This document shows, in pieces, positions 1 to 62,553 of a DNA stretch of 62,553 nucleotides; position 1 is the first letter of the stretch, and each line of letters starts with the position of its first letter. Made by a program: the position numbers and the translations under genes. The notes under the pieces were generated by a model. It was not told the DNA's origin and searched no databases. It was given only the letters and a program-made list of their open reading frames with translations. Origin of the DNA: Desulfuromonas sp. (GTDB taxonomy: Bacteria > Desulfobacterota > Desulfuromonadia > Desulfuromonadales > Desulfuromonadaceae); NCBI GenBank assembly GCA_002869685.1, contig PKUE01000025.1, positions 1-62,553 of the forward strand, read 5' to 3'.

Positions 1-35
1 AATTCAGCGCAAAAAGCTGAATGTGAGGTCTTTTT
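1..35 (+). terminator. Possible terminator of an upstream gene
   Basis: A 7-bp inverted repeat (2-8 with 16-22) surrounds an A-rich loop. A short T-tract follows at about 30-35, but eight bases separate it from the stem, so termination is uncertain. It may close a gene that lies outside the window, or be part of the 5' leader of the first gene. Confidence 0.3.
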
Positions 36-81
36 ATTGTCGCTGGTACTGAGAAATCATGTCCATATCAAAGGAGATCTG

Positions 82-924
82 ATGTTTGAGGTTCTGAGTA
101 ACGAAACACTGGCCCCTAATTTACACCGGATGACTGTTCGCGCGCCGCGTATTGCCACTGCTCGTCAGGCCGGTCAATTTGTCATTGTGCGCAGTGAAAA
201 AGGTGAAGAGAGAATTCCGCTGACCATTGGTGATGCTGATGTTGAAGAGGGGACGATTACCCTGTTTATTCAAGCGCTTGGAGCGGGAACGAAAAAAATT
301 GTCAGCCGTCAGCCGGGTGAGTTTCTGAGTGATGTCGCTGGCCCTTTAGGGATGCCCACCGATATTGAGAAGTGGGGCAAGGTCGCCTGTATTGGCGGTG
401 GCGTCGGTACTGCAGTATTGTTTCCTATGGCCAAGGCTTTGGCCGATCTTGGTAATGAAGTGACGACCATCATTGGTGGCCGCTCCAAACCGTATATCAT
501 CTTAGCCGATGAACTTGCCGAGTTTTCCAGTCACGTCCAGATCACGACTGACGATGGCAGTTTCGGCCAACAGGGCTTTGTCACAACGGCACTACAAGCA
601 TTGATTGATGACCCTGAGCGTCGTCCCGAGGCTGTGTTTGCGGTTGGGCCGGTACCGATGATGCGTGCCATCAGCGAGCTGACGCGCCCCTACGGAATTA
701 AAACACTGGTTAGTCTTAACCCGATTATGATCGATGGTACTGGCATGTGTGGTGGCTGTCGGGTGCAGATTGGTGACGAAGTTAAATTTGCTTGTGTCGA
801 TGGCCCAGAGTTCGATGCGCATCAAGTGGATTTTAATAGCTTGATGGATCGTCTCACGATGTATCGGGAACAAGAGCAGCACTGTCGTCTAGACGATCAA
901 CTCAACGCCCGTAAGGCGTCTTAA
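82..924 (+). CDS. nfnA: NfnA-like FAD/[2Fe-2S] reductase subunit (NADH-dependent ferredoxin:NADP+ oxidoreductase / sulfide dehydrogenase beta)
   Basis: Small subunit of an NfnAB/SudAB-type cytoplasmic flavoprotein complex, which in studied members couples NADH, NADPH and ferredoxin by electron bifurcation. The 280-residue protein has a ferredoxin-reductase FAD fold, a GGGVGTA nucleotide-binding loop near residues 104-110, and a C-terminal [2Fe-2S] site with Asp218, Cys223, Cys226 and Cys238. An in-frame ATG exists at 37, but ATG82 has AAAGGAG at the right distance and gives the usual family length, so 82 is preferred. The large-subunit gene follows after 12 bases. Bifurcation versus polysulfide reduction cannot be decided from sequence alone. 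Confidence 0.88.
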   Translation: MFEVLSNETLAPNLHRMTVRAPRIATARQAGQFVIVRSEKGEERIPLTIGDADVEEGTITLFIQALGAGTKKIVSRQPGEFLSDVAGPLGMPTDIEKWGKVACIGGGVGTAVLFPMAKALADLGNEVTTIIGGRSKPYIILADELAEFSSHVQITTDDGSFGQQGFVTTALQALIDDPERRPEAVFAVGPVPMMRAISELTRPYGIKTLVSLNPIMIDGTGMCGGCRVQIGDEVKFACVDGPEFDAHQVDFNSLMDRLTMYREQEQHCRLDDQLNARKAS

Positions 925-936
925 GGAGAGCGGACC

Positions 937-2355
937 ATGACCAAAGCAATGACAACTAAAGAGAGGCTCGCTATCTCACGGGTGCTGATGCCTGAACAGG
1001 ATGCCCAGCTACGGAGTCGTAATTTTGAAGAAGTTAACATCGGCCTGACCGAAACTCTGGCTATTCAGGAGGCCCAACGTTGCCTGAATTGTAAAAACCG
1101 TGTTTGCGTTCAAGGTTGCCCGGTACAGGTGTCGATCCCGGAGTTTATCACCGCTTTAGCTGCCGGCGACCTGGTACGTTCGGCTCAGATTCTGCAAAGC
1201 GATAATGCCTTACCTGCTGTCTGGGGCCGGGTCTGCCCCCAAGAAACGCAGTGTGAAGCCAGATGTGTCCGTGGTGTTAAGGGCCAGCCTGTTGCCATAG
1301 GCTACTTGGAGCGTTTTGTAGCAGACTGGGCGACTGCCAATGCTGACCAGCTTGCACCGGTTACTCTGGCTGAGGCCAGCGGCAAAAAGGTTGCCGTGGT
1401 CGGTTGTGGCCCCTGCGGTTTGACCGCTGCCGGTGAACTCGCAAAAGCCGGTCATGCCGTTACTATTTTCGAAGCGTTGCATGACACTGGTGGTGTTCTA
1501 CGTTATGGCATTCCTCAATTCCGCTTGCCCAAAGATATCATCGATGTGGAAGTGGCTCGGCTGCAACAGATGGGCGTCGAAATTGAGTGTAATGTGATTA
1601 TTGGTAAAACGCTGACCGTTTCTGAGCTCAGTGAGCAATACGATGCCGTTTTTATCGGCAACGGTGCCGGTCTTCCTGCGATGATGGATATCCCTGGTGA
1701 AAGTCTCAAAGGTGTTTATGCCGCTAACGAGTATTTGACCCGCGTGAATTTGATGGGAGCAGGGCAAAGTGACGATTGTGCCACTCCTGTCCTTAAAGGC
1801 AAGAACGTTGCCGTTGTTGGTGCTGGGAACACCGCCATGGATTGTGTGCGCACTGCTCGCCGTCTCGGAGCGGAACGGGCAATGATCATCTATCGGCGCA
1901 GTGAAGAACAGATGCCGGCTCGTGTAGAAGAGGTTCATCACGCAAAAGCGGAAGGTGTTGAATTTGTAATGCTTACCTCACCGTTGGCCGTTGAAGGAAC
2001 CGAAGATGGTTGGGTCAAAGCACTACGGTGCCAGAAAATGGAGCTGGGTGAACCAGATGCCTCTGGCCGTCAGCGCCCTGTCGCCATTGAAGGCGCAGAA
2101 GAAGTTCTTGAAGCTGATATTGTCATCAATGCTTTGGGAACGAGGGCGAACCCGTTATTGACATCCACCGCGCCAGAGCTGCAACTCAACGAATGGGGCA
2201 ATATCGTTGCCGATGAAGTTGGGACGACCAGTATCCCTGGCGTTTATGCCGGTGGTGACATCACCCGCGGTGGATCAACGGTGATCCTGGCTATGGGGGA
2301 TGGTAAACGGGCAGCGGCTGAGATTCATCGCTTTTTGACTGCATCACAAGATTAA
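937..2355 (+). CDS. nfnB: NfnB-like large subunit (GltD-family NADPH flavoprotein with two [4Fe-4S] clusters)
   Basis: Large subunit of the NfnAB/SudAB complex; a 472-residue relative of the glutamate synthase small subunit. The N-terminal ferredoxin-like part carries Cys49, Cys52, Cys57, Cys61 and Cys100, Cys106, Cys110, the pattern that binds two [4Fe-4S] clusters. A GxGxxG FAD loop follows at 156-161, and a second dinucleotide fold (VGAGNTAMD, near 290) binds NADPH. The start has AAGGAG upstream. No glutamate synthase large subunit lies next to it, and its partner is the NfnA-type gene, which argues against a role in glutamate synthesis. Database labels such as GltA or sulfide dehydrogenase alpha are alternatives. 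Confidence 0.88.
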   Translation: MTKAMTTKERLAISRVLMPEQDAQLRSRNFEEVNIGLTETLAIQEAQRCLNCKNRVCVQGCPVQVSIPEFITALAAGDLVRSAQILQSDNALPAVWGRVCPQETQCEARCVRGVKGQPVAIGYLERFVADWATANADQLAPVTLAEASGKKVAVVGCGPCGLTAAGELAKAGHAVTIFEALHDTGGVLRYGIPQFRLPKDIIDVEVARLQQMGVEIECNVIIGKTLTVSELSEQYDAVFIGNGAGLPAMMDIPGESLKGVYAANEYLTRVNLMGAGQSDDCATPVLKGKNVAVVGAGNTAMDCVRTARRLGAERAMIIYRRSEEQMPARVEEVHHAKAEGVEFVMLTSPLAVEGTEDGWVKALRCQKMELGEPDASGRQRPVAIEGAEEVLEADIVINALGTRANPLLTSTAPELQLNEWGNIVADEVGTTSIPGVYAGGDITRGGSTVILAMGDGKRAAAEIHRFLTASQD

Positions 2356-2508
2356 TCAAACCGAAGCAGGAGACAGTGAGCTGTCCCGTCGGTTTAGAGA
2401 ATGACAAAGGGATGTTCATGCGACTAAAGCATGATTTGCCCAGCTGTGTGACGACAATTCACAATGAGCGTTCCTGCGTGAATCCCATCCAGTCCTTTAC
2501 TGTGATAA

Positions 2509-2551
2509 AAAAGCTGCTGCCTTCTGTAATCAGAAAGCAGCAGCTTTTTTT
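2509..2551 (+). terminator. Intrinsic terminator after nfnB
   Basis: A 14-bp stem with one mismatch (2513-2526 with 2531-2544) has a TAAT loop and runs into seven Ts at 2545-2551. It separates nfnAB from the minus-strand methyltransferase, and the A-tract on its other side means it could also work in reverse. The rest of 2356-2600 holds no convincing gene. Confidence 0.85.
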
Positions 2552-2600
2552 GTCGGTCAGATCTGTCGTGTTGAGGGGTACGTGACTGAAAAAAACCGGA

Positions 2601-3200
2601 TTATCCGGCGGTCCTGCGAAGAAGAACCGTACTGAACTCATCGAGCATCCGGTTTTTCTCGATATTGCAGCCTTTACGAAGATAGCAGTTTCGCACATCA
2701 AAATTGTATTCGTAGAGAATTCCCGATAGAAGCAACGGAGCGCCAGGACGTGCTTTGCTGACCAAATCGCTGGCGACATCAAGGAGAATGTCGCCGTAGA
2801 TATTCGCCAATATCAGATCATAGTCTTCAGCAGTTATTTCGTTAAGGGTCCCGCAGATGTGGGTAACCTGGTCTTCGACATTATTGATAATGCAGTTATG
2901 CTGACAGGTTTTTACTGCAGCCGGGTCAATATCAATGCAGGTTGCATGGAGGGCTCCCAGTTTGATGGCGGCAATGGCAAGGATGCCCGTGCCGCTGCCT
3001 AGGTCCAGTACTTTGGCTCCACGTACCTCATCAAGATCCTCAAGAATTTCCAGACAACTGGCTGTTGTTTCATGCTCGCCAGAACCAAAGGCTCCCTGGG
3101 CCATCCATAAACTGATCCGTTGCTCTTCAATTGGAGATTCATCCTGTGGTAGGATTTCAAAAGACCTGCCAAGTTGAAAAGGGGAGAAAATACGTCCCAC
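2601..3200 (-). CDS. PrmA-like SAM-dependent methyltransferase lacking the N-terminal domain
   Basis: Class I methyltransferase resembling the catalytic half of ribosomal protein L11 methyltransferase PrmA. Numbered from the upstream GTG at 3233, it shows the PrmA-type GAFGSGEHETT segment (47-57), the SAM loop DLGSGTGIL (77-85), the acidic DID (101-103) and ANI (143-145). Full PrmA is about 290-300 residues; the N-terminal L11-binding domain is absent here. The start is uncertain: GTG3233 would give 210 residues, while GTG3200 has AAAGGA six bases upstream and gives 199. It is transcribed divergently from the TlpA-like gene. The substrate may be L11 or another protein. Confidence 0.7.
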   Translation of the reverse strand: MGRIFSPFQLGRSFEILPQDESPIEEQRISLWMAQGAFGSGEHETTASCLEILEDLDEVRGAKVLDLGSGTGILAIAAIKLGALHATCIDIDPAAVKTCQHNCIINNVEDQVTHICGTLNEITAEDYDLILANIYGDILLDVASDLVSKARPGAPLLLSGILYEYNFDVRNCYLRKGCNIEKNRMLDEFSTVLLRRTAG

Positions 3201-3304
3201 GGAAAATCCTTTCAGGTTGAGTAGTGTATACACGGCTTGAAGTTGCCGAGTATTTCATGGGCCGGTTTCTGCGTCAATCCCTGAAGAAGTTGAAAGGCGA
3301 AATC

Positions 3305-3850
3305 ATGATGTCTCATCGATCTGTTCTTTGCTGTCAATTTATATTGCTTGGTTTGCTGTTGTTGCTGTTTTCTGGGTGTCAATCTGACTCTCAGGACCAG
3401 GCGACAGAAAAGCCATCAAGACCGATGGCTGCTGATTTTGTGCTGTCCTCTGTCAACGGCGATTCCGTTCAGCTTTCATCGCTGAAGGGGAAGGTGGTTG
3501 TGCTTAATTTCTGGGCCACCTGGTGTCCCCCCTGCCGTGAAGAAATGCCATCGATGGAAAAACTTCATCAGTTGATGAAGCACGAGGATTTTGTCCTGCT
3601 GGCCGTTAATATTGAAGCAGACGGACGTCGCACCGTATCGCAGTTTTTACAGAAGCAACCGGTTTCCTTTGCCATTCTGTATGATGAAGAGGGTAAGATT
3701 CACAAACAATATGGCGTCTTTAAATACCCGGAAACGTTTATTATTGATCGCAATGGTCGCATCGTTGAAAAAGTCGTTGGTGGGCTGAACTGGGCTCAGC
3801 CTCGCGTTGTTGAATTTCTTCGCCAGGTAATGGCTGAAGGCGCTCACTGA
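3305..3850 (+). CDS. TlpA-like thioredoxin-fold lipoprotein
   Basis: Predicted membrane-anchored thiol-disulfide reductase facing the periplasm. It has a hydrophobic signal peptide ending in a lipobox (LFSGC, lipidated Cys25), then a TlpA/ResA-type thioredoxin domain with the active site WCPPC at 73-77. Members of this family typically keep cytochrome c heme-site cysteines reduced; that role is inferred, though heme proteins do occur in this window (for example the chemoreceptor at 51619). The reading frame is open from 3224, but ATG3305/3308 places the signal peptide correctly and has AAGGCG upstream. The fur gene follows after 66 bases. Confidence 0.85.
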   Translation: MMSHRSVLCCQFILLGLLLLLFSGCQSDSQDQATEKPSRPMAADFVLSSVNGDSVQLSSLKGKVVVLNFWATWCPPCREEMPSMEKLHQLMKHEDFVLLAVNIEADGRRTVSQFLQKQPVSFAILYDEEGKIHKQYGVFKYPETFIIDRNGRIVEKVVGGLNWAQPRVVEFLRQVMAEGAH

Positions 3851-3877
3851 GCTTGACGCTCCGAGGTGGCTTTGATA

Positions 3878-3903
3878 AATTGAACATCATTTTCATTTCA
3901 ATT
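3878..3903 (+). promoter_or_regulatory. AT-rich inverted repeat upstream of fur (candidate operator)
   Basis: A perfect 7-bp inverted repeat, AATTGAA and TTCAATT with a 12-base AT-rich spacer, ends just before the ribosome-binding purines of fur. Fur-type genes are often autoregulated through AT-rich dyads. It is not a close match to the classical Fur box, so the role is inferred from position and symmetry. Confidence 0.4.
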
Positions 3904-3916
3904 AGGGGGGCGTCGG

Positions 3917-4348
3917 ATGGCAACCGTAAAGGATCTTTTTCGTGATTATCTGGGCAAACATGGCTTGAAGGTGACACGACAACGCGAAATTATTCTGGAG
4001 GGCTTTATGGGGTCTCCCTCACACTTGTCCGCCGAGGAGCTTTATCTGCGCTTACGCAAAGATCATCCAAATATTGGCTATGCCACGGTGTATCGGACAA
4101 TGAAACTTCTTGCTGATAGTGGTATTGCCAGTGAACGCCATTTTGGTGATCGGCAAACACGTTATGAGCCGAATACCAGTGACGATCATCATTATCATCT
4201 GATTTGCAATTCCTGTGGACGCATTATTGAGTTCGAGGACCCTAAAATTGAGGACCTCCTCCAGCAAACAGCATCGGATCATCACTTCACTTTGTCTCAT
4301 CAACGTCTTGAATTGTATGGGCTGTGTCCTGATTGTCAGGCGCGTTAG
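3917..4348 (+). CDS. fur: Fur-family metal-responsive transcriptional repressor
   Basis: A 143-residue regulator with an N-terminal winged helix-turn-helix (recognition region about 52-68, containing the family motif GYATVYRT) and a C-terminal dimerisation and metal domain. Metal ligands are visible: His91, His92 and His94, CxxC at Cys97/Cys100, and a second CxxC at Cys137/Cys140, which fits a structural zinc site. The length is typical of Fur. PerR and Zur share this layout, so iron sensing is the likely but unproven specificity. A strong GGGGGG stretch precedes the start, and an AT-rich dyad lies just upstream. Confidence 0.85.
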   Translation: MATVKDLFRDYLGKHGLKVTRQREIILEGFMGSPSHLSAEELYLRLRKDHPNIGYATVYRTMKLLADSGIASERHFGDRQTRYEPNTSDDHHYHLICNSCGRIIEFEDPKIEDLLQQTASDHHFTLSHQRLELYGLCPDCQAR

Positions 4349-4379
4349 GACATTTTCTTTTTTATTGTAGGAGTTTCTC

Positions 4380-5129
4380 GTGCACATCACTGCCATCATT
4401 CCGGCGCGTTACGCGTCTTCGCGTTTCCCCGGTAAGCCACTTGCTGATATCCTTGGTAAGCCCATGATCCAGAGAGTCTATGAACAGACCGCTCAGGCTG
4501 AACTCGTTGATGAGGTGGTTGTTGCCACTGACGATGAGCGTATTTTCAATGCTGTCGAAGCTTTTGGCGGTAAGGTGTGTATGACCTCAGATACGCATGA
4601 GACCGGCACAGATCGTCTGGCTGAGGTTGCGACACAGCTTGATTCTGATCTGATTGTTAATGTCCAGGGTGATGAACCTTTGATTAATCCCAAGATGATT
4701 GATCAGGCCATTGCACCATTGAAAGATGATGACACCATCGACATGGGAACCTTGATGATTCCGATTGCAGATGTCGATGAATATCTTAACCCCAATGTTG
4801 TCAAGGTTGTTACCAATCGACAGGGTAATGCGTTGTATTTTTCCCGTTCACCCATCCCTTATTATCGTGATTATGCCAATGCGCTTGGCGAGAATTTTCA
4901 ACATGTGCGGGCGTTCAAACATGTTGGGATGTATGTCTACCGGCGCGAGTTTTTGCTTGCCTATCCCGGTTTGAACATGACACCGTTGGAGCAGGCCGAA
5001 AAGCTTGAGCAATTGCGTGCTTTAGAGAATGGTTTTTGTATTCGGGTCGTGGAAACGCATTTGCATTCGCAGGGGGTTGATACCCCCGAAGATCTGACTC
5101 GGGTTTGTGAAATTCTAGCTCAAAGCTGA
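4380..5129 (+). CDS. kdsB: 3-deoxy-manno-octulosonate cytidylyltransferase (CMP-Kdo synthetase)
   Basis: Activates Kdo with CTP to give CMP-Kdo, the donor used by the Kdo transferase in the lipopolysaccharide inner core. The 249-residue protein begins with the nucleotidyltransferase signature [15 protein letters not shown] and carries the conserved NVQGDEP segment. It starts at GTG4380, with TAGGAG upstream. It opens the Kdo/LPS cluster, and pyrG, which makes the CTP it uses, is the next gene. A 172-base gap with no clear terminator separates the two. Confidence 0.95.
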
Positions 5130-5277
5130 TTCGTCTAGTGCAGGTAAAATGGGGTGATTTTCCCTTTCTTTTTAAAGTTGTTCAGTGTAGAGTTTCGCAC
5201 TTGTGTTTGGTAGAAAGTAACAACGGTGATCCGCTGGGAAAGGCTCTGCGGCACAGTTGAATCAGATGAAAACATAA

Positions 5278-6905
<1,628 letters not shown>

Positions 6906-6906
<1 letters not shown>

Positions 6907-7730
6907 TGGTTAGAGAAGTTAAGGTTGGTAAGGTCGTATTTGGTGACCCACATCCTTTTGCGCTTGTGGCGGGTCCTTGTGTACTTGAAGACCTCGACAC
7001 AACGCTACATATTGCCGAGTCCCTTAAAAAATTAACCGACCAGCTTGGGATCGGTTTCGTATTTAAAGCTTCTTACGATAAGGCGAACCGGACTTCGGTG
7101 ACTTCGTTTCGCGGGCCGGGGATTGATGCTGGTTTGGAGATGCTGGCAAAAATCAAAGCCGAATTCGATGTGCCGGTTGTTTCCGATGTTCATGATGTGA
7201 CACAGGTTGCTGCAGCGGCAGAGGTTCTGGATATTATCCAGATACCGGCATTTCTTTGCCGCCAGACCGACCTGTTGGTTGCGGCTGGCAACAGTGGTCG
7301 GGTTGTTAATGTTAAAAAAGGCCAGTTTCAGGCGCCTTGGGACATGAAACATGTTGTTGGTAAGGTTGCTTCCACGGGAAATGACCAGATCATCCTCACT
7401 GAACGCGGCAGCAGTTTTGGTTATAATAATCTGGTTGTTGATATGCGCTCTCTGATTATTATGCGGGAGTTGGGGCAACCGGTTATTTTTGATGCCACCC
7501 ACGCCGTTCAATTGCCAGGTGGCGCAGATGGCGCCTCTGCCGGTCAGCGTGAGTATGTCGCTGCGTTGTCGCGGGCAGCCGTAGCGACTGGAATTGATGG
7601 CCTTTTCTGGGAAGTTCATCCTGACCCGGAATGCGCCCGTTGCGACGGACCAAACTCTTTATATCTCAAAGACCTCCAACCCATTCTTGAGTCTCTGTTG
7701 GCGTTGGATGCTGTGGTGAAAAATCGATGA
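6906..7730 (+). CDS. kdsA: 2-dehydro-3-deoxyphosphooctonate aldolase (Kdo-8-phosphate synthase)
   Basis: Condenses phosphoenolpyruvate with arabinose 5-phosphate to give Kdo 8-phosphate in the cytoplasm. The 274-residue TIM-barrel protein shows AGPCVLED near the N-terminus, FKASYDKANRTS, and the conserved GGADGASAGQREY region. It overlaps pyrG by one base (TAATG) and kdsD by four (ATGA), which implies translational coupling. Its two neighbours provide the substrate (KdsD) and remove the phosphate (KdsC). Confidence 0.97.
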
Positions 7731-8704
7731 CAAATCGCCAAAATATTATTGAGGTTGCACGTAACACCCTTCAGATTGAAGCTGATGCGGTCCTTGCTCT
7801 GCAGGATCGTATCGGGGAAGAGTTTTGTCGGGCGGTGGAATTGATCCTTTCCTGTCAAGGACGTCTGGTTATTTCCGGCATGGGAAAATCGGGTTTGATC
7901 TGTCAGAAAATTGCTGCCACCATGGCCTCGACCGGCACCCCCGCTTTTTTCCTGCACCCAGCGGAAGGCATTCATGGCGACTTGGGAATGTTGATGAAGG
8001 GGGATGTGGTACTGGCCGTTTCTAATTCAGGAGAGACTGAAGAGGTCGTACGGATTCTGCCTGTTATCAAACGACTCGGTGTCAAACTGATTGCCATGAG
8101 TGGTAATCCTGAAAGCACCTTGTCAAAAGCGGGTGATGTTTCTCTGGATATTTCAGTAGGGCAGGAAGCTTGTCCTCTCGGTCTGGCGCCTACCGCCAGT
8201 ACTACCGCAACTTTAGCCATGGGGGATGCTCTGGCTGTAGCACTGTTGCAGGAGAAGAACTTTCGTGCCGAAGACTTTGCGCTATTTCATCCCGGTGGTG
8301 CCCTTGGAAAACGTTTATTGCTTCGGGTTGAAGATCTGATGCATAGCGGAGATGCTATTCCTCTGGTTTCCATGGCGACGACGGTCAAAGACGCGCTGTT
8401 CGAAATTACCAATAAGAAACTTGGCATTACCGGGGTAATTAACGATAACGATGGTCTTGTCGGTGTTTTTACCGATGGCGATTTACGCCGTTGCCTTGAA
8501 GATGAACGCTCATTGGATCACCTGATGGCTCAGGTAATGAGCCAGAATCCCAAACGGGTACTGCGCTCTAACCTGGCAGCGAAAGCTTTGCAACTGATGG
8601 AGGAATTCTCCATTACTTCGTTGTTTGTCTTTGAACAGGAAAACGATGCGAAGCCCGTTGGGATTATCCACCTCCATGATTTGTTGAAAGCGGGTGTCGT
8701 ATGA
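7727..8704 (+). CDS. kdsD: Arabinose-5-phosphate isomerase
   Basis: Interconverts ribulose 5-phosphate and arabinose 5-phosphate, the first committed Kdo precursor. The 325-residue protein has an N-terminal SIS sugar-isomerase domain (about 30-165; GMGKSGLICQKIAATMASTG) and two C-terminal CBS domains (about 205-325), the standard KdsD/KpsF/GutQ arrangement. Overlapping start and stop codons on both sides place it firmly in the kdsA-kdsD-kdsC run. GutQ/KpsF paralogues look alike, but this context supports the LPS-pathway enzyme. Confidence 0.95.
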   Translation: MTNRQNIIEVARNTLQIEADAVLALQDRIGEEFCRAVELILSCQGRLVISGMGKSGLICQKIAATMASTGTPAFFLHPAEGIHGDLGMLMKGDVVLAVSNSGETEEVVRILPVIKRLGVKLIAMSGNPESTLSKAGDVSLDISVGQEACPLGLAPTASTTATLAMGDALAVALLQEKNFRAEDFALFHPGGALGKRLLLRVEDLMHSGDAIPLVSMATTVKDALFEITNKKLGITGVINDNDGLVGVFTDGDLRRCLEDERSLDHLMAQVMSQNPKRVLRSNLAAKALQLMEEFSITSLFVFEQENDAKPVGIIHLHDLLKAGVV

Positions 8705-9219
8705 AAAAACGCTCCATAGCGCAGATCCGCCTGCTGTTGCTTGATGTGGATGGCGTCCTGACTGATGGCCGAATCACCTACGATAATCATGGGGTTGAAA
8801 GCAAATCGTTTCATGTTCGGGATGGCCACGGCTTGAAACTGTTGCAACGTGCCGGAATCAAAGTTGGTATCATTACCGGGCGTTCTTCCCACGTGGTCAG
8901 TCATCGTGCGGCGGAACTTGGGATTGATATTGTCTACCAGGGAGCAAAAAATAAATTGGAACCGTACGAACAAATCCTTCAGGATTTGAATCTTACGGAT
9001 GCTCAAGTTGCCTATGTTGGCGATGATCTGGTTGATCTGCCGATCTTGCGACGGGTAGGTTGTTCCTTCACTGTTGCGGATGGAGTTGCTGACATCAAGC
9101 CGTATGTTGATTATATTACGACGCTTCCCGGAGGTCAGGGCGCTGTTCGTGAGATTTGCGACATGTTGTTGCGTCAATCCGGGAATTGGGACAGTGTCAC
9201 GGATCGATACTTTGATTAA
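8701..9219 (+). CDS. kdsC: Kdo-8-phosphate phosphatase (HAD family)
   Basis: Hydrolyses Kdo 8-phosphate to Kdo before activation by KdsB. The 172-residue protein is a cap-less HAD phosphatase: motif I is DVDGVLTDG with nucleophile Asp15 and Asp17, and the late motif GDDLVDLP binds Mg2+. Cap-less family members work as tetramers. The start overlaps the kdsD stop by four bases (ATGA). Confidence 0.95.
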   Translation: MKKRSIAQIRLLLLDVDGVLTDGRITYDNHGVESKSFHVRDGHGLKLLQRAGIKVGIITGRSSHVVSHRAAELGIDIVYQGAKNKLEPYEQILQDLNLTDAQVAYVGDDLVDLPILRRVGCSFTVADGVADIKPYVDYITTLPGGQGAVREICDMLLRQSGNWDSVTDRYFD

Positions 9220-9266
9220 TCTGCCTGCTTTTATCCCTTTTGCCAATTAGTGATATCATTCTTTAG

Positions 9267-9854
9267 ATGAATCGCCGAGACTATATACGTCGTTTTCTGG
9301 TTGTTGCCCTGCTGGCTATCTGCGCGGTTTTACTCGTTCTGATCCTGTTTTATGAAAAATTGTCCAGCCCCACGGATGTCATTGAAAATGTGGTCATGGA
9401 AGCAGATGTCGAGTTGAAAACATTCAACTATACCGAGACCGTTGATGGTGCTCCCCATTGGACGCTGACGGGAGAATCGGCAGCGCACGATTTCAATCAG
9501 GATCAGACGCATATTACCCAGGTTCGCATGCAATTGTATGACCAGAAAGATCTCGGGGATGTGGTCCTGACAGCCCGTGAGGGAATGGCACTACTTTCTG
9601 AACAACAGGTTGCTGTTGACGGTGATGTGGTGATTCAGTCTGGCAATGGTTATACGGTGAAAACCGATCATGCGACTTATTTCGGCAATCGCTCGCAGGC
9701 CGGGGTCATTGAATCGCAGGTGCCGGTTCAGATCCGTTCCGAGCAGCTGCAATTGAATGGGGTTGGGCTTGTTTTTGATATCGGTGCGCGAACCATGCAA
9801 ATGAACAGTGATGTCTCTGCGGTATTTTATCCGCAGTCAACAGAGGGGAAATGA
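9267..9854 (+). CDS. lptC: LPS export protein LptC
   Basis: Bitopic inner-membrane protein that hands LPS from LptB2FG to LptA. The 195-residue chain has one N-terminal membrane segment (about 9-29) followed by a periplasmic LptC/YrbK-like beta-jellyroll region rich in short beta strands. Its identity rests on this architecture plus position between kdsC and lptA-lptB; LptC sequences diverge strongly. The stop overlaps or abuts the lptA start. Confidence 0.85.
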   Translation: MNRRDYIRRFLVVALLAICAVLLVLILFYEKLSSPTDVIENVVMEADVELKTFNYTETVDGAPHWTLTGESAAHDFNQDQTHITQVRMQLYDQKDLGDVVLTAREGMALLSEQQVAVDGDVVIQSGNGYTVKTDHATYFGNRSQAGVIESQVPVQIRSEQLQLNGVGLVFDIGARTMQMNSDVSAVFYPQSTEGK

Positions 9855-9856
9855 TC

Positions 9857-10345
9857 ATGCGAATTGCTCTTCTCAGCCTGATAGTGTTGCTTGGTGGTGC
9901 ACTGGCTTATGCTGAACAGCCGGATCTGAATCATGATGCCAGCCAGCCGGTTCATGTGACATCGCAACGGTTGGAAGCGGATGATGCCAAAGGTTATTTT
10001 GTTTTTAAAGGTGATGTTCAGGCCCAACAGGGTGATGTCAATATTTATGCCCAGCAACTGACGGTATATTACAGCGATAGCGATAAGAAGCAGATCGACA
10101 GGGTTGTTGCCGAAAAAGATGTGCGAATTGTGCAATTGAATCGTGTCGCAACCGGCCAGAAAGCCATTTTTTGGGAGAATCAATCTCGCGTTGAATTGAC
10201 TGGTGATCCTAAAGTTGTGCAGGGTGAGAGTGTGGTCGCGGGCGAAAAGATTATTGTCTACCTCAACGACAGTCGCAGTATTGTCGAGGGGGGAGAAAAG
10301 GGTCGTGTCAAGGCTGTCTTTGTTCCGGGAGAATCTGCCGAGTGA
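9857..10345 (+). CDS. lptA: LPS periplasmic bridge protein LptA
   Basis: Soluble periplasmic protein of the OstA family that forms the beta-jellyroll bridge carrying LPS to the outer membrane. A signal peptide ([19 protein letters not shown]) precedes the mature sequence, and the family pattern of '[23 protein letters not shown]' type strands follows. ATG9851 is also in frame, but AGGGG lies eight bases before ATG9857. It sits between lptC and lptB, the canonical order. Confidence 0.9.
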
Positions 10346-11067
10346 GTCATTTACTCAAAGCAACGGGTTTAACAAAAGCCTACAAACGCCGCACTGTTGT
10401 TAATGGTGTGGATGTTCAAGTTGCATCTGGTCAGGTGATCGGTTTGCTTGGGCCGAATGGCGCCGGTAAGACAACTTCTTTCTATATGATGGTTGGTCTG
10501 GTTAAGCCTGATCAAGGTCAGGTCTTTATTGATGACACCGAAATTAGCCAATGGCCCATGTACCAGCGTGCCAGTGCCGGAGTCGCTTATCTCCCTCAGG
10601 AGTCGTCTGTTTTTCGTAAATTGACGGTTGAACAGAATTTATTGGCGATTCTTGAATACCATGTAGCCGATGCCGGTCAACGCCGAGAACGACTTGAACT
10701 GCTGTTGAAGGATTTTCGTCTGGAACATGTGGCCAAATCTCCCGGTTATGCTCTGTCTGGTGGTGAACGCAGAAGGACGGAAATTGCCCGGGCTCTGGTG
10801 ATTGATCCCCGTTTCATTCTGCTCGATGAACCGTTTGCCGGGATTGATCCCTTGGCGGTTATTGACATCCAGAATATTATTCTTGAGTTGAAGAAACGAG
10901 GAATTGGTGTGCTGATCTCAGACCACAATGTTCGTGAAACATTGGGGGTGTGTGACAGCGCTTACATTCTTAATGCCGGAACAATTCTTGAGCATGGGAC
11001 GCCGGAACAGATTGCGACCAGTTCTACGGCGCGGGAAATTTACCTTGGTGAGGATTTCCGGCTATAA
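10342..11067 (+). CDS. lptB: LPS export ABC transporter ATPase LptB
   Basis: ATPase that powers LPS extraction with LptF and LptG. The 241-residue protein has Walker A GPNGAGKT (37-44), the ABC signature LSGGE (138-142) and Walker B ending in Asp162-Glu163. It uses a GTG start that overlaps the lptA stop by four bases. Its membrane partners lptG and lptF are not in this operon; they lie at 23911-26180 on the other strand. Confidence 0.95.
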
Positions 11068-11140
11068 AAAATACCGTGTACGTAATACACTGTAGATATT
11101 AGCTTTGAATGAAATTGCCCATCAATAAGCAAGGAACAGA

Positions 11141-12586
11141 ATGGCCCTTGAGTTACGCCAACAATTAAAACTCAGTCAACAGCTGGTGATGACGCCTCAG
11201 CTGCAGCAAGCGATCAAGCTGTTGCAGTTGTCGCGTGTTGAACTGGAAGAAGTTGTCAATCAGGAACTGGAAGAAAATCCAGTACTTGAAGAGATTTCTG
11301 ACGTTGAAGAGAATCGCAAAGCCGAAGCGGAGGCTGTTGTTGACGAAGGGATTCCTGAGAGTAATTCAGAGCAGACTCAAGAAGTGGCCGAAGCGGATGG
11401 TCTGGCACAGATTGATGACTGGCAAACGTATCTGCAGGGCTTCTCTCAGGGGGGCAGTATGGCGGAATCGTTCGATGATGAAGATCATCCATCGTACGAA
11501 AATCTGCTGACGCCTAAAACTACCCTGTCGGATCATCTTATGTGGCAGCTGAATCTGTCAGTTCTTGACGGCCACGATAAAGTCATTGCCGCATCTATCA
11601 TTGGCAATATTGACGATTCCGGTTATTTGCGTACCCCCCTAGAAGAGATTTGTGATCAGACGCACTCATCGATGGATCAGGTTGAGGATGTCTTGTACCA
11701 GGTTCAGAACTTTGATCCGGCTGGTGTTGGTGCGCGTGATTTGGCGGAATGTCTGCAACTTCAGCTGGCTTATCTGGGGCTGAAGGGGACGCTGGCAGAA
11801 CGGATCATCACCGATTACGCCAAGGAACTTGAAGAACGGCGCTATCAGGTCATTGCCAAGCAATGCAAAGTCAGTGTTGATGATGTTCTTGACGCCGCGC
11901 GTTTTCTTTCGAGTCTCGATCCTCGACCCGGTAGTCAATACAGTGAATCCGATATCCACTACATCACGCCCGATATTTTTGTGTATAAGGTGGGCGATGA
12001 ATATGTGGTCTCACTCAATGACGATGGCTTGGCCAATCTGAAAATCAGTTCCTATTATTCCAATGCACTGTCCGGCAAAGAGATCGACAGTGAAACCAGC
12101 GAATACATTCAGGAAAAGATGCGGGGTGCCTTGTGGTTAATTAAGAGCATTCATCAACGTCAGCGGACGATTTTCCGGGTTACGAAGAGTATTGTCAAAT
12201 TTCAACGTGAGTTTTTTGATCATGGCATCAGCTATCTGAAGCCCCTTGTTTTGCGGGATGTTGCCGAAGATATTGAAATGCATGAATCGACGATCAGTCG
12301 TGTCACTACCAACAAATATGTTCAGACTCCCCAGGGGCTATTTGAGCTGAAGTTCTTCTTTAATAGTGGCATTGGCACCACCGGTGGCGATTCGGTGGCG
12401 TCTGAAAGTGTAAAAAATCGTATCAAGGAAATAATCGCTGAAGAAAATGAGAAAAAGCCGTATTCTGATCAAAAGATTGTTAATATGTTAAGAGATGATG
12501 GAATCGATATTGCCCGACGCACGGTTACCAAATATCGGGAAATGTTGGGAATAGGTTCATCTACAGCGCGCAAGCGTTTATTTTAA
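11141..12586 (+). CDS. rpoN: RNA polymerase sigma-54 factor
   Basis: Directs RNA polymerase to -24/-12 promoters that need enhancer-binding ATPases. The 481-residue protein has the glutamine/leucine-rich region I at the N-terminus (LRQQLKLSQQLVMTPQLQQ), an acidic linker, a core-binding domain and the C-terminal RpoN box ARRTVTKYRE at 458-467. It lies directly behind lptB, with hpf and ptsN downstream, an order seen widely in proteobacteria. A small dyad (GTGTA/TACAC, 11076-11090) lies in the upstream gap. Confidence 0.97.
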   Translation: MALELRQQLKLSQQLVMTPQLQQAIKLLQLSRVELEEVVNQELEENPVLEEISDVEENRKAEAEAVVDEGIPESNSEQTQEVAEADGLAQIDDWQTYLQGFSQGGSMAESFDDEDHPSYENLLTPKTTLSDHLMWQLNLSVLDGHDKVIAASIIGNIDDSGYLRTPLEEICDQTHSSMDQVEDVLYQVQNFDPAGVGARDLAECLQLQLAYLGLKGTLAERIITDYAKELEERRYQVIAKQCKVSVDDVLDAARFLSSLDPRPGSQYSESDIHYITPDIFVYKVGDEYVVSLNDDGLANLKISSYYSNALSGKEIDSETSEYIQEKMRGALWLIKSIHQRQRTIFRVTKSIVKFQREFFDHGISYLKPLVLRDVAEDIEMHESTISRVTTNKYVQTPQGLFELKFFFNSGIGTTGGDSVASESVKNRIKEIIAEENEKKPYSDQKIVNMLRDDGIDIARRTVTKYREMLGIGSSTARKRLF

Positions 12587-12613
12587 TACACGGGTAAAGA
12601 ACAAGGAGGATTT

Positions 12614-13162
12614 ATGCAAATTGCCGTCACGTTTCGCCATATGGATACCAGTGAGCCGGTACGTAATTATGTGGAAGAAAAACTGGTTCGCGTGAATAAG
12701 TATATTGAAGAACCGATTGATGCTCAGGTCGTTCTGACCGTTGAGAAAAAGATTCGTCATAATGCTGAGGTCGCCTTGGTTGCCAAGGGGATCACCATTA
12801 AGGCATCTGCTGAAGTTACTGACGATATGTACGCTGCGATTGACGCTGTTGTTGACAAGTTGGAGCGTCAACTGAAGCGCTACAAGGAAAAATTGAAGCG
12901 TCATACCAGCCGTAAAGGTAAAGAACGTGATCTGACTAAGACCATTTTCGATGCGGCCAGTGTTGATGAAGGACATCCTGAGCCTCGCGTCATCCGTTCC
13001 CATAGCTTTTCGATCAAGCCGATGTCGGTGGATGAAGCGGTTATGCAAATGGACCTGATGGAGAAAGATTTTCTGGTCTTCACCGACGACACGACAGAAG
13101 AGGTTAATGTGATCTATCGTCGTAAGGACGGAAACTACGGCCTGATTGTTCCAAAAAACTAA
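12614..13162 (+). CDS. hpf: Ribosome hibernation promoting factor, long form
   Basis: Binds the 30S decoding region and joins 70S ribosomes into inactive 100S dimers under starvation. The N-terminal S30AE domain (about 1-100) is followed by a basic linker and a C-terminal dimerisation domain (about 125-182). At 182 residues it is the long HPF type rather than the short HPF plus RMF pair of enterics. AGGAGG lies eight bases upstream, and a strong terminator follows. Confidence 0.93.
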   Translation: MQIAVTFRHMDTSEPVRNYVEEKLVRVNKYIEEPIDAQVVLTVEKKIRHNAEVALVAKGITIKASAEVTDDMYAAIDAVVDKLERQLKRYKEKLKRHTSRKGKERDLTKTIFDAASVDEGHPEPRVIRSHSFSIKPMSVDEAVMQMDLMEKDFLVFTDDTTEEVNVIYRRKDGNYGLIVPKN

Positions 13163-13169
13163 ATTAGTG

Positions 13170-13204
13170 GCGCGGGGAGGAACATCTCCCCGCGCTGTTT
13201 TATT
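13170..13204 (+). terminator. Intrinsic terminator after hpf
   Basis: A perfect 10-bp GC-rich stem (13170-13179 with 13185-13194) is followed by a weak T-run. It probably ends or attenuates transcription between hpf and ptsN, making the PTS genes partly independent of rpoN. Confidence 0.8.
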
Positions 13205-13216
13205 GCTTGTGTGATT

Positions 13217-13675
13217 ATGAATATTGTTGAACTATTAGATCCCGCTGCGGTTGAATCCGATATCCGATCAGTAACAAAAGATGAAGTCCTCGCTGAGATG
13301 ACCGATGTTCTTTTACGTTCGGCTGAGCAGTTGGATCGTGATGATGTGTTGTCGGTTCTTAAAGAGCGGGAGCGGCTCGGTAGTACGGGGATTGGTGAAG
13401 GTGTTGCCATTCCACACGGTAAATTAAAAAACATCGACCAGCTGATCCTGGCATTTGGGCGTAGTCGTAAAGGGGTTGATTTCGACTCCATGGACGGTAA
13501 ACCCGCTCATTTGTTTTTCCTGTTGCTGGCACCGGAAGAATCTATCAGTGTTCATTTGAAAACCTTGGCTCGAATTTCAAAATTGCTCAAAGATACCCAG
13601 GTTCGTGATCAGCTGTTAATGGCTGGTAGCAGTGACGAAATTTATGAGATTATTCGTGTAGAAGAAACAACTTGA
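13217..13675 (+). CDS. ptsN: PTS EIIA-Ntr-like regulatory protein
   Basis: A 152-residue fructose/mannitol-type IIA protein of the nitrogen PTS class, which usually regulates rather than transports. The phosphorylatable His67 lies in GVAIPHGKL. GTG13211 is an alternative start two codons upstream; neither has a good ribosome-binding site. Its neighbours rpoN, hpf, hprK and rapZ match the conserved sigma-54 locus. No ptsP or npr is visible, so its phosphoryl donor is probably the HPr at 17908. Confidence 0.9.
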   Translation: MNIVELLDPAAVESDIRSVTKDEVLAEMTDVLLRSAEQLDRDDVLSVLKERERLGSTGIGEGVAIPHGKLKNIDQLILAFGRSRKGVDFDSMDGKPAHLFFLLLAPEESISVHLKTLARISKLLKDTQVRDQLLMAGSSDEIYEIIRVEETT

Positions 13676-13692
13676 AATCGTAGGTGAGAGCC

Positions 13693-14667
13693 ATGGCGCA
13701 ATTGAGTGTACGAGAGTTACTGGAGGAACAGGATACCGGGTTGGAACTCGAAGTGCTTTCAGGTGCGGATGGTCTGCATAAATGCATCGAATCTCACCGG
13801 ATTCAAAAACCCGGCCTGGCTTTGGCGGGTCACTTGAGTTATCTCCACCCGACCCGATTGCAAATTCTCGGGTCGACCGAACTGAGTTATCTGGAAAAAC
13901 TGACCCCGGAAACCGCTGCTGAAAATGTTGAGCAGCTGTGTTCTCTGGGGTTTTCCTGTCTAATTATCACCAAAGGACAAATCCCGCCCGATGTTCTTCT
14001 GAAAAAAACAGAAGAACATGCGATCCCGTTGTTGCGCACGCGGATGAAGAGCTCGGCGTTTATCTCTCTTATCAGTAAGTTCCTCGAAGAACGGTTGTTG
14101 CCCTCCACCTCCGTGCACGGAGTGTTGGTCGACGTTTTCGGTGTTGGGGTACTGTTGATGGGTAAGAGCGGTATCGGTAAAAGTGAATGTGCTCTTGATC
14201 TTGTGTTGAGAGGGCATCGTCTGGTGGCTGATGATGTCGTCAAGGTGCGAACAAAATTACCTGCTGTCTTGTTTGGCGAAGGCAGTGATCTGCTGCACTA
14301 CCACATGGAAATCCGAGGCCTGGGCATTATCAATATCAAACACCTGTTCGGTGTTGCTGCCATTCGGGAGCGTAAGAAGATTGATATGGCCATGGAGTTG
14401 CTCGAGTGGAACGATGAGGCCAGTTATGATCGGCTGGGACTGGATGAGCAACATTATGAATTGCTGGGGATCAAAGTACCTCTTTTGCGGATTCCCGTGT
14501 GCCCGGGGCGCAATATTTCGTCCATTATAGAAGTTGGAGCCCGTAACCAGTTACTTAAAGAGATGGGATACAACTCGGCACGGGAGTTTCAGGACCGTCT
14601 TGAAAAACGGATGGCTGAAGTGGCCCAGCTGCATTCTCATGTTATTATCGGGGATAATCTGGAGTAA
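13693..14667 (+). CDS. hprK: HPr kinase/phosphorylase
   Basis: Phosphorylates and dephosphorylates a serine of HPr. The 324-residue protein is full length, with an N-terminal domain plus a catalytic domain containing the P-loop GKSGIGKSE (157-165) and the family signature EIRGLGIINI from residue 206. ATG13693 is chosen over GTG13684 because GGTGAGAG precedes it. The target serine is present in the HPr encoded downstream (Ser47), so the kinase-substrate pair is complete in this operon. Confidence 0.93.
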   Translation: MAQLSVRELLEEQDTGLELEVLSGADGLHKCIESHRIQKPGLALAGHLSYLHPTRLQILGSTELSYLEKLTPETAAENVEQLCSLGFSCLIITKGQIPPDVLLKKTEEHAIPLLRTRMKSSAFISLISKFLEERLLPSTSVHGVLVDVFGVGVLLMGKSGIGKSECALDLVLRGHRLVADDVVKVRTKLPAVLFGEGSDLLHYHMEIRGLGIINIKHLFGVAAIRERKKIDMAMELLEWNDEASYDRLGLDEQHYELLGIKVPLLRIPVCPGRNISSIIEVGARNQLLKEMGYNSAREFQDRLEKRMAEVAQLHSHVIIGDNLE

Positions 14668-14673
14668 GACAGC

Positions 14674-15537
14674 GTGCGTTTTATTATTATTACCGGCTTA
14701 TCCGGTTCGGGAAAGTCCACGGCGGCTAAAGTTCTTGAAGATGAGGGCTTTTACGTTATTGACAATCTGCCTTTGACTCTGCTTCCCGCCTTCTTCGAGC
14801 AGGGGGGGGGAGAGATTGTTGATTCTGTCGGTGTGGCTGTTGTCATGGACGTGCGAAACCCTCACTTTGTTACCGGGAGCGACAACGTCTTTGCTGCGAT
14901 CCGGAAAGCTGGTCATGAGCCGGAAATCTTCTTTTTCGATGCTGCCGACGATGAACTGATCCGGCGCTTTTCAACCACGCGTCGACGTCATCCACTCTCC
15001 AATTACACTACTGTGACTGCCGCTATTGCCGAAGAGCGTAGCCTGCTTCAACCCTTGCGGGAGCGGGCAACCGTCGTCTTCGATTCCAGTCTGCTGTCAG
15101 TCCATCAACTTAAAGCTGCGGTCTTGCGCTGTTTACATGGGTCTTCCGATCTTGCCGTCCCCATGAGTGTGCGATTGCAGTCATTCGGGTTTCGCTATGG
15201 GATCCCTCTAGAGTCGGATCTGGTCATTGATGTACGTTTTCTCCCCAATCCTCATTATGTTGAGGCCCTGCGCCCCCTGACGGGGTGTGACAAGCCTGTA
15301 CGTGATTTCGTCCTTGAACAGCCAGAGTGTTGTGAATTTCTTGACCGGACCCGCTCCTGGTTGGCATTTCTGATTCCTCGCTATCGTCAGGAGGGTAAGC
15401 GTTATCTGACGATTTCGATCGGATGTACCGGGGGGCATCACCGCAGTGTGGCAATTGTTGAAGCATTACGGGATTGTCTCAAAGAATCACAAGATGTTAC
15501 CATCACTCATCGTGACTTGATCAAGGAGGAGGGATGA
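14674..15537 (+). CDS. rapZ: RapZ (YvcJ) RNase-adaptor family nucleotide-binding protein
   Basis: P-loop protein of 287 residues with GLSGSGKST at 8-16 and a C-terminal domain containing GCTGGHHRSV. In E. coli RapZ presents the small RNA GlmZ to RNase E and senses glucosamine 6-phosphate; whether that function holds here is unknown. It starts with GTG and overlaps the PTS IIA gene by four bases. Adjacency to ptsN and hprK is conserved in many proteobacteria. Confidence 0.92.
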   Translation: MRFIIITGLSGSGKSTAAKVLEDEGFYVIDNLPLTLLPAFFEQGGGEIVDSVGVAVVMDVRNPHFVTGSDNVFAAIRKAGHEPEIFFFDAADDELIRRFSTTRRRHPLSNYTTVTAAIAEERSLLQPLRERATVVFDSSLLSVHQLKAAVLRCLHGSSDLAVPMSVRLQSFGFRYGIPLESDLVIDVRFLPNPHYVEALRPLTGCDKPVRDFVLEQPECCEFLDRTRSWLAFLIPRYRQEGKRYLTISIGCTGGHHRSVAIVEALRDCLKESQDVTITHRDLIKEEG

Positions 15538-15947
15538 TAGGGTTGGTCATTGCGACACATGCGGGATTGGCGGCTCAGCTGTTAGAGGCAGCACAACGAA
15601 TTGTTGGGCCGGTGGCTCGTGCGCAGACCTTGTGTATGGACCGAGCCAGCGATCCGGAAGTCCTTGCGGGCATATTGTCTGAAATGATTGACGCTGTCGG
15701 GTGCGATGGTGACGGAGTTCTGGTGATGGCTGATATGTTTGGTGGAACCCCGGCAAACCTGGCGGCTCTTTTTTTGCCCGAGTCCGATGTTGAGGTGATC
15801 AATGGCGTCAACTTGCCCATGGTCCTGAAATTTACCTCCAGTCGCGAAACGATGTCATTGGCGGAACTGACTCTTTTTCTACAGGATTACGCACGTAAAA
15901 GTATTGTGGTCTCACGAGAGCTTTTAATGGGAGCAAAGGAGAACTGA
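15534..15947 (+). CDS. PTS mannose-family EIIA
   Basis: A 137-residue IIA protein of the mannose/sorbose/fructose class. The predicted phosphohistidine is His9 in VIATHAG, and the MADMFGGTPAN loop typical of IIA-Man follows. It overlaps rapZ by four bases and IIB by one. It accepts phosphate from HPr and passes it to IIB. The transported sugar cannot be read from the sequence; 'manX-like' is a family label only. Confidence 0.9.
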   Translation: MIGLVIATHAGLAAQLLEAAQRIVGPVARAQTLCMDRASDPEVLAGILSEMIDAVGCDGDGVLVMADMFGGTPANLAALFLPESDVEVINGVNLPMVLKFTSSRETMSLAELTLFLQDYARKSIVVSRELLMGAKEN

Positions 15948-16435
15948 TGGCCATTGTTCTGGCTCGTGTCGACAACCGTCTTATTCATGGACAGGTTCTG
16001 GAAGCCTGGGTTCCCTTCGTTCAGGCGGACTGCCTAGTGGTTGTTGATGATGTTGTTGCTCAGGATCCCTTTCGTAAGCATTTGATGATAGCTGTTGTGC
16101 CCGGCGAGTTGACCGTAGAGGTTTGTTCTCATGCCGAGGTGGCGCAGTTGTGTCATAATTCGGCCATGATGGCAAAAAATGTCATTGTGCTTTTCTCCAC
16201 ACCGCACGATGCCCTCCAAGCGTTTCGTGACGGCATGCATTTCCCCAGTCTTAATCTCGGTAATATGCATGCCGAAGAAGGGAAACGCTGCATCTCTCGT
16301 ACCCTGTTTATCGATGTGAATGATCAAGAAAATCTCAACACACTGTCAGGTCTTGGCGTGACAATCTCCGCACAATGCATTCCCAGTGATCGGGCCTTAC
16401 TGTGGGACTGCCAGGATGAGGAACTCAAGGGGTAG
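15947..16435 (+). CDS. PTS mannose-family EIIB
   Basis: A 162-residue IIB protein with the diagnostic RVDNRLIHGQV segment; His14 is the phosphorylation site. It carries phosphate from the adjacent IIA to the sugar at IIC/IID. The one-base overlap with IIA and three-base gap to IIC show a tightly coupled permease operon. Confidence 0.92.
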   Translation: MAIVLARVDNRLIHGQVLEAWVPFVQADCLVVVDDVVAQDPFRKHLMIAVVPGELTVEVCSHAEVAQLCHNSAMMAKNVIVLFSTPHDALQAFRDGMHFPSLNLGNMHAEEGKRCISRTLFIDVNDQENLNTLSGLGVTISAQCIPSDRALLWDCQDEELKG

Positions 16436-16438
16436 ATT

Positions 16439-17134
16439 TTGGCTGTCGAGTGGATAGGGCTGGTTCTCCTGATTATTTTCTGTTCTCTGGATCGGACTGC
16501 CGTCGGCCAGTTCCAGCTTGGACGGCCACTGGTTTGTGCCAGCGCCGCCGGATATCTGCTCGGCGTTTTTCCTTTAGCGCTCCAGCTCGGGCTGATGATT
16601 GAATTGCTGTGGTTGATGAGAGTGCCCGTTGGCGCTGCAATCGCCCCGGATGATACTTCTGTGTCCATTGGCGGGGTGGTATTGCTGTGGGCTTTTTCCG
16701 GAGGCGGAGCTTCGCAGGATATGGTGGTGCTGATTCTTGTCGCGCTGGTCTGTCTTGTGACAGCAGAAATTGGCAAGCTCCTCGATATCCATGCCCGTCA
16801 TCGCAATGAAGAGCGTTTTCAGCAGGCGGTATCTCATTTGGCAGACCAATGCTGGCAACAGCTTGAGCGCAACCATTTGCGTTGCACTGTTTCGTTTGCT
16901 TTGTCTGGTCTGGTGTCAGTCACGGCTGTCGTTGCTATCGGCTGGATTATCCTGCTGGCCAGTCGCCCTTTCTGGGACGTTCTCTCTTTAGGGCATCCTG
17001 AAATACTCAAACTGATCTTTCCTGTGGTTGGTGTCGCCGCAATGCTAGCGGTGTTGCAGGTGCGGCGAACCATCGGTTTGTTCGTGGGGGGCTTTTTGCT
17101 GACGTACAGCTTTCTCTGTGTTGTGAACGGTTGA
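16439..17134 (+). CDS. PTS mannose-family EIIC membrane subunit
   Basis: A 231-residue multi-spanning membrane protein whose N-terminal part matches the IIC-Man pattern (FQLGRPLVCASAAGYLLG, then GAAIAPDD). It starts at TTG16439, three bases after the IIB stop, with AAGGGG in the IIB tail as the ribosome-binding site. Together with IID it forms the sugar channel. Confidence 0.85.
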   Translation: MAVEWIGLVLLIIFCSLDRTAVGQFQLGRPLVCASAAGYLLGVFPLALQLGLMIELLWLMRVPVGAAIAPDDTSVSIGGVVLLWAFSGGGASQDMVVLILVALVCLVTAEIGKLLDIHARHRNEERFQQAVSHLADQCWQQLERNHLRCTVSFALSGLVSVTAVVAIGWIILLASRPFWDVLSLGHPEILKLIFPVVGVAAMLAVLQVRRTIGLFVGGFLLTYSFLCVVNG

Positions 17135-17138
17135 TGAC

Positions 17139-17900
17139 GTGGCTGTAACTGAGATGACAAGGGGGCGTTTGTGGCGATTGGGCTTGCGCAGTTTACTCAT
17201 TCAATGTTCATGGAATTTTAAACAGTTCCAGGGTTTGGGTTGGGTCTATCTGTTGTTGCCCGAACTGAAGCGATTGTATCCAGATCGGACATTGCGACCA
17301 ATTGTTCAGCGCTATCTAGGCTATTTCAATAGCAACGTTTTTTTGACGCCCACCATTGCTGCGGCAGTTCTATCGTTGGAATATCAGCAACGCCGCGAGC
17401 AACCGGTTCCTATGTCGCCCCAGGCTTTTTCCGAAGCGGTCATGGCCCCTTTCGCTGCAGCGGGTGATGCCTTTTTCTGGGGAGGGCTCAGACCGCTGTG
17501 TTGTACCCTGGCCGTTGTTGCCGGTTTCCTTGGTTACTGGTGGTCGCCGCTATTATTTCTGGTTCTGTTCAATCTGCCGGTATTCATTGTCCGTCTGGCG
17601 GGGCCTTGGTTTGGCTATCATCGGGGGGTGATGGTTGTTCAATTGCTTCAGGATTATCGGATTGCCGATATGGCCCTAGTGCTTAAGCGTATGGCGGTTG
17701 TCGTGTTGGGTGGGATTGCTGCAGTGCTTTGCCACCAGCCTGATGTCGGCGTGGCGTTTTCGCTGTTGATCTGTTTGTCTCTTTTGCTCACTGTCTTTAT
17801 GTCAGTGGTGTTGCTTCGGCGTGGGTTTCCACTCTATCTGGTTATCATTGCTCTGCTGCTGATGGCAGGGGGGATCGATTATACTTTTTTTATAGGATAA
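17139..17900 (+). CDS. PTS mannose-family EIID membrane subunit
   Basis: A 253-residue membrane protein with the IID-Man N-terminal hallmarks (RSLLIQCSWNFKQFQGLGWVY) and several C-terminal hydrophobic helices. It is a little shorter than many IID proteins. It starts at GTG17139, or possibly ATG17154, four bases after IIC. HPr follows after seven bases, so transporter and phosphocarriers are one unit. Confidence 0.87.
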   Translation: MAVTEMTRGRLWRLGLRSLLIQCSWNFKQFQGLGWVYLLLPELKRLYPDRTLRPIVQRYLGYFNSNVFLTPTIAAAVLSLEYQQRREQPVPMSPQAFSEAVMAPFAAAGDAFFWGGLRPLCCTLAVVAGFLGYWWSPLLFLVLFNLPVFIVRLAGPWFGYHRGVMVVQLLQDYRIADMALVLKRMAVVVLGGIAAVLCHQPDVGVAFSLLICLSLLLTVFMSVVLLRRGFPLYLVIIALLLMAGGIDYTFFIG

Positions 17901-17907
17901 AGACTTC

Positions 17908-18177
17908 ATGCTCGTAAAAAAAACGGTAGAAATTACTAACCGCCTTGGCCTTCATGCGCGTGCTGCAGCTCAGTTTGTGCAGGTCGCTGGCAAGTACGCT
18001 TCCGAGGTTTTTGTGGATAAGGACGGTTTTGAAGTCAACGGTAAAAGCATTATGGGGATTCTCATGCTTGCAGCACCCAAAGGGACTATGATCGAAATTC
18101 GCACTGAAGGGGAGGATGCCGAAGAGGCCATGGCCGGTCTGGAGAAATTAATCAATGACAAATTCGGTGAAGACTGA
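17908..18177 (+). CDS. ptsH: Phosphocarrier protein HPr
   Basis: An 89-residue HPr with both regulatory sites: His16 (LGLHARAA), phosphorylated by Enzyme I, and Ser47 (NGKSIMG), the HprK target. Retention of the serine site beside hprK suggests ATP-dependent control as in Firmicutes. The 3' end overlaps the ptsI frame by 23 bases. Confidence 0.95.
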   Translation: MLVKKTVEITNRLGLHARAAAQFVQVAGKYASEVFVDKDGFEVNGKSIMGILMLAAPKGTMIEIRTEGEDAEEAMAGLEKLINDKFGED

Positions 18178-19936
18178 CAAAAAGGGGACATATCATGCTG
18201 TGGCAGCCTCTCCCGGGATTGCGATAGGTGAAGTGTATTTACTCGACCGCCAACGCATCACGGTTGTGGAGTATGACATCAATGCTGAACAGGTCGCGGC
18301 GGAAATTGATACATTTCACGGCGCAGTTGAAAAATCGCGCCAGCAATTGAGGGAAATTCAGCTGCAGCTGTCCCATCATACCCAATCAGAGCATTTTTAT
18401 ATTATCGACACCCAGTTGATGATTCTTGACGATGAGATGCTTTTGCGTGGGACAACGCAATTAATTGCGCAAAAACAGATAAATGCATCTGCAGCCCTAA
18501 AGAGAATTCTTAAACAATTTCGTGATGCATTTGAATGTATTGAAGACGAATATCTTCGCGAACGGGGCTCCGACATTGAGTTGGTCGGGGAACGTATCCT
18601 GCGTAATATTCGCGGAAAACATCAGCAACAGATTCACTCTCTGGAACGTAAATCGATCATCGTGGCCCATGATTTGTCTCCGGCCGATACGCTGCAGATG
18701 GACAAAGAACAGGTGATTGGTTTTGTGACCGACCTTGGTGGACGAACCTCCCACACGGCGATTTTGGCGCGTTCTCTCGGATTGCCGGCAGTGGTCGGCC
18801 TTGAAACCATCACTTCGGAAGTGACCACCGGCATGGCCATTATTATTGATGGCAGCCATGGTGATGTCGTTCTCGAGCCGGATGCGCCAACGTTGCAGCG
18901 CTACCTTGAAAAAAAGCGGCGTTATGAATTTTATCAACAGCATCTGCAGACGTTCTGTGAACTGCCTGCCTGTACTGCCGATGGCGAAAAAGTGACATTG
19001 CAGGCCAATATCGAATTGCCTGAAGAAGCCGATATTGCCTTGAATAATGGTGCGACCGGAATTGGTCTTCTAAGGACTGAATTCATGTATATGGCTGGGA
19101 CAACCCCCCCCAGTGAAGAGGAGCAGTTCCTCGGCTATAAGGCATTGGTTGAAAAAATTCATCCTTCGCCTGTTACGATTCGCACGTTGGATATTGGTGG
19201 TGATAAATTTGTTCAGGATCTGAGCCTGCAGGATGAAGCGAATCCAGCGATGGGGTTGCGTTCTATCCGTTTGTCTCTACATGAGCAGCAGTTGTTTCGT
19301 ATCCAATTGCGGGCGATTTTGCGCGCCTCTGCTTTTGGCGTGGTCCGTTTAATGTTTCCAATGATCTCGGGTGTTGCTGAAGTGCGTGCCTGCCGGCAGA
19401 TTCTCGCGGATATTATGGCCCAGCTGCGTCAGGAGAATGTCGCTTTTGACGAAAAGATTGCCGTCGGAATCATGATTGAAACTCCGTCTGCGGTATTTCT
19501 GGCGGATCTGCTTGCCCGTGAGGTGGACTTTTTTTCGGTCGGTACGAACGACTTGATTCAATATTGTCTGGCGGTTGATCGCAGTAATGAACATGTAGCT
19601 TATCTTTATGAACCGTGCCATCCCGCGATTTTACGCGCGTTGAAAACGATTTCCGATGCGGCAAAAAAAGCTGGAATTTCAGCCTGTATTTGTGGAGAGA
19701 TGGCGGCAGAGCCCATGTATAGTTTGATTCTGCTGGCGATGGGTTACACCGAAATGTCCATGAACAGTTGTGGTTTATCCCGGGTTAAAAAAATATTGCG
19801 GCAATGGCATACCAAAGACGGCCATGAACTGTTACAGCGTATCCTGCAGCGTTCAACGGCCGCTGAAATTGCTGCGGATCTACGGAGCACTGTCGAGAAA
19901 TATTTTCCCGATGATATGCAGGAGTGGGAGATTTAA
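18155..19936 (+). CDS. ptsI: PTS Enzyme I (phosphoenolpyruvate-protein phosphotransferase)
   Basis: Transfers phosphate from phosphoenolpyruvate to HPr. The 593-residue protein has the N-terminal HPr-binding and swivelling domain with active-site His200 (GGRTSHTAILARS) and a C-terminal PEP-binding barrel (DFFSVGTNDLIQY; CGEMAAEP). ATG18155 has GGAG ten bases upstream but lies inside ptsH; GTG18167 or GTG18200 are alternatives. No GAF domain precedes it, so it is the sugar-type EI rather than EI-Ntr (PtsP). Confidence 0.95.
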   Translation: MTNSVKTDKKGTYHAVAASPGIAIGEVYLLDRQRITVVEYDINAEQVAAEIDTFHGAVEKSRQQLREIQLQLSHHTQSEHFYIIDTQLMILDDEMLLRGTTQLIAQKQINASAALKRILKQFRDAFECIEDEYLRERGSDIELVGERILRNIRGKHQQQIHSLERKSIIVAHDLSPADTLQMDKEQVIGFVTDLGGRTSHTAILARSLGLPAVVGLETITSEVTTGMAIIIDGSHGDVVLEPDAPTLQRYLEKKRRYEFYQQHLQTFCELPACTADGEKVTLQANIELPEEADIALNNGATGIGLLRTEFMYMAGTTPPSEEEQFLGYKALVEKIHPSPVTIRTLDIGGDKFVQDLSLQDEANPAMGLRSIRLSLHEQQLFRIQLRAILRASAFGVVRLMFPMISGVAEVRACRQILADIMAQLRQENVAFDEKIAVGIMIETPSAVFLADLLAREVDFFSVGTNDLIQYCLAVDRSNEHVAYLYEPCHPAILRALKTISDAAKKAGISACICGEMAAEPMYSLILLAMGYTEMSMNSCGLSRVKKILRQWHTKDGHELLQRILQRSTAAEIAADLRSTVEKYFPDDMQEWEI

Positions 19937-20051
19937 CGCACTGCAAAAATTTGTATCGGACTCCTGTTCAACCGTGCATTATTGATTTGCTGAGGGCACA
20001 AGAATGACTTATACTCTCAGTCCGAATTTATTGAGCGAAAGGGTTATATCC

Positions 20052-21221
20052 ATGCCAATGACAGACTTTATGTTTACCTCGGAATCCGTCAGTGAAGGCC
20101 ATCCCGATAAAATGGCCGATCAGATTTCGGATGCCATTCTTGATGCCATTCTTACCCAGGACCCTACTGCCCGAGTTGCCTGTGAAACGTTGGTGACCAC
20201 CGGTATGGCTATGCTGGCTGGTGAGATTACGACGCATGCGCGTATCGACTATGCGGATATCGTTCGACAGACCATTCGTGAGATTGGCTATGTCGGTTGT
20301 GATATCGGTTTTGATGCCGACACCTGTGCGGTGATGACTTCATTGGACCGTCAGTCGCCTGATATTTCCCAAGGTGTCACCGAAGGGGAAGGGTTACACA
20401 AAGAGCAGGGGGCTGGTGATCAGGGCCTGATGTTCGGTTTTGCCTGTAATGATACGGCACAGCTGATGCCGATGCCGATTGTGTTTGCTCACGATCTGAC
20501 TCAGCGTCTGGCAACAGTCCGTAAGGAAAAAATCGTTGATTTCCTGCGCCCTGACAGTAAATCTCAGGTATCTATCGAGTATATCGACGATAAACCCTCC
20601 CGTATCGATGCCGTCGTTGTTTCGACACAGCATCATCCTGATGCCACTCTGGCTCAGATTGAAGAAGCGGTGATGGAAGAAGTGATCAAGAAAGTTCTTC
20701 CCGCTAATCTGTTGGATGCCAAGACAAAGTATTACATCAACCCGACCGGACGCTTTGTCGTTGGTGGCCCCATGGGGGATTGCGGCTTGACCGGACGGAA
20801 AATTATTGTCGACACCTACGGTGGCCAGGGTTCCCACGGTGGTGGAGCCTTCTCCGGCAAGGATCCCTCCAAGGTTGATCGCAGTGCTTCCTACATGGCA
20901 CGTTATGTGGCAAAAAATGTTGTTGCTGCTGGCCTGGCTGAGAAATGCGAAGTGCAGATCGCTTATGCGATCGGTGTGGCTGAGCCGGTCAGTGTTATGA
21001 TCAACGCCTTTGGTACCGGCGTTATCGCATCAGATCAGATTGCCCGCATTGTTCGCGAAGAGTTTGATCTGCGTCCCGCAGGCATTATTGAAACTCTTGA
21101 TCTTTTGCGCCCCATTTACCGTCCTACTGCAGCTTATGGTCACTTTGGCCGTGAGCTGCCCAATTTTACCTGGGAAATTACCGACCGGGTTGACTCTCTG
21201 CGTAGTCGCGCAGGCCTGTAA
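20052..21221 (+). CDS. metK: S-adenosylmethionine synthetase
   Basis: Makes SAM from methionine and ATP. The 389-residue protein has the family motifs [17 protein letters not shown] near the N-terminus and [15 protein letters not shown] in the catalytic core. An in-frame ATG at 20004 is possible, but ATG20052 has AAAGGG eight bases upstream and fits the family length. I saw no SAM or SAH riboswitch in the 115-base gap after ptsI. A strong hairpin follows the stop. Confidence 0.97.
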
Positions 21222-21230
21222 ATCAGTGAT

Positions 21231-21263
21231 GGCCAGGTTCCGTTTCGGAACCTGGCCTGCTTC
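21231..21263 (+). terminator. Hairpin after metK
   Basis: A perfect 12-bp stem (21231-21242 with 21246-21257) with a three-base TTT loop, followed by an imperfect pyrimidine tract rather than a clean T-run. It lies immediately before the glycosyltransferase start, so it may reduce read-through from metK into glycosyltransferase-ahcY. Confidence 0.65.
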
Positions 21264-21269
21264 ATCTTC

Positions 21270-22397
21270 ATGCCTCGCAGGGGGCTTCGGTCTGTCTTTG
21301 ATACGATGATCAGCTGCGAAACAACACCAGATCTTTCCATTATTGTTCCCGTTTGTAACGAGCAGGGGATTCTGCCTGATCTGTTCAGTGCACTGGATCG
21401 CCAGGTCTCGCTGCGTATGGAGATCATCTTCTGTGATGGTCAATCCACGGATGCGACCTGTGCCCTGATCCGGGACTATCAGCAACGTTCGTGTCACGAT
21501 GTCCAGCTGATAAGCACGGTACGTCGCCGCGCCTGCCAAATGAATGCCGGAGCCAGGCATAGTCGCGGGGCGCTGTTGTTGTTTTTGCATGCTGACAGCG
21601 GTTGGACTGAAGATGATTTGCTGTTGGGAGCCGTCAAAGAGTTCCAGAGCCATCAAATTAAGACGGATGTTGCGCTCGTTGCACATTTCAAGTTGCAGTT
21701 TACAGGTCATGACTCACCGCGTTTTTATCGTTATCTGGCTGCAAAATCCGCCTTGAATCTGCCGGGAACGGTATTTGGTGATCAAGGGCTGATGGTCACC
21801 CGCCATGCGTGGTCTCGTGCGGGAGGCTATGACGAAAGTCTTCCCATTCTCGAAGATGTTGAGGTTGTTCAAAGATTGATGTTGTCAGGACAACTTTATC
21901 TGTTGTCCGGCACGCTGACGACCTCCAGTCGGCGTTATCAACGGGATGGTGTATTGCGTCGGCAGCTGGAAAATGCTGTTCTGCTGATTCTATACTCTGC
22001 AGGCTACAGGTCGTTATTGCCTGAGGTGTTGGGGAGTTATCAGACTGAAGTGCTATCGGGGTCTCGCGCCCCCGGTCTGTTTCGTTGGCTCCATCAATTG
22101 CCTCTGTCCGCCTATTGCCGTTTCTGGTATGGTTGCGGTTCTGCTCAGGTGCGTTACTTTTGGCTTATCCCGTATCGATTATACTGGTGGGTCGGAAAAT
22201 CACCGACCCAGGCAGAATCTATTGCTAAAGAATGGCAACGCGTCGTTCAGCCGCTTATCGACACACCGCTGGTCCATGTTGTTTGGGCGGTGTTTAGTTG
22301 GATTGTTTATTATGTTTTTGTTCTGCTGAATCTTCCCCGGTGGGATATGACCGTTACTAACCAAAACTCTATCGATCATAAAAGGAGAAATCAATGA
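21270..22397 (+). CDS. Family 2 glycosyltransferase, TIGR04283-like
   Basis: A GT-A glycosyltransferase with the N-terminal pattern [11 protein letters not shown], the acidic [10 protein letters not shown] segment, and the [24 protein letters not shown] stretch typical of the rSAM/selenodomain-associated TIGR04283 group. At 375 residues it is much longer than that group's usual 220-250; the C-terminal third adds a tail with a hydrophobic helix near 340-360. The start is unclear: ATG21270 or ATG21306, neither with a good ribosome-binding site. It overlaps ahcY by four bases. Acceptor and product are unknown. Confidence 0.7.
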
Positions 22398-23815
22398 GTT
22401 CGATGTCTGAAGAATCGATTGTTAAAGATATGGCTCTGGCCGACTGGGGTCGCAAGGAAATTACCATTGCTGAAACCGAGATGCCGGGGTTGATGGCCGT
22501 ACGCCAAGAATATCAAGCTGAAAAACCGCTGACGGGCGCCCGTATTTCTGGCTCGTTGCATATGACCATTCAGACGGCGGTTTTGATCGAAACGCTGGTT
22601 GCACTTGGAGCCGATGTGCGCTGGGCCAGTTGCAATATTTATTCAACTCAGGACCATGCTGCCGCGGCTATTGCGGAAACCGGTGTTCCCGTTTTTGCCT
22701 ACAAAGGCGAAACGCTGGAGGAATACTGGGAATATACCAAAAAGACGCTGTCTTTCCCTGACGGACCGACCATGATTCTTGATGATGGTGGTGATGCCAC
22801 GTTGTTGGTTCATCGCGGTGTTGAGCGTGAGAAGGAATACGAAGCGACCGGTAAGGTTCCAGCGATTTGTCAGGATCATGAAGAGATTCGCATTGTTGAT
22901 GCGCTGCTTAATCGAACCCTTAAAGAAGATGGCTCATTCTGGCGTAAACTGTCGGCCAATTTGATTGGTGTCAGCGAAGAAACAACCACGGGTGTGCATC
23001 GTCTTTATCAGATGGCTCGTGACAACACCTTGATGTTTCCGGCGTTTAATGTCAATGACTCGGTAACTAAGAGCAAATTTGACAATCTTTATGGCTGTCG
23101 CGAATCCTTGATTGACGGGATCAAGCGGGCTACGGATGTCATGGTGGCTGGTAAGCAGTGTGTTGTTCTTGGTTACGGTGATGTTGGTAAAGGGTGCGCT
23201 CAGGCTTTTCGTGGTATGGGGGCAATGGTTTCTGTTACTGAAATTGATCCGATCTGCGCACTGCAGGCATGCATGGAGGGTTTTAACGTTGTAGACATGG
23301 ACGAAGCCTGCTGTTGGGGAGACATCTTCGTCACTACGACCGGCAATGTTGACGTTATCAACCGTCGCCATATGGATCAAATGAAAAATCAGGCGATTGT
23401 CTGCAATATCGGCCATTTCGATTCGGAGATTCAGGTCGAGTCGTTATTCAGTGACAGTACTTTGAGTGTGCACGAAATCAAACCGCAGGTTGATCAGATT
23501 GAATGGCCGGATGGCAAGCGTATTACCCTGTTGGCCCGGGGACGTCTGGTGAATCTTGGTTGTGCTACCGGTCACCCGAGTTTTGTCATGAGTAACAGTT
23601 TTGCCAATCAGGTTCTGGCCCAAATTGAGTTGTGGCAGAACAATGATCAATATGAGAAGCAGGTGTACGTGTTACCGAAAATTCTCGACGAAAAAGTGGC
23701 TCGTCTCCATCTTGGCAAGCTCGGTGCTAAACTGACAACATTGACTGAAAAACAGGCGGCCTATCTTGATCTCAATGTTGATGGTCCGTACAAGCCGGAA
23801 CATTACCGCTATTAG
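22394..23815 (+). CDS. ahcY: S-adenosylhomocysteinase
   Basis: Splits S-adenosylhomocysteine into adenosine and homocysteine, removing the inhibitory by-product of methylation. The 473-residue protein is the long bacterial form, with the NAD-binding loop [11 protein letters not shown] and the conserved C-terminus [16 protein letters not shown] precedes ATG22394, which overlaps the glycosyltransferase stop (ATGA). With metK it forms two steps of the methyl cycle. A bidirectional terminator follows. Confidence 0.97.
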
Positions 23816-23846
23816 CAAGGAATATACACGCAGTTGGTGTAGTGAT

Positions 23847-23888
23847 TTAACAGGCGTACGGATACTTTCCGTGCGCCTGTTTTTATTT
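23847..23888. terminator. Bidirectional terminator between ahcY and lptG
   Basis: A stem of about 14 bp with one mismatch, AACAGGCGTACGGA against TCCGTGCGCCTGTT, is followed by Ts on the plus strand and preceded by a TTTAA stretch. It sits between convergent genes and can serve both. Confidence 0.8.
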
Positions 23889-23910
23889 GCGATACCGCAT
23901 CACGACTGAG

Positions 23911-24993
23911 TCAGTCGCGGGTGGAGAGTAATAGAAAGATACTGACGAGAAAGAAAATGATATTTGCCGACCAGGCTGCCAGGAGAGGTGGCAGTACGGT
24001 GGAGTAGCCCAGAGCGATCAACGTCGATTGAACAATGAAAAACGAAATGCCGATCAAGACGCTGATGGAAATTCCCAGAGACAGGTTGACATTGCGACTC
24101 TTCTGCAGGGCAAAGGGGATGGCCAGAAATGCCATGATAATACAGGCAAAGGGAGTCGATAGGCGTGAATACATATCCACCCGGTAGCGGGTGGCATCAA
24201 GACCTTCCTGCTGCATCTGGGCACTGATTTTTCGGAGTTGGGAAAAATTCAGCTCCTCATTTTTCCCCGAGACCGTTCCAAAATCGTCTGGAGTTTTACT
24301 CAAGGTTAGAGGATGCTTGGCTTGCTTCTGCTCCGTGGTCAGCTGGCGGGTCTGAGGATCAAACTGGCGGATGACCACTTTATTGGCCTGCCAGTGGTCT
24401 TGCTGGTAGGAAGCAGAGTGCGCTTCGATGCGTGAAAGTAAGCGCAGTTGATCATCGACCTGATAAATTGAGATGCCGCGTAACTGTTGTGATTCGGGCA
24501 ACGCCAGTTTGACGTGGTAGAGGCTATTGGCTTCACGGAACCACAGGTCTTTACGCTTGGCCAGCATCTGTGTTTTCCCCCGGACCTCGCTACGCATAAT
24601 GTGATTGGAACGTTGGACCCCGACGGGAACCAGAAATTCATTCAGAACGAAGTTGATACCGGTCAGTACGATAGCGGCAAGCAGAAACGGTGTAACGATC
24701 CGGGCCAGGCCGATGCCGCCGGCGCGCATGGCCGTAAGCTCATTGCTCTTGGTAAAACCACCGACGGTCAGAAATACTCCCATCAAAATTGTCAGGGGGA
24801 GTACCTGGGAGACAATCAGTGGGACTTTCCAGGCGAAGTAACTGACGTACAGGTGGATAGCGGCTTCGTGTTCGAGAAAATCATCGACTTTTTCGAAAAA
24901 ATCGACCAGCAGGTAGATGCCGACAAAAGATGCCAGGGACAGTGCGGTGATTTTGGCAAATGTCGTTAAAAGGTAGCGATGGATGAGAGTCAC
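23911..24993 (-). CDS. lptG: LPS export permease LptG
   Basis: Inner-membrane subunit of the LptB2FG LPS extractor, YjgP/YjgQ family. The 360-residue protein has three N-terminal membrane helices (starting YLLTTFAKITALSLASF), a periplasmic beta-rich middle (about 120-260) and three C-terminal helices. It follows lptF with a four-base overlap. The early DFFEKVDDFLEH segment after helix 1 is typical of LptG rather than LptF. Confidence 0.9.
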   Translation of the reverse strand: MTLIHRYLLTTFAKITALSLASFVGIYLLVDFFEKVDDFLEHEAAIHLYVSYFAWKVPLIVSQVLPLTILMGVFLTVGGFTKSNELTAMRAGGIGLARIVTPFLLAAIVLTGINFVLNEFLVPVGVQRSNHIMRSEVRGKTQMLAKRKDLWFREANSLYHVKLALPESQQLRGISIYQVDDQLRLLSRIEAHSASYQQDHWQANKVVIRQFDPQTRQLTTEQKQAKHPLTLSKTPDDFGTVSGKNEELNFSQLRKISAQMQQEGLDATRYRVDMYSRLSTPFACIIMAFLAIPFALQKSRNVNLSLGISISVLIGISFFIVQSTLIALGYSTVLPPLLAAWSANIIFFLVSIFLLLSTRD

Positions 24994-26180
24994 GGTAACC
25001 GCCTTTTACGACGCAGCAACAGCGCCAGCAGTGAGTCAAACAGATCAACGATCAGGATACTTCCCGGCAAGGGGCGTTCCTTGGCGGCACGGATTAGCAG
25101 AATGATGCCAACGGCCAGAAACGCCACTGTTGGCCCCCATAAGCTGGTCTGTATAGGCCAGTTACTCTCCAGTACCATCGTTTTGGTGACGGACAGACAT
25201 AGATAGTAAAACAGAAAGACGAACAGGGCGAGGGCAAACCCGCCGCCTTTGGGAGAGCGGTGGGAGCGAATCCCCAGGGGGACGGCGAGCAGCGCAAAAA
25301 TCAGAGGCGAAATGGGTAGAATCAGCCGTTCCATCAGTTCAACACGTTGTTCACGTTGCTTTTCCGCGGGCAGTGTTTCATCCGGATTCATTAACTCACG
25401 TGTCGAGAGTTCCTTGGCTTTCAGTTTAACCTGATCGTCTTTTTTCTCTGTTGTGCTAAGGGAGAGATTGACATCGTAATCCTGAAAATCAATGACTTGA
25501 TAGGAAAGCTTTCCCGAACGTTCCACCGGGCGGTGGATCGCGCCTTGGCGCAGGTGCATATACATTGCGCCATTGCCGCGATCTGAGCGGATTTCTCCAC
25601 GTTCGGCAAGAATGATGGAGGGGGTCTGGCCCATCCGTTCGTCTGAAATGAAAACGCCCTTCATCGTATTGGTCTGATTGTCCACCTGGTTGGCGTACAT
25701 GATCAGACCGTCAAATTCTTCATTGAAAATCTGCGGCTGGAGTGCCACCGCCGCTTTACTGTAGGCGATGTCAATCAGGCGCTGCTTGAGCTTGACTCGC
25801 CCGGAAGGCTCAGCGAATAACGTAAGGTACGCGGTGAAAAGACAGACTGCCAACGAGATGATGACAACGGGTAGTGCCAGGCGGTAAAGGCTGAACCCGG
25901 CGGCTTTCATGGCGACAATTTCACTGTCGGAAGACAGGCGGCCAAAGGCCAGCATTACTGCCAGCAGGAAAGAGAGCGGCACCGTGATGACGAAAAAAGA
26001 GGGGAGCAGGCACGCAAAGAGATTGATGATCTCAGTGATTGCCACCCCTTTATCGACCACCATCTCAATCAGTTTGAGAAGTCGGCTGAGTAACAGGACG
26101 AACGTAAACAGCACCACGCTGAGGAAGAATGGCGCAACGATTTCACGAGATATATATGTTTGCAGACGTAATGATGACAT
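24990..26180 (-). CDS. lptF: LPS export permease LptF
   Basis: Partner permease of LptG with the same 3+3 helix layout and a longer periplasmic region; 396 residues. The first helix (IVAPFFLSVVLFTFVLLLSRLLKLIE) and the MKAAGFSLYRL coupling-helix segment are LptF-like. It is first in a two-gene minus-strand operon and divergent from rpsB across a 224-base gap. The ATPase LptB is at 10342. Confidence 0.9.
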   Translation of the reverse strand: MSSLRLQTYISREIVAPFFLSVVLFTFVLLLSRLLKLIEMVVDKGVAITEIINLFACLLPSFFVITVPLSFLLAVMLAFGRLSSDSEIVAMKAAGFSLYRLALPVVIISLAVCLFTAYLTLFAEPSGRVKLKQRLIDIAYSKAAVALQPQIFNEEFDGLIMYANQVDNQTNTMKGVFISDERMGQTPSIILAERGEIRSDRGNGAMYMHLRQGAIHRPVERSGKLSYQVIDFQDYDVNLSLSTTEKKDDQVKLKAKELSTRELMNPDETLPAEKQREQRVELMERLILPISPLIFALLAVPLGIRSHRSPKGGGFALALFVFLFYYLCLSVTKTMVLESNWPIQTSLWGPTVAFLAVGIILLIRAAKERPLPGSILIVDLFDSLLALLLRRKRRLP

Positions 26181-26248
26181 AACCGCAGGATGGTATTACA
26201 GTTGCCGCAGATTGTAAATGTCTGCATCCGCTAAAAGCATGTTTTTCC

Positions 26249-26276
26249 TTGCGAAGGGGCAGGGGCTATGTTATTT
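26249..26276 (+). promoter_or_regulatory. Candidate rpsB promoter
   Basis: TTGCGA at 26249 and TTATTT at 26271 with a 16-base spacer resemble a sigma-70 promoter. Initiation here would leave a 5' leader of about 120 bases, long enough for the structure at 26320-26384. The -10 match is weak. Confidence 0.35.
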
Positions 26277-26319
26277 AAGCGCGGTACGTTCAACGACGCA
26301 CGTCTTCATGTGTAATAAG

Positions 26320-26384
26320 CGTGGTGTTTACCAGTGGGGTAAATGACGATAGCGAGCTTTCATGAAGGCGGAGGTTAAACCACG
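26320..26384 (+). promoter_or_regulatory. Structured 5' leader of rpsB (possible autogenous control element)
   Basis: CGTGGT (26320-26325) can pair with ACCACG (26379-26384), extended by TT/AA and ACC/GGT across a bulge and a mismatch. The closing helix encloses about 40 bases, including a small inner hairpin around 26357-26368. S2 represses its own mRNA in other proteobacteria through a structured leader. Similarity to that element is inferred from position and foldability only. Confidence 0.45.
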
Positions 26385-26404
26385 TGAAATGAGAGGAAAA
26401 TCGT

Positions 26405-27178
26405 ATGTCTAAAGTAACAATGAAGCAACTCCTGGAAGCGGGTGTTCACTTTGGTCACCAGACCAAGCGCTGGAACCCCAAAATGAAGCCTTATATCTTT
26501 GGTGCCCGTAACGGTATCTACATTATCGACCTGCAGCGCACTGTCCGCTACTTCCGCACCGCCTACAGCTTTATTAAGGACGTTGTTGAGAATGGTGACA
26601 GCATCCTGTTTGTCGGCACCAAGAAACAAGCCCAGGATTCGATTCGTGAAGAAGCTGATCGTGCAGGTCAATACTATGTCAACCACCGCTGGTTGGGTGG
26701 TATGCTGACCAACTTTGCTACCATTAAAGGCAGCATCGATCGCTTGAAAAAAATTGAAACCATGGCAGAGGACGGCACCTTTGAATTGCTGACCAAAAAA
26801 GAGTGTCTGCAGCTTGAGCGTGAGCGGATCAAGCTGGAAAAGAACCTCGGCGGTATCAAAGGGATGACCAAACTTCCCGGTGCCATGTTTGTTATTGATC
26901 CGAAAAAAGAGGCTATTGCTGTTTGTGAAGCAAAAAAACTGGGTATTCCCGTTGTAGCCGTTGTTGATACCAACTGCGACCCCGACGAGATTGATTACAT
27001 TATCCCCGGTAATGATGATGCGATCCGTGCGATCCGTCTGTTTGTTTCAAGCATGGCCGATGCCAGTCTTGAGGGTGCTCAAGCCCACCAAGCTGCAATT
27101 TGCTCTGATAACGAGGGTGGTGATGTTGCCGTAGAGAAGGCGGCAGCGCCTGCTGAAAGCGAAGCTGCTGAAGCTTAA
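26405..27178 (+). CDS. rpsB: 30S ribosomal protein S2
   Basis: Small-subunit ribosomal protein of 257 residues with the signature regions [21 protein letters not shown] and [32 protein letters not shown] precedes the ATG. The C-terminal 25 residues are Ala/Glu-rich, as in many bacteria. It heads the rpsB-tsf-pyrH-frr run, with a terminator between it and tsf. Confidence 0.98.
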
Positions 27179-27202
27179 TCACAGCGCATCAGGTTAGACT
27201 GG

Positions 27203-27230
27203 AAGCGACCAGAAATCTGGTCGCTTTTTT
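27203..27230 (+). terminator. Terminator between rpsB and tsf
   Basis: A perfect 10-bp stem (27203-27212 with 27217-27226) with an AAAT loop runs into six Ts. It probably makes S2 output higher than that of EF-Ts, since read-through is needed for the downstream genes unless a second promoter exists. Confidence 0.88.
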
Positions 27231-27312
27231 CACGTCTTAAACGTGCAAAATCGATTTGATCGACTAATAATATTTAAGATCGTTCCGGCATAGTTGGAAC
27301 AGGAGGCGAATT

Positions 27313-28227
27313 ATGGCAAAAATTACTGCATCAATGGTAGCTGAACTGCGTGCTAAAACTGGCGCGGGCATGATGGATTGTAAAAAAGCTCTGAGCGAAA
27401 CAGACGGAAACCTTGACGACGCGGTTGATTTTCTGCGTAAAAAAGGCCTGTCTGCGGCCGCCAAGAAATCTGGTCGCGTTGCTGCTGAAGGCGCAATTGT
27501 TGCCGCAGGTGAAGGCGCTGTCGGTGTTCTGGTTGAAGTCAATGCTGAAACCGACTTTGTTGCTAAAAATGATGCGTTTTGCGGTTTCTCTTCTGCTGTT
27601 GCTCAAGTTGTTGCATCTGAAGCTCCGGCTGATCTGGATGCCCTCAAATCTCTGGCATTCCCCGGTACTGATCGTAACGTCGGTGAGGAACTGACTCATC
27701 AGATTGCTACGATCGGCGAGAATATCAATATTCGTCGTTTTGCTCGTCGCGAAGTGGGTTCCGGTGTTGTTGAATCCTATATCCATGCCGGCGGTAAAAT
27801 CGGCGTTCTGGTTGAGCTGCAGACTGAAAAGGGTGATGACCCCGCTGTTGTCGCTGCGGCGCGTCAAATTGCCATGCACGTTGCTGCTGCCAGCCCGCAA
27901 TACCTGTGTCGTAACGATGTACCTGAAGAAGTGGTCGAGAAAGAAAAAGAGATTATGCGTGTCAAGGCTAAGGAAAGTGGCAAGCCTGACAACATTATCG
28001 AAAAAATTATTCTCGGTCAGATCAACAAGTTCTACGGAGAGATCTGTCTGCTTGAGCAGGCTTTTGTCATTGATCCGGACCAAAAGATCAATAAGGTTGT
28101 TGAAGCCCTGGGTAAGCAGATTGGTGCCGAGGTAACTCTGAGTGGTTACGATCGTTATCAGTTGGGTGAGGGCATCGAAAAGCGCTCCGATGACTTTGCT
28201 GCTGAGGTTGCCGCACTTACTAAGTAA
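27313..28227 (+). CDS. tsf: Translation elongation factor Ts
   Basis: Nucleotide-exchange factor for EF-Tu; 304 residues. The UBA-like N-terminus (VAELRAKTGAGMMDCKKAL) and the VEVNAETDFVAKND core motif are clear. AGGAGG lies upstream. It is slightly longer than the E. coli protein and has the expected two core subdomains. Confidence 0.98.
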   Translation: MAKITASMVAELRAKTGAGMMDCKKALSETDGNLDDAVDFLRKKGLSAAAKKSGRVAAEGAIVAAGEGAVGVLVEVNAETDFVAKNDAFCGFSSAVAQVVASEAPADLDALKSLAFPGTDRNVGEELTHQIATIGENINIRRFARREVGSGVVESYIHAGGKIGVLVELQTEKGDDPAVVAAARQIAMHVAAASPQYLCRNDVPEEVVEKEKEIMRVKAKESGKPDNIIEKIILGQINKFYGEICLLEQAFVIDPDQKINKVVEALGKQIGAEVTLSGYDRYQLGEGIEKRSDDFAAEVAALTK

Positions 28228-28236
28228 TTTTTCTAA

Positions 28237-28980
<744 letters not shown>

Positions 28981-28983
28981 CTG

Positions 28984-29541
28984 ATGATCAAAGATGTCAT
29001 GTCAAAAGCGCGCCAGTCCATGGATGGTGCGATTGATGCTCTTAAACGCGAATTGACCCGTGTTCGTACGGGCCGTGCTTCTGTTTCTTTGCTTGATGAA
29101 GTCCGGGTGGATTATTACGGCACTACGACGCCTCTTAATCAGGTGGGCACACTGGCTGTTCCTGAGGCACGCATGATCACCGTTCAACCATGGGAAAAGA
29201 ATTTGCTTCCCGAGATCGAAAAGGCGATTTTTAAATCAGATCTTGGTTTGACCCCGTCTTCGGATGGTGAACTGATTCGGATTGCTATTCCTGCTTTGAC
29301 AGAGGAACGCCGTAAAGAGATGGTGAAGCTGGTTAAAAGCAAAAGTGAAGATGCCAAGATCAGTATTCGCGGTGCTCGTCGTGATGGTAATGATGCATTG
29401 AAAAAGCTTGAGAAAGAAAAAGAGATTACGGAAGACGATCTTAAACGCTCTGAAAAAGAGATGCAGGACCTGACCGATAAATATGTCAAGAAATGCGATG
29501 AGATTGTTACGGAAAAAGAGCAGGAATTGATGGAAGTCTGA
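28984..29541 (+). CDS. frr: Ribosome recycling factor
   Basis: With EF-G, splits post-termination ribosomes. It has the standard 185 residues, with the conserved [11 protein letters not shown] and [12 protein letters not shown] segments and a long alpha-helical C-terminal part. Three bases separate it from pyrH. A terminator follows. Confidence 0.98.
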
Positions 29542-29567
29542 TCCATTTTCCTGAGCGTGATAAACAT

Positions 29568-29598
29568 GAGGGGGACCTTTTACTAGGGTCCCCTTTAT
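29568..29598 (+). terminator. Terminator after frr
   Basis: GGGGACC (29571-29577) pairs with GGTCCCC (29587-29593), followed by TTTATT. It separates the translation genes from the envelope genes uppS-cdsA-dxr-rseP. Confidence 0.75.
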
Positions 29599-29752
29599 TG
29601 TTTCAATTTTCCGCCAGAATTGTCCTGTTCTATTGCCCCAGATTCAGGTTCATGCTAAATTTTCAAGCTCCCATTGTGCAGCAGTTGTGGGGCGCGAAAT
29701 CTTGGATGGGGTTTTATCCCTTGTCAATGATGTGAGTAAAGGGAAAGCGTAC

Positions 29753-30457
29753 ATGGCTCTACCTGAACATATAGCTATTATCATGGACGGCAATGGCCGC
29801 TGGGCGCAACAGCGAGGATTGCCGCGCATTGCCGGTCACCAGCAAGGGGTTTCGACAGTTCGTAAGGTTGTTGAGGAGTGTTCCCGATTGGGGATTGGTT
29901 ATTTAACCCTCTATGCTTTCAGTTCTGAAAACTGGGCGCGTCCTGACGATGAAGTTCAATCACTGATGTCGTTGCTGGGTCAGTATCTCGGGACGGAACT
30001 TCCCTTGTTGGTTGAACATCAGATCCGTTTTCGGGTGATTGGTGATCTTGAGAAATTGCCTCAGGCGATTCGTGAATCGCTCAATGAAACCATTGAGCGC
30101 ACACAGCACAACCGTGGTCTGACCCTAACGCTGGCACTTTCCTACGGTGCGCGCGATGAGCTGCTGCGTGCCGTGAAGGCGGTCGCTGAAGAAGTTTCCT
30201 GTGGGAAATATTTCATTGCAGACATAGATGAAGAACGTTTTTCCGAACATCTGGATACCAAAGGGACACCCGATCCTGATCTGTTGATCCGAACCAGTGG
30301 TGAAATGCGGATCAGTAATTTTCTTTTATGGCAGATGGCCTATACGGAATTGTATTTTTGCTCGTGCTTTTGGCCTGATTTTGATGCCGCTGAGCTTAAG
30401 GCGGCCCTGGATGACTATGAGTCCCGCAGTCGTCGGTTCGGTACCGTCAGTTCCTGA
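29753..30457 (+). CDS. uppS: Undecaprenyl diphosphate synthase
   Basis: Adds isopentenyl units to farnesyl diphosphate to make the C55 carrier for peptidoglycan and LPS. The 234-residue protein begins with HIAIIMDGNGRWA, where the aspartate binds Mg2+, and has RTSGEMRISNFLLWQ and the C-terminal WPDF. The frame is open from TTG29633, but homology starts at ATG29753, which has AAAGGGA upstream. The C-terminus is normal length. Confidence 0.95.
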   Translation: MALPEHIAIIMDGNGRWAQQRGLPRIAGHQQGVSTVRKVVEECSRLGIGYLTLYAFSSENWARPDDEVQSLMSLLGQYLGTELPLLVEHQIRFRVIGDLEKLPQAIRESLNETIERTQHNRGLTLTLALSYGARDELLRAVKAVAEEVSCGKYFIADIDEERFSEHLDTKGTPDPDLLIRTSGEMRISNFLLWQMAYTELYFCSCFWPDFDAAELKAALDDYESRSRRFGTVSS

Positions 30458-30490
30458 TTAACGTACCGGTTATCACCAAGGAGAGAGACC

Positions 30491-31279
30491 ATTAAACAGC
30501 GTATCATTACGGCTCTGATTGCATTGCCCGTTGTTCTGTTGCTGACACTGGCCGTTGACACGGTCTGGTTTGCTGTTGCTATATGTGGCGTCAGTGGAAT
30601 TGCATTATGGGAATTCTACACGATGGTATTGCCCCCCAACCGCTTTGTTGAGCAGATTTGCGGAACTGTCAGCGGTGTCTTGTTTGTGGTGGTCACTTCT
30701 TTTTACTCCCTCCATTCACTCCAGTATATGAGTGTCGTTTTTATCCTTCTGGCCCTGATATTTCTGGCGCGTTTCCAGGATCTCTATCGTGTGATTCACG
30801 AAATGGGTCTGGTTGTGACCGGCTGGTTGTATATACCGCTGCTGATGAGTTTTTTTGTGGCGCTTCACGCTATGGAGCATGGTCGGGTTTGGGTGCTGAT
30901 GGTGCTGATGATGACCATGGTTTGCGATTCTGGAGCCTATTTTGTCGGGACGGCTTTGGGGCGGCATCGGCTCTATCCGCAAATCAGTCCGAAGAAAAGT
31001 ATTGAAGGTGCTGTTGGCGGGCTGGTGTGCAGTATTTTAAGTGCCGTACTGGTGATCCCCTGGCTCATTGCCGAGATCACGTGGATTGATGCATTACTGG
31101 CTGGTGCCATCGTGGGAATTTTCGGTCAACTTGGTGACCTGTTTGAATCGATGGTTAAACGTAGTGCCGATATTAAAGATTCTGGCAACCTGTTTCCCGG
31201 TCACGGTGGTATGCTGGATCGTCTTGACAGCCTGTTGTTTACGTTTCCCTGTGTTTATCTCTATTTGAGTTGCTGTTAG
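30491..31279 (+). CDS. cdsA: Phosphatidate cytidylyltransferase, apparently starting at ATT
   Basis: Makes CDP-diacylglycerol from phosphatidate and CTP at the inner membrane. The 262-residue protein has about seven membrane helices and the C-terminal signature S-x-KDxxxxxPGHGGxxDRxDS (residues 226-247). The usual CdsA N-terminus (MKQRIITALIALPV type) is found here as IKQRIITALIALPV, with ATT30491 in the initiator position and AAGGAG seven bases upstream. No ATG, GTG or TTG is in frame until TTG30524, which would cut into the first helix. The product feeds the PssA encoded at 39517. The ATT start is inference from alignment and spacing. Confidence 0.88.
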   Translation: MKQRIITALIALPVVLLLTLAVDTVWFAVAICGVSGIALWEFYTMVLPPNRFVEQICGTVSGVLFVVVTSFYSLHSLQYMSVVFILLALIFLARFQDLYRVIHEMGLVVTGWLYIPLLMSFFVALHAMEHGRVWVLMVLMMTMVCDSGAYFVGTALGRHRLYPQISPKKSIEGAVGGLVCSILSAVLVIPWLIAEITWIDALLAGAIVGIFGQLGDLFESMVKRSADIKDSGNLFPGHGGMLDRLDSLLFTFPCVYLYLSCC

Positions 31280-31290
31280 GAAGTGCGGTA

Positions 31291-32451
31291 ATGATGAAAA
31301 CGATCAGTGTGCTCGGTTCTACCGGATCCATTGGCGTCAGCACTCTTGATGTGATAGCCGAATTTCCAGAACAGTTTCGGGTTGGCGCGTTAAGTGCCGG
31401 GCGACAAATTGATCTCCTGGCGCAACAGGTTCGTCGCTTTAAACCTGATATTGTCTCGATTGCCGACCCGGATCAAGTCCCGTTATTGCTGGAGCTGCTG
31501 GTCGATTGTCCCGTTGAAATTGTCGTGGGAGTCGAAGGGGCGGTTCGATGTGCAACCCATCCTGATGTGTCGATGGTTGTCTCTGCGATCGTGGGAGCTG
31601 CTGGTTTGGTGCCGACTCTGGCGGCTATTGAAGCGGGTAAAGATATCGCTCTGGCCAATAAAGAGACGTTGGTCACTGCCGGGGCGCTGGTGATGGACGC
31701 AGTTAAGCGCAACGGCGTGCAGCTTCTGCCGGTCGACAGTGAACATTGTGCGATCTATCAGTCCCTGCAAGGGCATCAATGCCGAGATATCCGCCGACTG
31801 ATCCTTACGGCATCCGGTGGCCCATTTCGTGAATTCAGTGAAGAGCAGTTAGCCCATGTGACTCTGGAGCAGGCGTTAGCGCATCCGAACTGGTCGATGG
31901 GGGCCAAGATTTCCATTGATTCAGCGACCATGATGAACAAAGGGCTTGAAGTGATTGAGGCCTACTGGCTGTTTAATGTTCCCGCAGAACAGATTGATGT
32001 GCATATTCATCCTCAGAGCATTGTTCATTCGATGGTTGAATATGTCGATGGTTCGGTGGTTGCTCAGTTGGGAATTCCTGACATGAAAACTCCCATCGCC
32101 TACGCATTGTCGTGGCCGGATCGGTTACCATTGTCGTTACCTCCACTTGATTTATGTCAGATCGCCGACTTGAGCTTCAGTCGCCCGGATTTGAAGCGGT
32201 TCCCCTGTTTGCAACTGGCCTATGATGCTCTTAAGGCCGGAGGGTCCGCACCTATTGTTCTCAACGCCGCCAACGAGGTGGCTGTTGAAAGTTTTCTGCA
32301 GCAAAAGATTCACTATCTGGATATTTCATCCGTCATTCGTCAGGTTCTGGATCAACATTGTGTTGAGCCGGTTCATCAGGTTGATGATGTGTTGCATCAT
32401 GACCGCCAGGCGCGCCGGATTGCGCGGCAACTGATCGAACAGAGGATCTGA
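31291..32451 (+). CDS. dxr: 1-deoxy-D-xylulose-5-phosphate reductoisomerase
   Basis: Second enzyme of the MEP isoprenoid pathway; yields the precursors that UppS elongates. The 386-residue protein has the NADPH loop GSTGSIG (from residue 9), LANKETLVTAG, and the metal/substrate segment VDSEHCAI. AGGAAG lies seven bases before ATG31291; a longer open frame from 31270 would overlap cdsA. It stands in the standard cdsA-dxr-rseP order. Confidence 0.97.
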   Translation: MMKTISVLGSTGSIGVSTLDVIAEFPEQFRVGALSAGRQIDLLAQQVRRFKPDIVSIADPDQVPLLLELLVDCPVEIVVGVEGAVRCATHPDVSMVVSAIVGAAGLVPTLAAIEAGKDIALANKETLVTAGALVMDAVKRNGVQLLPVDSEHCAIYQSLQGHQCRDIRRLILTASGGPFREFSEEQLAHVTLEQALAHPNWSMGAKISIDSATMMNKGLEVIEAYWLFNVPAEQIDVHIHPQSIVHSMVEYVDGSVVAQLGIPDMKTPIAYALSWPDRLPLSLPPLDLCQIADLSFSRPDLKRFPCLQLAYDALKAGGSAPIVLNAANEVAVESFLQQKIHYLDISSVIRQVLDQHCVEPVHQVDDVLHHDRQARRIARQLIEQRI

Positions 32452-32462
32452 CAGGAGGAGCT

Positions 32463-33785
32463 ATGATCACCGTAATTGCAGGCATTTTAATGCTTGGCGT
32501 TTTGGTATTTATCCATGAACTGGGTCATTTTTGTGTCGCTAAACTTGCAGGCGTCAAAGTCCTGAAGTTTTCACTCGGCTTTGGCCCGCGACTGTTCAGT
32601 CGAACTTGGGGAGAAACCGAATATCTGATCAGTCTGATTCCACTCGGCGGCTATGTACAGATGCTTGGCGAAGGGGTTGGAGAAGAGGAAGAACCTCTCA
32701 GTGATGAGGAGAAAAAACGCTCCTTTGCCGAAAAGCCGATCTCGCGACGGATGGCGATTGTTGCTGCCGGCCCCCTGATGAATCTGATCTTGCCCTTGAT
32801 CCTGTTGCCACTTGCTTACATGGTCGGTATTCATGTGCCAACGTTTCTCGATGATCCCCCTTGTGTTGGTTATGTCATCACCGGGTCGGATGCGGATCAG
32901 GCCGGGTTTGAAGCCGGAGACTGTATCATTTCTCTGAATAATCGTGCTGTTTCCAGTTGGACGCAGACCGATAAAACGCTGATTCCCCTGGTTGGTGCCC
33001 AACTGCATTTCGAGGTACAACGCCATGCTGAGATGCTGGAACTGACCGTTCCGGCGGAGAATGGCAGTCTTGAAGGGTTGCAATCGCTGGGATTGATGCC
33101 GATGCAGGAGGCCATCATCGGCACTCTGAGTCCGGCTATGCCTGCAGAAAACGCCGGATTAATGGTCGGGGACCGTATTGTGCGGATCAATGATCTGAAC
33201 ATTGAGTCCTGGTATCAGCTGCATCAGGTGATTCAGCAATTGAATGGTCAGGCGGCGGTTTTTGAAGTGGAGCGTCACGGTGAGCAGTTGAAGTTTACCA
33301 TTGCTCCCGAGTCGCGTGATGACACTGTCTGGTTGATCGGTATCACGCCTCAGCAACAGATGGAAGAAAAGAAGTATCCATTTGTTGAAGCGATTGAGAT
33401 CGGTGTACATCGGACCCAAGAGCTTATTGAATTGACACTGGTCTTTTTGCGTAAAATGGTCGCAGGGCATGTGCCTGCTGATAATATCGGTGGACCGATT
33501 ATGGTTATGCAGATCGCCGGTCAGGCAGCGCAAACGGATTTCAGTACTATTTTGACTGTGTTGTCGTTTCTCAGTATCCAGCTGGGGATTCTCAATCTGT
33601 TACCAATCCCGGTTCTCGATGGTGGTCATCTGTTCTTCAATCTGGTTGAGCTGATCTGGCGGCGTCCGCTGTCGTTGCGGGCACGTGAAGTGATGCAGCA
33701 GATCGGCCTCGGCCTTCTGCTGATGCTGATGCTCCTGGCGTTTTACAACGATATTGTGCGGATCTTCCTGCGTGGAGGCGGTTAA
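32463..33785 (+). CDS. rseP: Site-2 zinc metalloprotease RseP
   Basis: Intramembrane protease that cuts anti-sigma factors and signal-peptide remnants. The 440-residue protein has the zinc motif HELGH (18-22) in the first helix, two periplasmic PDZ domains (about 120-190 and 210-280), and the third metal ligand Asp386 in LDGGH. AGGAGG precedes the start. No rseA/rpoE pair is present in the window. Confidence 0.96.
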   Translation: MITVIAGILMLGVLVFIHELGHFCVAKLAGVKVLKFSLGFGPRLFSRTWGETEYLISLIPLGGYVQMLGEGVGEEEEPLSDEEKKRSFAEKPISRRMAIVAAGPLMNLILPLILLPLAYMVGIHVPTFLDDPPCVGYVITGSDADQAGFEAGDCIISLNNRAVSSWTQTDKTLIPLVGAQLHFEVQRHAEMLELTVPAENGSLEGLQSLGLMPMQEAIIGTLSPAMPAENAGLMVGDRIVRINDLNIESWYQLHQVIQQLNGQAAVFEVERHGEQLKFTIAPESRDDTVWLIGITPQQQMEEKKYPFVEAIEIGVHRTQELIELTLVFLRKMVAGHVPADNIGGPIMVMQIAGQAAQTDFSTILTVLSFLSIQLGILNLLPIPVLDGGHLFFNLVELIWRRPLSLRAREVMQQIGLGLLLMLMLLAFYNDIVRIFLRGGG

Positions 33786-34483
33786 TGTCGCTATTGTTGT
33801 GTCTCGATAGCTCAACTCCTTGCGGCAGTGTTGCCCTGTGTCGTGATGGCCAGGTTCTCGCCGAAGTGACCTTGGATGTCTCCGGAAAGACGCATTCGGA
33901 TTACCTGTTGCGCTACACCGATTTTCTGCTCAATGAAGCCGGGCTGACACTTTCTGCTGTTGATGGCTTTGGTGTGGTTGCCGGACCCGGTTCATTTACC
34001 GGTCTGCGGGTTGGTCTGGCCACCGTTCAGGGGTTGGCTTTGTCCACTCAGCGTCCTGTTTATCCTGTATCCTCTCTGGATGTGGTTGCCTTCGCCAACG
34101 GCTCTTCTGATTTGCCGGTGATGGCTGTGATTGATGCCCGCAAAAGAGAAGTTTATGCCGCGCGCTATGTATGGCAACATGCTCTCCCTTGTCGTTGTGG
34201 CGACGAGCGGGTGGTTTCTCCGACCGTTTTGATCGAAGAATTGACGGAAAAAACACTGTTTGTCGGCAATGGGGTGGTGAGTTACCGTGAACAGTTCGAT
34301 GCCGAAACGCACGAACATGTTGTCGTCAGTGCAGATCTCAATCTGGTGCCTAAAGCGGGCGCCGTCGGCGTTCTTTTGGCCCGTTCCGGGGCAAAGATTC
34401 CCCCTGTGGATCCTTTCCATCTTCATCCGGTTTATATTCGTCCTTCCGATGCGGAATTGCACCATAACGGCAGAAAGGCTTAA
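33785..34483 (+). CDS. tsaB: tRNA t6A biosynthesis protein TsaB
   Basis: Partner of TsaD and TsaE in making threonylcarbamoyl-adenosine at position 37 of ANN-decoding tRNAs. The 232-residue protein starts with LLCLDSSTPCGSVALC and has the GPGSFTGLRVGLATVQGLA motif of the family. It overlaps the rseP stop by one base. The C-terminal region is variable, as usual. Confidence 0.93.
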   Translation: MSLLLCLDSSTPCGSVALCRDGQVLAEVTLDVSGKTHSDYLLRYTDFLLNEAGLTLSAVDGFGVVAGPGSFTGLRVGLATVQGLALSTQRPVYPVSSLDVVAFANGSSDLPVMAVIDARKREVYAARYVWQHALPCRCGDERVVSPTVLIEELTEKTLFVGNGVVSYREQFDAETHEHVVVSADLNLVPKAGAVGVLLARSGAKIPPVDPFHLHPVYIRPSDAELHHNGRKA

Positions 34484-34510
34484 CAGCGTTCGATTCCCTC
34501 GGTCTGCGTG

Positions 34511-34539
34511 TTGACAAGGTCAATGGCTTTGGTTAATGT
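34511..34539 (+). promoter_or_regulatory. Candidate promoter for the DUF465 gene
   Basis: A perfect TTGACA at 34511 lies 17 bases before TAATGT at 34534. The strong -35 and optimal spacing suggest separate transcription of the small gene downstream. Confidence 0.5.
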
Positions 34540-34586
34540 AAACCATGTGGTGGACGTTTATGTGACCCTTTTTCAGGAGGTGCTCT

Positions 34587-34805
34587 ATGGATCTAAACCA
34601 GGAAGTGATCGGGGAGTTGTTTGCCGGAGATCCTCGGTTTCGCAAACTGTATGAAGAACATCAACTACTTGAAAAGCAGTTACAACAGTTGGACAGTCAG
34701 ACCTTTCTTTCCAATGAGCAAGAGCTGGAAAGAAAAAAAATCCAAAAGATGAAATTGGCCGGAAAAGATGAAATGGAACAGATTATCAGAGCGAATGACC
34801 CGTAG
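34587..34805 (+). CDS. Small coiled-coil protein, DUF465/YdcH-like
   Basis: A 72-residue, highly charged, mostly helical protein. The pattern RFRKLYEEHQLLEKQLQQL followed by a Lys-rich helix ending near LAGKDEMEQII resembles DUF465 (YdcH) proteins, which have no settled function. AGGAGG is well placed before the ATG, and the gene is flanked by its own promoter and terminator, so it is probably a monocistronic real gene. Confidence 0.82.
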   Translation: MDLNQEVIGELFAGDPRFRKLYEEHQLLEKQLQQLDSQTFLSNEQELERKKIQKMKLAGKDEMEQIIRANDP

Positions 34806-34835
34806 ATCAAATAAACGATCTTGAGTTCGAATATA

Positions 34836-34869
34836 AAAAAAGGGTTTGAGGTGATCTCAAGCCCTTTTT
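34836..34869 (+). terminator. Terminator after the DUF465 gene
   Basis: AGGGTTTGAG (34841-34850) pairs with CTCAAGCCCT (34855-34864) with one G-U pair, flanked by A-runs and followed by Ts. It may act in both directions. Confidence 0.85.
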
Positions 34870-34980
34870 GTGCATCTTGGCGAAGTTTGTCAGCAGAAAA
34901 CTATTGTTTCTTTAAAGTGTATTGGTCGTTGGACTATCCGATGACTCTTTCGAAAACGTCGTAGAGGTTAAAAGAAAAAT

Positions 34981-36831
34981 ATGCCCGAGTATCGTTCCGC
35001 AAAATCAGTTCAAGGGAGAAATATGGCCGGGGCTCGTGCCCTGTGGCAGGCAACAGGCGTTCAGGCAAAAGATTTTGGCAAGCCGATCATCGCAGTGGTG
35101 AACTCGTTCACTCAGTTAGTGCCCGGCCATGTCCATTTGAAAGATCTCGGGCAGCTGGTTGTCAGCGAAATTGAGAAAAATGGTGGCATTGCCAAAGAGA
35201 TGAATACGATGGCGATCTGTGACGGCATTGCGATGGGTCATAATGGCATGCTCTACAGCCTGCCATCACGTGAACTGATTGCTGACACCGTTGAGTATAT
35301 GGCCAATGCGCATTGTGTTGATGCGCTGGTGTGTATCTCCAACTGCGATAAAGTTACGCCGGGTATGTTGATGGCATCCATGCGGCTGAATATTCCCACC
35401 ATTTTTGTAACAGGTGGTCCCATGGAAGCAGGGCAGGCGCGAGTTGGTGGCAAGGATTTGGCCCTAGACCTCGTGGATGCAATGGTTGTGGCGGCCGACC
35501 CGACAAAAAGTGATGACGAAGTTGCCACCTATGAGGAAAATTCCTGTCCGACCTGTGGGTCCTGCTCCGGGATGTTTACCGCTAATTCAATGAATTGCCT
35601 GACCGAAGCTCTAGGAATGAGCCTGCCGGGCAATGGTAGCCTGTTGGCGACTCATGCCTATCGTAAAGAACTGTTTGTTGAAGCTGCCGAACGTATTGTC
35701 GGGATGGCGCGAGCCTGGTATGAAAATGACGATGCCCGTGTGCTGCCCCGTTCTGTTGCGACCAAACAGGCCTTCGAAAATGCCATGCGTCTCGATATTG
35801 CCATGGGTGGGTCAACTAATACTGTATTGCACCTGTTGGGGGTCGCACGGGAGGCGGAAGTTGATTTCACCATGGAAGATATTAATCGTCTTTCCCTGAA
35901 TACGCCCAACCTGTGTAAAGTTGCACCGGCGGTCCAGCACTACCATATGGAGGATGTCCATCGCGCTGGTGGTGTTCTTGGGATTCTTGCCGAGCTGGAT
36001 CGTGCCGGGCTGGTGCATCGTGATGTACCGACGGTCCACTGCGCCACTATGGGGGAAGCGTTGGATACGTGGGACCTTGCCACTTCCGATGATCCACAAA
36101 CCAAGCGGCGTTATCTGGCCGCTCCCGGACGTAAAAAATGTCTTGAGCCTTTTGCTCAGGAAACGTTGTGGGAGTCGGCTGACCTCGACCGCGAAAAGGG
36201 ATGTATCCGTTCCATTGATCATGCTTACAGTGTTGATGGTGGTTTGGCGGTTCTGTATGGCAACCTGGCTCCTGACGGATGTATCGTCAAAACAGCGGGA
36301 GTTGATGAATCCAATCTGACCTTTACTGGGCCGGCCTGTATTTTTGAAAGCCAGGAAGAGGCTATTGACGGCATCCTTGGCGACAAAGTAAGAGCTGGTG
36401 ATGTGGTTATTATTCGTTATGAGGGCCCCAAAGGGGGGCCAGGGATGCAGGAAATGCTTTATCCCACCAGTTACCTTAAATCAAAAGGGCTGGGTAAAAG
36501 CTGTGCCCTGGTTACAGACGGCCGTTTTTCTGGAGGAACCTCTGGATTGTCCATTGGCCATGTTTCACCAGAGTCCGCTGAGGGTGGCCCGATGGCACTG
36601 GTTGAAAATGGGGATCAGGTCGTGATTGATATTCCCCAACGGATTATCCGTGTTGACGTCAGTGACGAGTTGATTGCCCAGCGCCGTCAAGCCATGGAAG
36701 CGCGTGGCGAACAAGCCTGGCAGCCCCTACAGCGTCAACGTGAAGTCAGTCGTGCCCTGCAGAACTATGCAGCAACAACCACCAGTGCTGCGCGTGGTGC
36801 GGTGCGGGACCTTGAACAATTGAAAAAATAG
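34981..36831 (+). CDS. ilvD: Dihydroxy-acid dehydratase
   Basis: Third enzyme of valine/isoleucine synthesis and source of the leucine precursor ketoisovalerate. The 616-residue iron-sulfur dehydratase has cluster cysteines Cys122 ([10 protein letters not shown]) and Cys195 in CPTCGSC, at the same positions as in E. coli IlvD. The 111 bases between the upstream terminator and the start hold no obvious attenuator. ilvB and ilvN follow, but ilvC does not. Confidence 0.97.
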
Positions 36832-36901
36832 TTTTGATCATACTGGTTATATGTTTTTTGGGCGATGTTGAATGGCGCAAGCCGCAGGAGGAGGATACAC
36901 A

Positions 36902-38599
36902 GTGAAAAAAACAGGATCACAAATCTTATTAGAGTGTCTGCGCCTGGAAGGGGTTGATACGGTTTTCGGTTATCCTGGTGGAACGGTCATCAATATTTAT
37001 GATGACCTGATGGATTCACCGATCAAGCATATTCTGAACCGTCACGAACAGGCAGCAGTCCACGCGGCCGATGCCTATGCGCGTGTCAGTGGTAAAGTTG
37101 GTGTGGCGATTGCGACCAGTGGCCCCGGCGCGACAAATACCGTTACCGGAATTGCCACGGCCTATATGGACTCGATTCCGATGGTAATCATTTCCGGGCA
37201 GGTACCAACCCCCCTGATCGGTAACGATGCCTTTCAGGAAGCCGATATGATTGGAATTACCCGGCCGATCACCAAACATAATTATCTGGTTCGAGATGTC
37301 AAAGATCTGGCACGCATCGTCAAACAGGCTTTTTATATTGCCCGTACCGGTCGCCCTGGCCCGGTTCTGATCGACTTGCCGAAAGATGTTCAAATGGATT
37401 CAACCACCTTTGAGTATCCGGAAACTGTCGAACTGCGCGGGTATAAGCCGACGGTTGCCGCCAATCCGCGTCAGCTTGAAAAAGCGGCAAAAATGATTCT
37501 CGCCGCGCGTAAACCGGTGGTTTATGTTGGTGGTGGTGCAACATTGTCGGACATGTCCGATGAATTGCTCAAATTCGTGGAAGCTATCCAGGCCCCTGTT
37601 ACCACAACGCTGATGGGGATGGCCAGCTTTCCCAAGACACATCCGTTGTCGATGGGGATGCTGGGGATGCATGGAACCTTTTATGCCAATATGGCCGTTA
37701 CCAACTCCGACCTGCTTATTGCGCTCGGAGCACGTTTTGATGACCGTGTCACGGGCAAAATTGCCACGTTCGCGCCTCATGCCAAAATTATCCACGTCGA
37801 TGTCGATCCGACATCGATCAAGAAAAACGTTCGCGTTGACCTGCCGGTCGTTGGCATGCTCGAGGATGTGTTGCCGCGTCTGACCGAAAAAGTGCAGCGT
37901 GATCAGGGGGAACTCAAGGATACTGTTGAAGCGACCCAGCCGTGGCGTGATCAAATTGTCGAGTGGAAAGAGCAACACCCGATGTCTTACAAACAGACAA
38001 AGTCAACCATTAAGCCGCAATATGTCATCGAGAAGCTGCGAGAGTTGACCGAAGATGATGCCATTATCGCCACAGAGGTTGGGCAACATCAGATGTGGAC
38101 AGCACAGTTCTTTGACTTTTCGCAGCCCCGTACTTTTGTAACCTCCGGCGGCTTGGGAACCATGGGCTTTGGTTTGCCCGCGGCTTTGGGAGCTCAGGCG
38201 GCATTCCCCGAACGGCAGGTCATTGATATTTCCGGTGATGGTTCGTTCCAGATGAATTCTCAGGAACTGGCAACATTGGTGCAGTATCGCCTACCGGTTA
38301 AAATTGTTATTCTCAATAATAATTTCCTCGGGATGGTTCGTCAGTGGCAGCAACTGTTTTTTGATAAACGTTACAGCCAGACATGCATGGAATTGCCCAT
38401 CGACTTCGTCAAATTGGCAGAAGCTTATGGTGCGACCGGTTTGCGGGCGACCAAAGTGGAGGAAGTTGGCGATGTCATCAAGAAAGCTCTTGAGACTCCT
38501 GGTCCCGTTATTATGGAGTTCAAAGTCTCTCGTGAAGAGAATGTTCTGCCCATGGTGCCGGCAGGTGCGGGTCTGAACGAGATGGTTCTGGCCTCTTGA
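36902..38599 (+). CDS. ilvB: Acetolactate synthase large (catalytic) subunit
   Basis: Thiamine-diphosphate enzyme joining two pyruvates, or pyruvate and 2-ketobutyrate. The 565-residue protein has the N-terminal TPP domain (FGYPGGTVINIYD, catalytic Glu in NRHEQAAVHAADAYAR), a central FAD-related domain and the C-terminal GDGSFQMNSQEL TPP motif. ATG36872 is in frame, but GTG36902 has AGGAGGAGG seven bases upstream and matches the family N-terminus. Confidence 0.95.
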   Translation: MKKTGSQILLECLRLEGVDTVFGYPGGTVINIYDDLMDSPIKHILNRHEQAAVHAADAYARVSGKVGVAIATSGPGATNTVTGIATAYMDSIPMVIISGQVPTPLIGNDAFQEADMIGITRPITKHNYLVRDVKDLARIVKQAFYIARTGRPGPVLIDLPKDVQMDSTTFEYPETVELRGYKPTVAANPRQLEKAAKMILAARKPVVYVGGGATLSDMSDELLKFVEAIQAPVTTTLMGMASFPKTHPLSMGMLGMHGTFYANMAVTNSDLLIALGARFDDRVTGKIATFAPHAKIIHVDVDPTSIKKNVRVDLPVVGMLEDVLPRLTEKVQRDQGELKDTVEATQPWRDQIVEWKEQHPMSYKQTKSTIKPQYVIEKLRELTEDDAIIATEVGQHQMWTAQFFDFSQPRTFVTSGGLGTMGFGLPAALGAQAAFPERQVIDISGDGSFQMNSQELATLVQYRLPVKIVILNNNFLGMVRQWQQLFFDKRYSQTCMELPIDFVKLAEAYGATGLRATKVEEVGDVIKKALETPGPVIMEFKVSREENVLPMVPAGAGLNEMVLAS

Positions 38600-38675
38600 T
38601 CGAATTTGATCAGACGATGTTATCAATTCTTGATCGCTGCCGTTTGGATGAAACAGCAGCCAGGGAGATTGCTGC

Positions 38676-39173
38676 ATGAAGCACACAATATCCGTTTTAG
38701 TTGAAAATGAATTTGGCGTTCTGCCGCGTGTTTCCGGATTGTTCTCCGGACGTGGATTTAATATCGATAGCTTGTCCGTTGCGCCGACGCTCGACGAAAG
38801 TATTTCCCGTATGACTATTGTCACCACTGGCGACGACCGGATTCTAGAGCAGATTACCAAACAGCTTAATAAGCTGATTGATGTCATTAAGGTCATTGAT
38901 TTTACCGATCAAGACTTTGTTGAACGGGAAATGTTGATGGTCAAAGTCACCGCTGAGGCAGAAACCCGCGCTGAAGTGTTGCGTATTGCCGATATTTTCC
39001 GGGCAAACGTGGTTGATGTGACTCCAAAATCCTATTCTCTTGAGGCGACCGGAACCCCGCAGAAAATCAATGCCCTGATTGAACTGTTGCGTCCGCTTGG
39101 CCTCAAAGAGGTGGTTCGTTCCGGTCCCATTGTGCTTGGTCGTGGTGCCAAAGGTTGGAAGAACTCGGAATAA
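38676..39173 (+). CDS. ilvN: Acetolactate synthase small (regulatory) subunit
   Basis: A 165-residue regulatory subunit with an N-terminal ACT domain (ISVLVENEFGVLPRVSGLFSGRGFNIDSL) that binds valine and a C-terminal activation domain. The size fits the IlvH/IlvN type rather than the short enteric IlvN. AGGGAG lies upstream. The gene downstream is not ilvC as in many relatives; a 343-base gap follows. Confidence 0.96.
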   Translation: MKHTISVLVENEFGVLPRVSGLFSGRGFNIDSLSVAPTLDESISRMTIVTTGDDRILEQITKQLNKLIDVIKVIDFTDQDFVEREMLMVKVTAEAETRAEVLRIADIFRANVVDVTPKSYSLEATGTPQKINALIELLRPLGLKEVVRSGPIVLGRGAKGWKNSE

Positions 39174-39242
39174 TCGTCTCGCTGTAGCAAGGCGATGAAC
39201 AACGGTTTATTTTTCAGGCTCTTTTGTGGTATATGATAGGGG

Positions 39243-39333
39243 CTTGTCAGCAGAACCCAGTCTTCGATGTTGTTAAAGGAGCTGAGTTCTGGGATCGATA
39301 ATTGACGGGGGCGAGTAATCGCCCCCGCTTTTG
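39243..39333 (+). ncRNA. Candidate small structured RNA with its own terminator
   Basis: Between ilvN and pssA, a TATGAT -10-like hexamer (39232-39237) precedes a region with a hairpin (CAGAAC 39251-39256 with GTTCTG 39286-39291, CAG/CTG inside) and then a perfect 9-bp terminator stem (39306-39314 with 39319-39327) followed by CTTTTG. Promoter-like box, stem and terminator within about 100 bases suit a small RNA or a leader that ends early. CCCAG (39256-39260) can alternatively pair with CTGGG (39289-39293), so two folds compete. No known family is recognised. Confidence 0.4.
39306..39333 (+). terminator. Terminator between ilvN and pssA
   Basis: A perfect 9-bp GC-rich stem with a GTAA loop, followed by CTTTTG. 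It ends ilvDBN transcripts and/or the candidate small RNA. Confidence 0.82.
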
Positions 39334-39516
39334 TGTCAGGGCTAGGCAGTTTTGCCTCCTGCCAGTTTCGAAGATGTACCGCTGACGTATTCATGGGTGA
39401 GGTTTGGCTGTCGATTATCCATTGCGCAAACGATTGTTCAAAAGTCCGTGTTGGCCAGCTGATCATCCCGTTTGGGGGCTCTGTGTGGCAGGTGAAACCG
39501 TATTAGGGAAATAACG
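39334..39516. other. Non-coding gap before pssA
   Basis: About 180 bases with no plausible gene on either strand. The minus-strand open frame crossing it also covers the ilvN end and looks like a shadow. It holds only small inverted repeats (for example around GGCAG...CTGCC, 39345-39362) and presumably the pssA promoter, which I could not place. Confidence 0.5.
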
Positions 39517-40275
39517 ATGAAAAAATCTTTTGGTGAACGGCGTGAAAATCTCCGCAGGGGCGTGTACATTCTGCCGAATCTGGTAACGACGGGGAGTTTG
39601 TTTGCCGGTTTTTACGGCATTGTTGCCAGTATGAACAGTCGTTACGATGTGGCGGCTTGGTTTATCCTTGTTTCAGCTGTATTTGACGCTTTGGATGGTA
39701 AGGTGGCTCGGTTGACAAACACTACCAGTCAGTTCGGTGTGGAATATGATTCTCTGTCCGATCTGGTGGCTTTCGGTGTTGCTCCCGGGGTCTTGATGTA
39801 TTCGTGGGCGTTGCAGCCGTTTGGCAAGCTTGGCTGGCTGGCGGCCTTTTTATATGTGGTCTGTGGTGCTTTGCGCCTGGCGCGTTTTAATGTCCAGGCC
39901 AGCACGGTTGAGTCCAAGAACTTTGTCGGATTACCAATCCCTGCGGCTGCAAGTATGGTTGCCGCCTGTGTCCTGCTTTTCTACCATCTTGGTGGCGCCG
40001 GAACGATTCGCATGGTTTCGGTAATGGTCTTGATTTACGGCCTGGCTATTCTGATGGTTAGCAATGTGCCTTACTATTCGTTCAAAGATCCTGAGCTGCT
40101 CAAGCGCCGTCCCTTCGGCATGCTTGTCATTGCAATTGTGCTGATCATCGTCATTGTTGCTCAGCCTGAGGTGATGTTCTTTTTGATTTTCCTGATTTAC
40201 ACGATGTTCAGCCCTGTTCTTGCGCTGATGGGGTATCTGCGTCGACGTCAGGAAAACAAAGTTTCACAGGGCTAA
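39517..40275 (+). CDS. pssA: CDP-diacylglycerol-serine O-phosphatidyltransferase
   Basis: Inner-membrane enzyme making phosphatidylserine, the precursor of phosphatidylethanolamine. The 252-residue protein has several membrane helices and the full CDP-alcohol phosphotransferase motif DG-x2-AR-x8-G-x3-D-x3-D (within DALDGKVARL...YDSLSD). It uses the CdsA product. The decarboxylase gene psd, often next to it in this group, is absent from the window. Confidence 0.93.
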   Translation: MKKSFGERRENLRRGVYILPNLVTTGSLFAGFYGIVASMNSRYDVAAWFILVSAVFDALDGKVARLTNTTSQFGVEYDSLSDLVAFGVAPGVLMYSWALQPFGKLGWLAAFLYVVCGALRLARFNVQASTVESKNFVGLPIPAAASMVAACVLLFYHLGGAGTIRMVSVMVLIYGLAILMVSNVPYYSFKDPELLKRRPFGMLVIAIVLIIVIVAQPEVMFFLIFLIYTMFSPVLALMGYLRRRQENKVSQG

Positions 40276-40333
40276 ACATAGTCTTATCGGGTTGAAAAAC
40301 GTTGGCTGTATCCTGGACTTTGGCAGAGTTTGT

Positions 40334-40362
40334 TTGACTTGGTCGCAGCAGGTGTGATTTAG
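40334..40362 (+). promoter_or_regulatory. Candidate promoter of the leuA T-box transcript
   Basis: TTGACT at 40334 with a weak AT-rich -10 (ATTTAG, 40357) at 17-base spacing lies just ahead of the T-box. Placement is right for the leader, but the -10 is poor. Confidence 0.35.
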
Positions 40363-40380
40363 TTCAAGAAGTTTGAAAAA

Positions 40381-40632
40381 GCGGTGAAGAGGAGTAGTAA
40401 CTCCGCTCCCTGTTTTAGAGAGTCGGCGGGTGGTGCAAGCCGATACAGGGTAAGAGTGAACTCGCCTTGGAGCTGTCACGGTGAAGCCGGATGGTCTAGT
40501 CGTGATCGTGAGCCTGCGTAAAGGGATGAATGAGGGTTTCCGAGTCAGGAAACCGAAACAGGGTGGTACCGCGTGAGCTTCAGGCTCTCGCCCCTGCGTA
40601 ATCAGCAGAGGCGGGAGCCTTTTTTATTTTTC
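40381..40632 (+). promoter_or_regulatory. Leucine T-box leader (transcription attenuator) of leuA
   Basis: A T-box RNA that reads uncharged tRNA-Leu. Stem I contains AGTA (40396-40399), the distal AGAGAGTCGGCGGGTGGTGCAAGCC element, and the specifier loop GTGAACTCG with specifier CTC at 40461-40463, a leucine codon. The antiterminator T-box AACAGGGTGGTACCGCG (40557-40573) carries TGGT for the tRNA 3' end. A 15-bp terminator stem (40582-40596 with 40606-40620) and T-run follow. Uncharged tRNA should favour antitermination and leuA expression. Confidence 0.95.
40582..40632 (+). terminator. Regulated terminator of the leuA T-box
   Basis: AGGCTCTCGCCCCTG pairs with CAGAGGCGGGAGCCT with G-U wobble pairs, followed by TTTTTTATTTTT. 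It competes with the antiterminator formed by the T-box sequence immediately upstream. Confidence 0.92.
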
Positions 40633-40765
40633 GGTTAGAAGGGGGGTGGTCGTGTGGAAACCGACCTAGGTGAGCTAGTCAGTTGGTCTCGTTTTGGTAA
40701 ACTACAACATTATTCTACAACGGCCCCTATTCATGATAACCGGGGCGTTATGTCAGGAGGACGAC

Positions 40766-42304
40766 ATGTCTGAACCGAAAAAAGTGTTAATTTTTGATAC
40801 CACCTTACGTGATGGTGAGCAATCTCCAGGTGCCAGTATGACCATGGAGGAGAAATTGCGAATTGCCTATCAACTTGAGAAAATGAAGGTAGACGTGATT
40901 GAAGCGGGTTTTCCGATCGCTTCGGATGGTGACTTTGAAGCGGTTAAAAAGATTGCCCAAGTCATCAAAGGACCTCAGATTGCCGGTCTGTCACGGGCCA
41001 ATGATAAGGATATTGATCGTGCCTGGGAGGCTCTTCAGTATGCCGGAGAGCGTGGTCGGATTCACACCTTTATCGCGACCAGCGATATTCATATGAAACA
41101 CAAGTTGAAGATGACTGAAGATGAGGTTGTCGCGACGGCTGTCAATGCGGTAAAACGTGCCGCCGGATATACCCCGAATGTCGAGTTTTCAGCAGAAGAT
41201 GCTGTTCGCACCCGTTTGCCGTTCCTTGCCAGAGTGATTGAAGCGGTCATCGATGCCGGGGCCACTACGGTAAATATTCCGGACACGGTTGGGTACACCA
41301 TGCCGTCGGAATATTTTGAGATTATCCGTTACCTGAAAGAAAATGTTCCCAATATTGAAAAGGCAGTCATTTCGGTTCACTGTCATAATGACCTCGGCTT
41401 GGCCGTTGCCAATTCCCTGTCGGCAGTTAGCGCTGGCGCTGGTCAGGTGGAGTGCACCATTAATGGCATTGGCGAACGCGCCGGTAACTGTTCCCTTGAG
41501 GAAGTTGTTATGGGCTTGAAGACACGTCAGGATATTATGCCGTATAAAACCGACGTGGTAACTGAGCATATCTATGCCACCAGCCGTTTGCTGACCACCA
41601 TTACCGGGATTGTTGTTCAACCGAACAAGGCGATCGTCGGGGCAAATGCCTTTGCGCACGAGGCCGGAATTCATCAGCATGGTGTGTTGATGGAAAAGTC
41701 GACGTACGAAATTATGACCCCGGAGTCTATCGGGTTGAATCAGAATAAGCTGGTCCTTGGTAAACATTCCGGCCGCCATGCTTTCAATCAACGCTTGCAG
41801 GGCCTCTGCTATGATCTGTCCAAAGAGGAACTTGAAAAGGCGTTTGTCCGTTTTAAATCTCTGGCGGATATCAAAAAAGAGATTTTTGACGAAGACCTTG
41901 ATGCGATCGTTGCCGATGAGATTATTCGCGTTCCTGAGCGTTATAAACTGTTGCAGATGAATGTTGCCTCCGGCTCTTTTGCTGCACCAACGGCTACGGT
42001 TCAGATGGAAGTTGATGGAGATGTGCGCAAAACGGCTGTTATTGGCGATGGACCGGTTGATGCGACATTCAAGGCGATCAAAGAGTTGTCCGGTTGTGAT
42101 GTCCGTCTGCTTCATTTCTCCGTCGGTGCGATCACCGGAGGCACTGATGCCCAGGGGGAATGTACTGTACGGTTGGAAGAGAAGGGGCGCGAACAGTTGG
42201 GGCAGGGCGCACACCCCGACATTATTGTTGCCGCAGCCAAGGCTTATATCAATGCGCTGAATAAAATCGCCTCATTGCAGAAGAGAACCCCGGTCGATCT
42301 GTAA
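40766..42304 (+). CDS. leuA: 2-isopropylmalate synthase
   Basis: First committed enzyme of leucine synthesis; joins acetyl-CoA and ketoisovalerate. The 512-residue protein has the catalytic TIM barrel (FDTTLRDGEQSPG; metal ligands in SVHCHNDLGLAVANS), a linker domain, and a C-terminal regulatory domain (about 390-512) that binds leucine for feedback inhibition. ATG40766 is preceded by AGGAGG; the open frame extends upstream to 40694 without support. Expression is under the leucine T-box. Confidence 0.97.
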   Translation: MSEPKKVLIFDTTLRDGEQSPGASMTMEEKLRIAYQLEKMKVDVIEAGFPIASDGDFEAVKKIAQVIKGPQIAGLSRANDKDIDRAWEALQYAGERGRIHTFIATSDIHMKHKLKMTEDEVVATAVNAVKRAAGYTPNVEFSAEDAVRTRLPFLARVIEAVIDAGATTVNIPDTVGYTMPSEYFEIIRYLKENVPNIEKAVISVHCHNDLGLAVANSLSAVSAGAGQVECTINGIGERAGNCSLEEVVMGLKTRQDIMPYKTDVVTEHIYATSRLLTTITGIVVQPNKAIVGANAFAHEAGIHQHGVLMEKSTYEIMTPESIGLNQNKLVLGKHSGRHAFNQRLQGLCYDLSKEELEKAFVRFKSLADIKKEIFDEDLDAIVADEIIRVPERYKLLQMNVASGSFAAPTATVQMEVDGDVRKTAVIGDGPVDATFKAIKELSGCDVRLLHFSVGAITGGTDAQGECTVRLEEKGREQLGQGAHPDIIVAAAKAYINALNKIASLQKRTPVDL

Positions 42305-42330
42305 TGATAATGTAAAATGACTGCAGAGAT

Positions 42331-42361
42331 AACGGGGCGCTGTTCAGGCGTCCCGTTTTGC
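42331..42361 (+). terminator. Terminator between leuA and leuC
   Basis: AACGGGGCGC (42331-42340) pairs with GCGTCCCGTT (42348-42357) with one G-U pair, then TTTTG. It implies that leuCD is separately promoted or depends on read-through, and so may escape the T-box control of leuA. Confidence 0.8.
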
Positions 42362-42452
42362 TGTATGGTGTGCGTTGCTGTTTACGCTAAAGTTGCCTCC
42401 TTGTGTTGTTGGCAGGATGGCATTGAAGAGATTCAAGATAGAAGGAGAGATT

Positions 42453-43736
42453 ATGGGAAAAACCATCGCAGAAAAAATCTTTGAAAGCCATCTTCGTGAT
42501 GAGCCTTTTAGTGGCACCAAGGTGCTTGACCTTGATCGGGTGCTGTGTCACGAAATCACCACGCCTGTGGCTATTGCCGATCTGGAGTGGCGCGGTAAGG
42601 ATCGTGTCTTTGATAAAGATAAAATTAAGGCGGTCATCGATCACGTGACACCTTCAAAAGACACCAAAACAGCGATTCAGGCGAAAATGCTGCGCGACTG
42701 GGCACGTCGTCATGAAATCACCGACTTTTTTGATGTCGGTCACAACGGTGTCTGCCACGCTCTTTTTCCCGAAAAAGGCTATATCCGTCCCGGTTTTACC
42801 GTCATCATGGGTGATAGCCATACTTGTACGCATGGTGCCTTCGGTGCATTTGCTGCGGGTGTTGGTACGACGGATCTTGAAGTTGGTATCCTGAAAGGCG
42901 TTTGTGCTTTTCGTGAGCCGGCAACCATCCGGGTGAATCTTACCGGCGCTTTGTCGGCGGGTGTGTATGCAAAGGATGTCATCCTTTATGTCATCGGCCA
43001 GCTCGGTGTTAATGGCGCAACAGACCGGGTGATCGAATTTGCCGGTCCGGTTGTTGATGCCATGACGATGGAATCCCGCATGACTCTGTGTAATATGGCA
43101 ATTGAAGCGGGTGGTACCTGTGGTATCTGTATGCCCGACGAAGTGACGGTGGATTACCTGTGGCCGTTCATTCAGGAAGACTATGCGGACAAGGCTGCCG
43201 CTGTTGCAGATTACAAAAAATGGCATTCTGATGCCGATGCCAATTACGATCAAGTGCTTGACTTCAACGTTTCGTCATTGGAACCACAATTGACATACGG
43301 CTATAAGCCTGACTGTGTCAAAGCTGTGGCCGAAATGGCTGGAACACCGGTTGATCAGATTTATATCGGTACCTGCACCAATGGCCGAATTGAAGACTTG
43401 CGCGAAGCAGCTGCTGTTCTTAAGGGGCGGCGTATTGCAGATACAGTCCGTGGCATTGTCTCGCCTGCAACGCCAAAAATTTTCCGTGAGGCGCTGGCTG
43501 AAGGGATCATTCAGATCTTTATGGATGCCGGCTTCTGTGTAACAAACCCGACCTGTGGTGCCTGTCTCGGAATGAGTAATGGTGTTCTGGCTGAAGGTGA
43601 AGTCTGTGCTTCGACCAGTAACCGGAATTTCAATGGTCGTATGGGTAAAGGTGGCATGGTGCATCTAATGAGTCCGGCGACTGCTGCGGCAACCGCTGTA
43701 ACCGGCAAGATCACTGACGCACGTACCTTGTCTTAA
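42453..43736 (+). CDS. leuC: 3-isopropylmalate dehydratase large subunit
   Basis: With LeuD isomerises 2- to 3-isopropylmalate. The 427-residue protein is the shorter LeuC/HACN type, common in archaea and anaerobes, rather than the roughly 466-residue enteric form. [4Fe-4S] ligands are Cys308 (IGTCTNG), Cys368 and Cys371 (TCGAC), and the MGDSHTCTHGAFGAFAAGVGTTD motif is intact. AAGGAGAG lies six bases before ATG42453; the upstream in-frame extension to 42375 lacks support. Confidence 0.95.
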   Translation: MGKTIAEKIFESHLRDEPFSGTKVLDLDRVLCHEITTPVAIADLEWRGKDRVFDKDKIKAVIDHVTPSKDTKTAIQAKMLRDWARRHEITDFFDVGHNGVCHALFPEKGYIRPGFTVIMGDSHTCTHGAFGAFAAGVGTTDLEVGILKGVCAFREPATIRVNLTGALSAGVYAKDVILYVIGQLGVNGATDRVIEFAGPVVDAMTMESRMTLCNMAIEAGGTCGICMPDEVTVDYLWPFIQEDYADKAAAVADYKKWHSDADANYDQVLDFNVSSLEPQLTYGYKPDCVKAVAEMAGTPVDQIYIGTCTNGRIEDLREAAAVLKGRRIADTVRGIVSPATPKIFREALAEGIIQIFMDAGFCVTNPTCGACLGMSNGVLAEGEVCASTSNRNFNGRMGKGGMVHLMSPATAAATAVTGKITDARTLS

Positions 43737-43760
43737 CCGCCAGAAAGGAATCTTGCAATC

Positions 43761-44291
43761 ATGGAAAAAATCTTTAAAGGTGCGACGATCTTTCTTGATC
43801 GTTCCGACATAAATACAGATGAAATCATCCCGGCCAAATATCTCACTGAGGTGACAAAGGAGGCGTTGAAGCCGTATCTTCTGGAAGATTTGAAGCTTGA
43901 TGGTTTTGATCCCAAAGGGGAAGCGTTGAAAAACGCCCGGGTTGTTGTTTCTCGCCAGAACTTCGGCTGCGGTTCTTCACGTGAACACGCGCCCTGGGTT
44001 TTTGAAGTCAATGACGTTCATACGATCATTGCCGAGGGCTATGCGCGTATTTTCCGCCAAAACATGTTCAATGGCGGGATGCTGGCCATTGAGCTGCCGA
44101 AATCTGACATTGACGCCCTGTTTGAACTTTCTGCACAGGGAATAGTAAATATTGATGTGGACGTAGATGGTCAGAAGATTGTTGCCTCGGTCAATGGTGT
44201 CGATAAGTCGTTTGCGTTCGAGATTTCTGAGTTTGATAAGGCCTTGGTGAAATCCGGTGGCTGGGTCGAATTCGCAGACGAGCGTTATTAA
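43761..44291 (+). CDS. leuD: 3-isopropylmalate dehydratase small subunit
   Basis: Swivel-domain partner of LeuC; 176 residues. The sequence has DRSDINTDEIIPAKYLT, QNFGCGSSREHAPW and the C-terminal substrate-binding part. It follows leuC after 24 bases. Such short-type pairs sometimes act on homoaconitate or citramalate instead, but the leuA and leuB neighbours argue for leucine. Confidence 0.95.
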   Translation: MEKIFKGATIFLDRSDINTDEIIPAKYLTEVTKEALKPYLLEDLKLDGFDPKGEALKNARVVVSRQNFGCGSSREHAPWVFEVNDVHTIIAEGYARIFRQNMFNGGMLAIELPKSDIDALFELSAQGIVNIDVDVDGQKIVASVNGVDKSFAFEISEFDKALVKSGGWVEFADERY

Positions 44292-44346
44292 CACGCTTTG
44301 CTGGAATTTCTGAATTTTATTCAGATGTGACCGGTCGCAGTAGTTC

Positions 44347-44380
44347 AAAAAAGGCTGGAGGAATCCAGCCTTTTTTCTTT
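44347..44380 (+). terminator. Terminator after leuD
   Basis: AAAAAAGGCTGG (44347-44358) pairs with CCAGCCTTTTTT (44365-44376). A strong rho-independent terminator ends leuCD. Confidence 0.92.
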
Positions 44381-44432
44381 AAACATTAATCGTGGGCCTT
44401 TTGTGGCTCACTGTGTGTGACATTTGTGGCAC

Positions 44433-44454
44433 GCATGGTGTGAAAATGCCATGC
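44433..44454 (+). promoter_or_regulatory. Inverted repeat upstream of the leuB promoter (candidate operator)
   Basis: GCATGG and CCATGC separated by ten bases, 16 bases before the -35 box. The place is typical for an activator site such as an LysR- or Lrp-type protein, but 6-bp arms can arise by chance. Confidence 0.4.
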
Positions 44455-44470
44455 TGGACACTGAAAACGT

Positions 44471-44500
44471 TTGACAATTAATCTGGCCGATTTTTATAGT
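44471..44500 (+). promoter_or_regulatory. Sigma-70 promoter of leuB
   Basis: TTGACA at 44471 and TATAGT at 44495 with an 18-base spacer; the best promoter match seen in the window. It gives leuB an expression route independent of the T-box upstream of leuA. Confidence 0.75.
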
Positions 44501-44605
44501 GACTACACTTTTTGTGACGTCATCTGTTCGCCTGAATCGGCAGACTGTGTTGAGCTTACAGTCAAGGCGCAGGATGACATCAGTGAAAGCGAGGAGGAGA
44601 GAAGC

Positions 44606-45697
44606 ATGGCAACACAAACATTTAAGGTAGCGGTTCTGCCTGGTGATGGTATTGGTCCGGAAGTAATGGCAGAAGCGATTAAAGTTCTTGACGCCGTGGA
44701 AAAGAGATACGACGTCTGTTTTGAGAAAACTCAGGCTAATGTCGGCGGCGCCGGTATCGATAATGAAGGAAAAGCGCTGCCGGAAAAAACGGTCGAGATC
44801 TGCCGTGAGTCTGATGCCATTTTATTCGGCAGTGTCGGTGGCCCAAAGTGGGAAACCTTGCCTCCCGATGAGCAGCCAGAGCGTGGCGCTTTGCTGCCTT
44901 TGCGTAAAATTTTCGGCTTGTTCTGTAATCTGCGTCCGGCCATTATTTTTCCTGCCTTGACGGGCAGTTCTTCTCTTAAGGAAGAAGTGATCGGGGGAGG
45001 GTTCAATATCCTGGTTGTGCGTGAATTGACCGGAGGGATCTATTTCTCTGAACCTAAGGGGATTGAGACCGTTGATGGTGTACGACGTGGTTTTGACACC
45101 ATGATGTACACTGAGCCCGAGATCGAGCGAATTACTCGGGTCGCTTTTGACGTGGCTCGCAAGCGGGGCAGCAAGGTTTGTAGTATCGATAAAGCCAATG
45201 TTTTGTCGACCTCCGTTGTTTGGCGTGATGTTGTTGAGCGTGTTGCTAAAGATTACCCCGATGTTACCCTGTCGCATATGTATGTTGACAATGCGGCGAT
45301 GCAACTGGTGCGCTGGCCCAAGCAGTTTGATGTCATGCTGTGTGGCAACATGTTCGGCGATATTATTTCCGATGAGGCAGCAATGTTGACCGGTTCGTTG
45401 GGGATGTTGCCTTCGGCGTCACTGGCAGAAGGCTCCTTTGGTATGTATGAGCCGTCCGGCGGGAGTGCCCCGGATATTGCCGGGCAGGGAATTGCCAATC
45501 CGATTGCCCAGATTTTGTCGGCGTCCATGATGCTGCGTTACTCCTTCTCTATGGGAAAAGCGGCCGACGCCATCGATACGGCCGTTGAAACAGTGCTTAA
45601 TCAGGGCTATCGCACGGGTGATATCTATCAGGGTAGCGGTGATGAAAAAAAAGTAAACACCTGCGAAATGGGTGATGCCATTGTTGCGGCGCTGTAG
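44606..45697 (+). CDS. leuB: 3-isopropylmalate dehydrogenase
   Basis: NAD-dependent oxidative decarboxylation giving ketoisocaproate. The 363-residue protein begins [15 protein letters not shown] and has [10 protein letters not shown], the [10 protein letters not shown]-type segment ([13 protein letters not shown]) and [19 protein letters not shown]44606 has GAGGAGGAG upstream. A strong hairpin spans its stop codon and a terminator follows. Confidence 0.97.
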
Positions 45698-45728
45698 CGC
45701 CGCGACGTTTTAAACAACGTTGTTTTTT
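45686..45728 (+). terminator. Double hairpin terminator after leuB
   Basis: GCGGCGC-TGTA-GCGCCGC (45686-45703) forms a 7-bp GC hairpin across the leuB stop codon, and a second stem (45703-45709 with 45716-45722) leads into six Ts. Confidence 0.75.
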
Positions 45729-45747
45729 CAGTAAAGGACACAAAGGG

Positions 45748-46845
45748 ATGAAAGTCGGATTTATCGGTTGGCGTGGTATGGTTGGTTCAGTTCTTCTGCA
45801 ACGCATGCAGGAGGAGAACGATTTCAACGGGATTGAGCCGGTCTTCTTTTCCACCTCACAGGTGGGCCAGGAAGCACCCATGGGGGCAGGCACCCTCAAA
45901 GATGCCACCGATATCACCGAGCTCAAGGCTCTGGACGTTGTTGTTACCTGTCAAGGTGGTGATTACACCAAAGCAGTGCATGGCCCGTTGCGTGATGCTG
46001 GTTGGCAGGGCTACTGGATCGACGCCGCCAGCTCATTGCGCATGGACGACCAGGCAGTGATCATCCTGGATCCGGTCAATCGTCAGGTGATTGATAATGC
46101 GTTGGCCGCTGGGCAGAAGGATTTTATCGGTGGTAACTGCACCGTCAGCCTGATGTTGATGGCGATTGGCGGTCTATTCCGAGCCGGTCTGGTTGAATGG
46201 GTATCCTCCATGACATATCAGGCAGCTTCTGGCGCCGGTGCACCCAATATGCGCGAGTTGCTTAGTCAAATGGGTGTGCTGGAAGATTCGGTTGCCGATT
46301 TGCTGGCAGATCCTTCTTCGGCAATTCTGGATATCGATAAGCAGGTCACCGAGACGTTGCGCAGTAACCTGCTGCCGACACAGGAATTCGGTTTTGCCTT
46401 GGCTGGCAGTGTCCTGCCGTGGATCGACCGGGAGGTTGAAGATGGCCAGAGTCGTGAAGAGTGGAAAGGCTATGCCGAGACCAATAAAATTCTGGCAACC
46501 CAAAGCCCGATTGCTATTGACGGTATTTGTGTTCGTGTTGGTGCCATGCGCTGCCACAGTCAGGCATTGACTATTAAGTTGAACAAAGATCTGCCCATTG
46601 AAGAAATTGAACAGCTGATCGCTAATGATAATGACTGGGTAAAGCTCGTTCCCAATTTCAAGGAACAGACTCTGCAACAATTGACTCCTGCAGCGGTTTC
46701 TGGAACGTTGACGGTTCCTGTTGGCCGGGTGCGAAAAATGAAGATGGGGCCGCAATATCTGTCGGCGTTTACCTGTGGTGACCAACTGTTGTGGGGAGCC
46801 GCAGAGCCGCTGCGGCGGATGTTGCAAATCCTGCTGGAAAAATAA
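45748..46845 (+). CDS. asd: Aspartate-semialdehyde dehydrogenase
   Basis: Reduces aspartyl phosphate, the branch point to lysine, threonine, methionine and diaminopimelate. The 365-residue protein resembles the enteric Asd type: N-terminal [18 protein letters not shown], nucleophile Cys131 in [10 protein letters not shown], and catalytic Gln158 in [10 protein letters not shown]. The start has AAAGGA upstream. A second Asd-like gene lies just downstream but lacks some of these residues. Confidence 0.95.
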
Positions 46846-46881
46846 TAAAATCGCTGCAAGCGATTCAATCTGTGACACAAT

Positions 46882-46926
46882 AACATGGTTCGTCCGCGTA
46901 CTTTCGGGCGGGCCATGTTGTTTTTT
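46882..46926 (+). terminator. Terminator between asd and the Asd-like paralogue
   Basis: A 15-bp stem with G-U pairs (46882-46896 with 46905-46919) followed by TGTTTTTT. It separates true asd from the usg-like gene and truA. Confidence 0.88.
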
Positions 46927-46938
46927 AAGGAGTAGATG

Positions 46939-47943
46939 ATGGTTCCTTTGAATGTAGCAGTGGTTGGTGCGACGGGTGCTGTTGGTCGTCAGTTGATTGA
47001 AGTCCTCGCGGAGCGGGCATTTCCCGTTGACGTGTTGAGATTGTTCGCTTCTGAATCTTCTATTGGCGAATTCATCGACTTTCAGGATAAACCCGTTGCG
47101 GTTCTGGCCTTGGATGACGTGGCATTTGTTGGCAGTGATGTTGTTTTTTTCTGTGCTGGTGCAAGTGTCAGTACGGCATATGTTGATAAAGCTAAAGCTG
47201 CAGGGGCGTTATGTATTGATATCTCATTGCCGTGGCGGGAAGATTCAGAGTCTTGTCTTGTCGCCCCGGAGATCAATGGATTACAAATCAATCGAGCCAA
47301 GCAGCGACAGTTGTCCTGTCCGGATGGTGTAACCACTATGTTGGCTGTTCCTTTGGCGGCTCTGGCGCAGTGCGCTGGGTTGAAGCAGGTTGTTGCCTCA
47401 AGCTATGAAGCGGTTTCTGGGTGTGGCCTGAAAGCTGTGGATGAATTGCGGCTTCAGTGTGGCGAGTTGTTGAATGGTCGTCCGGCGAAAAATGGGATAT
47501 TTCCCCATCAAATGGCCTTTAACTGTCTGCCTCAGGTCGGCTCATTTATGGACAATGGTCAGACCGACCACGAACGCCAGGTGGAACTGGAATTGCGTAC
47601 TTTGCTTGGCTCGCATCTTACTGTTGCCATGACTGCAGTACGTGTTCCGGTCTTCTATGGACATAGCGCCTCGGTTTATGTCGAGTTTGATCGGCCCGTT
47701 ACCTTGGCGCAGCTACAGGATGTGTTGCAGCAGACGGGGGGCATTGAATGGCTGGATGTTCCGATGGATCATGAGTATCCGACGCCGGTTGATGCTTCAG
47801 GCTGTGATGAAATTACCGTGGGGCGCCTCCGTATGGCCAATGAACAGGGAACGGCTGTGCAATTCTTTGTAGCGCTGGATAATCTGCGTAAGGGAGCTGC
47901 AACCAATATGGTCCAGATTCTTGAACAGGTTTGGGCTGATTAG
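46939..47943 (+). CDS. usg: Divergent aspartate-semialdehyde dehydrogenase paralogue (USG-1-like)
   Basis: A 334-residue member of the Asd fold (VAVVGATGAVGRQL N-terminus). The nucleophile loop, normally PNCST, reads SCPDGVTT (Cys127 kept, the preceding Asn lost), and the catalytic Gln of the YQAVSG motif is Glu157 (SYEAVSG). His242 in YGHS is kept. E. coli usg is also an Asd relative placed immediately before truA, and here truA follows after three bases. ATG46939 fits AAGGAG better than ATG46936. Activity is doubtful; function is unknown. Confidence 0.8.
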   Translation: MVPLNVAVVGATGAVGRQLIEVLAERAFPVDVLRLFASESSIGEFIDFQDKPVAVLALDDVAFVGSDVVFFCAGASVSTAYVDKAKAAGALCIDISLPWREDSESCLVAPEINGLQINRAKQRQLSCPDGVTTMLAVPLAALAQCAGLKQVVASSYEAVSGCGLKAVDELRLQCGELLNGRPAKNGIFPHQMAFNCLPQVGSFMDNGQTDHERQVELELRTLLGSHLTVAMTAVRVPVFYGHSASVYVEFDRPVTLAQLQDVLQQTGGIEWLDVPMDHEYPTPVDASGCDEITVGRLRMANEQGTAVQFFVALDNLRKGAATNMVQILEQVWAD

Positions 47944-47946
47944 GGT

Positions 47947-48681
47947 ATGGCGCGTTTGTGTCTGACGGTTGAATACGATGGAACGTGTTATGGTGGCTGG
48001 CAAGTTCAGCCGAATGCCACGACCGTTCAGCAATGTGTTGAAGACGCCTTGGCTCAGGTGGTTGGGCACCCGTTGCGTATCTACTCGTCCGGGCGGACAG
48101 ATGCTGGTGTGCATGCCCTAGCAATGCAGGCGCATTTTGACGTTGAGACTCTTTTGCCCTTGCCCGCTTATCGTGAGGGCGTTAACCGCTTTCTTCCCGA
48201 AGATATTGCCATTCGTGAAGTTCGGCAGGTCCCGGACGATTTTCACGCCCGCTTTGATGCTCAGGGTAAGTGGTATCGCTATCGTATCTATCAGGGGCCG
48301 GTTCGATCTCCTTTGCATCGTTTGAATAGCTGGCATATCAACAGTTCTCTCGATGTTGCCGCCATGTGTCAGGCTGCGGAGTATCTAGTCGGAGAACATG
48401 ATTTTGCGGCTTTTCAGGCGACGGGATGTGCGGCGACAACAACCTGTCGAACCGTGTTTTCCGTTGATGTGGGTTGTCATGATGGGCAGCTGTTGATTGA
48501 TGTGCGCGGGAGCGGTTTTCTGAAGAACATGGTGCGTATTATGGTCGGGACTCTGGTGGATGTTGGTCGCGGTCGTTTAGCGCCGGACCAGGTTGGGACA
48601 ATCCTAACGGGGAAACAGCGCTGCGAGGCTGGATTGACAGCGCCAGCACAGGGGCTGTGTCTGATGGACGTCTGGTACTGA
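47947..48681 (+). CDS. truA: tRNA pseudouridine(38-40) synthase
   Basis: Modifies uridines 38-40 in the tRNA anticodon arm. The 244-residue protein has the catalytic Asp52 in SSGRTDAGVHA and the C-terminal FLKNMVRIMVGTLVDVGRG. It is translationally close to the usg-like gene upstream; no Shine-Dalgarno of its own is evident, so coupling is likely. Confidence 0.96.
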   Translation: MARLCLTVEYDGTCYGGWQVQPNATTVQQCVEDALAQVVGHPLRIYSSGRTDAGVHALAMQAHFDVETLLPLPAYREGVNRFLPEDIAIREVRQVPDDFHARFDAQGKWYRYRIYQGPVRSPLHRLNSWHINSSLDVAAMCQAAEYLVGEHDFAAFQATGCAATTTCRTVFSVDVGCHDGQLLIDVRGSGFLKNMVRIMVGTLVDVGRGRLAPDQVGTILTGKQRCEAGLTAPAQGLCLMDVWY

Positions 48682-48776
48682 GCGCTGATTTTACATGGAG
48701 CGTCATTGTTCGCAGAACGGGCAAAATCGCCTTGCTGGGAATTCATTGCTGTTGGATAAAAAAATATTGAAATGAC

Positions 48777-48805
48777 TTGACGAAACCGGAACGATCGGCT
48801 ATCTT
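48777..48805 (+). promoter_or_regulatory. Sigma-70 promoter of rplM-rpsI
   Basis: TTGACG at 48777 and TATCTT at 48800 with a 17-base spacer, giving a leader of about 55 bases. Confidence 0.7.
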
Positions 48806-48867
48806 TCGTGCTTCTGTGAGCCCCGTACAGCTACGCAGATTTTTAATAGATGAGAGGATTAAGTAAG

Positions 48868-49296
48868 ATGAGCACGCAAATTGCTAAAGCATGCGAAGTA
48901 AAAAGAGACTGGTTCGTGGTTGATATGGACTGCAAGGTATTAGGACGTGTCGCTTCAGAAATCGCCAAAATCCTGAGAGGTAAGCATAAAGCCATTTATT
49001 CTCCCAGCGTTGATACCGGTGACTATGTCATCGTCGTCAATGCCGAGAAGCTGTTGCTGACCGGAAACAAGCAAGCGGACAAGATGTATTACCATCACAC
49101 CGGTTTTCCCGGTGGTATCCGCTCGATCAGTGCTGACAAGCTTCTGGTAAAAAAGCCTGAAGATCTTGTTATCAAAGCGGTTCGTGGCATGTTGCCGAAA
49201 AACAAAGTAGGCCGTCAAATGCTCAAAAAGTTGAAGGTCTATGCCGGCAGCGAGCATGAGAATGCCGCTCAACAGCCCAAAGTACTCGATATTTAG
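48868..49296 (+). CDS. rplM: 50S ribosomal protein L13
   Basis: Large-subunit assembly protein of exactly the usual 142 residues. [27 protein letters not shown] and [21 protein letters not shown] are signature regions. ATG48868 is preferred over ATG48850 by length and by the GAGAGG upstream. It is co-transcribed with rpsI. Confidence 0.98.
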
Positions 49297-49319
49297 TTTA
49301 CTTAAGGAGAATGATTCAC

Positions 49320-49712
49320 ATGGCTGAACAACGATATAGTGCCACCGGCAAAAGAAAAACTTCAGTTGCCCGTGTCTGGATGAAGCCTGGCACTGGCAAC
49401 ATTACTGTTAATAAGCAGGATATCAACGACTACTTCGGTCGTGAGACCTCTAAAATGATTATCCGTCAACCCCTCGAGTTGACCGACAATGTTGGTAAGT
49501 TTGACATTTTCGTCAATGTTTGTGGTGGTGGCCCCTCTGGTCAAGCTGGCGCGATCAAGCACGGCATCACTAAGGCCCTGCTTGAGGTGGATGTTAACCT
49601 GCGTGGCGTATTGAAAAAAGCAGGTTTCATTACCCGTGACAGCCGTATCAAGGAACGTAAGAAGTACGGACGTGCAGCTGCTCGTCGTAGCTTCCAGTTC
49701 TCGAAGCGTTAA
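49320..49712 (+). CDS. rpsI: 30S ribosomal protein S9
   Basis: A 130-residue S9 ending in the expected basic tail RRSFQFSKR, which reaches the P-site tRNA. AAGGAG at 49304 supports ATG49320 over ATG49311. [15 protein letters not shown] is the family signature. A terminator follows. Confidence 0.98.
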
Positions 49713-49747
49713 TCTGTTTCGACGATACGCAGGACACAGATATACAG

Positions 49748-49783
49748 AGGGGGAGGCCGAAAAGGTTTCCCCCTTTTTTTTTC
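49748..49783 (+). terminator. Terminator after rpsI
   Basis: A GGGGGA...TCCCCC stem with a short loop, followed by ten or more Ts. A strong intrinsic terminator. Confidence 0.9.
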
Positions 49784-49798
49784 TCCTGATGGGAGCTC

Positions 49799-49826
49799 TT
49801 GTCTTATCGGGGCAGGTCGGTATATT
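49799..49826 (+). promoter_or_regulatory. Candidate argC promoter
   Basis: TTGTCT at 49799 and TATATT at 49821 with a 16-base spacer, directly after the rpsI terminator. No ARG-box-like palindrome was recognised. Confidence 0.6.
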
Positions 49827-49877
49827 GTCGTCATTGTTTATGTTTGAACGATGTAGATTTTATTCTGGAGAATCACT

Positions 49878-50912
49878 ATGAAAGTTGCAGTTGTAGGAGC
49901 GAGTGGATATACCGGTGTTGAACTGTTACGGTTGTTGGTCCGCCACCCTGAAGTAGAGATTAGTGCAATTACCTCGCGTCAATATGAAGGGCAGAATATT
50001 GCTCAGGTGTTTCCTTCTCTGGCAGACTTGATTAGCCTGCCGTGTTGTGAGGTCGATATCGCCAAGATTGGTAGCGAAGCCGATTTTGTTTTTACGGCTT
50101 TGCCCCATAAAACAGCTATGGCCGTTGTGCCCGGTTTTCTCGAACAGGGATGTAGGGTGATCGACTTATCCGCTGACTATCGTCTCAAAGATGTTGCTGT
50201 CTATGAGCAGTGGTATCAAGAACATACCAGTCCTGAACTGCTTGACGAGGCCGTCTATGGATTAGTTGAATTATATCGTGACGAGATTTCTTCCGCACGT
50301 CTTGTGGCGAATCCCGGATGTTACCCGACCAGTGTGGCTCTGGCGGTTGCGCCTTTATTGAAAAACGGTTTGATCGATCATCGCTCTCTGGTGATTGACA
50401 GTAAATCGGGGACCAGTGGGGCGGGGCGGTCCGCTAAAACTGGGAGCCTTTTTTGTGAAGTGAATGAAGGGTTTAAGGCCTATAGCGTTGGCTGCCATCG
50501 TCATACGCCTGAAATCGAGCAGACGCTATCTGCGCTGGCGGGTGAAGCGGTAATGGTTAATTTTACTCCTCATCTGCTGCCGGTTAACAGGGGCATTCTT
50601 TCAACCTGTTATGCGCAACTCAGTCAGAATGTTACACAGGGGCAATTGGTTGCTCTTTATGCTGAAATGTACGGGGACCAGCCGTTTGTCCGGATTCATC
50701 CAGGCGGACAACTTCCCAATGTCGCGTTTCTGCAGGGCAGTAACTATGCCGACATTGGCTTTGTGGTTGATGAACGGACCGGGCGTGTTATTGTTGTATC
50801 TGCCATTGACAATTTGGTTAAAGGCGCTGCCGGTCAGGCGGTGCAGAATATGAACGTTATGGCTGGTTTTGTTGAGACGCTTGGATTGGATGTTGTGCCA
50901 TTGTTTCCTTGA
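49878..50912 (+). CDS. argC: N-acetyl-gamma-glutamyl-phosphate reductase
   Basis: Third step of arginine synthesis. The 344-residue protein has the N-terminal [18 protein letters not shown] fold, nucleophile Cys148 in NPGCYPTS, and the C-terminal [10 protein letters not shown] and [11 protein letters not shown] motifs. It is the only arginine gene in the window; its position after rplM-rpsI is common in relatives. Confidence 0.97.
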
Positions 50913-50951
50913 TGACTTCTGCCTTAATGTTTATCCTTGTGTGGATTAGAG

Positions 50952-50980
50952 TGTACAAGGTCGCATGTTTCGGCTAAAAT
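50952..50980 (+). promoter_or_regulatory. Candidate cheW promoter
   Basis: TGTACA at 50952 and TAAAAT at 50975 with a 17-base spacer. The -10 box matches five of six consensus bases. It does not look like a flagellar sigma-28 promoter. Confidence 0.5.
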
Positions 50981-51037
50981 TGATTTCTGTAAACATTAAA
51001 AAACGTCGTGAGTGACTGAACGTAAAGGAGACGCAGC

Positions 51038-51505
51038 ATGACAGAGGTTGCCAAATCCGGTTTTAGCGAAGCGGTTGGAAGTGAAGATACCCAAGAGGGT
51101 AAATATCTGACGTTCCATATGGGCGATGAGGATTACGGAATTGAAATCCGCTATGTGACTGAGATTATCGGGATCCAGCGGATTACCGAAGTTCCTGATA
51201 TGCCTTGCTTCATCAAGGGTGTTATTAACCTGCGAGGCAAAGTCATTCCGGTTATGGATGTGCGTGCACGGTTCAATCTGCCTCCACGCGAGTATGATGA
51301 AAGAACCTGTATCGTTGTTGTTCAGATGAATACAACGTCTGTCGGTCTGGTTGTCGATAAGGTCAACGAAGTTGCAGATATTCCGCCCGAAAATATTGAG
51401 CCTCCACCGCGCTCCACAGCGGGTGGTAGTTCTGAATATATTCAGGGCATGGGTAAAATGGGCGATCGCGTCAAGATCTTGTTGAATGTCGGTAAACTTC
51501 TTTAA
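51038..51505 (+). CDS. cheW: Chemotaxis coupling protein CheW
   Basis: Adaptor joining chemoreceptors to the CheA kinase. The 155-residue protein has the full CheW SH3-like fold with a short N-terminal tail, MPCFIKGVINLRGKVIPVMDVR and VVDKVNEVADIP. It is next to a chemoreceptor gene but no cheA, cheY, cheR or cheB is present here, so it must feed an array encoded elsewhere. Confidence 0.95.
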   Translation: MTEVAKSGFSEAVGSEDTQEGKYLTFHMGDEDYGIEIRYVTEIIGIQRITEVPDMPCFIKGVINLRGKVIPVMDVRARFNLPPREYDERTCIVVVQMNTTSVGLVVDKVNEVADIPPENIEPPPRSTAGGSSEYIQGMGKMGDRVKILLNVGKLL

Positions 51506-51562
51506 GATTCAGATCTTGATCAGATCGAACTTTAAATTCTGTCGTTAGACAACTCATTACAG

Positions 51563-51593
51563 CTGGCCACCTTGGGCATGACAGGGTGGCCAG
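51563..51593 (+). other. Strong hairpin between cheW and the chemoreceptor gene
   Basis: A perfect 9-bp stem (51563-51571 with 51585-51593) with a 13-base loop and no T-run. It may slow or protect the transcript and set unequal levels of CheW and receptor; it is not a classical terminator. Confidence 0.6.
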
Positions 51594-51618
51594 TGTTCGT
51601 TATGCCTGGAGGTTTAGA

Positions 51619-53466
51619 ATGAGCATTCAAAAAAAAGTAGCTGCCATTTTGTTGTTGCTGATGGTGTTTGTTATGGGAACAGCAATCTTTGTTGTTAATC
51701 AACAAACGACGTCATTACTCCGCAAGCAGGCTGAAGATGAAATGAGTGTTCTCAAGGATTCGGAATACCAGCAGGCAAAAAGTGTGTTTCAGAGTCTGAG
51801 CATTGGTACTTCCACCTCCGTTGAAATGGGTGAGATGGAGGTGTTTGATGACCTTCTAAAAGAGTTGTCAACGGTTCATAATATCGTAGAAGTGGGTTTG
51901 ACCAACGGCGATGGGCGCATCGATTATTCGAGTGATGCAAGTCGTATTGAGCGGATGTTTGATTCCGCAATTTTTCAGCAGGCGCGTTCAGACAAAAGTG
52001 GTCAGTTCGGCCAACATGAGCGTAGTGAAGATATGGTCTTGACCCAGGGAAAATTTTTCTCTGAAAAATGTCTCGAATGCCATGAAGAAAATCAATCCGG
52101 AGATCTGGGTGGGGTTCTTTATTTGCGCTACAACCTCAAAGAACTGCAACACCGTCATCAATTAGTGATGCAATCGATGGAAGAAGGGATACGGTCCAGT
52201 GTCCGTACCATGGCAATCACCGGGGTCGGTGGTGTTGTTCTGGCGGCGGGAATCATCTATTGGTTGCTTGGTGCTCTCATCCGTCGTCCTCTGGTTGCCG
52301 TAGAGCAGATGTTTGATCAGATGGCTGCGGGTCGTCTCGATGGCCGTTTGAAGATGGAGCGAAGTGATGAAATCGGTCATATCGGTGATACCATTGATAC
52401 CTTTGCTGATTTCCTTCAGCAGGATGTACTGGTGTCACTGCAGAAACTTGCCGAAGGCGATTTGACTATTGATGTGGTTCCTCGTGATCAACATGACTCA
52501 ATTCGCATTGCTTTGAAAAAGGTCAGCGATGATCTCAACGATGTATTGATGCGCGTTCAAATGGGTGGAACTCAGATTGCATCTGGTGCTGCGCAGGTTT
52601 CCAACAGCAGTCAGTCACTTTCTGAGGGGGCTACAGACTCAGCCAGTTCGTTGCAGGAAATTTCTGCCTCGATGAATGAACTTGCCTCACAGACCCGGAC
52701 TAATGCAGATAATGCCCAGCAAGCCAATCAGTTGTCAAACCAGGCTAAAACTGCAGCGGATCGAGGCAATCAACAGATGCGCCAGATGGTTACAGCCATG
52801 GCCGATATCAACGAATCCGGGTTGAATATTTCAAAAATTATCAAAGTTATCGACGAGATTGCATTCCAAACCAACCTATTGGCATTGAATGCCGCGGTCG
52901 AAGCCGCACGCGCTGGTCAGCATGGTAAAGGGTTTGCCGTTGTTGCCGAAGAGGTTCGCAATCTGGCGGCGAGGAGCGCCAAGGCTGCTCAGGAAACTGC
53001 TGCTTTGATCGAAGCATCTGTCAGTAAGGCGGAGCATGGCGCTGAAATTGCCGACAGCACTTCAGAGGCTTTTGGTGCCATTGTTGAAGAAATCAAGAAA
53101 GTCAGCGATCTTGTTGCTGAGATCTCTGCCTCCAGCAGCGAACAGGCTCAGGGAATTTCACAAGTTAATGATGGAATCGCCAAGATTGATGAGGTGACTC
53201 AGCAAAATACTGCCAGTGCCGAGCAGGGGGCTGCTGCTGCGGAAGAATTGTCGAGTCAGGCTGAACAGCTTTCAGACATTTTGACTGGTTTTCGCCTAAA
53301 ACAGGCCGCAAGACAAAGTTCTCCTTTGCCAAACATTGCTGCACCAGTTAAAATGACTTCATCCGTTGTCGCGAAGCAAAGCGCGAGTGATGAGTGGGGA
53401 TATACTGACCAAAAAAGTGCTCCTGTGCAAATAGCGCTGGATGACGACGATTTTGGAAAATATTAG
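51619..53466 (+). CDS. Methyl-accepting chemotaxis protein with a c-type heme motif in its sensor domain
   Basis: Transmembrane chemoreceptor of 615 residues. Helix 1 is at about 7-27, the periplasmic sensor at 28-200, helix 2 at about 201-220, then HAMP and the signalling domain with the conserved hairpin tip ([21 protein letters not shown], from about 413). The sensor contains CLECH (Cys151, Cys154, His155), a CxxCH covalent heme site; Geobacter has comparable heme-binding receptors thought to sense redox or gases. AGG at 51610 supports ATG51619. No CheR-docking pentapeptide is seen at the C-terminus. Confidence 0.9.
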
Positions 53467-53489
53467 TAATAGAGAGGGTTCTGGATTCG

Positions 53490-54335
53490 ATGCAGGATTA
53501 TTCTGATATTGTAGGAGAAGTGGGTGACCTCCCTCCAATGCCCATTGTTGCAGTGAAGGTTTTGGAGTTGTTGCAAGACCCGGATACTTCGGTCAAAAAA
53601 CTGGCTGAGACCATTTCGTTGGATCCCGCTGTTTCGGCTAGAATGTTGAAAATTGCAAACTCTGCCATGTATGGGTTGTCCCGGCAGGTGACCACACTGC
53701 AAAATGCTTTGGTGATTCTCGGAGAAAGAACCGTGCGCAGTCTGGTTCTGGCTTCCAGTATGAGCAGCGTGAACAAGTCGTATGGCCTGCTTGAAAAAAT
53801 GTTATGGGAAGAATCTATCGGCTGTGCTTTGGCAGCTCGCTTTTTCAGTATAAAGCTGCAGAAAGTTAATGCAGATGAGGCCTTTATGGTGGGTCTTTTC
53901 AGCAATCTTGGAAAAATTGTTCGCAATAATAATGATGCCGAACGATATCAGGATTTGGTTGAGGCGGTTTACAATGGTGCTGGCGAGTACCTGGTTTTGG
54001 AACAGGAAGTATTTTCCAATCCTTACCATCTTGTAGGTGCTGCAGTTCTGGATTCGTGGAAAATTGCTTCTTTGCTTGTCGAAGCCGTTCACCATCAAAT
54101 GGATTTTAACACGGCAGATGTTGACAGCGATGTTGCCAATCTCTCTGCGTTGGTCAACTTATCGGCAGCAGCCTGCTCTCGCCTTGGTATCGGTCAGCGG
54201 GAGCCTGATGATGATCGAGACGTTGCGGCTTCAGCCGGCGCCGTATTCTTCAACCTTTCAGAAGGTCGTGTTGATGATCTCCTCGAAGAGTTCGAAGAGG
54301 TTTTTGACCTGAACCGGGAAAGTTTCATCAGTTGA
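53490..54335 (+). CDS. HDOD domain protein
   Basis: A 281-residue protein made mostly of one HDOD domain (about 8-210), marked by LPPMPIVAVKVLELLQDPDTSVKKLAETISLDPAVSARMLKIANSA-type spacing. HDOD domains resemble HD phosphohydrolases but lack their catalytic residues and act in signalling. It is 23 bases behind the chemoreceptor, so a role in the same signalling output is likely. A terminator follows. Confidence 0.88.
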   Translation: MQDYSDIVGEVGDLPPMPIVAVKVLELLQDPDTSVKKLAETISLDPAVSARMLKIANSAMYGLSRQVTTLQNALVILGERTVRSLVLASSMSSVNKSYGLLEKMLWEESIGCALAARFFSIKLQKVNADEAFMVGLFSNLGKIVRNNNDAERYQDLVEAVYNGAGEYLVLEQEVFSNPYHLVGAAVLDSWKIASLLVEAVHHQMDFNTADVDSDVANLSALVNLSAAACSRLGIGQREPDDDRDVAASAGAVFFNLSEGRVDDLLEEFEEVFDLNRESFIS

Positions 54336-54341
54336 TTCTGT

Positions 54342-54376
54342 AAAAAAAGGGGAGTGTTGTCTCCTCTTTTTTCTTT
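54342..54376 (+). terminator. Terminator after the HDOD gene
   Basis: An A-rich/T-rich flanked stem of AAAAAGGGGAG type against CTCCTCTTTTT with a TGTTGT loop. It ends the cheW-receptor-HDOD unit. Confidence 0.8.
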
Positions 54377-54394
54377 TACTATCCTGAGTAAATC

Positions 54395-54437
54395 TGTCAA
54401 TTAATGCCTTGACAAGTTTTTGTCTACGTTTGAGAAT
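54395..54437 (+). promoter_or_regulatory. Promoter of the MOSC gene with an overlapping dyad
   Basis: TTGACA at 54409 lies 17 bases before GAGAAT at 54432. TGTCAA at 54395 and the -35 TTGACA itself form an inverted repeat with an eight-base spacer, so a regulator bound there would cover the -35 box. Confidence 0.5.
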
Positions 54438-54472
54438 GGCTCTAATGTAACCATTTCAGCGGAGGTATAAAA

Positions 54473-54916
54473 ATGACCCATGGTTTGGGACAGGTTGTTG
54501 CTGTGTGCGTCAGCAAAAAGACGGGAGAGCAGAAAAAAGCGGTTGAATCGATCACGTTGATCGAGAACTACGGAATTGAAGGTGACGCTCATGGTGGTAG
54601 CGAGCGCCAGGTTAGCCTTTTGGCTCAGGAAAGTATTGATACCATGCGGGCAAAAGGGCTGACACTTCAGGATGGTGATTTTGCCGAAAATATTGTGACG
54701 TCTGGTGTCGATTTGCTTCGAACACAGATTGGAACAGTGATTGAAATTGCCGATACCATTCTGGAAGTCACTCAGATTGGGAAAAAATGTCATCAACGTT
54801 GTGCCATCTATCATCAGGCTGGTGATTGTGTGATGCCGACCCATGGGATTTTTGTCAGAGTTGTGCAGGGTGGCACCGTTAGCCCTGGAGATGAAATCCA
54901 TATTGAATATCCTTAA
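54473..54916 (+). CDS. MOSC domain protein
   Basis: A 147-residue stand-alone MOSC domain, related to the C-terminus of molybdenum cofactor sulfurases and to MogA-linked proteins. GIEGDAHGG, VSLLAQESI and the Cys-containing KKCHQRCAIY (about 104-113) are family features; the conserved cysteine is thought to carry sulfur. Such proteins accompany molybdenum or tungsten enzyme genes, none of which is in view. The siroheme synthase gene follows. Confidence 0.88.
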   Translation: MTHGLGQVVAVCVSKKTGEQKKAVESITLIENYGIEGDAHGGSERQVSLLAQESIDTMRAKGLTLQDGDFAENIVTSGVDLLRTQIGTVIEIADTILEVTQIGKKCHQRCAIYHQAGDCVMPTHGIFVRVVQGGTVSPGDEIHIEYP

Positions 54917-54949
54917 GAAAATGGTGTGAGAGCAGTTCAGGAGAGAGTC

Positions 54950-56209
54950 GTGTCAACCTTACCGGTTTTGTTGAAAAATCCCCGTATCCTCTTACTTGGT
55001 GCAGGGGCTGTTGCTGTGCAGAAAGCACGGGTACTGATTGATAATGGGATTGAATTCAGTGTGATTGCCGAACGGCAGTGTGAAGATTTTGCTGCATTAC
55101 CGGTAGCCGTTTCATTACGTAGCGTCTCCCAGAAAGATTTAGCCGGATTTGACGTCATTGTTGATGCGACTGGCAATGACCAGGTTGGCCTGCTTTTGAA
55201 GGCCGAGAAAAAAAATCGTGCGGTCTTGGTCAACCGTGTTGATATGCCCGAGCAATGTGATTTTTATTTTTCATCATTGCTTCAGTATGGTGCGTTGAAG
55301 ATTGCCGTGTCCACAGATGGTGCCAGCCCAACCATTGGTCGTGTGGTCCGAGATCGTATCCGACAGGTTCTTCCGGAACAACTGACTGATCTTGTTGAAG
55401 AAAAATTTCAATTGCGCAAGGCAGGACAAATTGACGTGGAACGGACGCGCTCAGAAGCACTTCGTGTGTTGGCACAAGTATTTTTGATCGGATGTGGTCC
55501 CGGAGATGTCGGGTTATTAACCCTGCAAGCTTATCAGTGTCTCCAGTCTATGGATGTTGTTCTGTATGATCACTTGATTTCACAGCCGATCCTTGACCTC
55601 ATCCCCGAAACTACCCAAAAGGTCTATGTAGGCAAGAAAAAGGGGGCGCATAGTTTCAAGCAGGAACAAATAAATGCCATGATTCTTGAGTATGCCCGAC
55701 AGGGGTTGCATGTTGCCCGGCTCAAGAGTGGTGACCCGTATATTTTTGGTCGGGGGGCCGAAGAGGCCGAGTTTTTGGCGGAACAAGGGATTCGTGTCAG
55801 TGTTATTTCCGGTATCAGTTCTGCTCTGGTCGGTCCGGCTTCTGCGGGAATTCCCTTAACGGCACGAGGTTATGCCGCCAACCTTTCTATCGTCTCGGCA
55901 CATCTTTCCGGTAGCCGTATCAATACGGCCTGGTTGCCTTTGCTGAAGCTGGATTATCATACGACGGTTGTCTTGATGGGGTTGAGTTTTGCCGAGCAGA
56001 TTACTGCTTTAGCCATTGCTGAAGGAGTTGAGTCGCAGCTTCCTGTCGCTATTATCTCCAATGCGTCGCGGCCACAACAGCAAACCGTTGTGACAACACT
56101 TGAAGAGCTTTCTGAAGCCGCAAAAAAGGCATTACGTCCAGCGGTTATGGTGTTTGGTGATGTGGTGAATCTTCATGATCGACTGCCCCATTTTATCCCT
56201 CAATCCTGA
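54950..56209 (+). CDS. cysG: Siroheme synthase: precorrin-2 dehydrogenase/ferrochelatase fused to uroporphyrinogen-III methyltransferase
   Basis: A 419-residue two-domain enzyme. Residues about 1-150 form the Met8/CysG-N part with NAD loop GAGAVAVQKA (17-26) and STDGASPTIGRVVRDRIR. Residues about 177-410 form the SUMT part (LIGCGPGDVGLLTLQAYQ; GDPYIFGRGAEEAEFL). The product siroheme serves sulfite/nitrite reductases or, in some anaerobes, an alternative heme route. GTG54950 has AGGAGAG upstream; the frame is open to 54926. Its 3' end overlaps the convergent cyclase gene by 10 bases. Confidence 0.92.
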   Translation: MSTLPVLLKNPRILLLGAGAVAVQKARVLIDNGIEFSVIAERQCEDFAALPVAVSLRSVSQKDLAGFDVIVDATGNDQVGLLLKAEKKNRAVLVNRVDMPEQCDFYFSSLLQYGALKIAVSTDGASPTIGRVVRDRIRQVLPEQLTDLVEEKFQLRKAGQIDVERTRSEALRVLAQVFLIGCGPGDVGLLTLQAYQCLQSMDVVLYDHLISQPILDLIPETTQKVYVGKKKGAHSFKQEQINAMILEYARQGLHVARLKSGDPYIFGRGAEEAEFLAEQGIRVSVISGISSALVGPASAGIPLTARGYAANLSIVSAHLSGSRINTAWLPLLKLDYHTTVVLMGLSFAEQITALAIAEGVESQLPVAIISNASRPQQQTVVTTLEELSEAAKKALRPAVMVFGDVVNLHDRLPHFIPQS

Positions 56210-58185
56210 TGGCAGATCTGGTTGCGGCCGCGTTTTTTTGCAACATAAAGACGTCGGTCCGCGCAGTCGATAAAATGTTGTTCCGACGTCAGATCATGTG
56301 GCACTACGCTGCAAATCCCGATGCTCAATGTTACGCTGGAACAGATTGGTGAATCCGGGTGGGCCATGCCCGCCTGTTTCATTCTCTCCTGAATCTTCTC
56401 AGCCACTTGGATGGCCTCGTCATCATGCGTCTGGGGCAGTAAGACGACAAATTCTTCGCCACCGTAGCGGGCGACAAAATCATCCGGGCGCATACACGCC
56501 TTGCTGATGTTTTTTGCCACCTGTTTCAAGCACAGATCACCTTGTTGATGTCCGTAGAAATCGTTGTAGCGTTTGAAATAATCGATGTCGATTATCAGTA
56601 GGGCCAGATGATTTTTCTTTCGGTAAGAGCTTTTCCATAACTTTGACAAGGTTTCGTCAAATTCACGTCGGTTTGCAATTGCCGTCAGCGCATCTATACG
56701 AGCCAGTTTGTTCAAATGACGGTTGGCTTCCTCCAATTGTGTTTTTGCCTCAAGGAGCTCCATTTGATCTTGAAGCTTTTGTGTGATGTCGTGAAATAAT
56801 GTGATGGTTCCGACAACTTTTTCATTGGTGTAAATCGGTGTGCAGGTCAGTTCCACGGGGAATTGCTCTCCCCGTTTATTTTTGAAATATGCCTGTTCCT
56901 GCCGACAGGTGACCCCTTCTATGATCGAATTCAAAATAAAGCAGCCCTGATCGTGATTATTGTCATCCACGTGGAATAGATCATGGGCATCGTGGCCCAA
57001 AACGTCATCACGTTGCCAGCCGAGCACTTGGTCTGCCTCGGCATTGATGAATGTTATTCTCCCTTGTTTGTCTGTAGCGTACATCCCCTGGCCCATGTTA
57101 TTCGAAAGAATCTGCAAAAAGTCTTCTGTGCTCTTCTGTTGTGTCTTGAAGCAGGCTGACCTGCGCCAATAATGGAAGATAAGAATGAATAAAAAGCTGA
57201 TGAAGGCAAACTGAATGAGGGCATTGACCCACAGGGATTGGATATCGGGTTCTGGTGTGCATGCGATGAAGTAGGCCGCATGTTTATTTTCTGTGTTTTT
57301 GATGGAATGAAAAATGACGGAGTAAAATTGGTTGGAGTAACGAGTTATTAAGGCAAACTCCTGACCTGCTGTCATCTTTTCTTTGAGTTGTGGTCGATTG
57401 CGAATGTTTATTTGAATGTCATGAAGATATTCCGAGGGCTGCATTGTTCCGCCGAAATCCAGAAATTCTGTTGCCTGGGCGTTTTCGCACAGATAGTCCG
57501 GATGCAGGATCGATGGCGTATAGAGAAGTTGCTGGCTTGGCTCAAGTTTATACCAAAGGTCCGGCTTATACATGATGAACAGCAATTCTGTGCTAGTCGC
57601 TTTGGTAATTTTGCTCAATTCTGAGCTGATTTGCTGAAATGAATTGCTGATTTCAACTGTCCCAATATCACTACCGTGATAGTTGAGAGGGTAAACGTGG
57701 CGGAAACCATGAACCATGCGGCCCGTCTCATAACCGTGCACAATGATGTGTTCACGATTGGCGATTGCAATGGAGGGACGGTAGGGTATCAGGTCGTCAT
57801 CTGCCTTATGAGGGGCATGAAAGCGCAACATTGAGTGCCCATCTGGAAAGTGAAAGTGGAACTGACGAATGGAATGTTGACTGACTCGAGCGTACATCTG
57901 ATAAAGTTTGCGATAAAGTTGTCCGCGCAGTTCGTTACGTTGTTCTCCTTCGTTGAGGACAATGTCGTTAATTAATTTTAGAATATCTTCCTGTTGCAAA
58001 ACTTCATCGGCAAGGGCGCGTGAAACAAGACGCAGGGTGTTTGTCACGCTGGTATAAGCAACCTTCTGACTGGACTCGCGTATCTTTAAATGATCTGATT
58101 TGAGTTGGGTATAACGCTGCTGAATGACAATGCCAGCAATAAAGATCGACATAAGCAGTATCACGTATCCGCGCGGGCCTTTCAT
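56200..58185 (-). CDS. Membrane diguanylate cyclase with periplasmic sensor, PAS and GGDEF domains
   Basis: Predicted c-di-GMP synthase of 661 residues. Helix 1 is at about 5-22, a large Cache-like periplasmic domain at about 30-320, helix 2 at about 326-346, PAS at about 358-470, then a linker helix and GGDEF at about 505-655. The active site is GGEEF (575-579), an accepted variant, and the inhibitory RxxD site (Arg566-Asp569) sits five residues upstream. It overlaps the PhnD-like gene by four bases (ATGA), so the two are co-translated. The ligand is unknown. Confidence 0.9.
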   Translation of the reverse strand: MKGPRGYVILLMSIFIAGIVIQQRYTQLKSDHLKIRESSQKVAYTSVTNTLRLVSRALADEVLQQEDILKLINDIVLNEGEQRNELRGQLYRKLYQMYARVSQHSIRQFHFHFPDGHSMLRFHAPHKADDDLIPYRPSIAIANREHIIVHGYETGRMVHGFRHVYPLNYHGSDIGTVEISNSFQQISSELSKITKATSTELLFIMYKPDLWYKLEPSQQLLYTPSILHPDYLCENAQATEFLDFGGTMQPSEYLHDIQINIRNRPQLKEKMTAGQEFALITRYSNQFYSVIFHSIKNTENKHAAYFIACTPEPDIQSLWVNALIQFAFISFLFILIFHYWRRSACFKTQQKSTEDFLQILSNNMGQGMYATDKQGRITFINAEADQVLGWQRDDVLGHDAHDLFHVDDNNHDQGCFILNSIIEGVTCRQEQAYFKNKRGEQFPVELTCTPIYTNEKVVGTITLFHDITQKLQDQMELLEAKTQLEEANRHLNKLARIDALTAIANRREFDETLSKLWKSSYRKKNHLALLIIDIDYFKRYNDFYGHQQGDLCLKQVAKNISKACMRPDDFVARYGGEEFVVLLPQTHDDEAIQVAEKIQERMKQAGMAHPDSPICSSVTLSIGICSVVPHDLTSEQHFIDCADRRLYVAKKRGRNQICHQD

Positions 58186-59045
58186 GGTGTTATGCCCGGG
58201 ATCGTCATGGTTTCAAAAAGGTCGCGAATCCTGACATAATCTGCTGGCTCGATTGCAATGCTGCCGTAACGTATTGATTGATCCCATTTTTGTGTCAATT
58301 GGTTATCGTTCGGGCAGTGGAGTGGGTTCAGTTTCAGGAGTTCATCGCGAATTGCTGCAATTGTTTGTACTGAAACGGTTCGACTGTTTGCAATCAGGAG
58401 GTAGCCGGGGACAGGATTGCTCTCGGTGATGATCTTTAAACCGAGGTGCTGGTATTCTTTTGCCATCGTTTTTGGTATGCCGGCAATTTGTGTGGTTCCA
58501 CGTAGGACATCGAGGGCGCTTTCGCGCGGACTGCCGGAATAAATATAGCTGCCGTTTTTGAGACTGTAATCATGCTGGCGCAATAATGATTCAGACATAA
58601 GATAGCCGCAGGTTGCATATGGTTGTATCAGTGAGACAAAAAGAGGACGATCTGTGCCGATTTCGATGTGGTCTCCGCTGTAGGTCGCTAGGCAGCAGAT
58701 AGAGTCTGCATTGCCCTGTTGGTTGACAAAAGCGACAACAGGAACAATTTCGGCTTTCAGGGCGGAAATTTCAACGTAAGGCAGCGGTGCTAGCATGGCA
58801 AGGTCAATTTCATTATTGAGAAGCCCCTCCCGCAGTTGGTGATAACTTGATGTGATCTTTAGATTTACCGGAAGGTGGGTGGCTTTTTCAAGGTAGCGGA
58901 CAAATGGGCTGAATCCGTTTTGCAGTACCGGTTCGGAAGCTATTGGCAGGGGGGCAAACTCCAGAGATCTTTTTTGCAATGCGAAACAGCAGGTGGTGAT
59001 GGCTAATAAAGACAAACAGCATATGGTCGCCCCCAATACTCTCAC
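58182..59045 (-). CDS. Periplasmic PhnD-like substrate-binding protein
   Basis: A 287-residue binding protein of the PhnD/SsuA/transferrin class with an N-terminal signal sequence (about 1-22) and the typical lobe pattern: FSPFVRYLEKATHLPVNL, then NEIDLAMLAPLPYVE and YSGSPRESALDVLRG. PhnD proteins bind phosphonates, but this class also serves other small ligands. It starts with GTG and AGGGGG upstream. No permease or ATPase is next to it; it overlaps the diguanylate cyclase, so it more likely presents a ligand to that sensor than to a transporter. Confidence 0.83.
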   Translation of the reverse strand: MRVLGATICCLSLLAITTCCFALQKRSLEFAPLPIASEPVLQNGFSPFVRYLEKATHLPVNLKITSSYHQLREGLLNNEIDLAMLAPLPYVEISALKAEIVPVVAFVNQQGNADSICCLATYSGDHIEIGTDRPLFVSLIQPYATCGYLMSESLLRQHDYSLKNGSYIYSGSPRESALDVLRGTTQIAGIPKTMAKEYQHLGLKIITESNPVPGYLLIANSRTVSVQTIAAIRDELLKLNPLHCPNDNQLTQKWDQSIRYGSIAIEPADYVRIRDLFETMTIPGITP

Positions 59046-59285
59046 AAGCCCCCTAGTTTTTTTGCAAGCAGAAAATTAAAGCATTTTGTCAATCATGAAA
59101 TGATTGTATCGGCAAGGGTCAAAATTGGCAATTGCTATTTCATATAAGGGGTATTCCGAATATGTATCGTGGTGTCCTGCAGAATTATGCTGGGGATGAA
59201 CGGGAAGAAGTGATTGTTTGTTGCTGAGTTGGAGGTGTCCGTTCCAGAGGGCGGGAACGCCTTCTGGAACAGGTTTACGCAAAGA
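59046..59285. other. Gap between the PhnD-like gene and the degenerate GGDEF gene
   Basis: 240 bases without a credible gene. On the minus strand it probably holds the promoter of the binding protein-cyclase pair; a TTGACA-like box occurs near 59082-59087 but no matching -10 is convincing. Confidence 0.4.
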
Positions 59286-60041
59286 TTACCGATGAACAAC
59301 TCTGTTGCGGCCACAATCTTTCGCTTCATACAAGGCGATTTCAGCATCGTTGATCAAGTCACTGAGAGATTGTGTGCTTTCGTTTTTGCTGCCAATTCCG
59401 ATACTGATTGAAGTGGTGATCTTGTGTTGATCAATGAAGAAAACACTGTCAAAGATCTCCTGGCGTAATCTTTCGAATCGCTGCACTGCATCTTGGGTGG
59501 CACAGTCACCAAGCAGAACGATAAAGGTAGGGCCACGATATCGTCCGGCTAGGTCTGTTTCTTCAAGGTTGCCATCAACCATCTTGGCAAGTTTTTGCAG
59601 AATCTGGTCTCCAGCAACCTGACCATAGGCATCGTTAAGAGATGTACAGTGGTCAATGTCGATCATGGCAACCAGTGGAGAGCCACCCGCATGAAGTGAA
59701 ATGCCGACATCTCGCGATGCAATCTTGACGAAATAACGCCTGTTGTTCAAACCGGTAAGGCGGTCTGTTGTTGATAACGTATTGATTTCACGCAGCGTAT
59801 CAAGCAGGCGACAACGGCATGTGCCAAGTTCGTGGAGGCGACGAATGACAAAGATAAGAATGAAAAATAAGGCGCAGAGCAGGGTGATGAGGATCTCATT
59901 AAGCTGCAACTCGTGGTGGTCATTGACCAGCATGGCCACTGTTTCGACGACATCATAGCGTAACGCGGCGTAGAGAATCATTCCTATGGCCAATATCAGC
60001 CATACCGTGTCAAGACCGAATTTGAAAAATTTTTCAGCCAT
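59286..60041 (-). CDS. Membrane GGDEF-fold protein with a degenerate active site
   Basis: A 251-residue protein with two membrane helices (about 12-28 and 48-66) and a GGDEF-fold domain from about 90. The early Mg2+ motif DIDHCTSLNDAYG (128-140) is kept, but the GGDEF loop reads RGPTF (169-173), losing the residues that bind substrate and metal, and no RxxD site precedes it. It is probably not a cyclase; it may bind GTP or c-di-GMP or act as a partner. GGGAGG precedes the start. It lies upstream of, and in line with, the binding protein-cyclase pair. Confidence 0.85.
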   Translation of the reverse strand: MAEKFFKFGLDTVWLILAIGMILYAALRYDVVETVAMLVNDHHELQLNEILITLLCALFFILIFVIRRLHELGTCRCRLLDTLREINTLSTTDRLTGLNNRRYFVKIASRDVGISLHAGGSPLVAMIDIDHCTSLNDAYGQVAGDQILQKLAKMVDGNLEETDLAGRYRGPTFIVLLGDCATQDAVQRFERLRQEIFDSVFFIDQHKITTSISIGIGSKNESTQSLSDLINDAEIALYEAKDCGRNRVVHR

Positions 60042-60186
60042 TTAACAGGTCCTCCCAGAATAGACAAAACATAAAAAATGTATAAATTCTCACCTTTAAC
60101 GTGATTTTGAAGAGGCTGCAGTGTGAGATGTTTAATTATTATGCAAAAAAAATGCCCGTTGAATCATCATATTTGAATGTGTGTAT

Positions 60187-60200
60187 AGAACGAATGTTCT
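60187..60200. promoter_or_regulatory. GAAC-N4-GTTC dyad between divergent genes
   Basis: AGAAC-GAAT-GTTCT is a perfect dyad of the type bound by Gram-positive-type LexA. It lies upstream of both the ABC-F gene and the GGDEF-like gene. An 8-base core of this kind is expected about once in a window this size by chance, and many deltaproteobacteria use a different SOS box. Confidence 0.25.
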
Positions 60201-60207
60201 CGCTGAT

Positions 60208-60236
60208 TTTAATCGAGCTTATGCTAGCTGTAAAAT
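60208..60236 (+). promoter_or_regulatory. Weak candidate promoter of the ABC-F gene
   Basis: TAAAAT at 60231 is a good -10; TTTAAT at 60208 is a poor -35 at 17-base spacing. The 274-base divergent gap otherwise holds no gene. Confidence 0.35.
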
Positions 60237-60315
60237 AGTGGAATATCGTTGATTTTACAGGGAATGATGCGTATAGTCCGCCGCAAATATTTTCCAGAAA
60301 GTGGTTTAAATTATT

Positions 60316-61938
60316 ATGGTGCATTTAACTGATATCAGTAAGTCTTATGGATCACAGGTTCTTTTTAAGCAAGCCCGTATGCAGATTCTTCCCGGCACAC
60401 GAACTGGGCTGGTTGGGCCCAATGGTGCTGGGAAATCAACAATCTTTCGCTTGATTACCGGCGAGGAATCAGCCGATGAAGGCGAAATCAGTTGCTCTAA
60501 GAAGACAGTGATCGGCCATTTTTCACAAGAAGTTGGTGAAATGGCGGGGTGCTCCGCGCGTGAAGAAGTCATCAGTGCTTCTGAAGAAACTGTTGCCCTA
60601 GGTGAGCAGATTCGTGTCATGGAGCAAGCTATGTGTGAACCGCAAAGTGATGATGAAATGGCTGCTTTGCTGGAACGCTATGGTGAGGCTCAGGCCCTGT
60701 TTGAACAGCGTGGTGGCTATGATCTTGATAGCCGCGCCGAAACGATTCTTACTGGTCTTGGTATTGCGCCGAAAGAGCAGTTGCTGCCGGTGGAATCGTT
60801 TAGCGGTGGTTGGAAAATGCGCATTGCTCTGGCTAAGATTCTTACTCTGAACCCTGATGTGCTTCTGCTCGATGAGCCGACAAACCATCTTGATGTTGAA
60901 TCGATCATCTGGTTGGAAAACTGGCTGTCGACTGAATTCAAGGGGGCTGTCTTGATGACCAGCCATGACCGCGATTTTATGAATCGTCTGGTCAGCCGTA
61001 TCATTGAAGTAGCCGATCAGTCTGTCACGACATACAGCGGCAATTATGATTTCTATGTGCAGGAGCGACAGTTGAGACGCGAGCAGCTTCTGGCCAGTTA
61101 CCGTCGTCAACAGGATATGCTGGCTAAGGAAGAGGAGTTTATTGCCCGTTTTGCGGCACGAGCTTCCCACGCTGCCCAAGTGCAGTCACGGGTTAAAAAA
61201 CTGGAGAAAATTGAACGGATTCAGATCCCTTCAGAACAGAAAGTGGTTCGGTTTGAATTTCAGGAGCCCGTGCGAAGTGGCGAAGATGTATTCAGTTTTA
61301 ATGCGTTGTCGAAATCTTGGCCTGGAGTGGGAGAGGGGGAAAAGACCGTTTTCAGTAATGTTAGCGGACTGGTTCGCCGGCAGCAGAAAATTGCTGTGGT
61401 CGGAGTAAATGGTGCGGGCAAATCAACTTTTCTTAAAGTTCTGGCCGGCCAGACTGCTCCGAGTGCTGGCACGGTAACTTCTGGCGCGAATGTCGATATC
61501 GGTTACTTCAGTCAACATGCTATGGAGTTGTTGAATCCTGAGAAAAGTGTATTTGAAACAGTCCAAGAGGTGATGCCACAGGTTTCTATCGGCGTTGTCC
61601 GTAATCTGTGCGCGGCCTTTTTGTTTCAGGGTGATGATGTTGACAAACGGGTGTCGACATTGTCTGGTGGCGAGAAGAGTCGCCTGGTTCTGGCTACGTT
61701 GTTAGCCCGTCCGGTGAATGTGTTGATTCTCGATGAGCCGACAAACCACCTTGACATTCAATCGCGTCAGATTCTTCTTGAAACACTACAGAATTTTTCG
61801 GGAACTGTGCTGCTTGTTAGCCATGACCGTCATTTCTTGCGCAGTCTGGTCGATCGGGTTTTTGAGATCGATCATGGCGAAATGCGCAGCTATGAAGGGG
61901 ATTACAGTTATTATCTGGAGAAAAGTGCTGCCCTGTGA
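60316..61938 (+). CDS. ABC-F family ATPase (translation-associated)
   Basis: A soluble twin-ABC protein of 540 residues with no membrane segment. Walker A sites are GPNGAGKST (34-42) and GVNGAGKST (from 363); signatures are FSGGWKMR and LSGGEKSR; each half ends with DEPTNHLD. A charged linker of about 70 residues joins the halves, as in EttA/Uup/YbiT/YheS proteins that act on the ribosome E site. It lacks the long C-terminal coiled coil of Uup. A resistance role is possible but not indicated. Confidence 0.92.
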   Translation: MVHLTDISKSYGSQVLFKQARMQILPGTRTGLVGPNGAGKSTIFRLITGEESADEGEISCSKKTVIGHFSQEVGEMAGCSAREEVISASEETVALGEQIRVMEQAMCEPQSDDEMAALLERYGEAQALFEQRGGYDLDSRAETILTGLGIAPKEQLLPVESFSGGWKMRIALAKILTLNPDVLLLDEPTNHLDVESIIWLENWLSTEFKGAVLMTSHDRDFMNRLVSRIIEVADQSVTTYSGNYDFYVQERQLRREQLLASYRRQQDMLAKEEEFIARFAARASHAAQVQSRVKKLEKIERIQIPSEQKVVRFEFQEPVRSGEDVFSFNALSKSWPGVGEGEKTVFSNVSGLVRRQQKIAVVGVNGAGKSTFLKVLAGQTAPSAGTVTSGANVDIGYFSQHAMELLNPEKSVFETVQEVMPQVSIGVVRNLCAAFLFQGDDVDKRVSTLSGGEKSRLVLATLLARPVNVLILDEPTNHLDIQSRQILLETLQNFSGTVLLVSHDRHFLRSLVDRVFEIDHGEMRSYEGDYSYYLEKSAAL

Positions 61939-61963
61939 CGCAGCTATCGAAGCCGTGTCACAG
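61933..61963. terminator. Inverted repeat after the ABC-F gene
   Basis: CTGTGAC (61933-61939, containing the stop) and GTCACAG (61957-61963) form a 7-bp stem without a T-run. It may act as a weak terminator or a transcript-end structure between convergent genes. Confidence 0.35.
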
Positions 61964-62008
61964 ACCAGAATAGTGCGCTTTGGCTCGGGTGATTTGCGAC
62001 ATTGGATC

Positions 62009-62533
62009 TCAATTGGTTTGTGTCTCAACCCAGAATACGCCGCGAAAATCTCCGGCTTTATAGCCGGTGGCCTGATCGTTTGGATAGTATTCGTTTAATG
62101 CTGCGGCAATGTCCGGGGCAATGGTTGTGCCATGACATTTCAGGCATGGCTGGCGTATATAGATCGGTTTGATATAGCCTTGTTTCCCATTCAGCAGATC
62201 GACGGTTTGGCTCTCTTTGATCGGGGTGCCGGTTTGGTAGCCGTCCAGGATTTCTGCAACCCAGTGAGGGGCTTGGTTGTCCGGGTTGCGTAATCGGGTT
62301 GTGCTCCGTCCGATTGCAATCTGGTCAGTAGACAGTTGTGCTGCAATTTCAGGCGCTTTTATCTGACAGACCTTAATGGCCTGCGTTGGCCCCTGCTGTA
62401 ATCCCTGTTTCAGTTCTTTCATCAAGGCTTTTTGAAATTGGCCGATCAGCTGTTCTGGTGATGGTTGCGCCATGGTTGTTGAAACAAAAAACAGCAGACT
62501 GACCACGGCCATAATTATGGCTGAAATCTTCAT
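62009..62533 (-). CDS. Periplasmic DUF3365 (Tll0287-like) heme protein
   Basis: A secreted 174-residue protein: signal peptide about 1-22 (cleavage after TTMA), then a DUF3365/Tll0287-like domain with a CLKCH heme-attachment motif (Cys130, Cys133, His134). The conserved LRNPDNQAPHWV segment is also present. The family has a PAS-like fold and occurs alone or as a sensor module of kinases and receptors; its function is unsettled. AAAGGGAGGG precedes ATG62533. It is convergent with the ABC-F gene. Confidence 0.85.
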   Translation of the reverse strand: MKISAIIMAVVSLLFFVSTTMAQPSPEQLIGQFQKALMKELKQGLQQGPTQAIKVCQIKAPEIAAQLSTDQIAIGRSTTRLRNPDNQAPHWVAEILDGYQTGTPIKESQTVDLLNGKQGYIKPIYIRQPCLKCHGTTIAPDIAAALNEYYPNDQATGYKAGDFRGVFWVETQTN

Positions 62534-62553
62534 GTTGCCCTCCCTTTAATCGT

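What the first reader, a model, noticed from the sequence alone, without database searches (positions are those of the whole stretch)
30478..30526. cdsA appears to initiate at an ATT codon
The conserved CdsA N-terminus (Lys-Gln-Arg-Ile-Ile-Thr-Ala-Leu) is present, but the codon in the methionine position is ATT30491. AAGGAG ends seven bases before it. No ATG, GTG or TTG occurs in frame before TTG30524, which would remove the first eleven residues and has no ribosome-binding site. AUU initiation is known for very few genes (infC and pcnB in E. coli) and makes expression sensitive to IF3. If real, it would throttle an essential phospholipid enzyme by initiation fidelity.
Basis: partly seen in the sequence, partly recalled or inferred. 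Interest (0 to 1): 0.7.

Follow-up and report, generated by a model that had tools for sequence, protein, structure and literature searches.

The report
Lipid gene with conserved non-AUG start
The gene for an essential membrane-lipid enzyme (CdsA) starts with AUU instead of AUG here, and nearly all relatives examined use AUU, AUC or AUA and none of them AUG, which suggests that evolution keeps production of this protein deliberately weak.

Summary
ATT30491 is the only plausible cdsA start: AAGGAG ends 7 nt upstream, the frame back to the uppS stop holds no ATG/GTG/TTG, and TTG30524 lacks a ribosome-binding site. It is not a sequencing error: 10 of 10 genomes of the genus have ATT at that codon. 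Of 105 genomes of the class whose start I read, 100 begin ATT (66), ATC (30) or ATA (4), 5 GTG, none ATG. In 43 of 104 loci the start overlaps the uppS stop (AT[TAA]A), which pins the third base; the 56 AUH loci without that overlap also lack ATG. AUH loci have strong Shine-Dalgarno sequences (median -9.3 kcal/mol), the five GTG loci weak ones (-5.3; about two events). In 601 orthologue pairs screened, only infC (AUA) and cdsA (AUU) stood out. Best reading: a selected weak start that limits CdsA synthesis, probably through IF3 discrimination as in infC; reduced output and IF3 dependence were not tested. Ten paper searches of one library found no description. New member of a known kind, unusually old and broad.

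The parts
30491..31279 (+). cdsA coding sequence (CDP-diacylglycerol synthase), AUU start to TAG stop, 262 residues
   Evidence: PF01148 230.9 bits; PDB 4q2g/4q2e E 1.1e-30 and 7.5e-30 over query 1-258; open frame
30491..30493 (+). ATT (AUU) initiation codon
   Evidence: same codon ATT in 10 of 10 genomes of the genus; AUH start in 100 of 105 genomes read in the class
30478..30483 (+). Shine-Dalgarno AAGGAG, seven bases before the ATT
   Evidence: computed pairing with the anti-Shine-Dalgarno -8.5 kcal/mol here, -8.5 to -12.7 in the ten genus members
30455..30457 (+). TGA stop of uppS, in frame with cdsA, its end 33 nt before the ATT
29754..30457 (+). uppS (undecaprenyl diphosphate synthase), gene upstream of cdsA; start placed at ATG29754 by the M-A-L-P-E-H-I-A-I-I-M-D-G-N-G-R-W motif (motif recalled)
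30524..30526 (+). TTG, first standard start codon downstream; rejected as the start
   Evidence: no Shine-Dalgarno before it; the first standard codon downstream lies 4 to 44 codons away in the 100 AUH genomes
31291..32451 (+). dxr, gene downstream, ATG start (control gene)
   Evidence: dxr has a standard start in frame in 44 of 44 loci where it could be read

Best explanation
cdsA is initiated at AUU30491. Two thirds of the initiator anticodon pair with AUU, and a strong Shine-Dalgarno sequence places the ribosome there. The weak codon is kept by selection: across the class the third base moves between U, C and A but was not seen as G, so the gene avoids AUG. The likely purpose is to hold CdsA, the enzyme that commits phosphatidic acid to phospholipid synthesis, at a low level, probably with expression rising and falling with the stringency of initiation factor IF3, as for infC, which starts with AUA in these genomes. 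Shown here: the start codon, its conservation, the absence of AUG, the Shine-Dalgarno contrast. Inferred: lower output than from AUG, IF3 dependence, benefit of low CdsA.
For: ATT in 10 of 10 genus members at 53-71% protein identity to the window protein in the other nine. 100 of 105 class genomes read start ATT/ATC/ATA, 5 GTG, 0 ATG, with at least one genome from each of the 70 genera returned. 21 of 100 have at most five codons open upstream and 68 of 100 have no standard start upstream in the open frame. Where the codon does not overlap the uppS stop, the third base is C 30, T 23, A 3, G 0, with at least 15 parsimony changes, or 13 in 51 loci after dropping five with an implausibly distant uppS stop. 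Shine-Dalgarno energy: AUH loci median -9.3 (n 100), GTG loci -5.3 (n 5), ordinary ATG genes of one genus member -5.9 (n 116). Among 601 orthologue pairs only infC and cdsA stood out, so this is not a habit of the genome. infC starts ATA in 35 of 36 loci read. The genome's IF3 keeps Y70, Y75, R99, R116, R131, R133, E134, R147 and R168 of E. coli IF3 (their role recalled). Reports on other genes: S. aureus AUU/AUA starts give about 10% of AUG output, and sigR GTC is repressed by IF3 (passages).
Against: No expression, peptide or ribosome-profiling data. In 43 of 104 loci the third base is fixed by the overlapping uppS stop UAA, so lack of AUG there needs no regulation. The GTG contrast rests on five genomes that amount to about two events on the tree, so the p of 3.4e-4 is too optimistic. 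32 of 100 AUH loci have some standard codon upstream in the open frame. IF3 differs from E. coli at R112 (K), R129 (M), V93 (L), Y107 (F) and E166 (Q). Many third-base changes are probably C-T transitions, which weakens the argument from missing G.
Confidence: 0.75

Rival explanations
1. Frozen junction: the AUU start arose because uppS stop UAA and the cdsA start overlap (AUUAAA), and it persists because changing the third base would destroy the uppS stop; no regulatory role.
For: AT[TAA]A overlap in 43 of 104 loci, 41 of them in the own order and 4 of those in the own genus.
Against: 56 AUH loci without the overlap, including the window, keep AUH and have no AUG; outside the order 29 of 31 lack it and most use AUC, which cannot form the overlap.
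Confidence: 0.15
2. A fixed low set point only: AUH plus strong Shine-Dalgarno gives a certain low CdsA rate and IF3 does not vary enough in nature to regulate it.
For: E. coli cdsA starts with UUG; CUG starts occur in 3 of 3 genomes of one genus outside the class and in 1 of 7 read of another family, so weak cdsA starts recur in different codons, as a set point would predict.
Against: UUG or GUG with a weaker Shine-Dalgarno would do the same, and five genomes do so; long retention of the codons that IF3 rejects suggests that they matter.
Confidence: 0.4
3. The real start is elsewhere (a downstream TTG/GTG, an upstream codon, or a UppS-CdsA frameshift product) and the ATT is an ordinary isoleucine codon.
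For: TTG30524 is in frame; 32 of 100 AUH genomes have a standard codon upstream in the open frame.
Against: No other position is shared: downstream candidates lie 4 to 44 codons away, upstream frames close within five codons in 21 of 100, the uppS stop lies at many different distances and phases, and the Shine-Dalgarno stays 6-7 nt before the AUH in 75 of 101 loci scored.
Confidence: 0.05
4. Sequencing or assembly error (true ATG).
For: The window's genome is a draft of 186 contigs.
Against: ATT in ten separate genomes of the genus, including three in one or two contigs.
Confidence: 0.005

Closest known systems
infC (IF3) AUU start of Escherichia coli, with its autoregulation
   Same: AUU followed by AAA behind a GGAGG-type Shine-Dalgarno; weak codon long conserved; in this class infC itself starts AUA (35 of 36 read)
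   Different: infC encodes the factor that rejects its own start, so feedback is direct; cdsA encodes a lipid enzyme, so any IF3 control would be one-way
pcnB AUU start of E. coli (Binns and Masters 2002; seen only as a reference title)
   Same: AUU start that limits expression of a chromosomal gene
   Different: different gene; breadth of conservation not examined here
sigR GTC start of Streptomyces, repressed by IF3 (PMC5472188, passages seen)
   Same: non-canonical start with extensive Shine-Dalgarno, conserved in a genus; precedent for IF3 control of a gene other than infC
   Different: GTC, a sigma factor, one genus; tested by experiment, which this case is not
ccpN AUA and cvfC1 AUU starts of Staphylococcus aureus (PMC13009471, passages seen)
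   Same: conserved AUA/AUU starts with extended Shine-Dalgarno; about 10% of AUG output in poor medium
   Different: Gram-positive regulator and small protein; here an essential membrane enzyme, 70 genera sampled, codon interchange U/C/A
E. coli cdsA UUG start
   Same: orthologous gene next to uppS with a weak start
   Different: UUG is a standard start that IF3 is reported to tolerate (passage)

Membership tests
Genes with a conserved non-canonical (IF3-discriminated) start codon | Start codon other than ATG/GTG/TTG at the homologous N-terminus | tested here: met
   100 of 105 genomes read
Genes with a conserved non-canonical (IF3-discriminated) start codon | Strong Shine-Dalgarno at good spacing | tested here: met
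   median -9.3 kcal/mol in AUH loci against -5.9 for ordinary ATG genes of G008; two of 101 loci scored had no exact 4-nt motif in range
Genes with a conserved non-canonical (IF3-discriminated) start codon | Conservation across species beyond drift | tested here: met
   25 families, 70 genera, AUG 0 of 105; partly explained by overlap with the uppS stop in 43 of 104
Genes with a conserved non-canonical (IF3-discriminated) start codon | Lower translation than from an AUG version | not testable with these tools
   needs a reporter
Genes with a conserved non-canonical (IF3-discriminated) start codon | Expression changes with IF3 level or IF3 fidelity mutants | not testable with these tools
   needs strains; only the presence of an IF3 with most E. 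coli fidelity residues was seen
CdsA (CDP-diacylglycerol synthase, PF01148) | Match to the family and to solved CdsA over the full length | tested here: met
   230.9 bits, cut-off 24; query 1-258 against 4q2g
CdsA (CDP-diacylglycerol synthase, PF01148) | Enzyme activity | not testable with these tools
   none

The most novel reading that the evidence does not exclude
cdsA and infC form an ancient 'initiation-fidelity regulon': through AUH start codons, phospholipid synthesis across a whole bacterial class is tied to the ratio of IF3 to ribosomes, so that membrane growth follows translation-initiation capacity.
Probability: 0.3. Interest if true: 0.88.

Novelty: new member of a known kind. Interest (0 to 1): 0.7.

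Why it matters
Few bacterial genes are known to use starts that IF3 rejects, and those seen in the passages read were in single species or genera, infC aside. Here an essential membrane-lipid gene has kept such a start across 25 families while its third base changed many times, which makes avoidance of AUG itself look selected. It offers a clean test of whether initiation fidelity links lipid synthesis to translation. It also implies that gene finders limited to ATG/GTG/TTG would misplace the start of cdsA in this class (inferred; no annotated record of the class was examined).

Tried and rejected
Sequencing error: rejected. Downstream TTG/GTG start and upstream start: rejected by lack of a shared position. 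UppS-CdsA frameshift product: rejected because the uppS stop lies at many distances and phases. General AUU habit of the genome: rejected in two overlapping screens of one genome pair. One search covered 311 pairs and gave 17 hits, infC first and cdsA second. One search covered 601 pairs, which include those 311, and gave 13 column hits, infC first and cdsA fourth; by inspection the others lie inside longer genes or are doubtful frames. The screens cover about 800 kb of two genomes of 3.7 to 3.9 Mb (main replicons) and would miss AUH starts without a Shine-Dalgarno. RNA structure at the junction: none beyond shuffles (z -0.47). Promoter before cdsA: no consensus match. An enrichment of C just before the start (71 of 100 AUH loci; 62 of 164 ordinary starts) has no explanation that I could test. 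Naming the organism: a cytochrome bait gave no exact match. G001's protein is closest to cytochrome c7/c551.5 entries such as 1ehj, which I recall as Desulfuromonas acetoxidans, so the class is probably Desulfuromonadia and the genus probably Desulfuromonas; this rests on recall and was not shown.

Full report
Observation. The window holds cdsA between uppS and dxr. ATT30491 precedes K-Q-R-I-I-T-A-L, AAGGAG ends seven bases upstream, and no ATG/GTG/TTG lies in frame between the uppS stop TGA30455 and TTG30524. The protein is CdsA: PF01148 230.9 bits, the only match in the genome, and solved structures 4q2g/4q2e align from the residue encoded by the ATT.

Conservation in the genus and family. 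All 10 genomes of the genus have ATT at this codon, with an AGGAG-type sequence 6-7 nt upstream; the other nine proteins are 53-71% identical to the window's. In the two sister genera the four genomes start with GTG: G012 at the same codon, G010, G011 and G013 one codon earlier.

Conservation in the class. One search covered 118 genomes of the order (116 with a match) and searched 117 of the class, 57 of them outside the order. I read the start in 74 of the 116 and 31 of the 57, at least one genome from each of the 70 genera returned. In the order the codon before K-Q-R is ATT in 60, ATC in 9 used as start, and five genomes use GTG (G010-G013, G056). Outside the order 29 of 31 have the start one residue nearer (I-K-R), two have it as in the order; ATC 21, ATT 6, ATA 4. 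In all: 100 AUH, 5 GTG, 0 AUG of 105. 68 of the 100 have no standard start upstream in the open frame, 21 have at most five open codons upstream, and the first standard codon downstream lies 4 to 44 codons away. In three (G096, G125, G121) a TTG lies two codons upstream, but 0 or 1 nt after the Shine-Dalgarno, too close to use.

Overlap with uppS. In 43 of 104 loci (uppS not found in L101) the uppS stop UAA contains the third base of the start (AT[TAA]A), so a change to AUG would remove that stop. This is a real alternative constraint. In 56 AUH loci without it the third base is C 30, T 23, A 3, G 0, with at least 15 changes on a FastTree tree of partial UppS and CdsA proteins. Five of the 56 have an implausibly distant uppS stop; without them it is 51 loci and 13 changes. 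The window and five other genus members (G001, G005, G007, G008, G009) are among the non-overlapping loci, G005 being one of the five doubtful ones.

Strength balance. Computed anti-Shine-Dalgarno pairing is -9.3 kcal/mol (median) at the 100 AUH loci and -5.3 at the five GTG loci; ordinary genes of G008 give -5.9 (ATG, n 116), -4.4 (GTG, n 23), -2.95 (TTG, n 18). The Mann-Whitney p of 3.4e-4 ignores relatedness: the five GTG genomes are about two events. Without the uppS overlap the AUH median is -8.6, with it -10.8. The direction fits selection on total initiation rate.

Specificity. Comparing G008 and G009 over about 400 kb each (311 pairs) and then 800 kb (601 pairs including the first), infC (ATA) and cdsA (ATT) were the only convincing non-standard starts; the other hits lie inside genes or in doubtful frames. 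dxr, next to cdsA, has a standard start in 44 of 44 loci where it was found (37 ATG, 7 TTG; one of 45 stretches lacked it). That control is lenient, since any standard codon within 21 codons upstream of the motif counted. infC begins ATA in 35 of 36 loci read, these being the best-scoring matches, not a random sample; G017 is unclear.

Outside the class. Of 20 other families of the phylum, 17 have a standard codon in frame within 13 codons upstream and three do not. Following two of the three, a genus of family f31 has CTG behind GGAGG in 3 of 3 genomes, while 12 of 13 other f31 loci read have standard starts and one is unclear; in f75 one of seven has CTG. Of 12 more distant relatives looked at among 23 found, nine show ATG. 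E. coli cdsA starts TTG. So cdsA has drifted to weak starts more than once, but the AUH start conserved over many genera was seen only in this class.

Mechanism. The start codon is shown as well as sequence can show it. The most likely mechanism is a low, IF3-discriminated initiation rate at AUU, made workable by a strong Shine-Dalgarno. Support from other genes: sigR GTC is repressed by IF3 (passages of PMC5472188); S. aureus AUA/AUU starts give about 10% of AUG output in poor medium (passages of PMC13009471). Belinky and colleagues counted 1 AUG-to-AUU switch among 61,358 ancestral AUG starts and found that AUG is kept by selection (passages of PMC5622118), so a start that stays off AUG needs a cause. 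The genome's IF3 is 89 of 180 positions identical to E. coli IF3 and keeps most residues that I recall as fidelity sites, but differs at R112, R129, V93, Y107 and E166. IF3 dependence, lower output and any benefit remain untested.

Literature. Ten searches of one open-access library listed no paper on a non-canonical cdsA start; subscription journals are mostly absent from it.

Verdict. Observation confirmed; interpretation supported for the start codon, plausible for throttling, open for IF3. New member of a known kind, remarkable for gene, age and breadth.

Noticed in passing
window 40375-40598 (+): Rfam T-box leader (RF00230), 127 bits; the downstream gene was not examined.
   Followed up: no
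L305, L307, L309 (genomes G217, G291, G299): cdsA with a CTG start behind GGAGG in 3 of 3 genomes of one genus outside the class; family relatives use ATG/GTG/TTG.
   Followed up: partly
L056-L067, L204-L227: infC starts ATA in 35 of 36 loci read of this class; G017 (L219) shows no ATA and its start is unclear.
   Followed up: partly
G044:C4:118865-119638: cdsA match with one internal TAG in this genome; not examined.
   Followed up: no
window 29566-29598 (+): Strong terminator-like hairpin between frr and uppS, suggesting that uppS-cdsA is transcribed apart from rpsB-tsf-pyrH-frr.
   Followed up: no
L151 (G190), L318 (G262): cdsA of two other families of the phylum lacks a standard start in frame upstream.
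   Followed up: partly
base before the cdsA start in the class loci: C precedes the AUH start in 71 of 100 loci against 62 of 164 ordinary starts in G008; unexplained, and not corrected for relatedness.
   Followed up: partly
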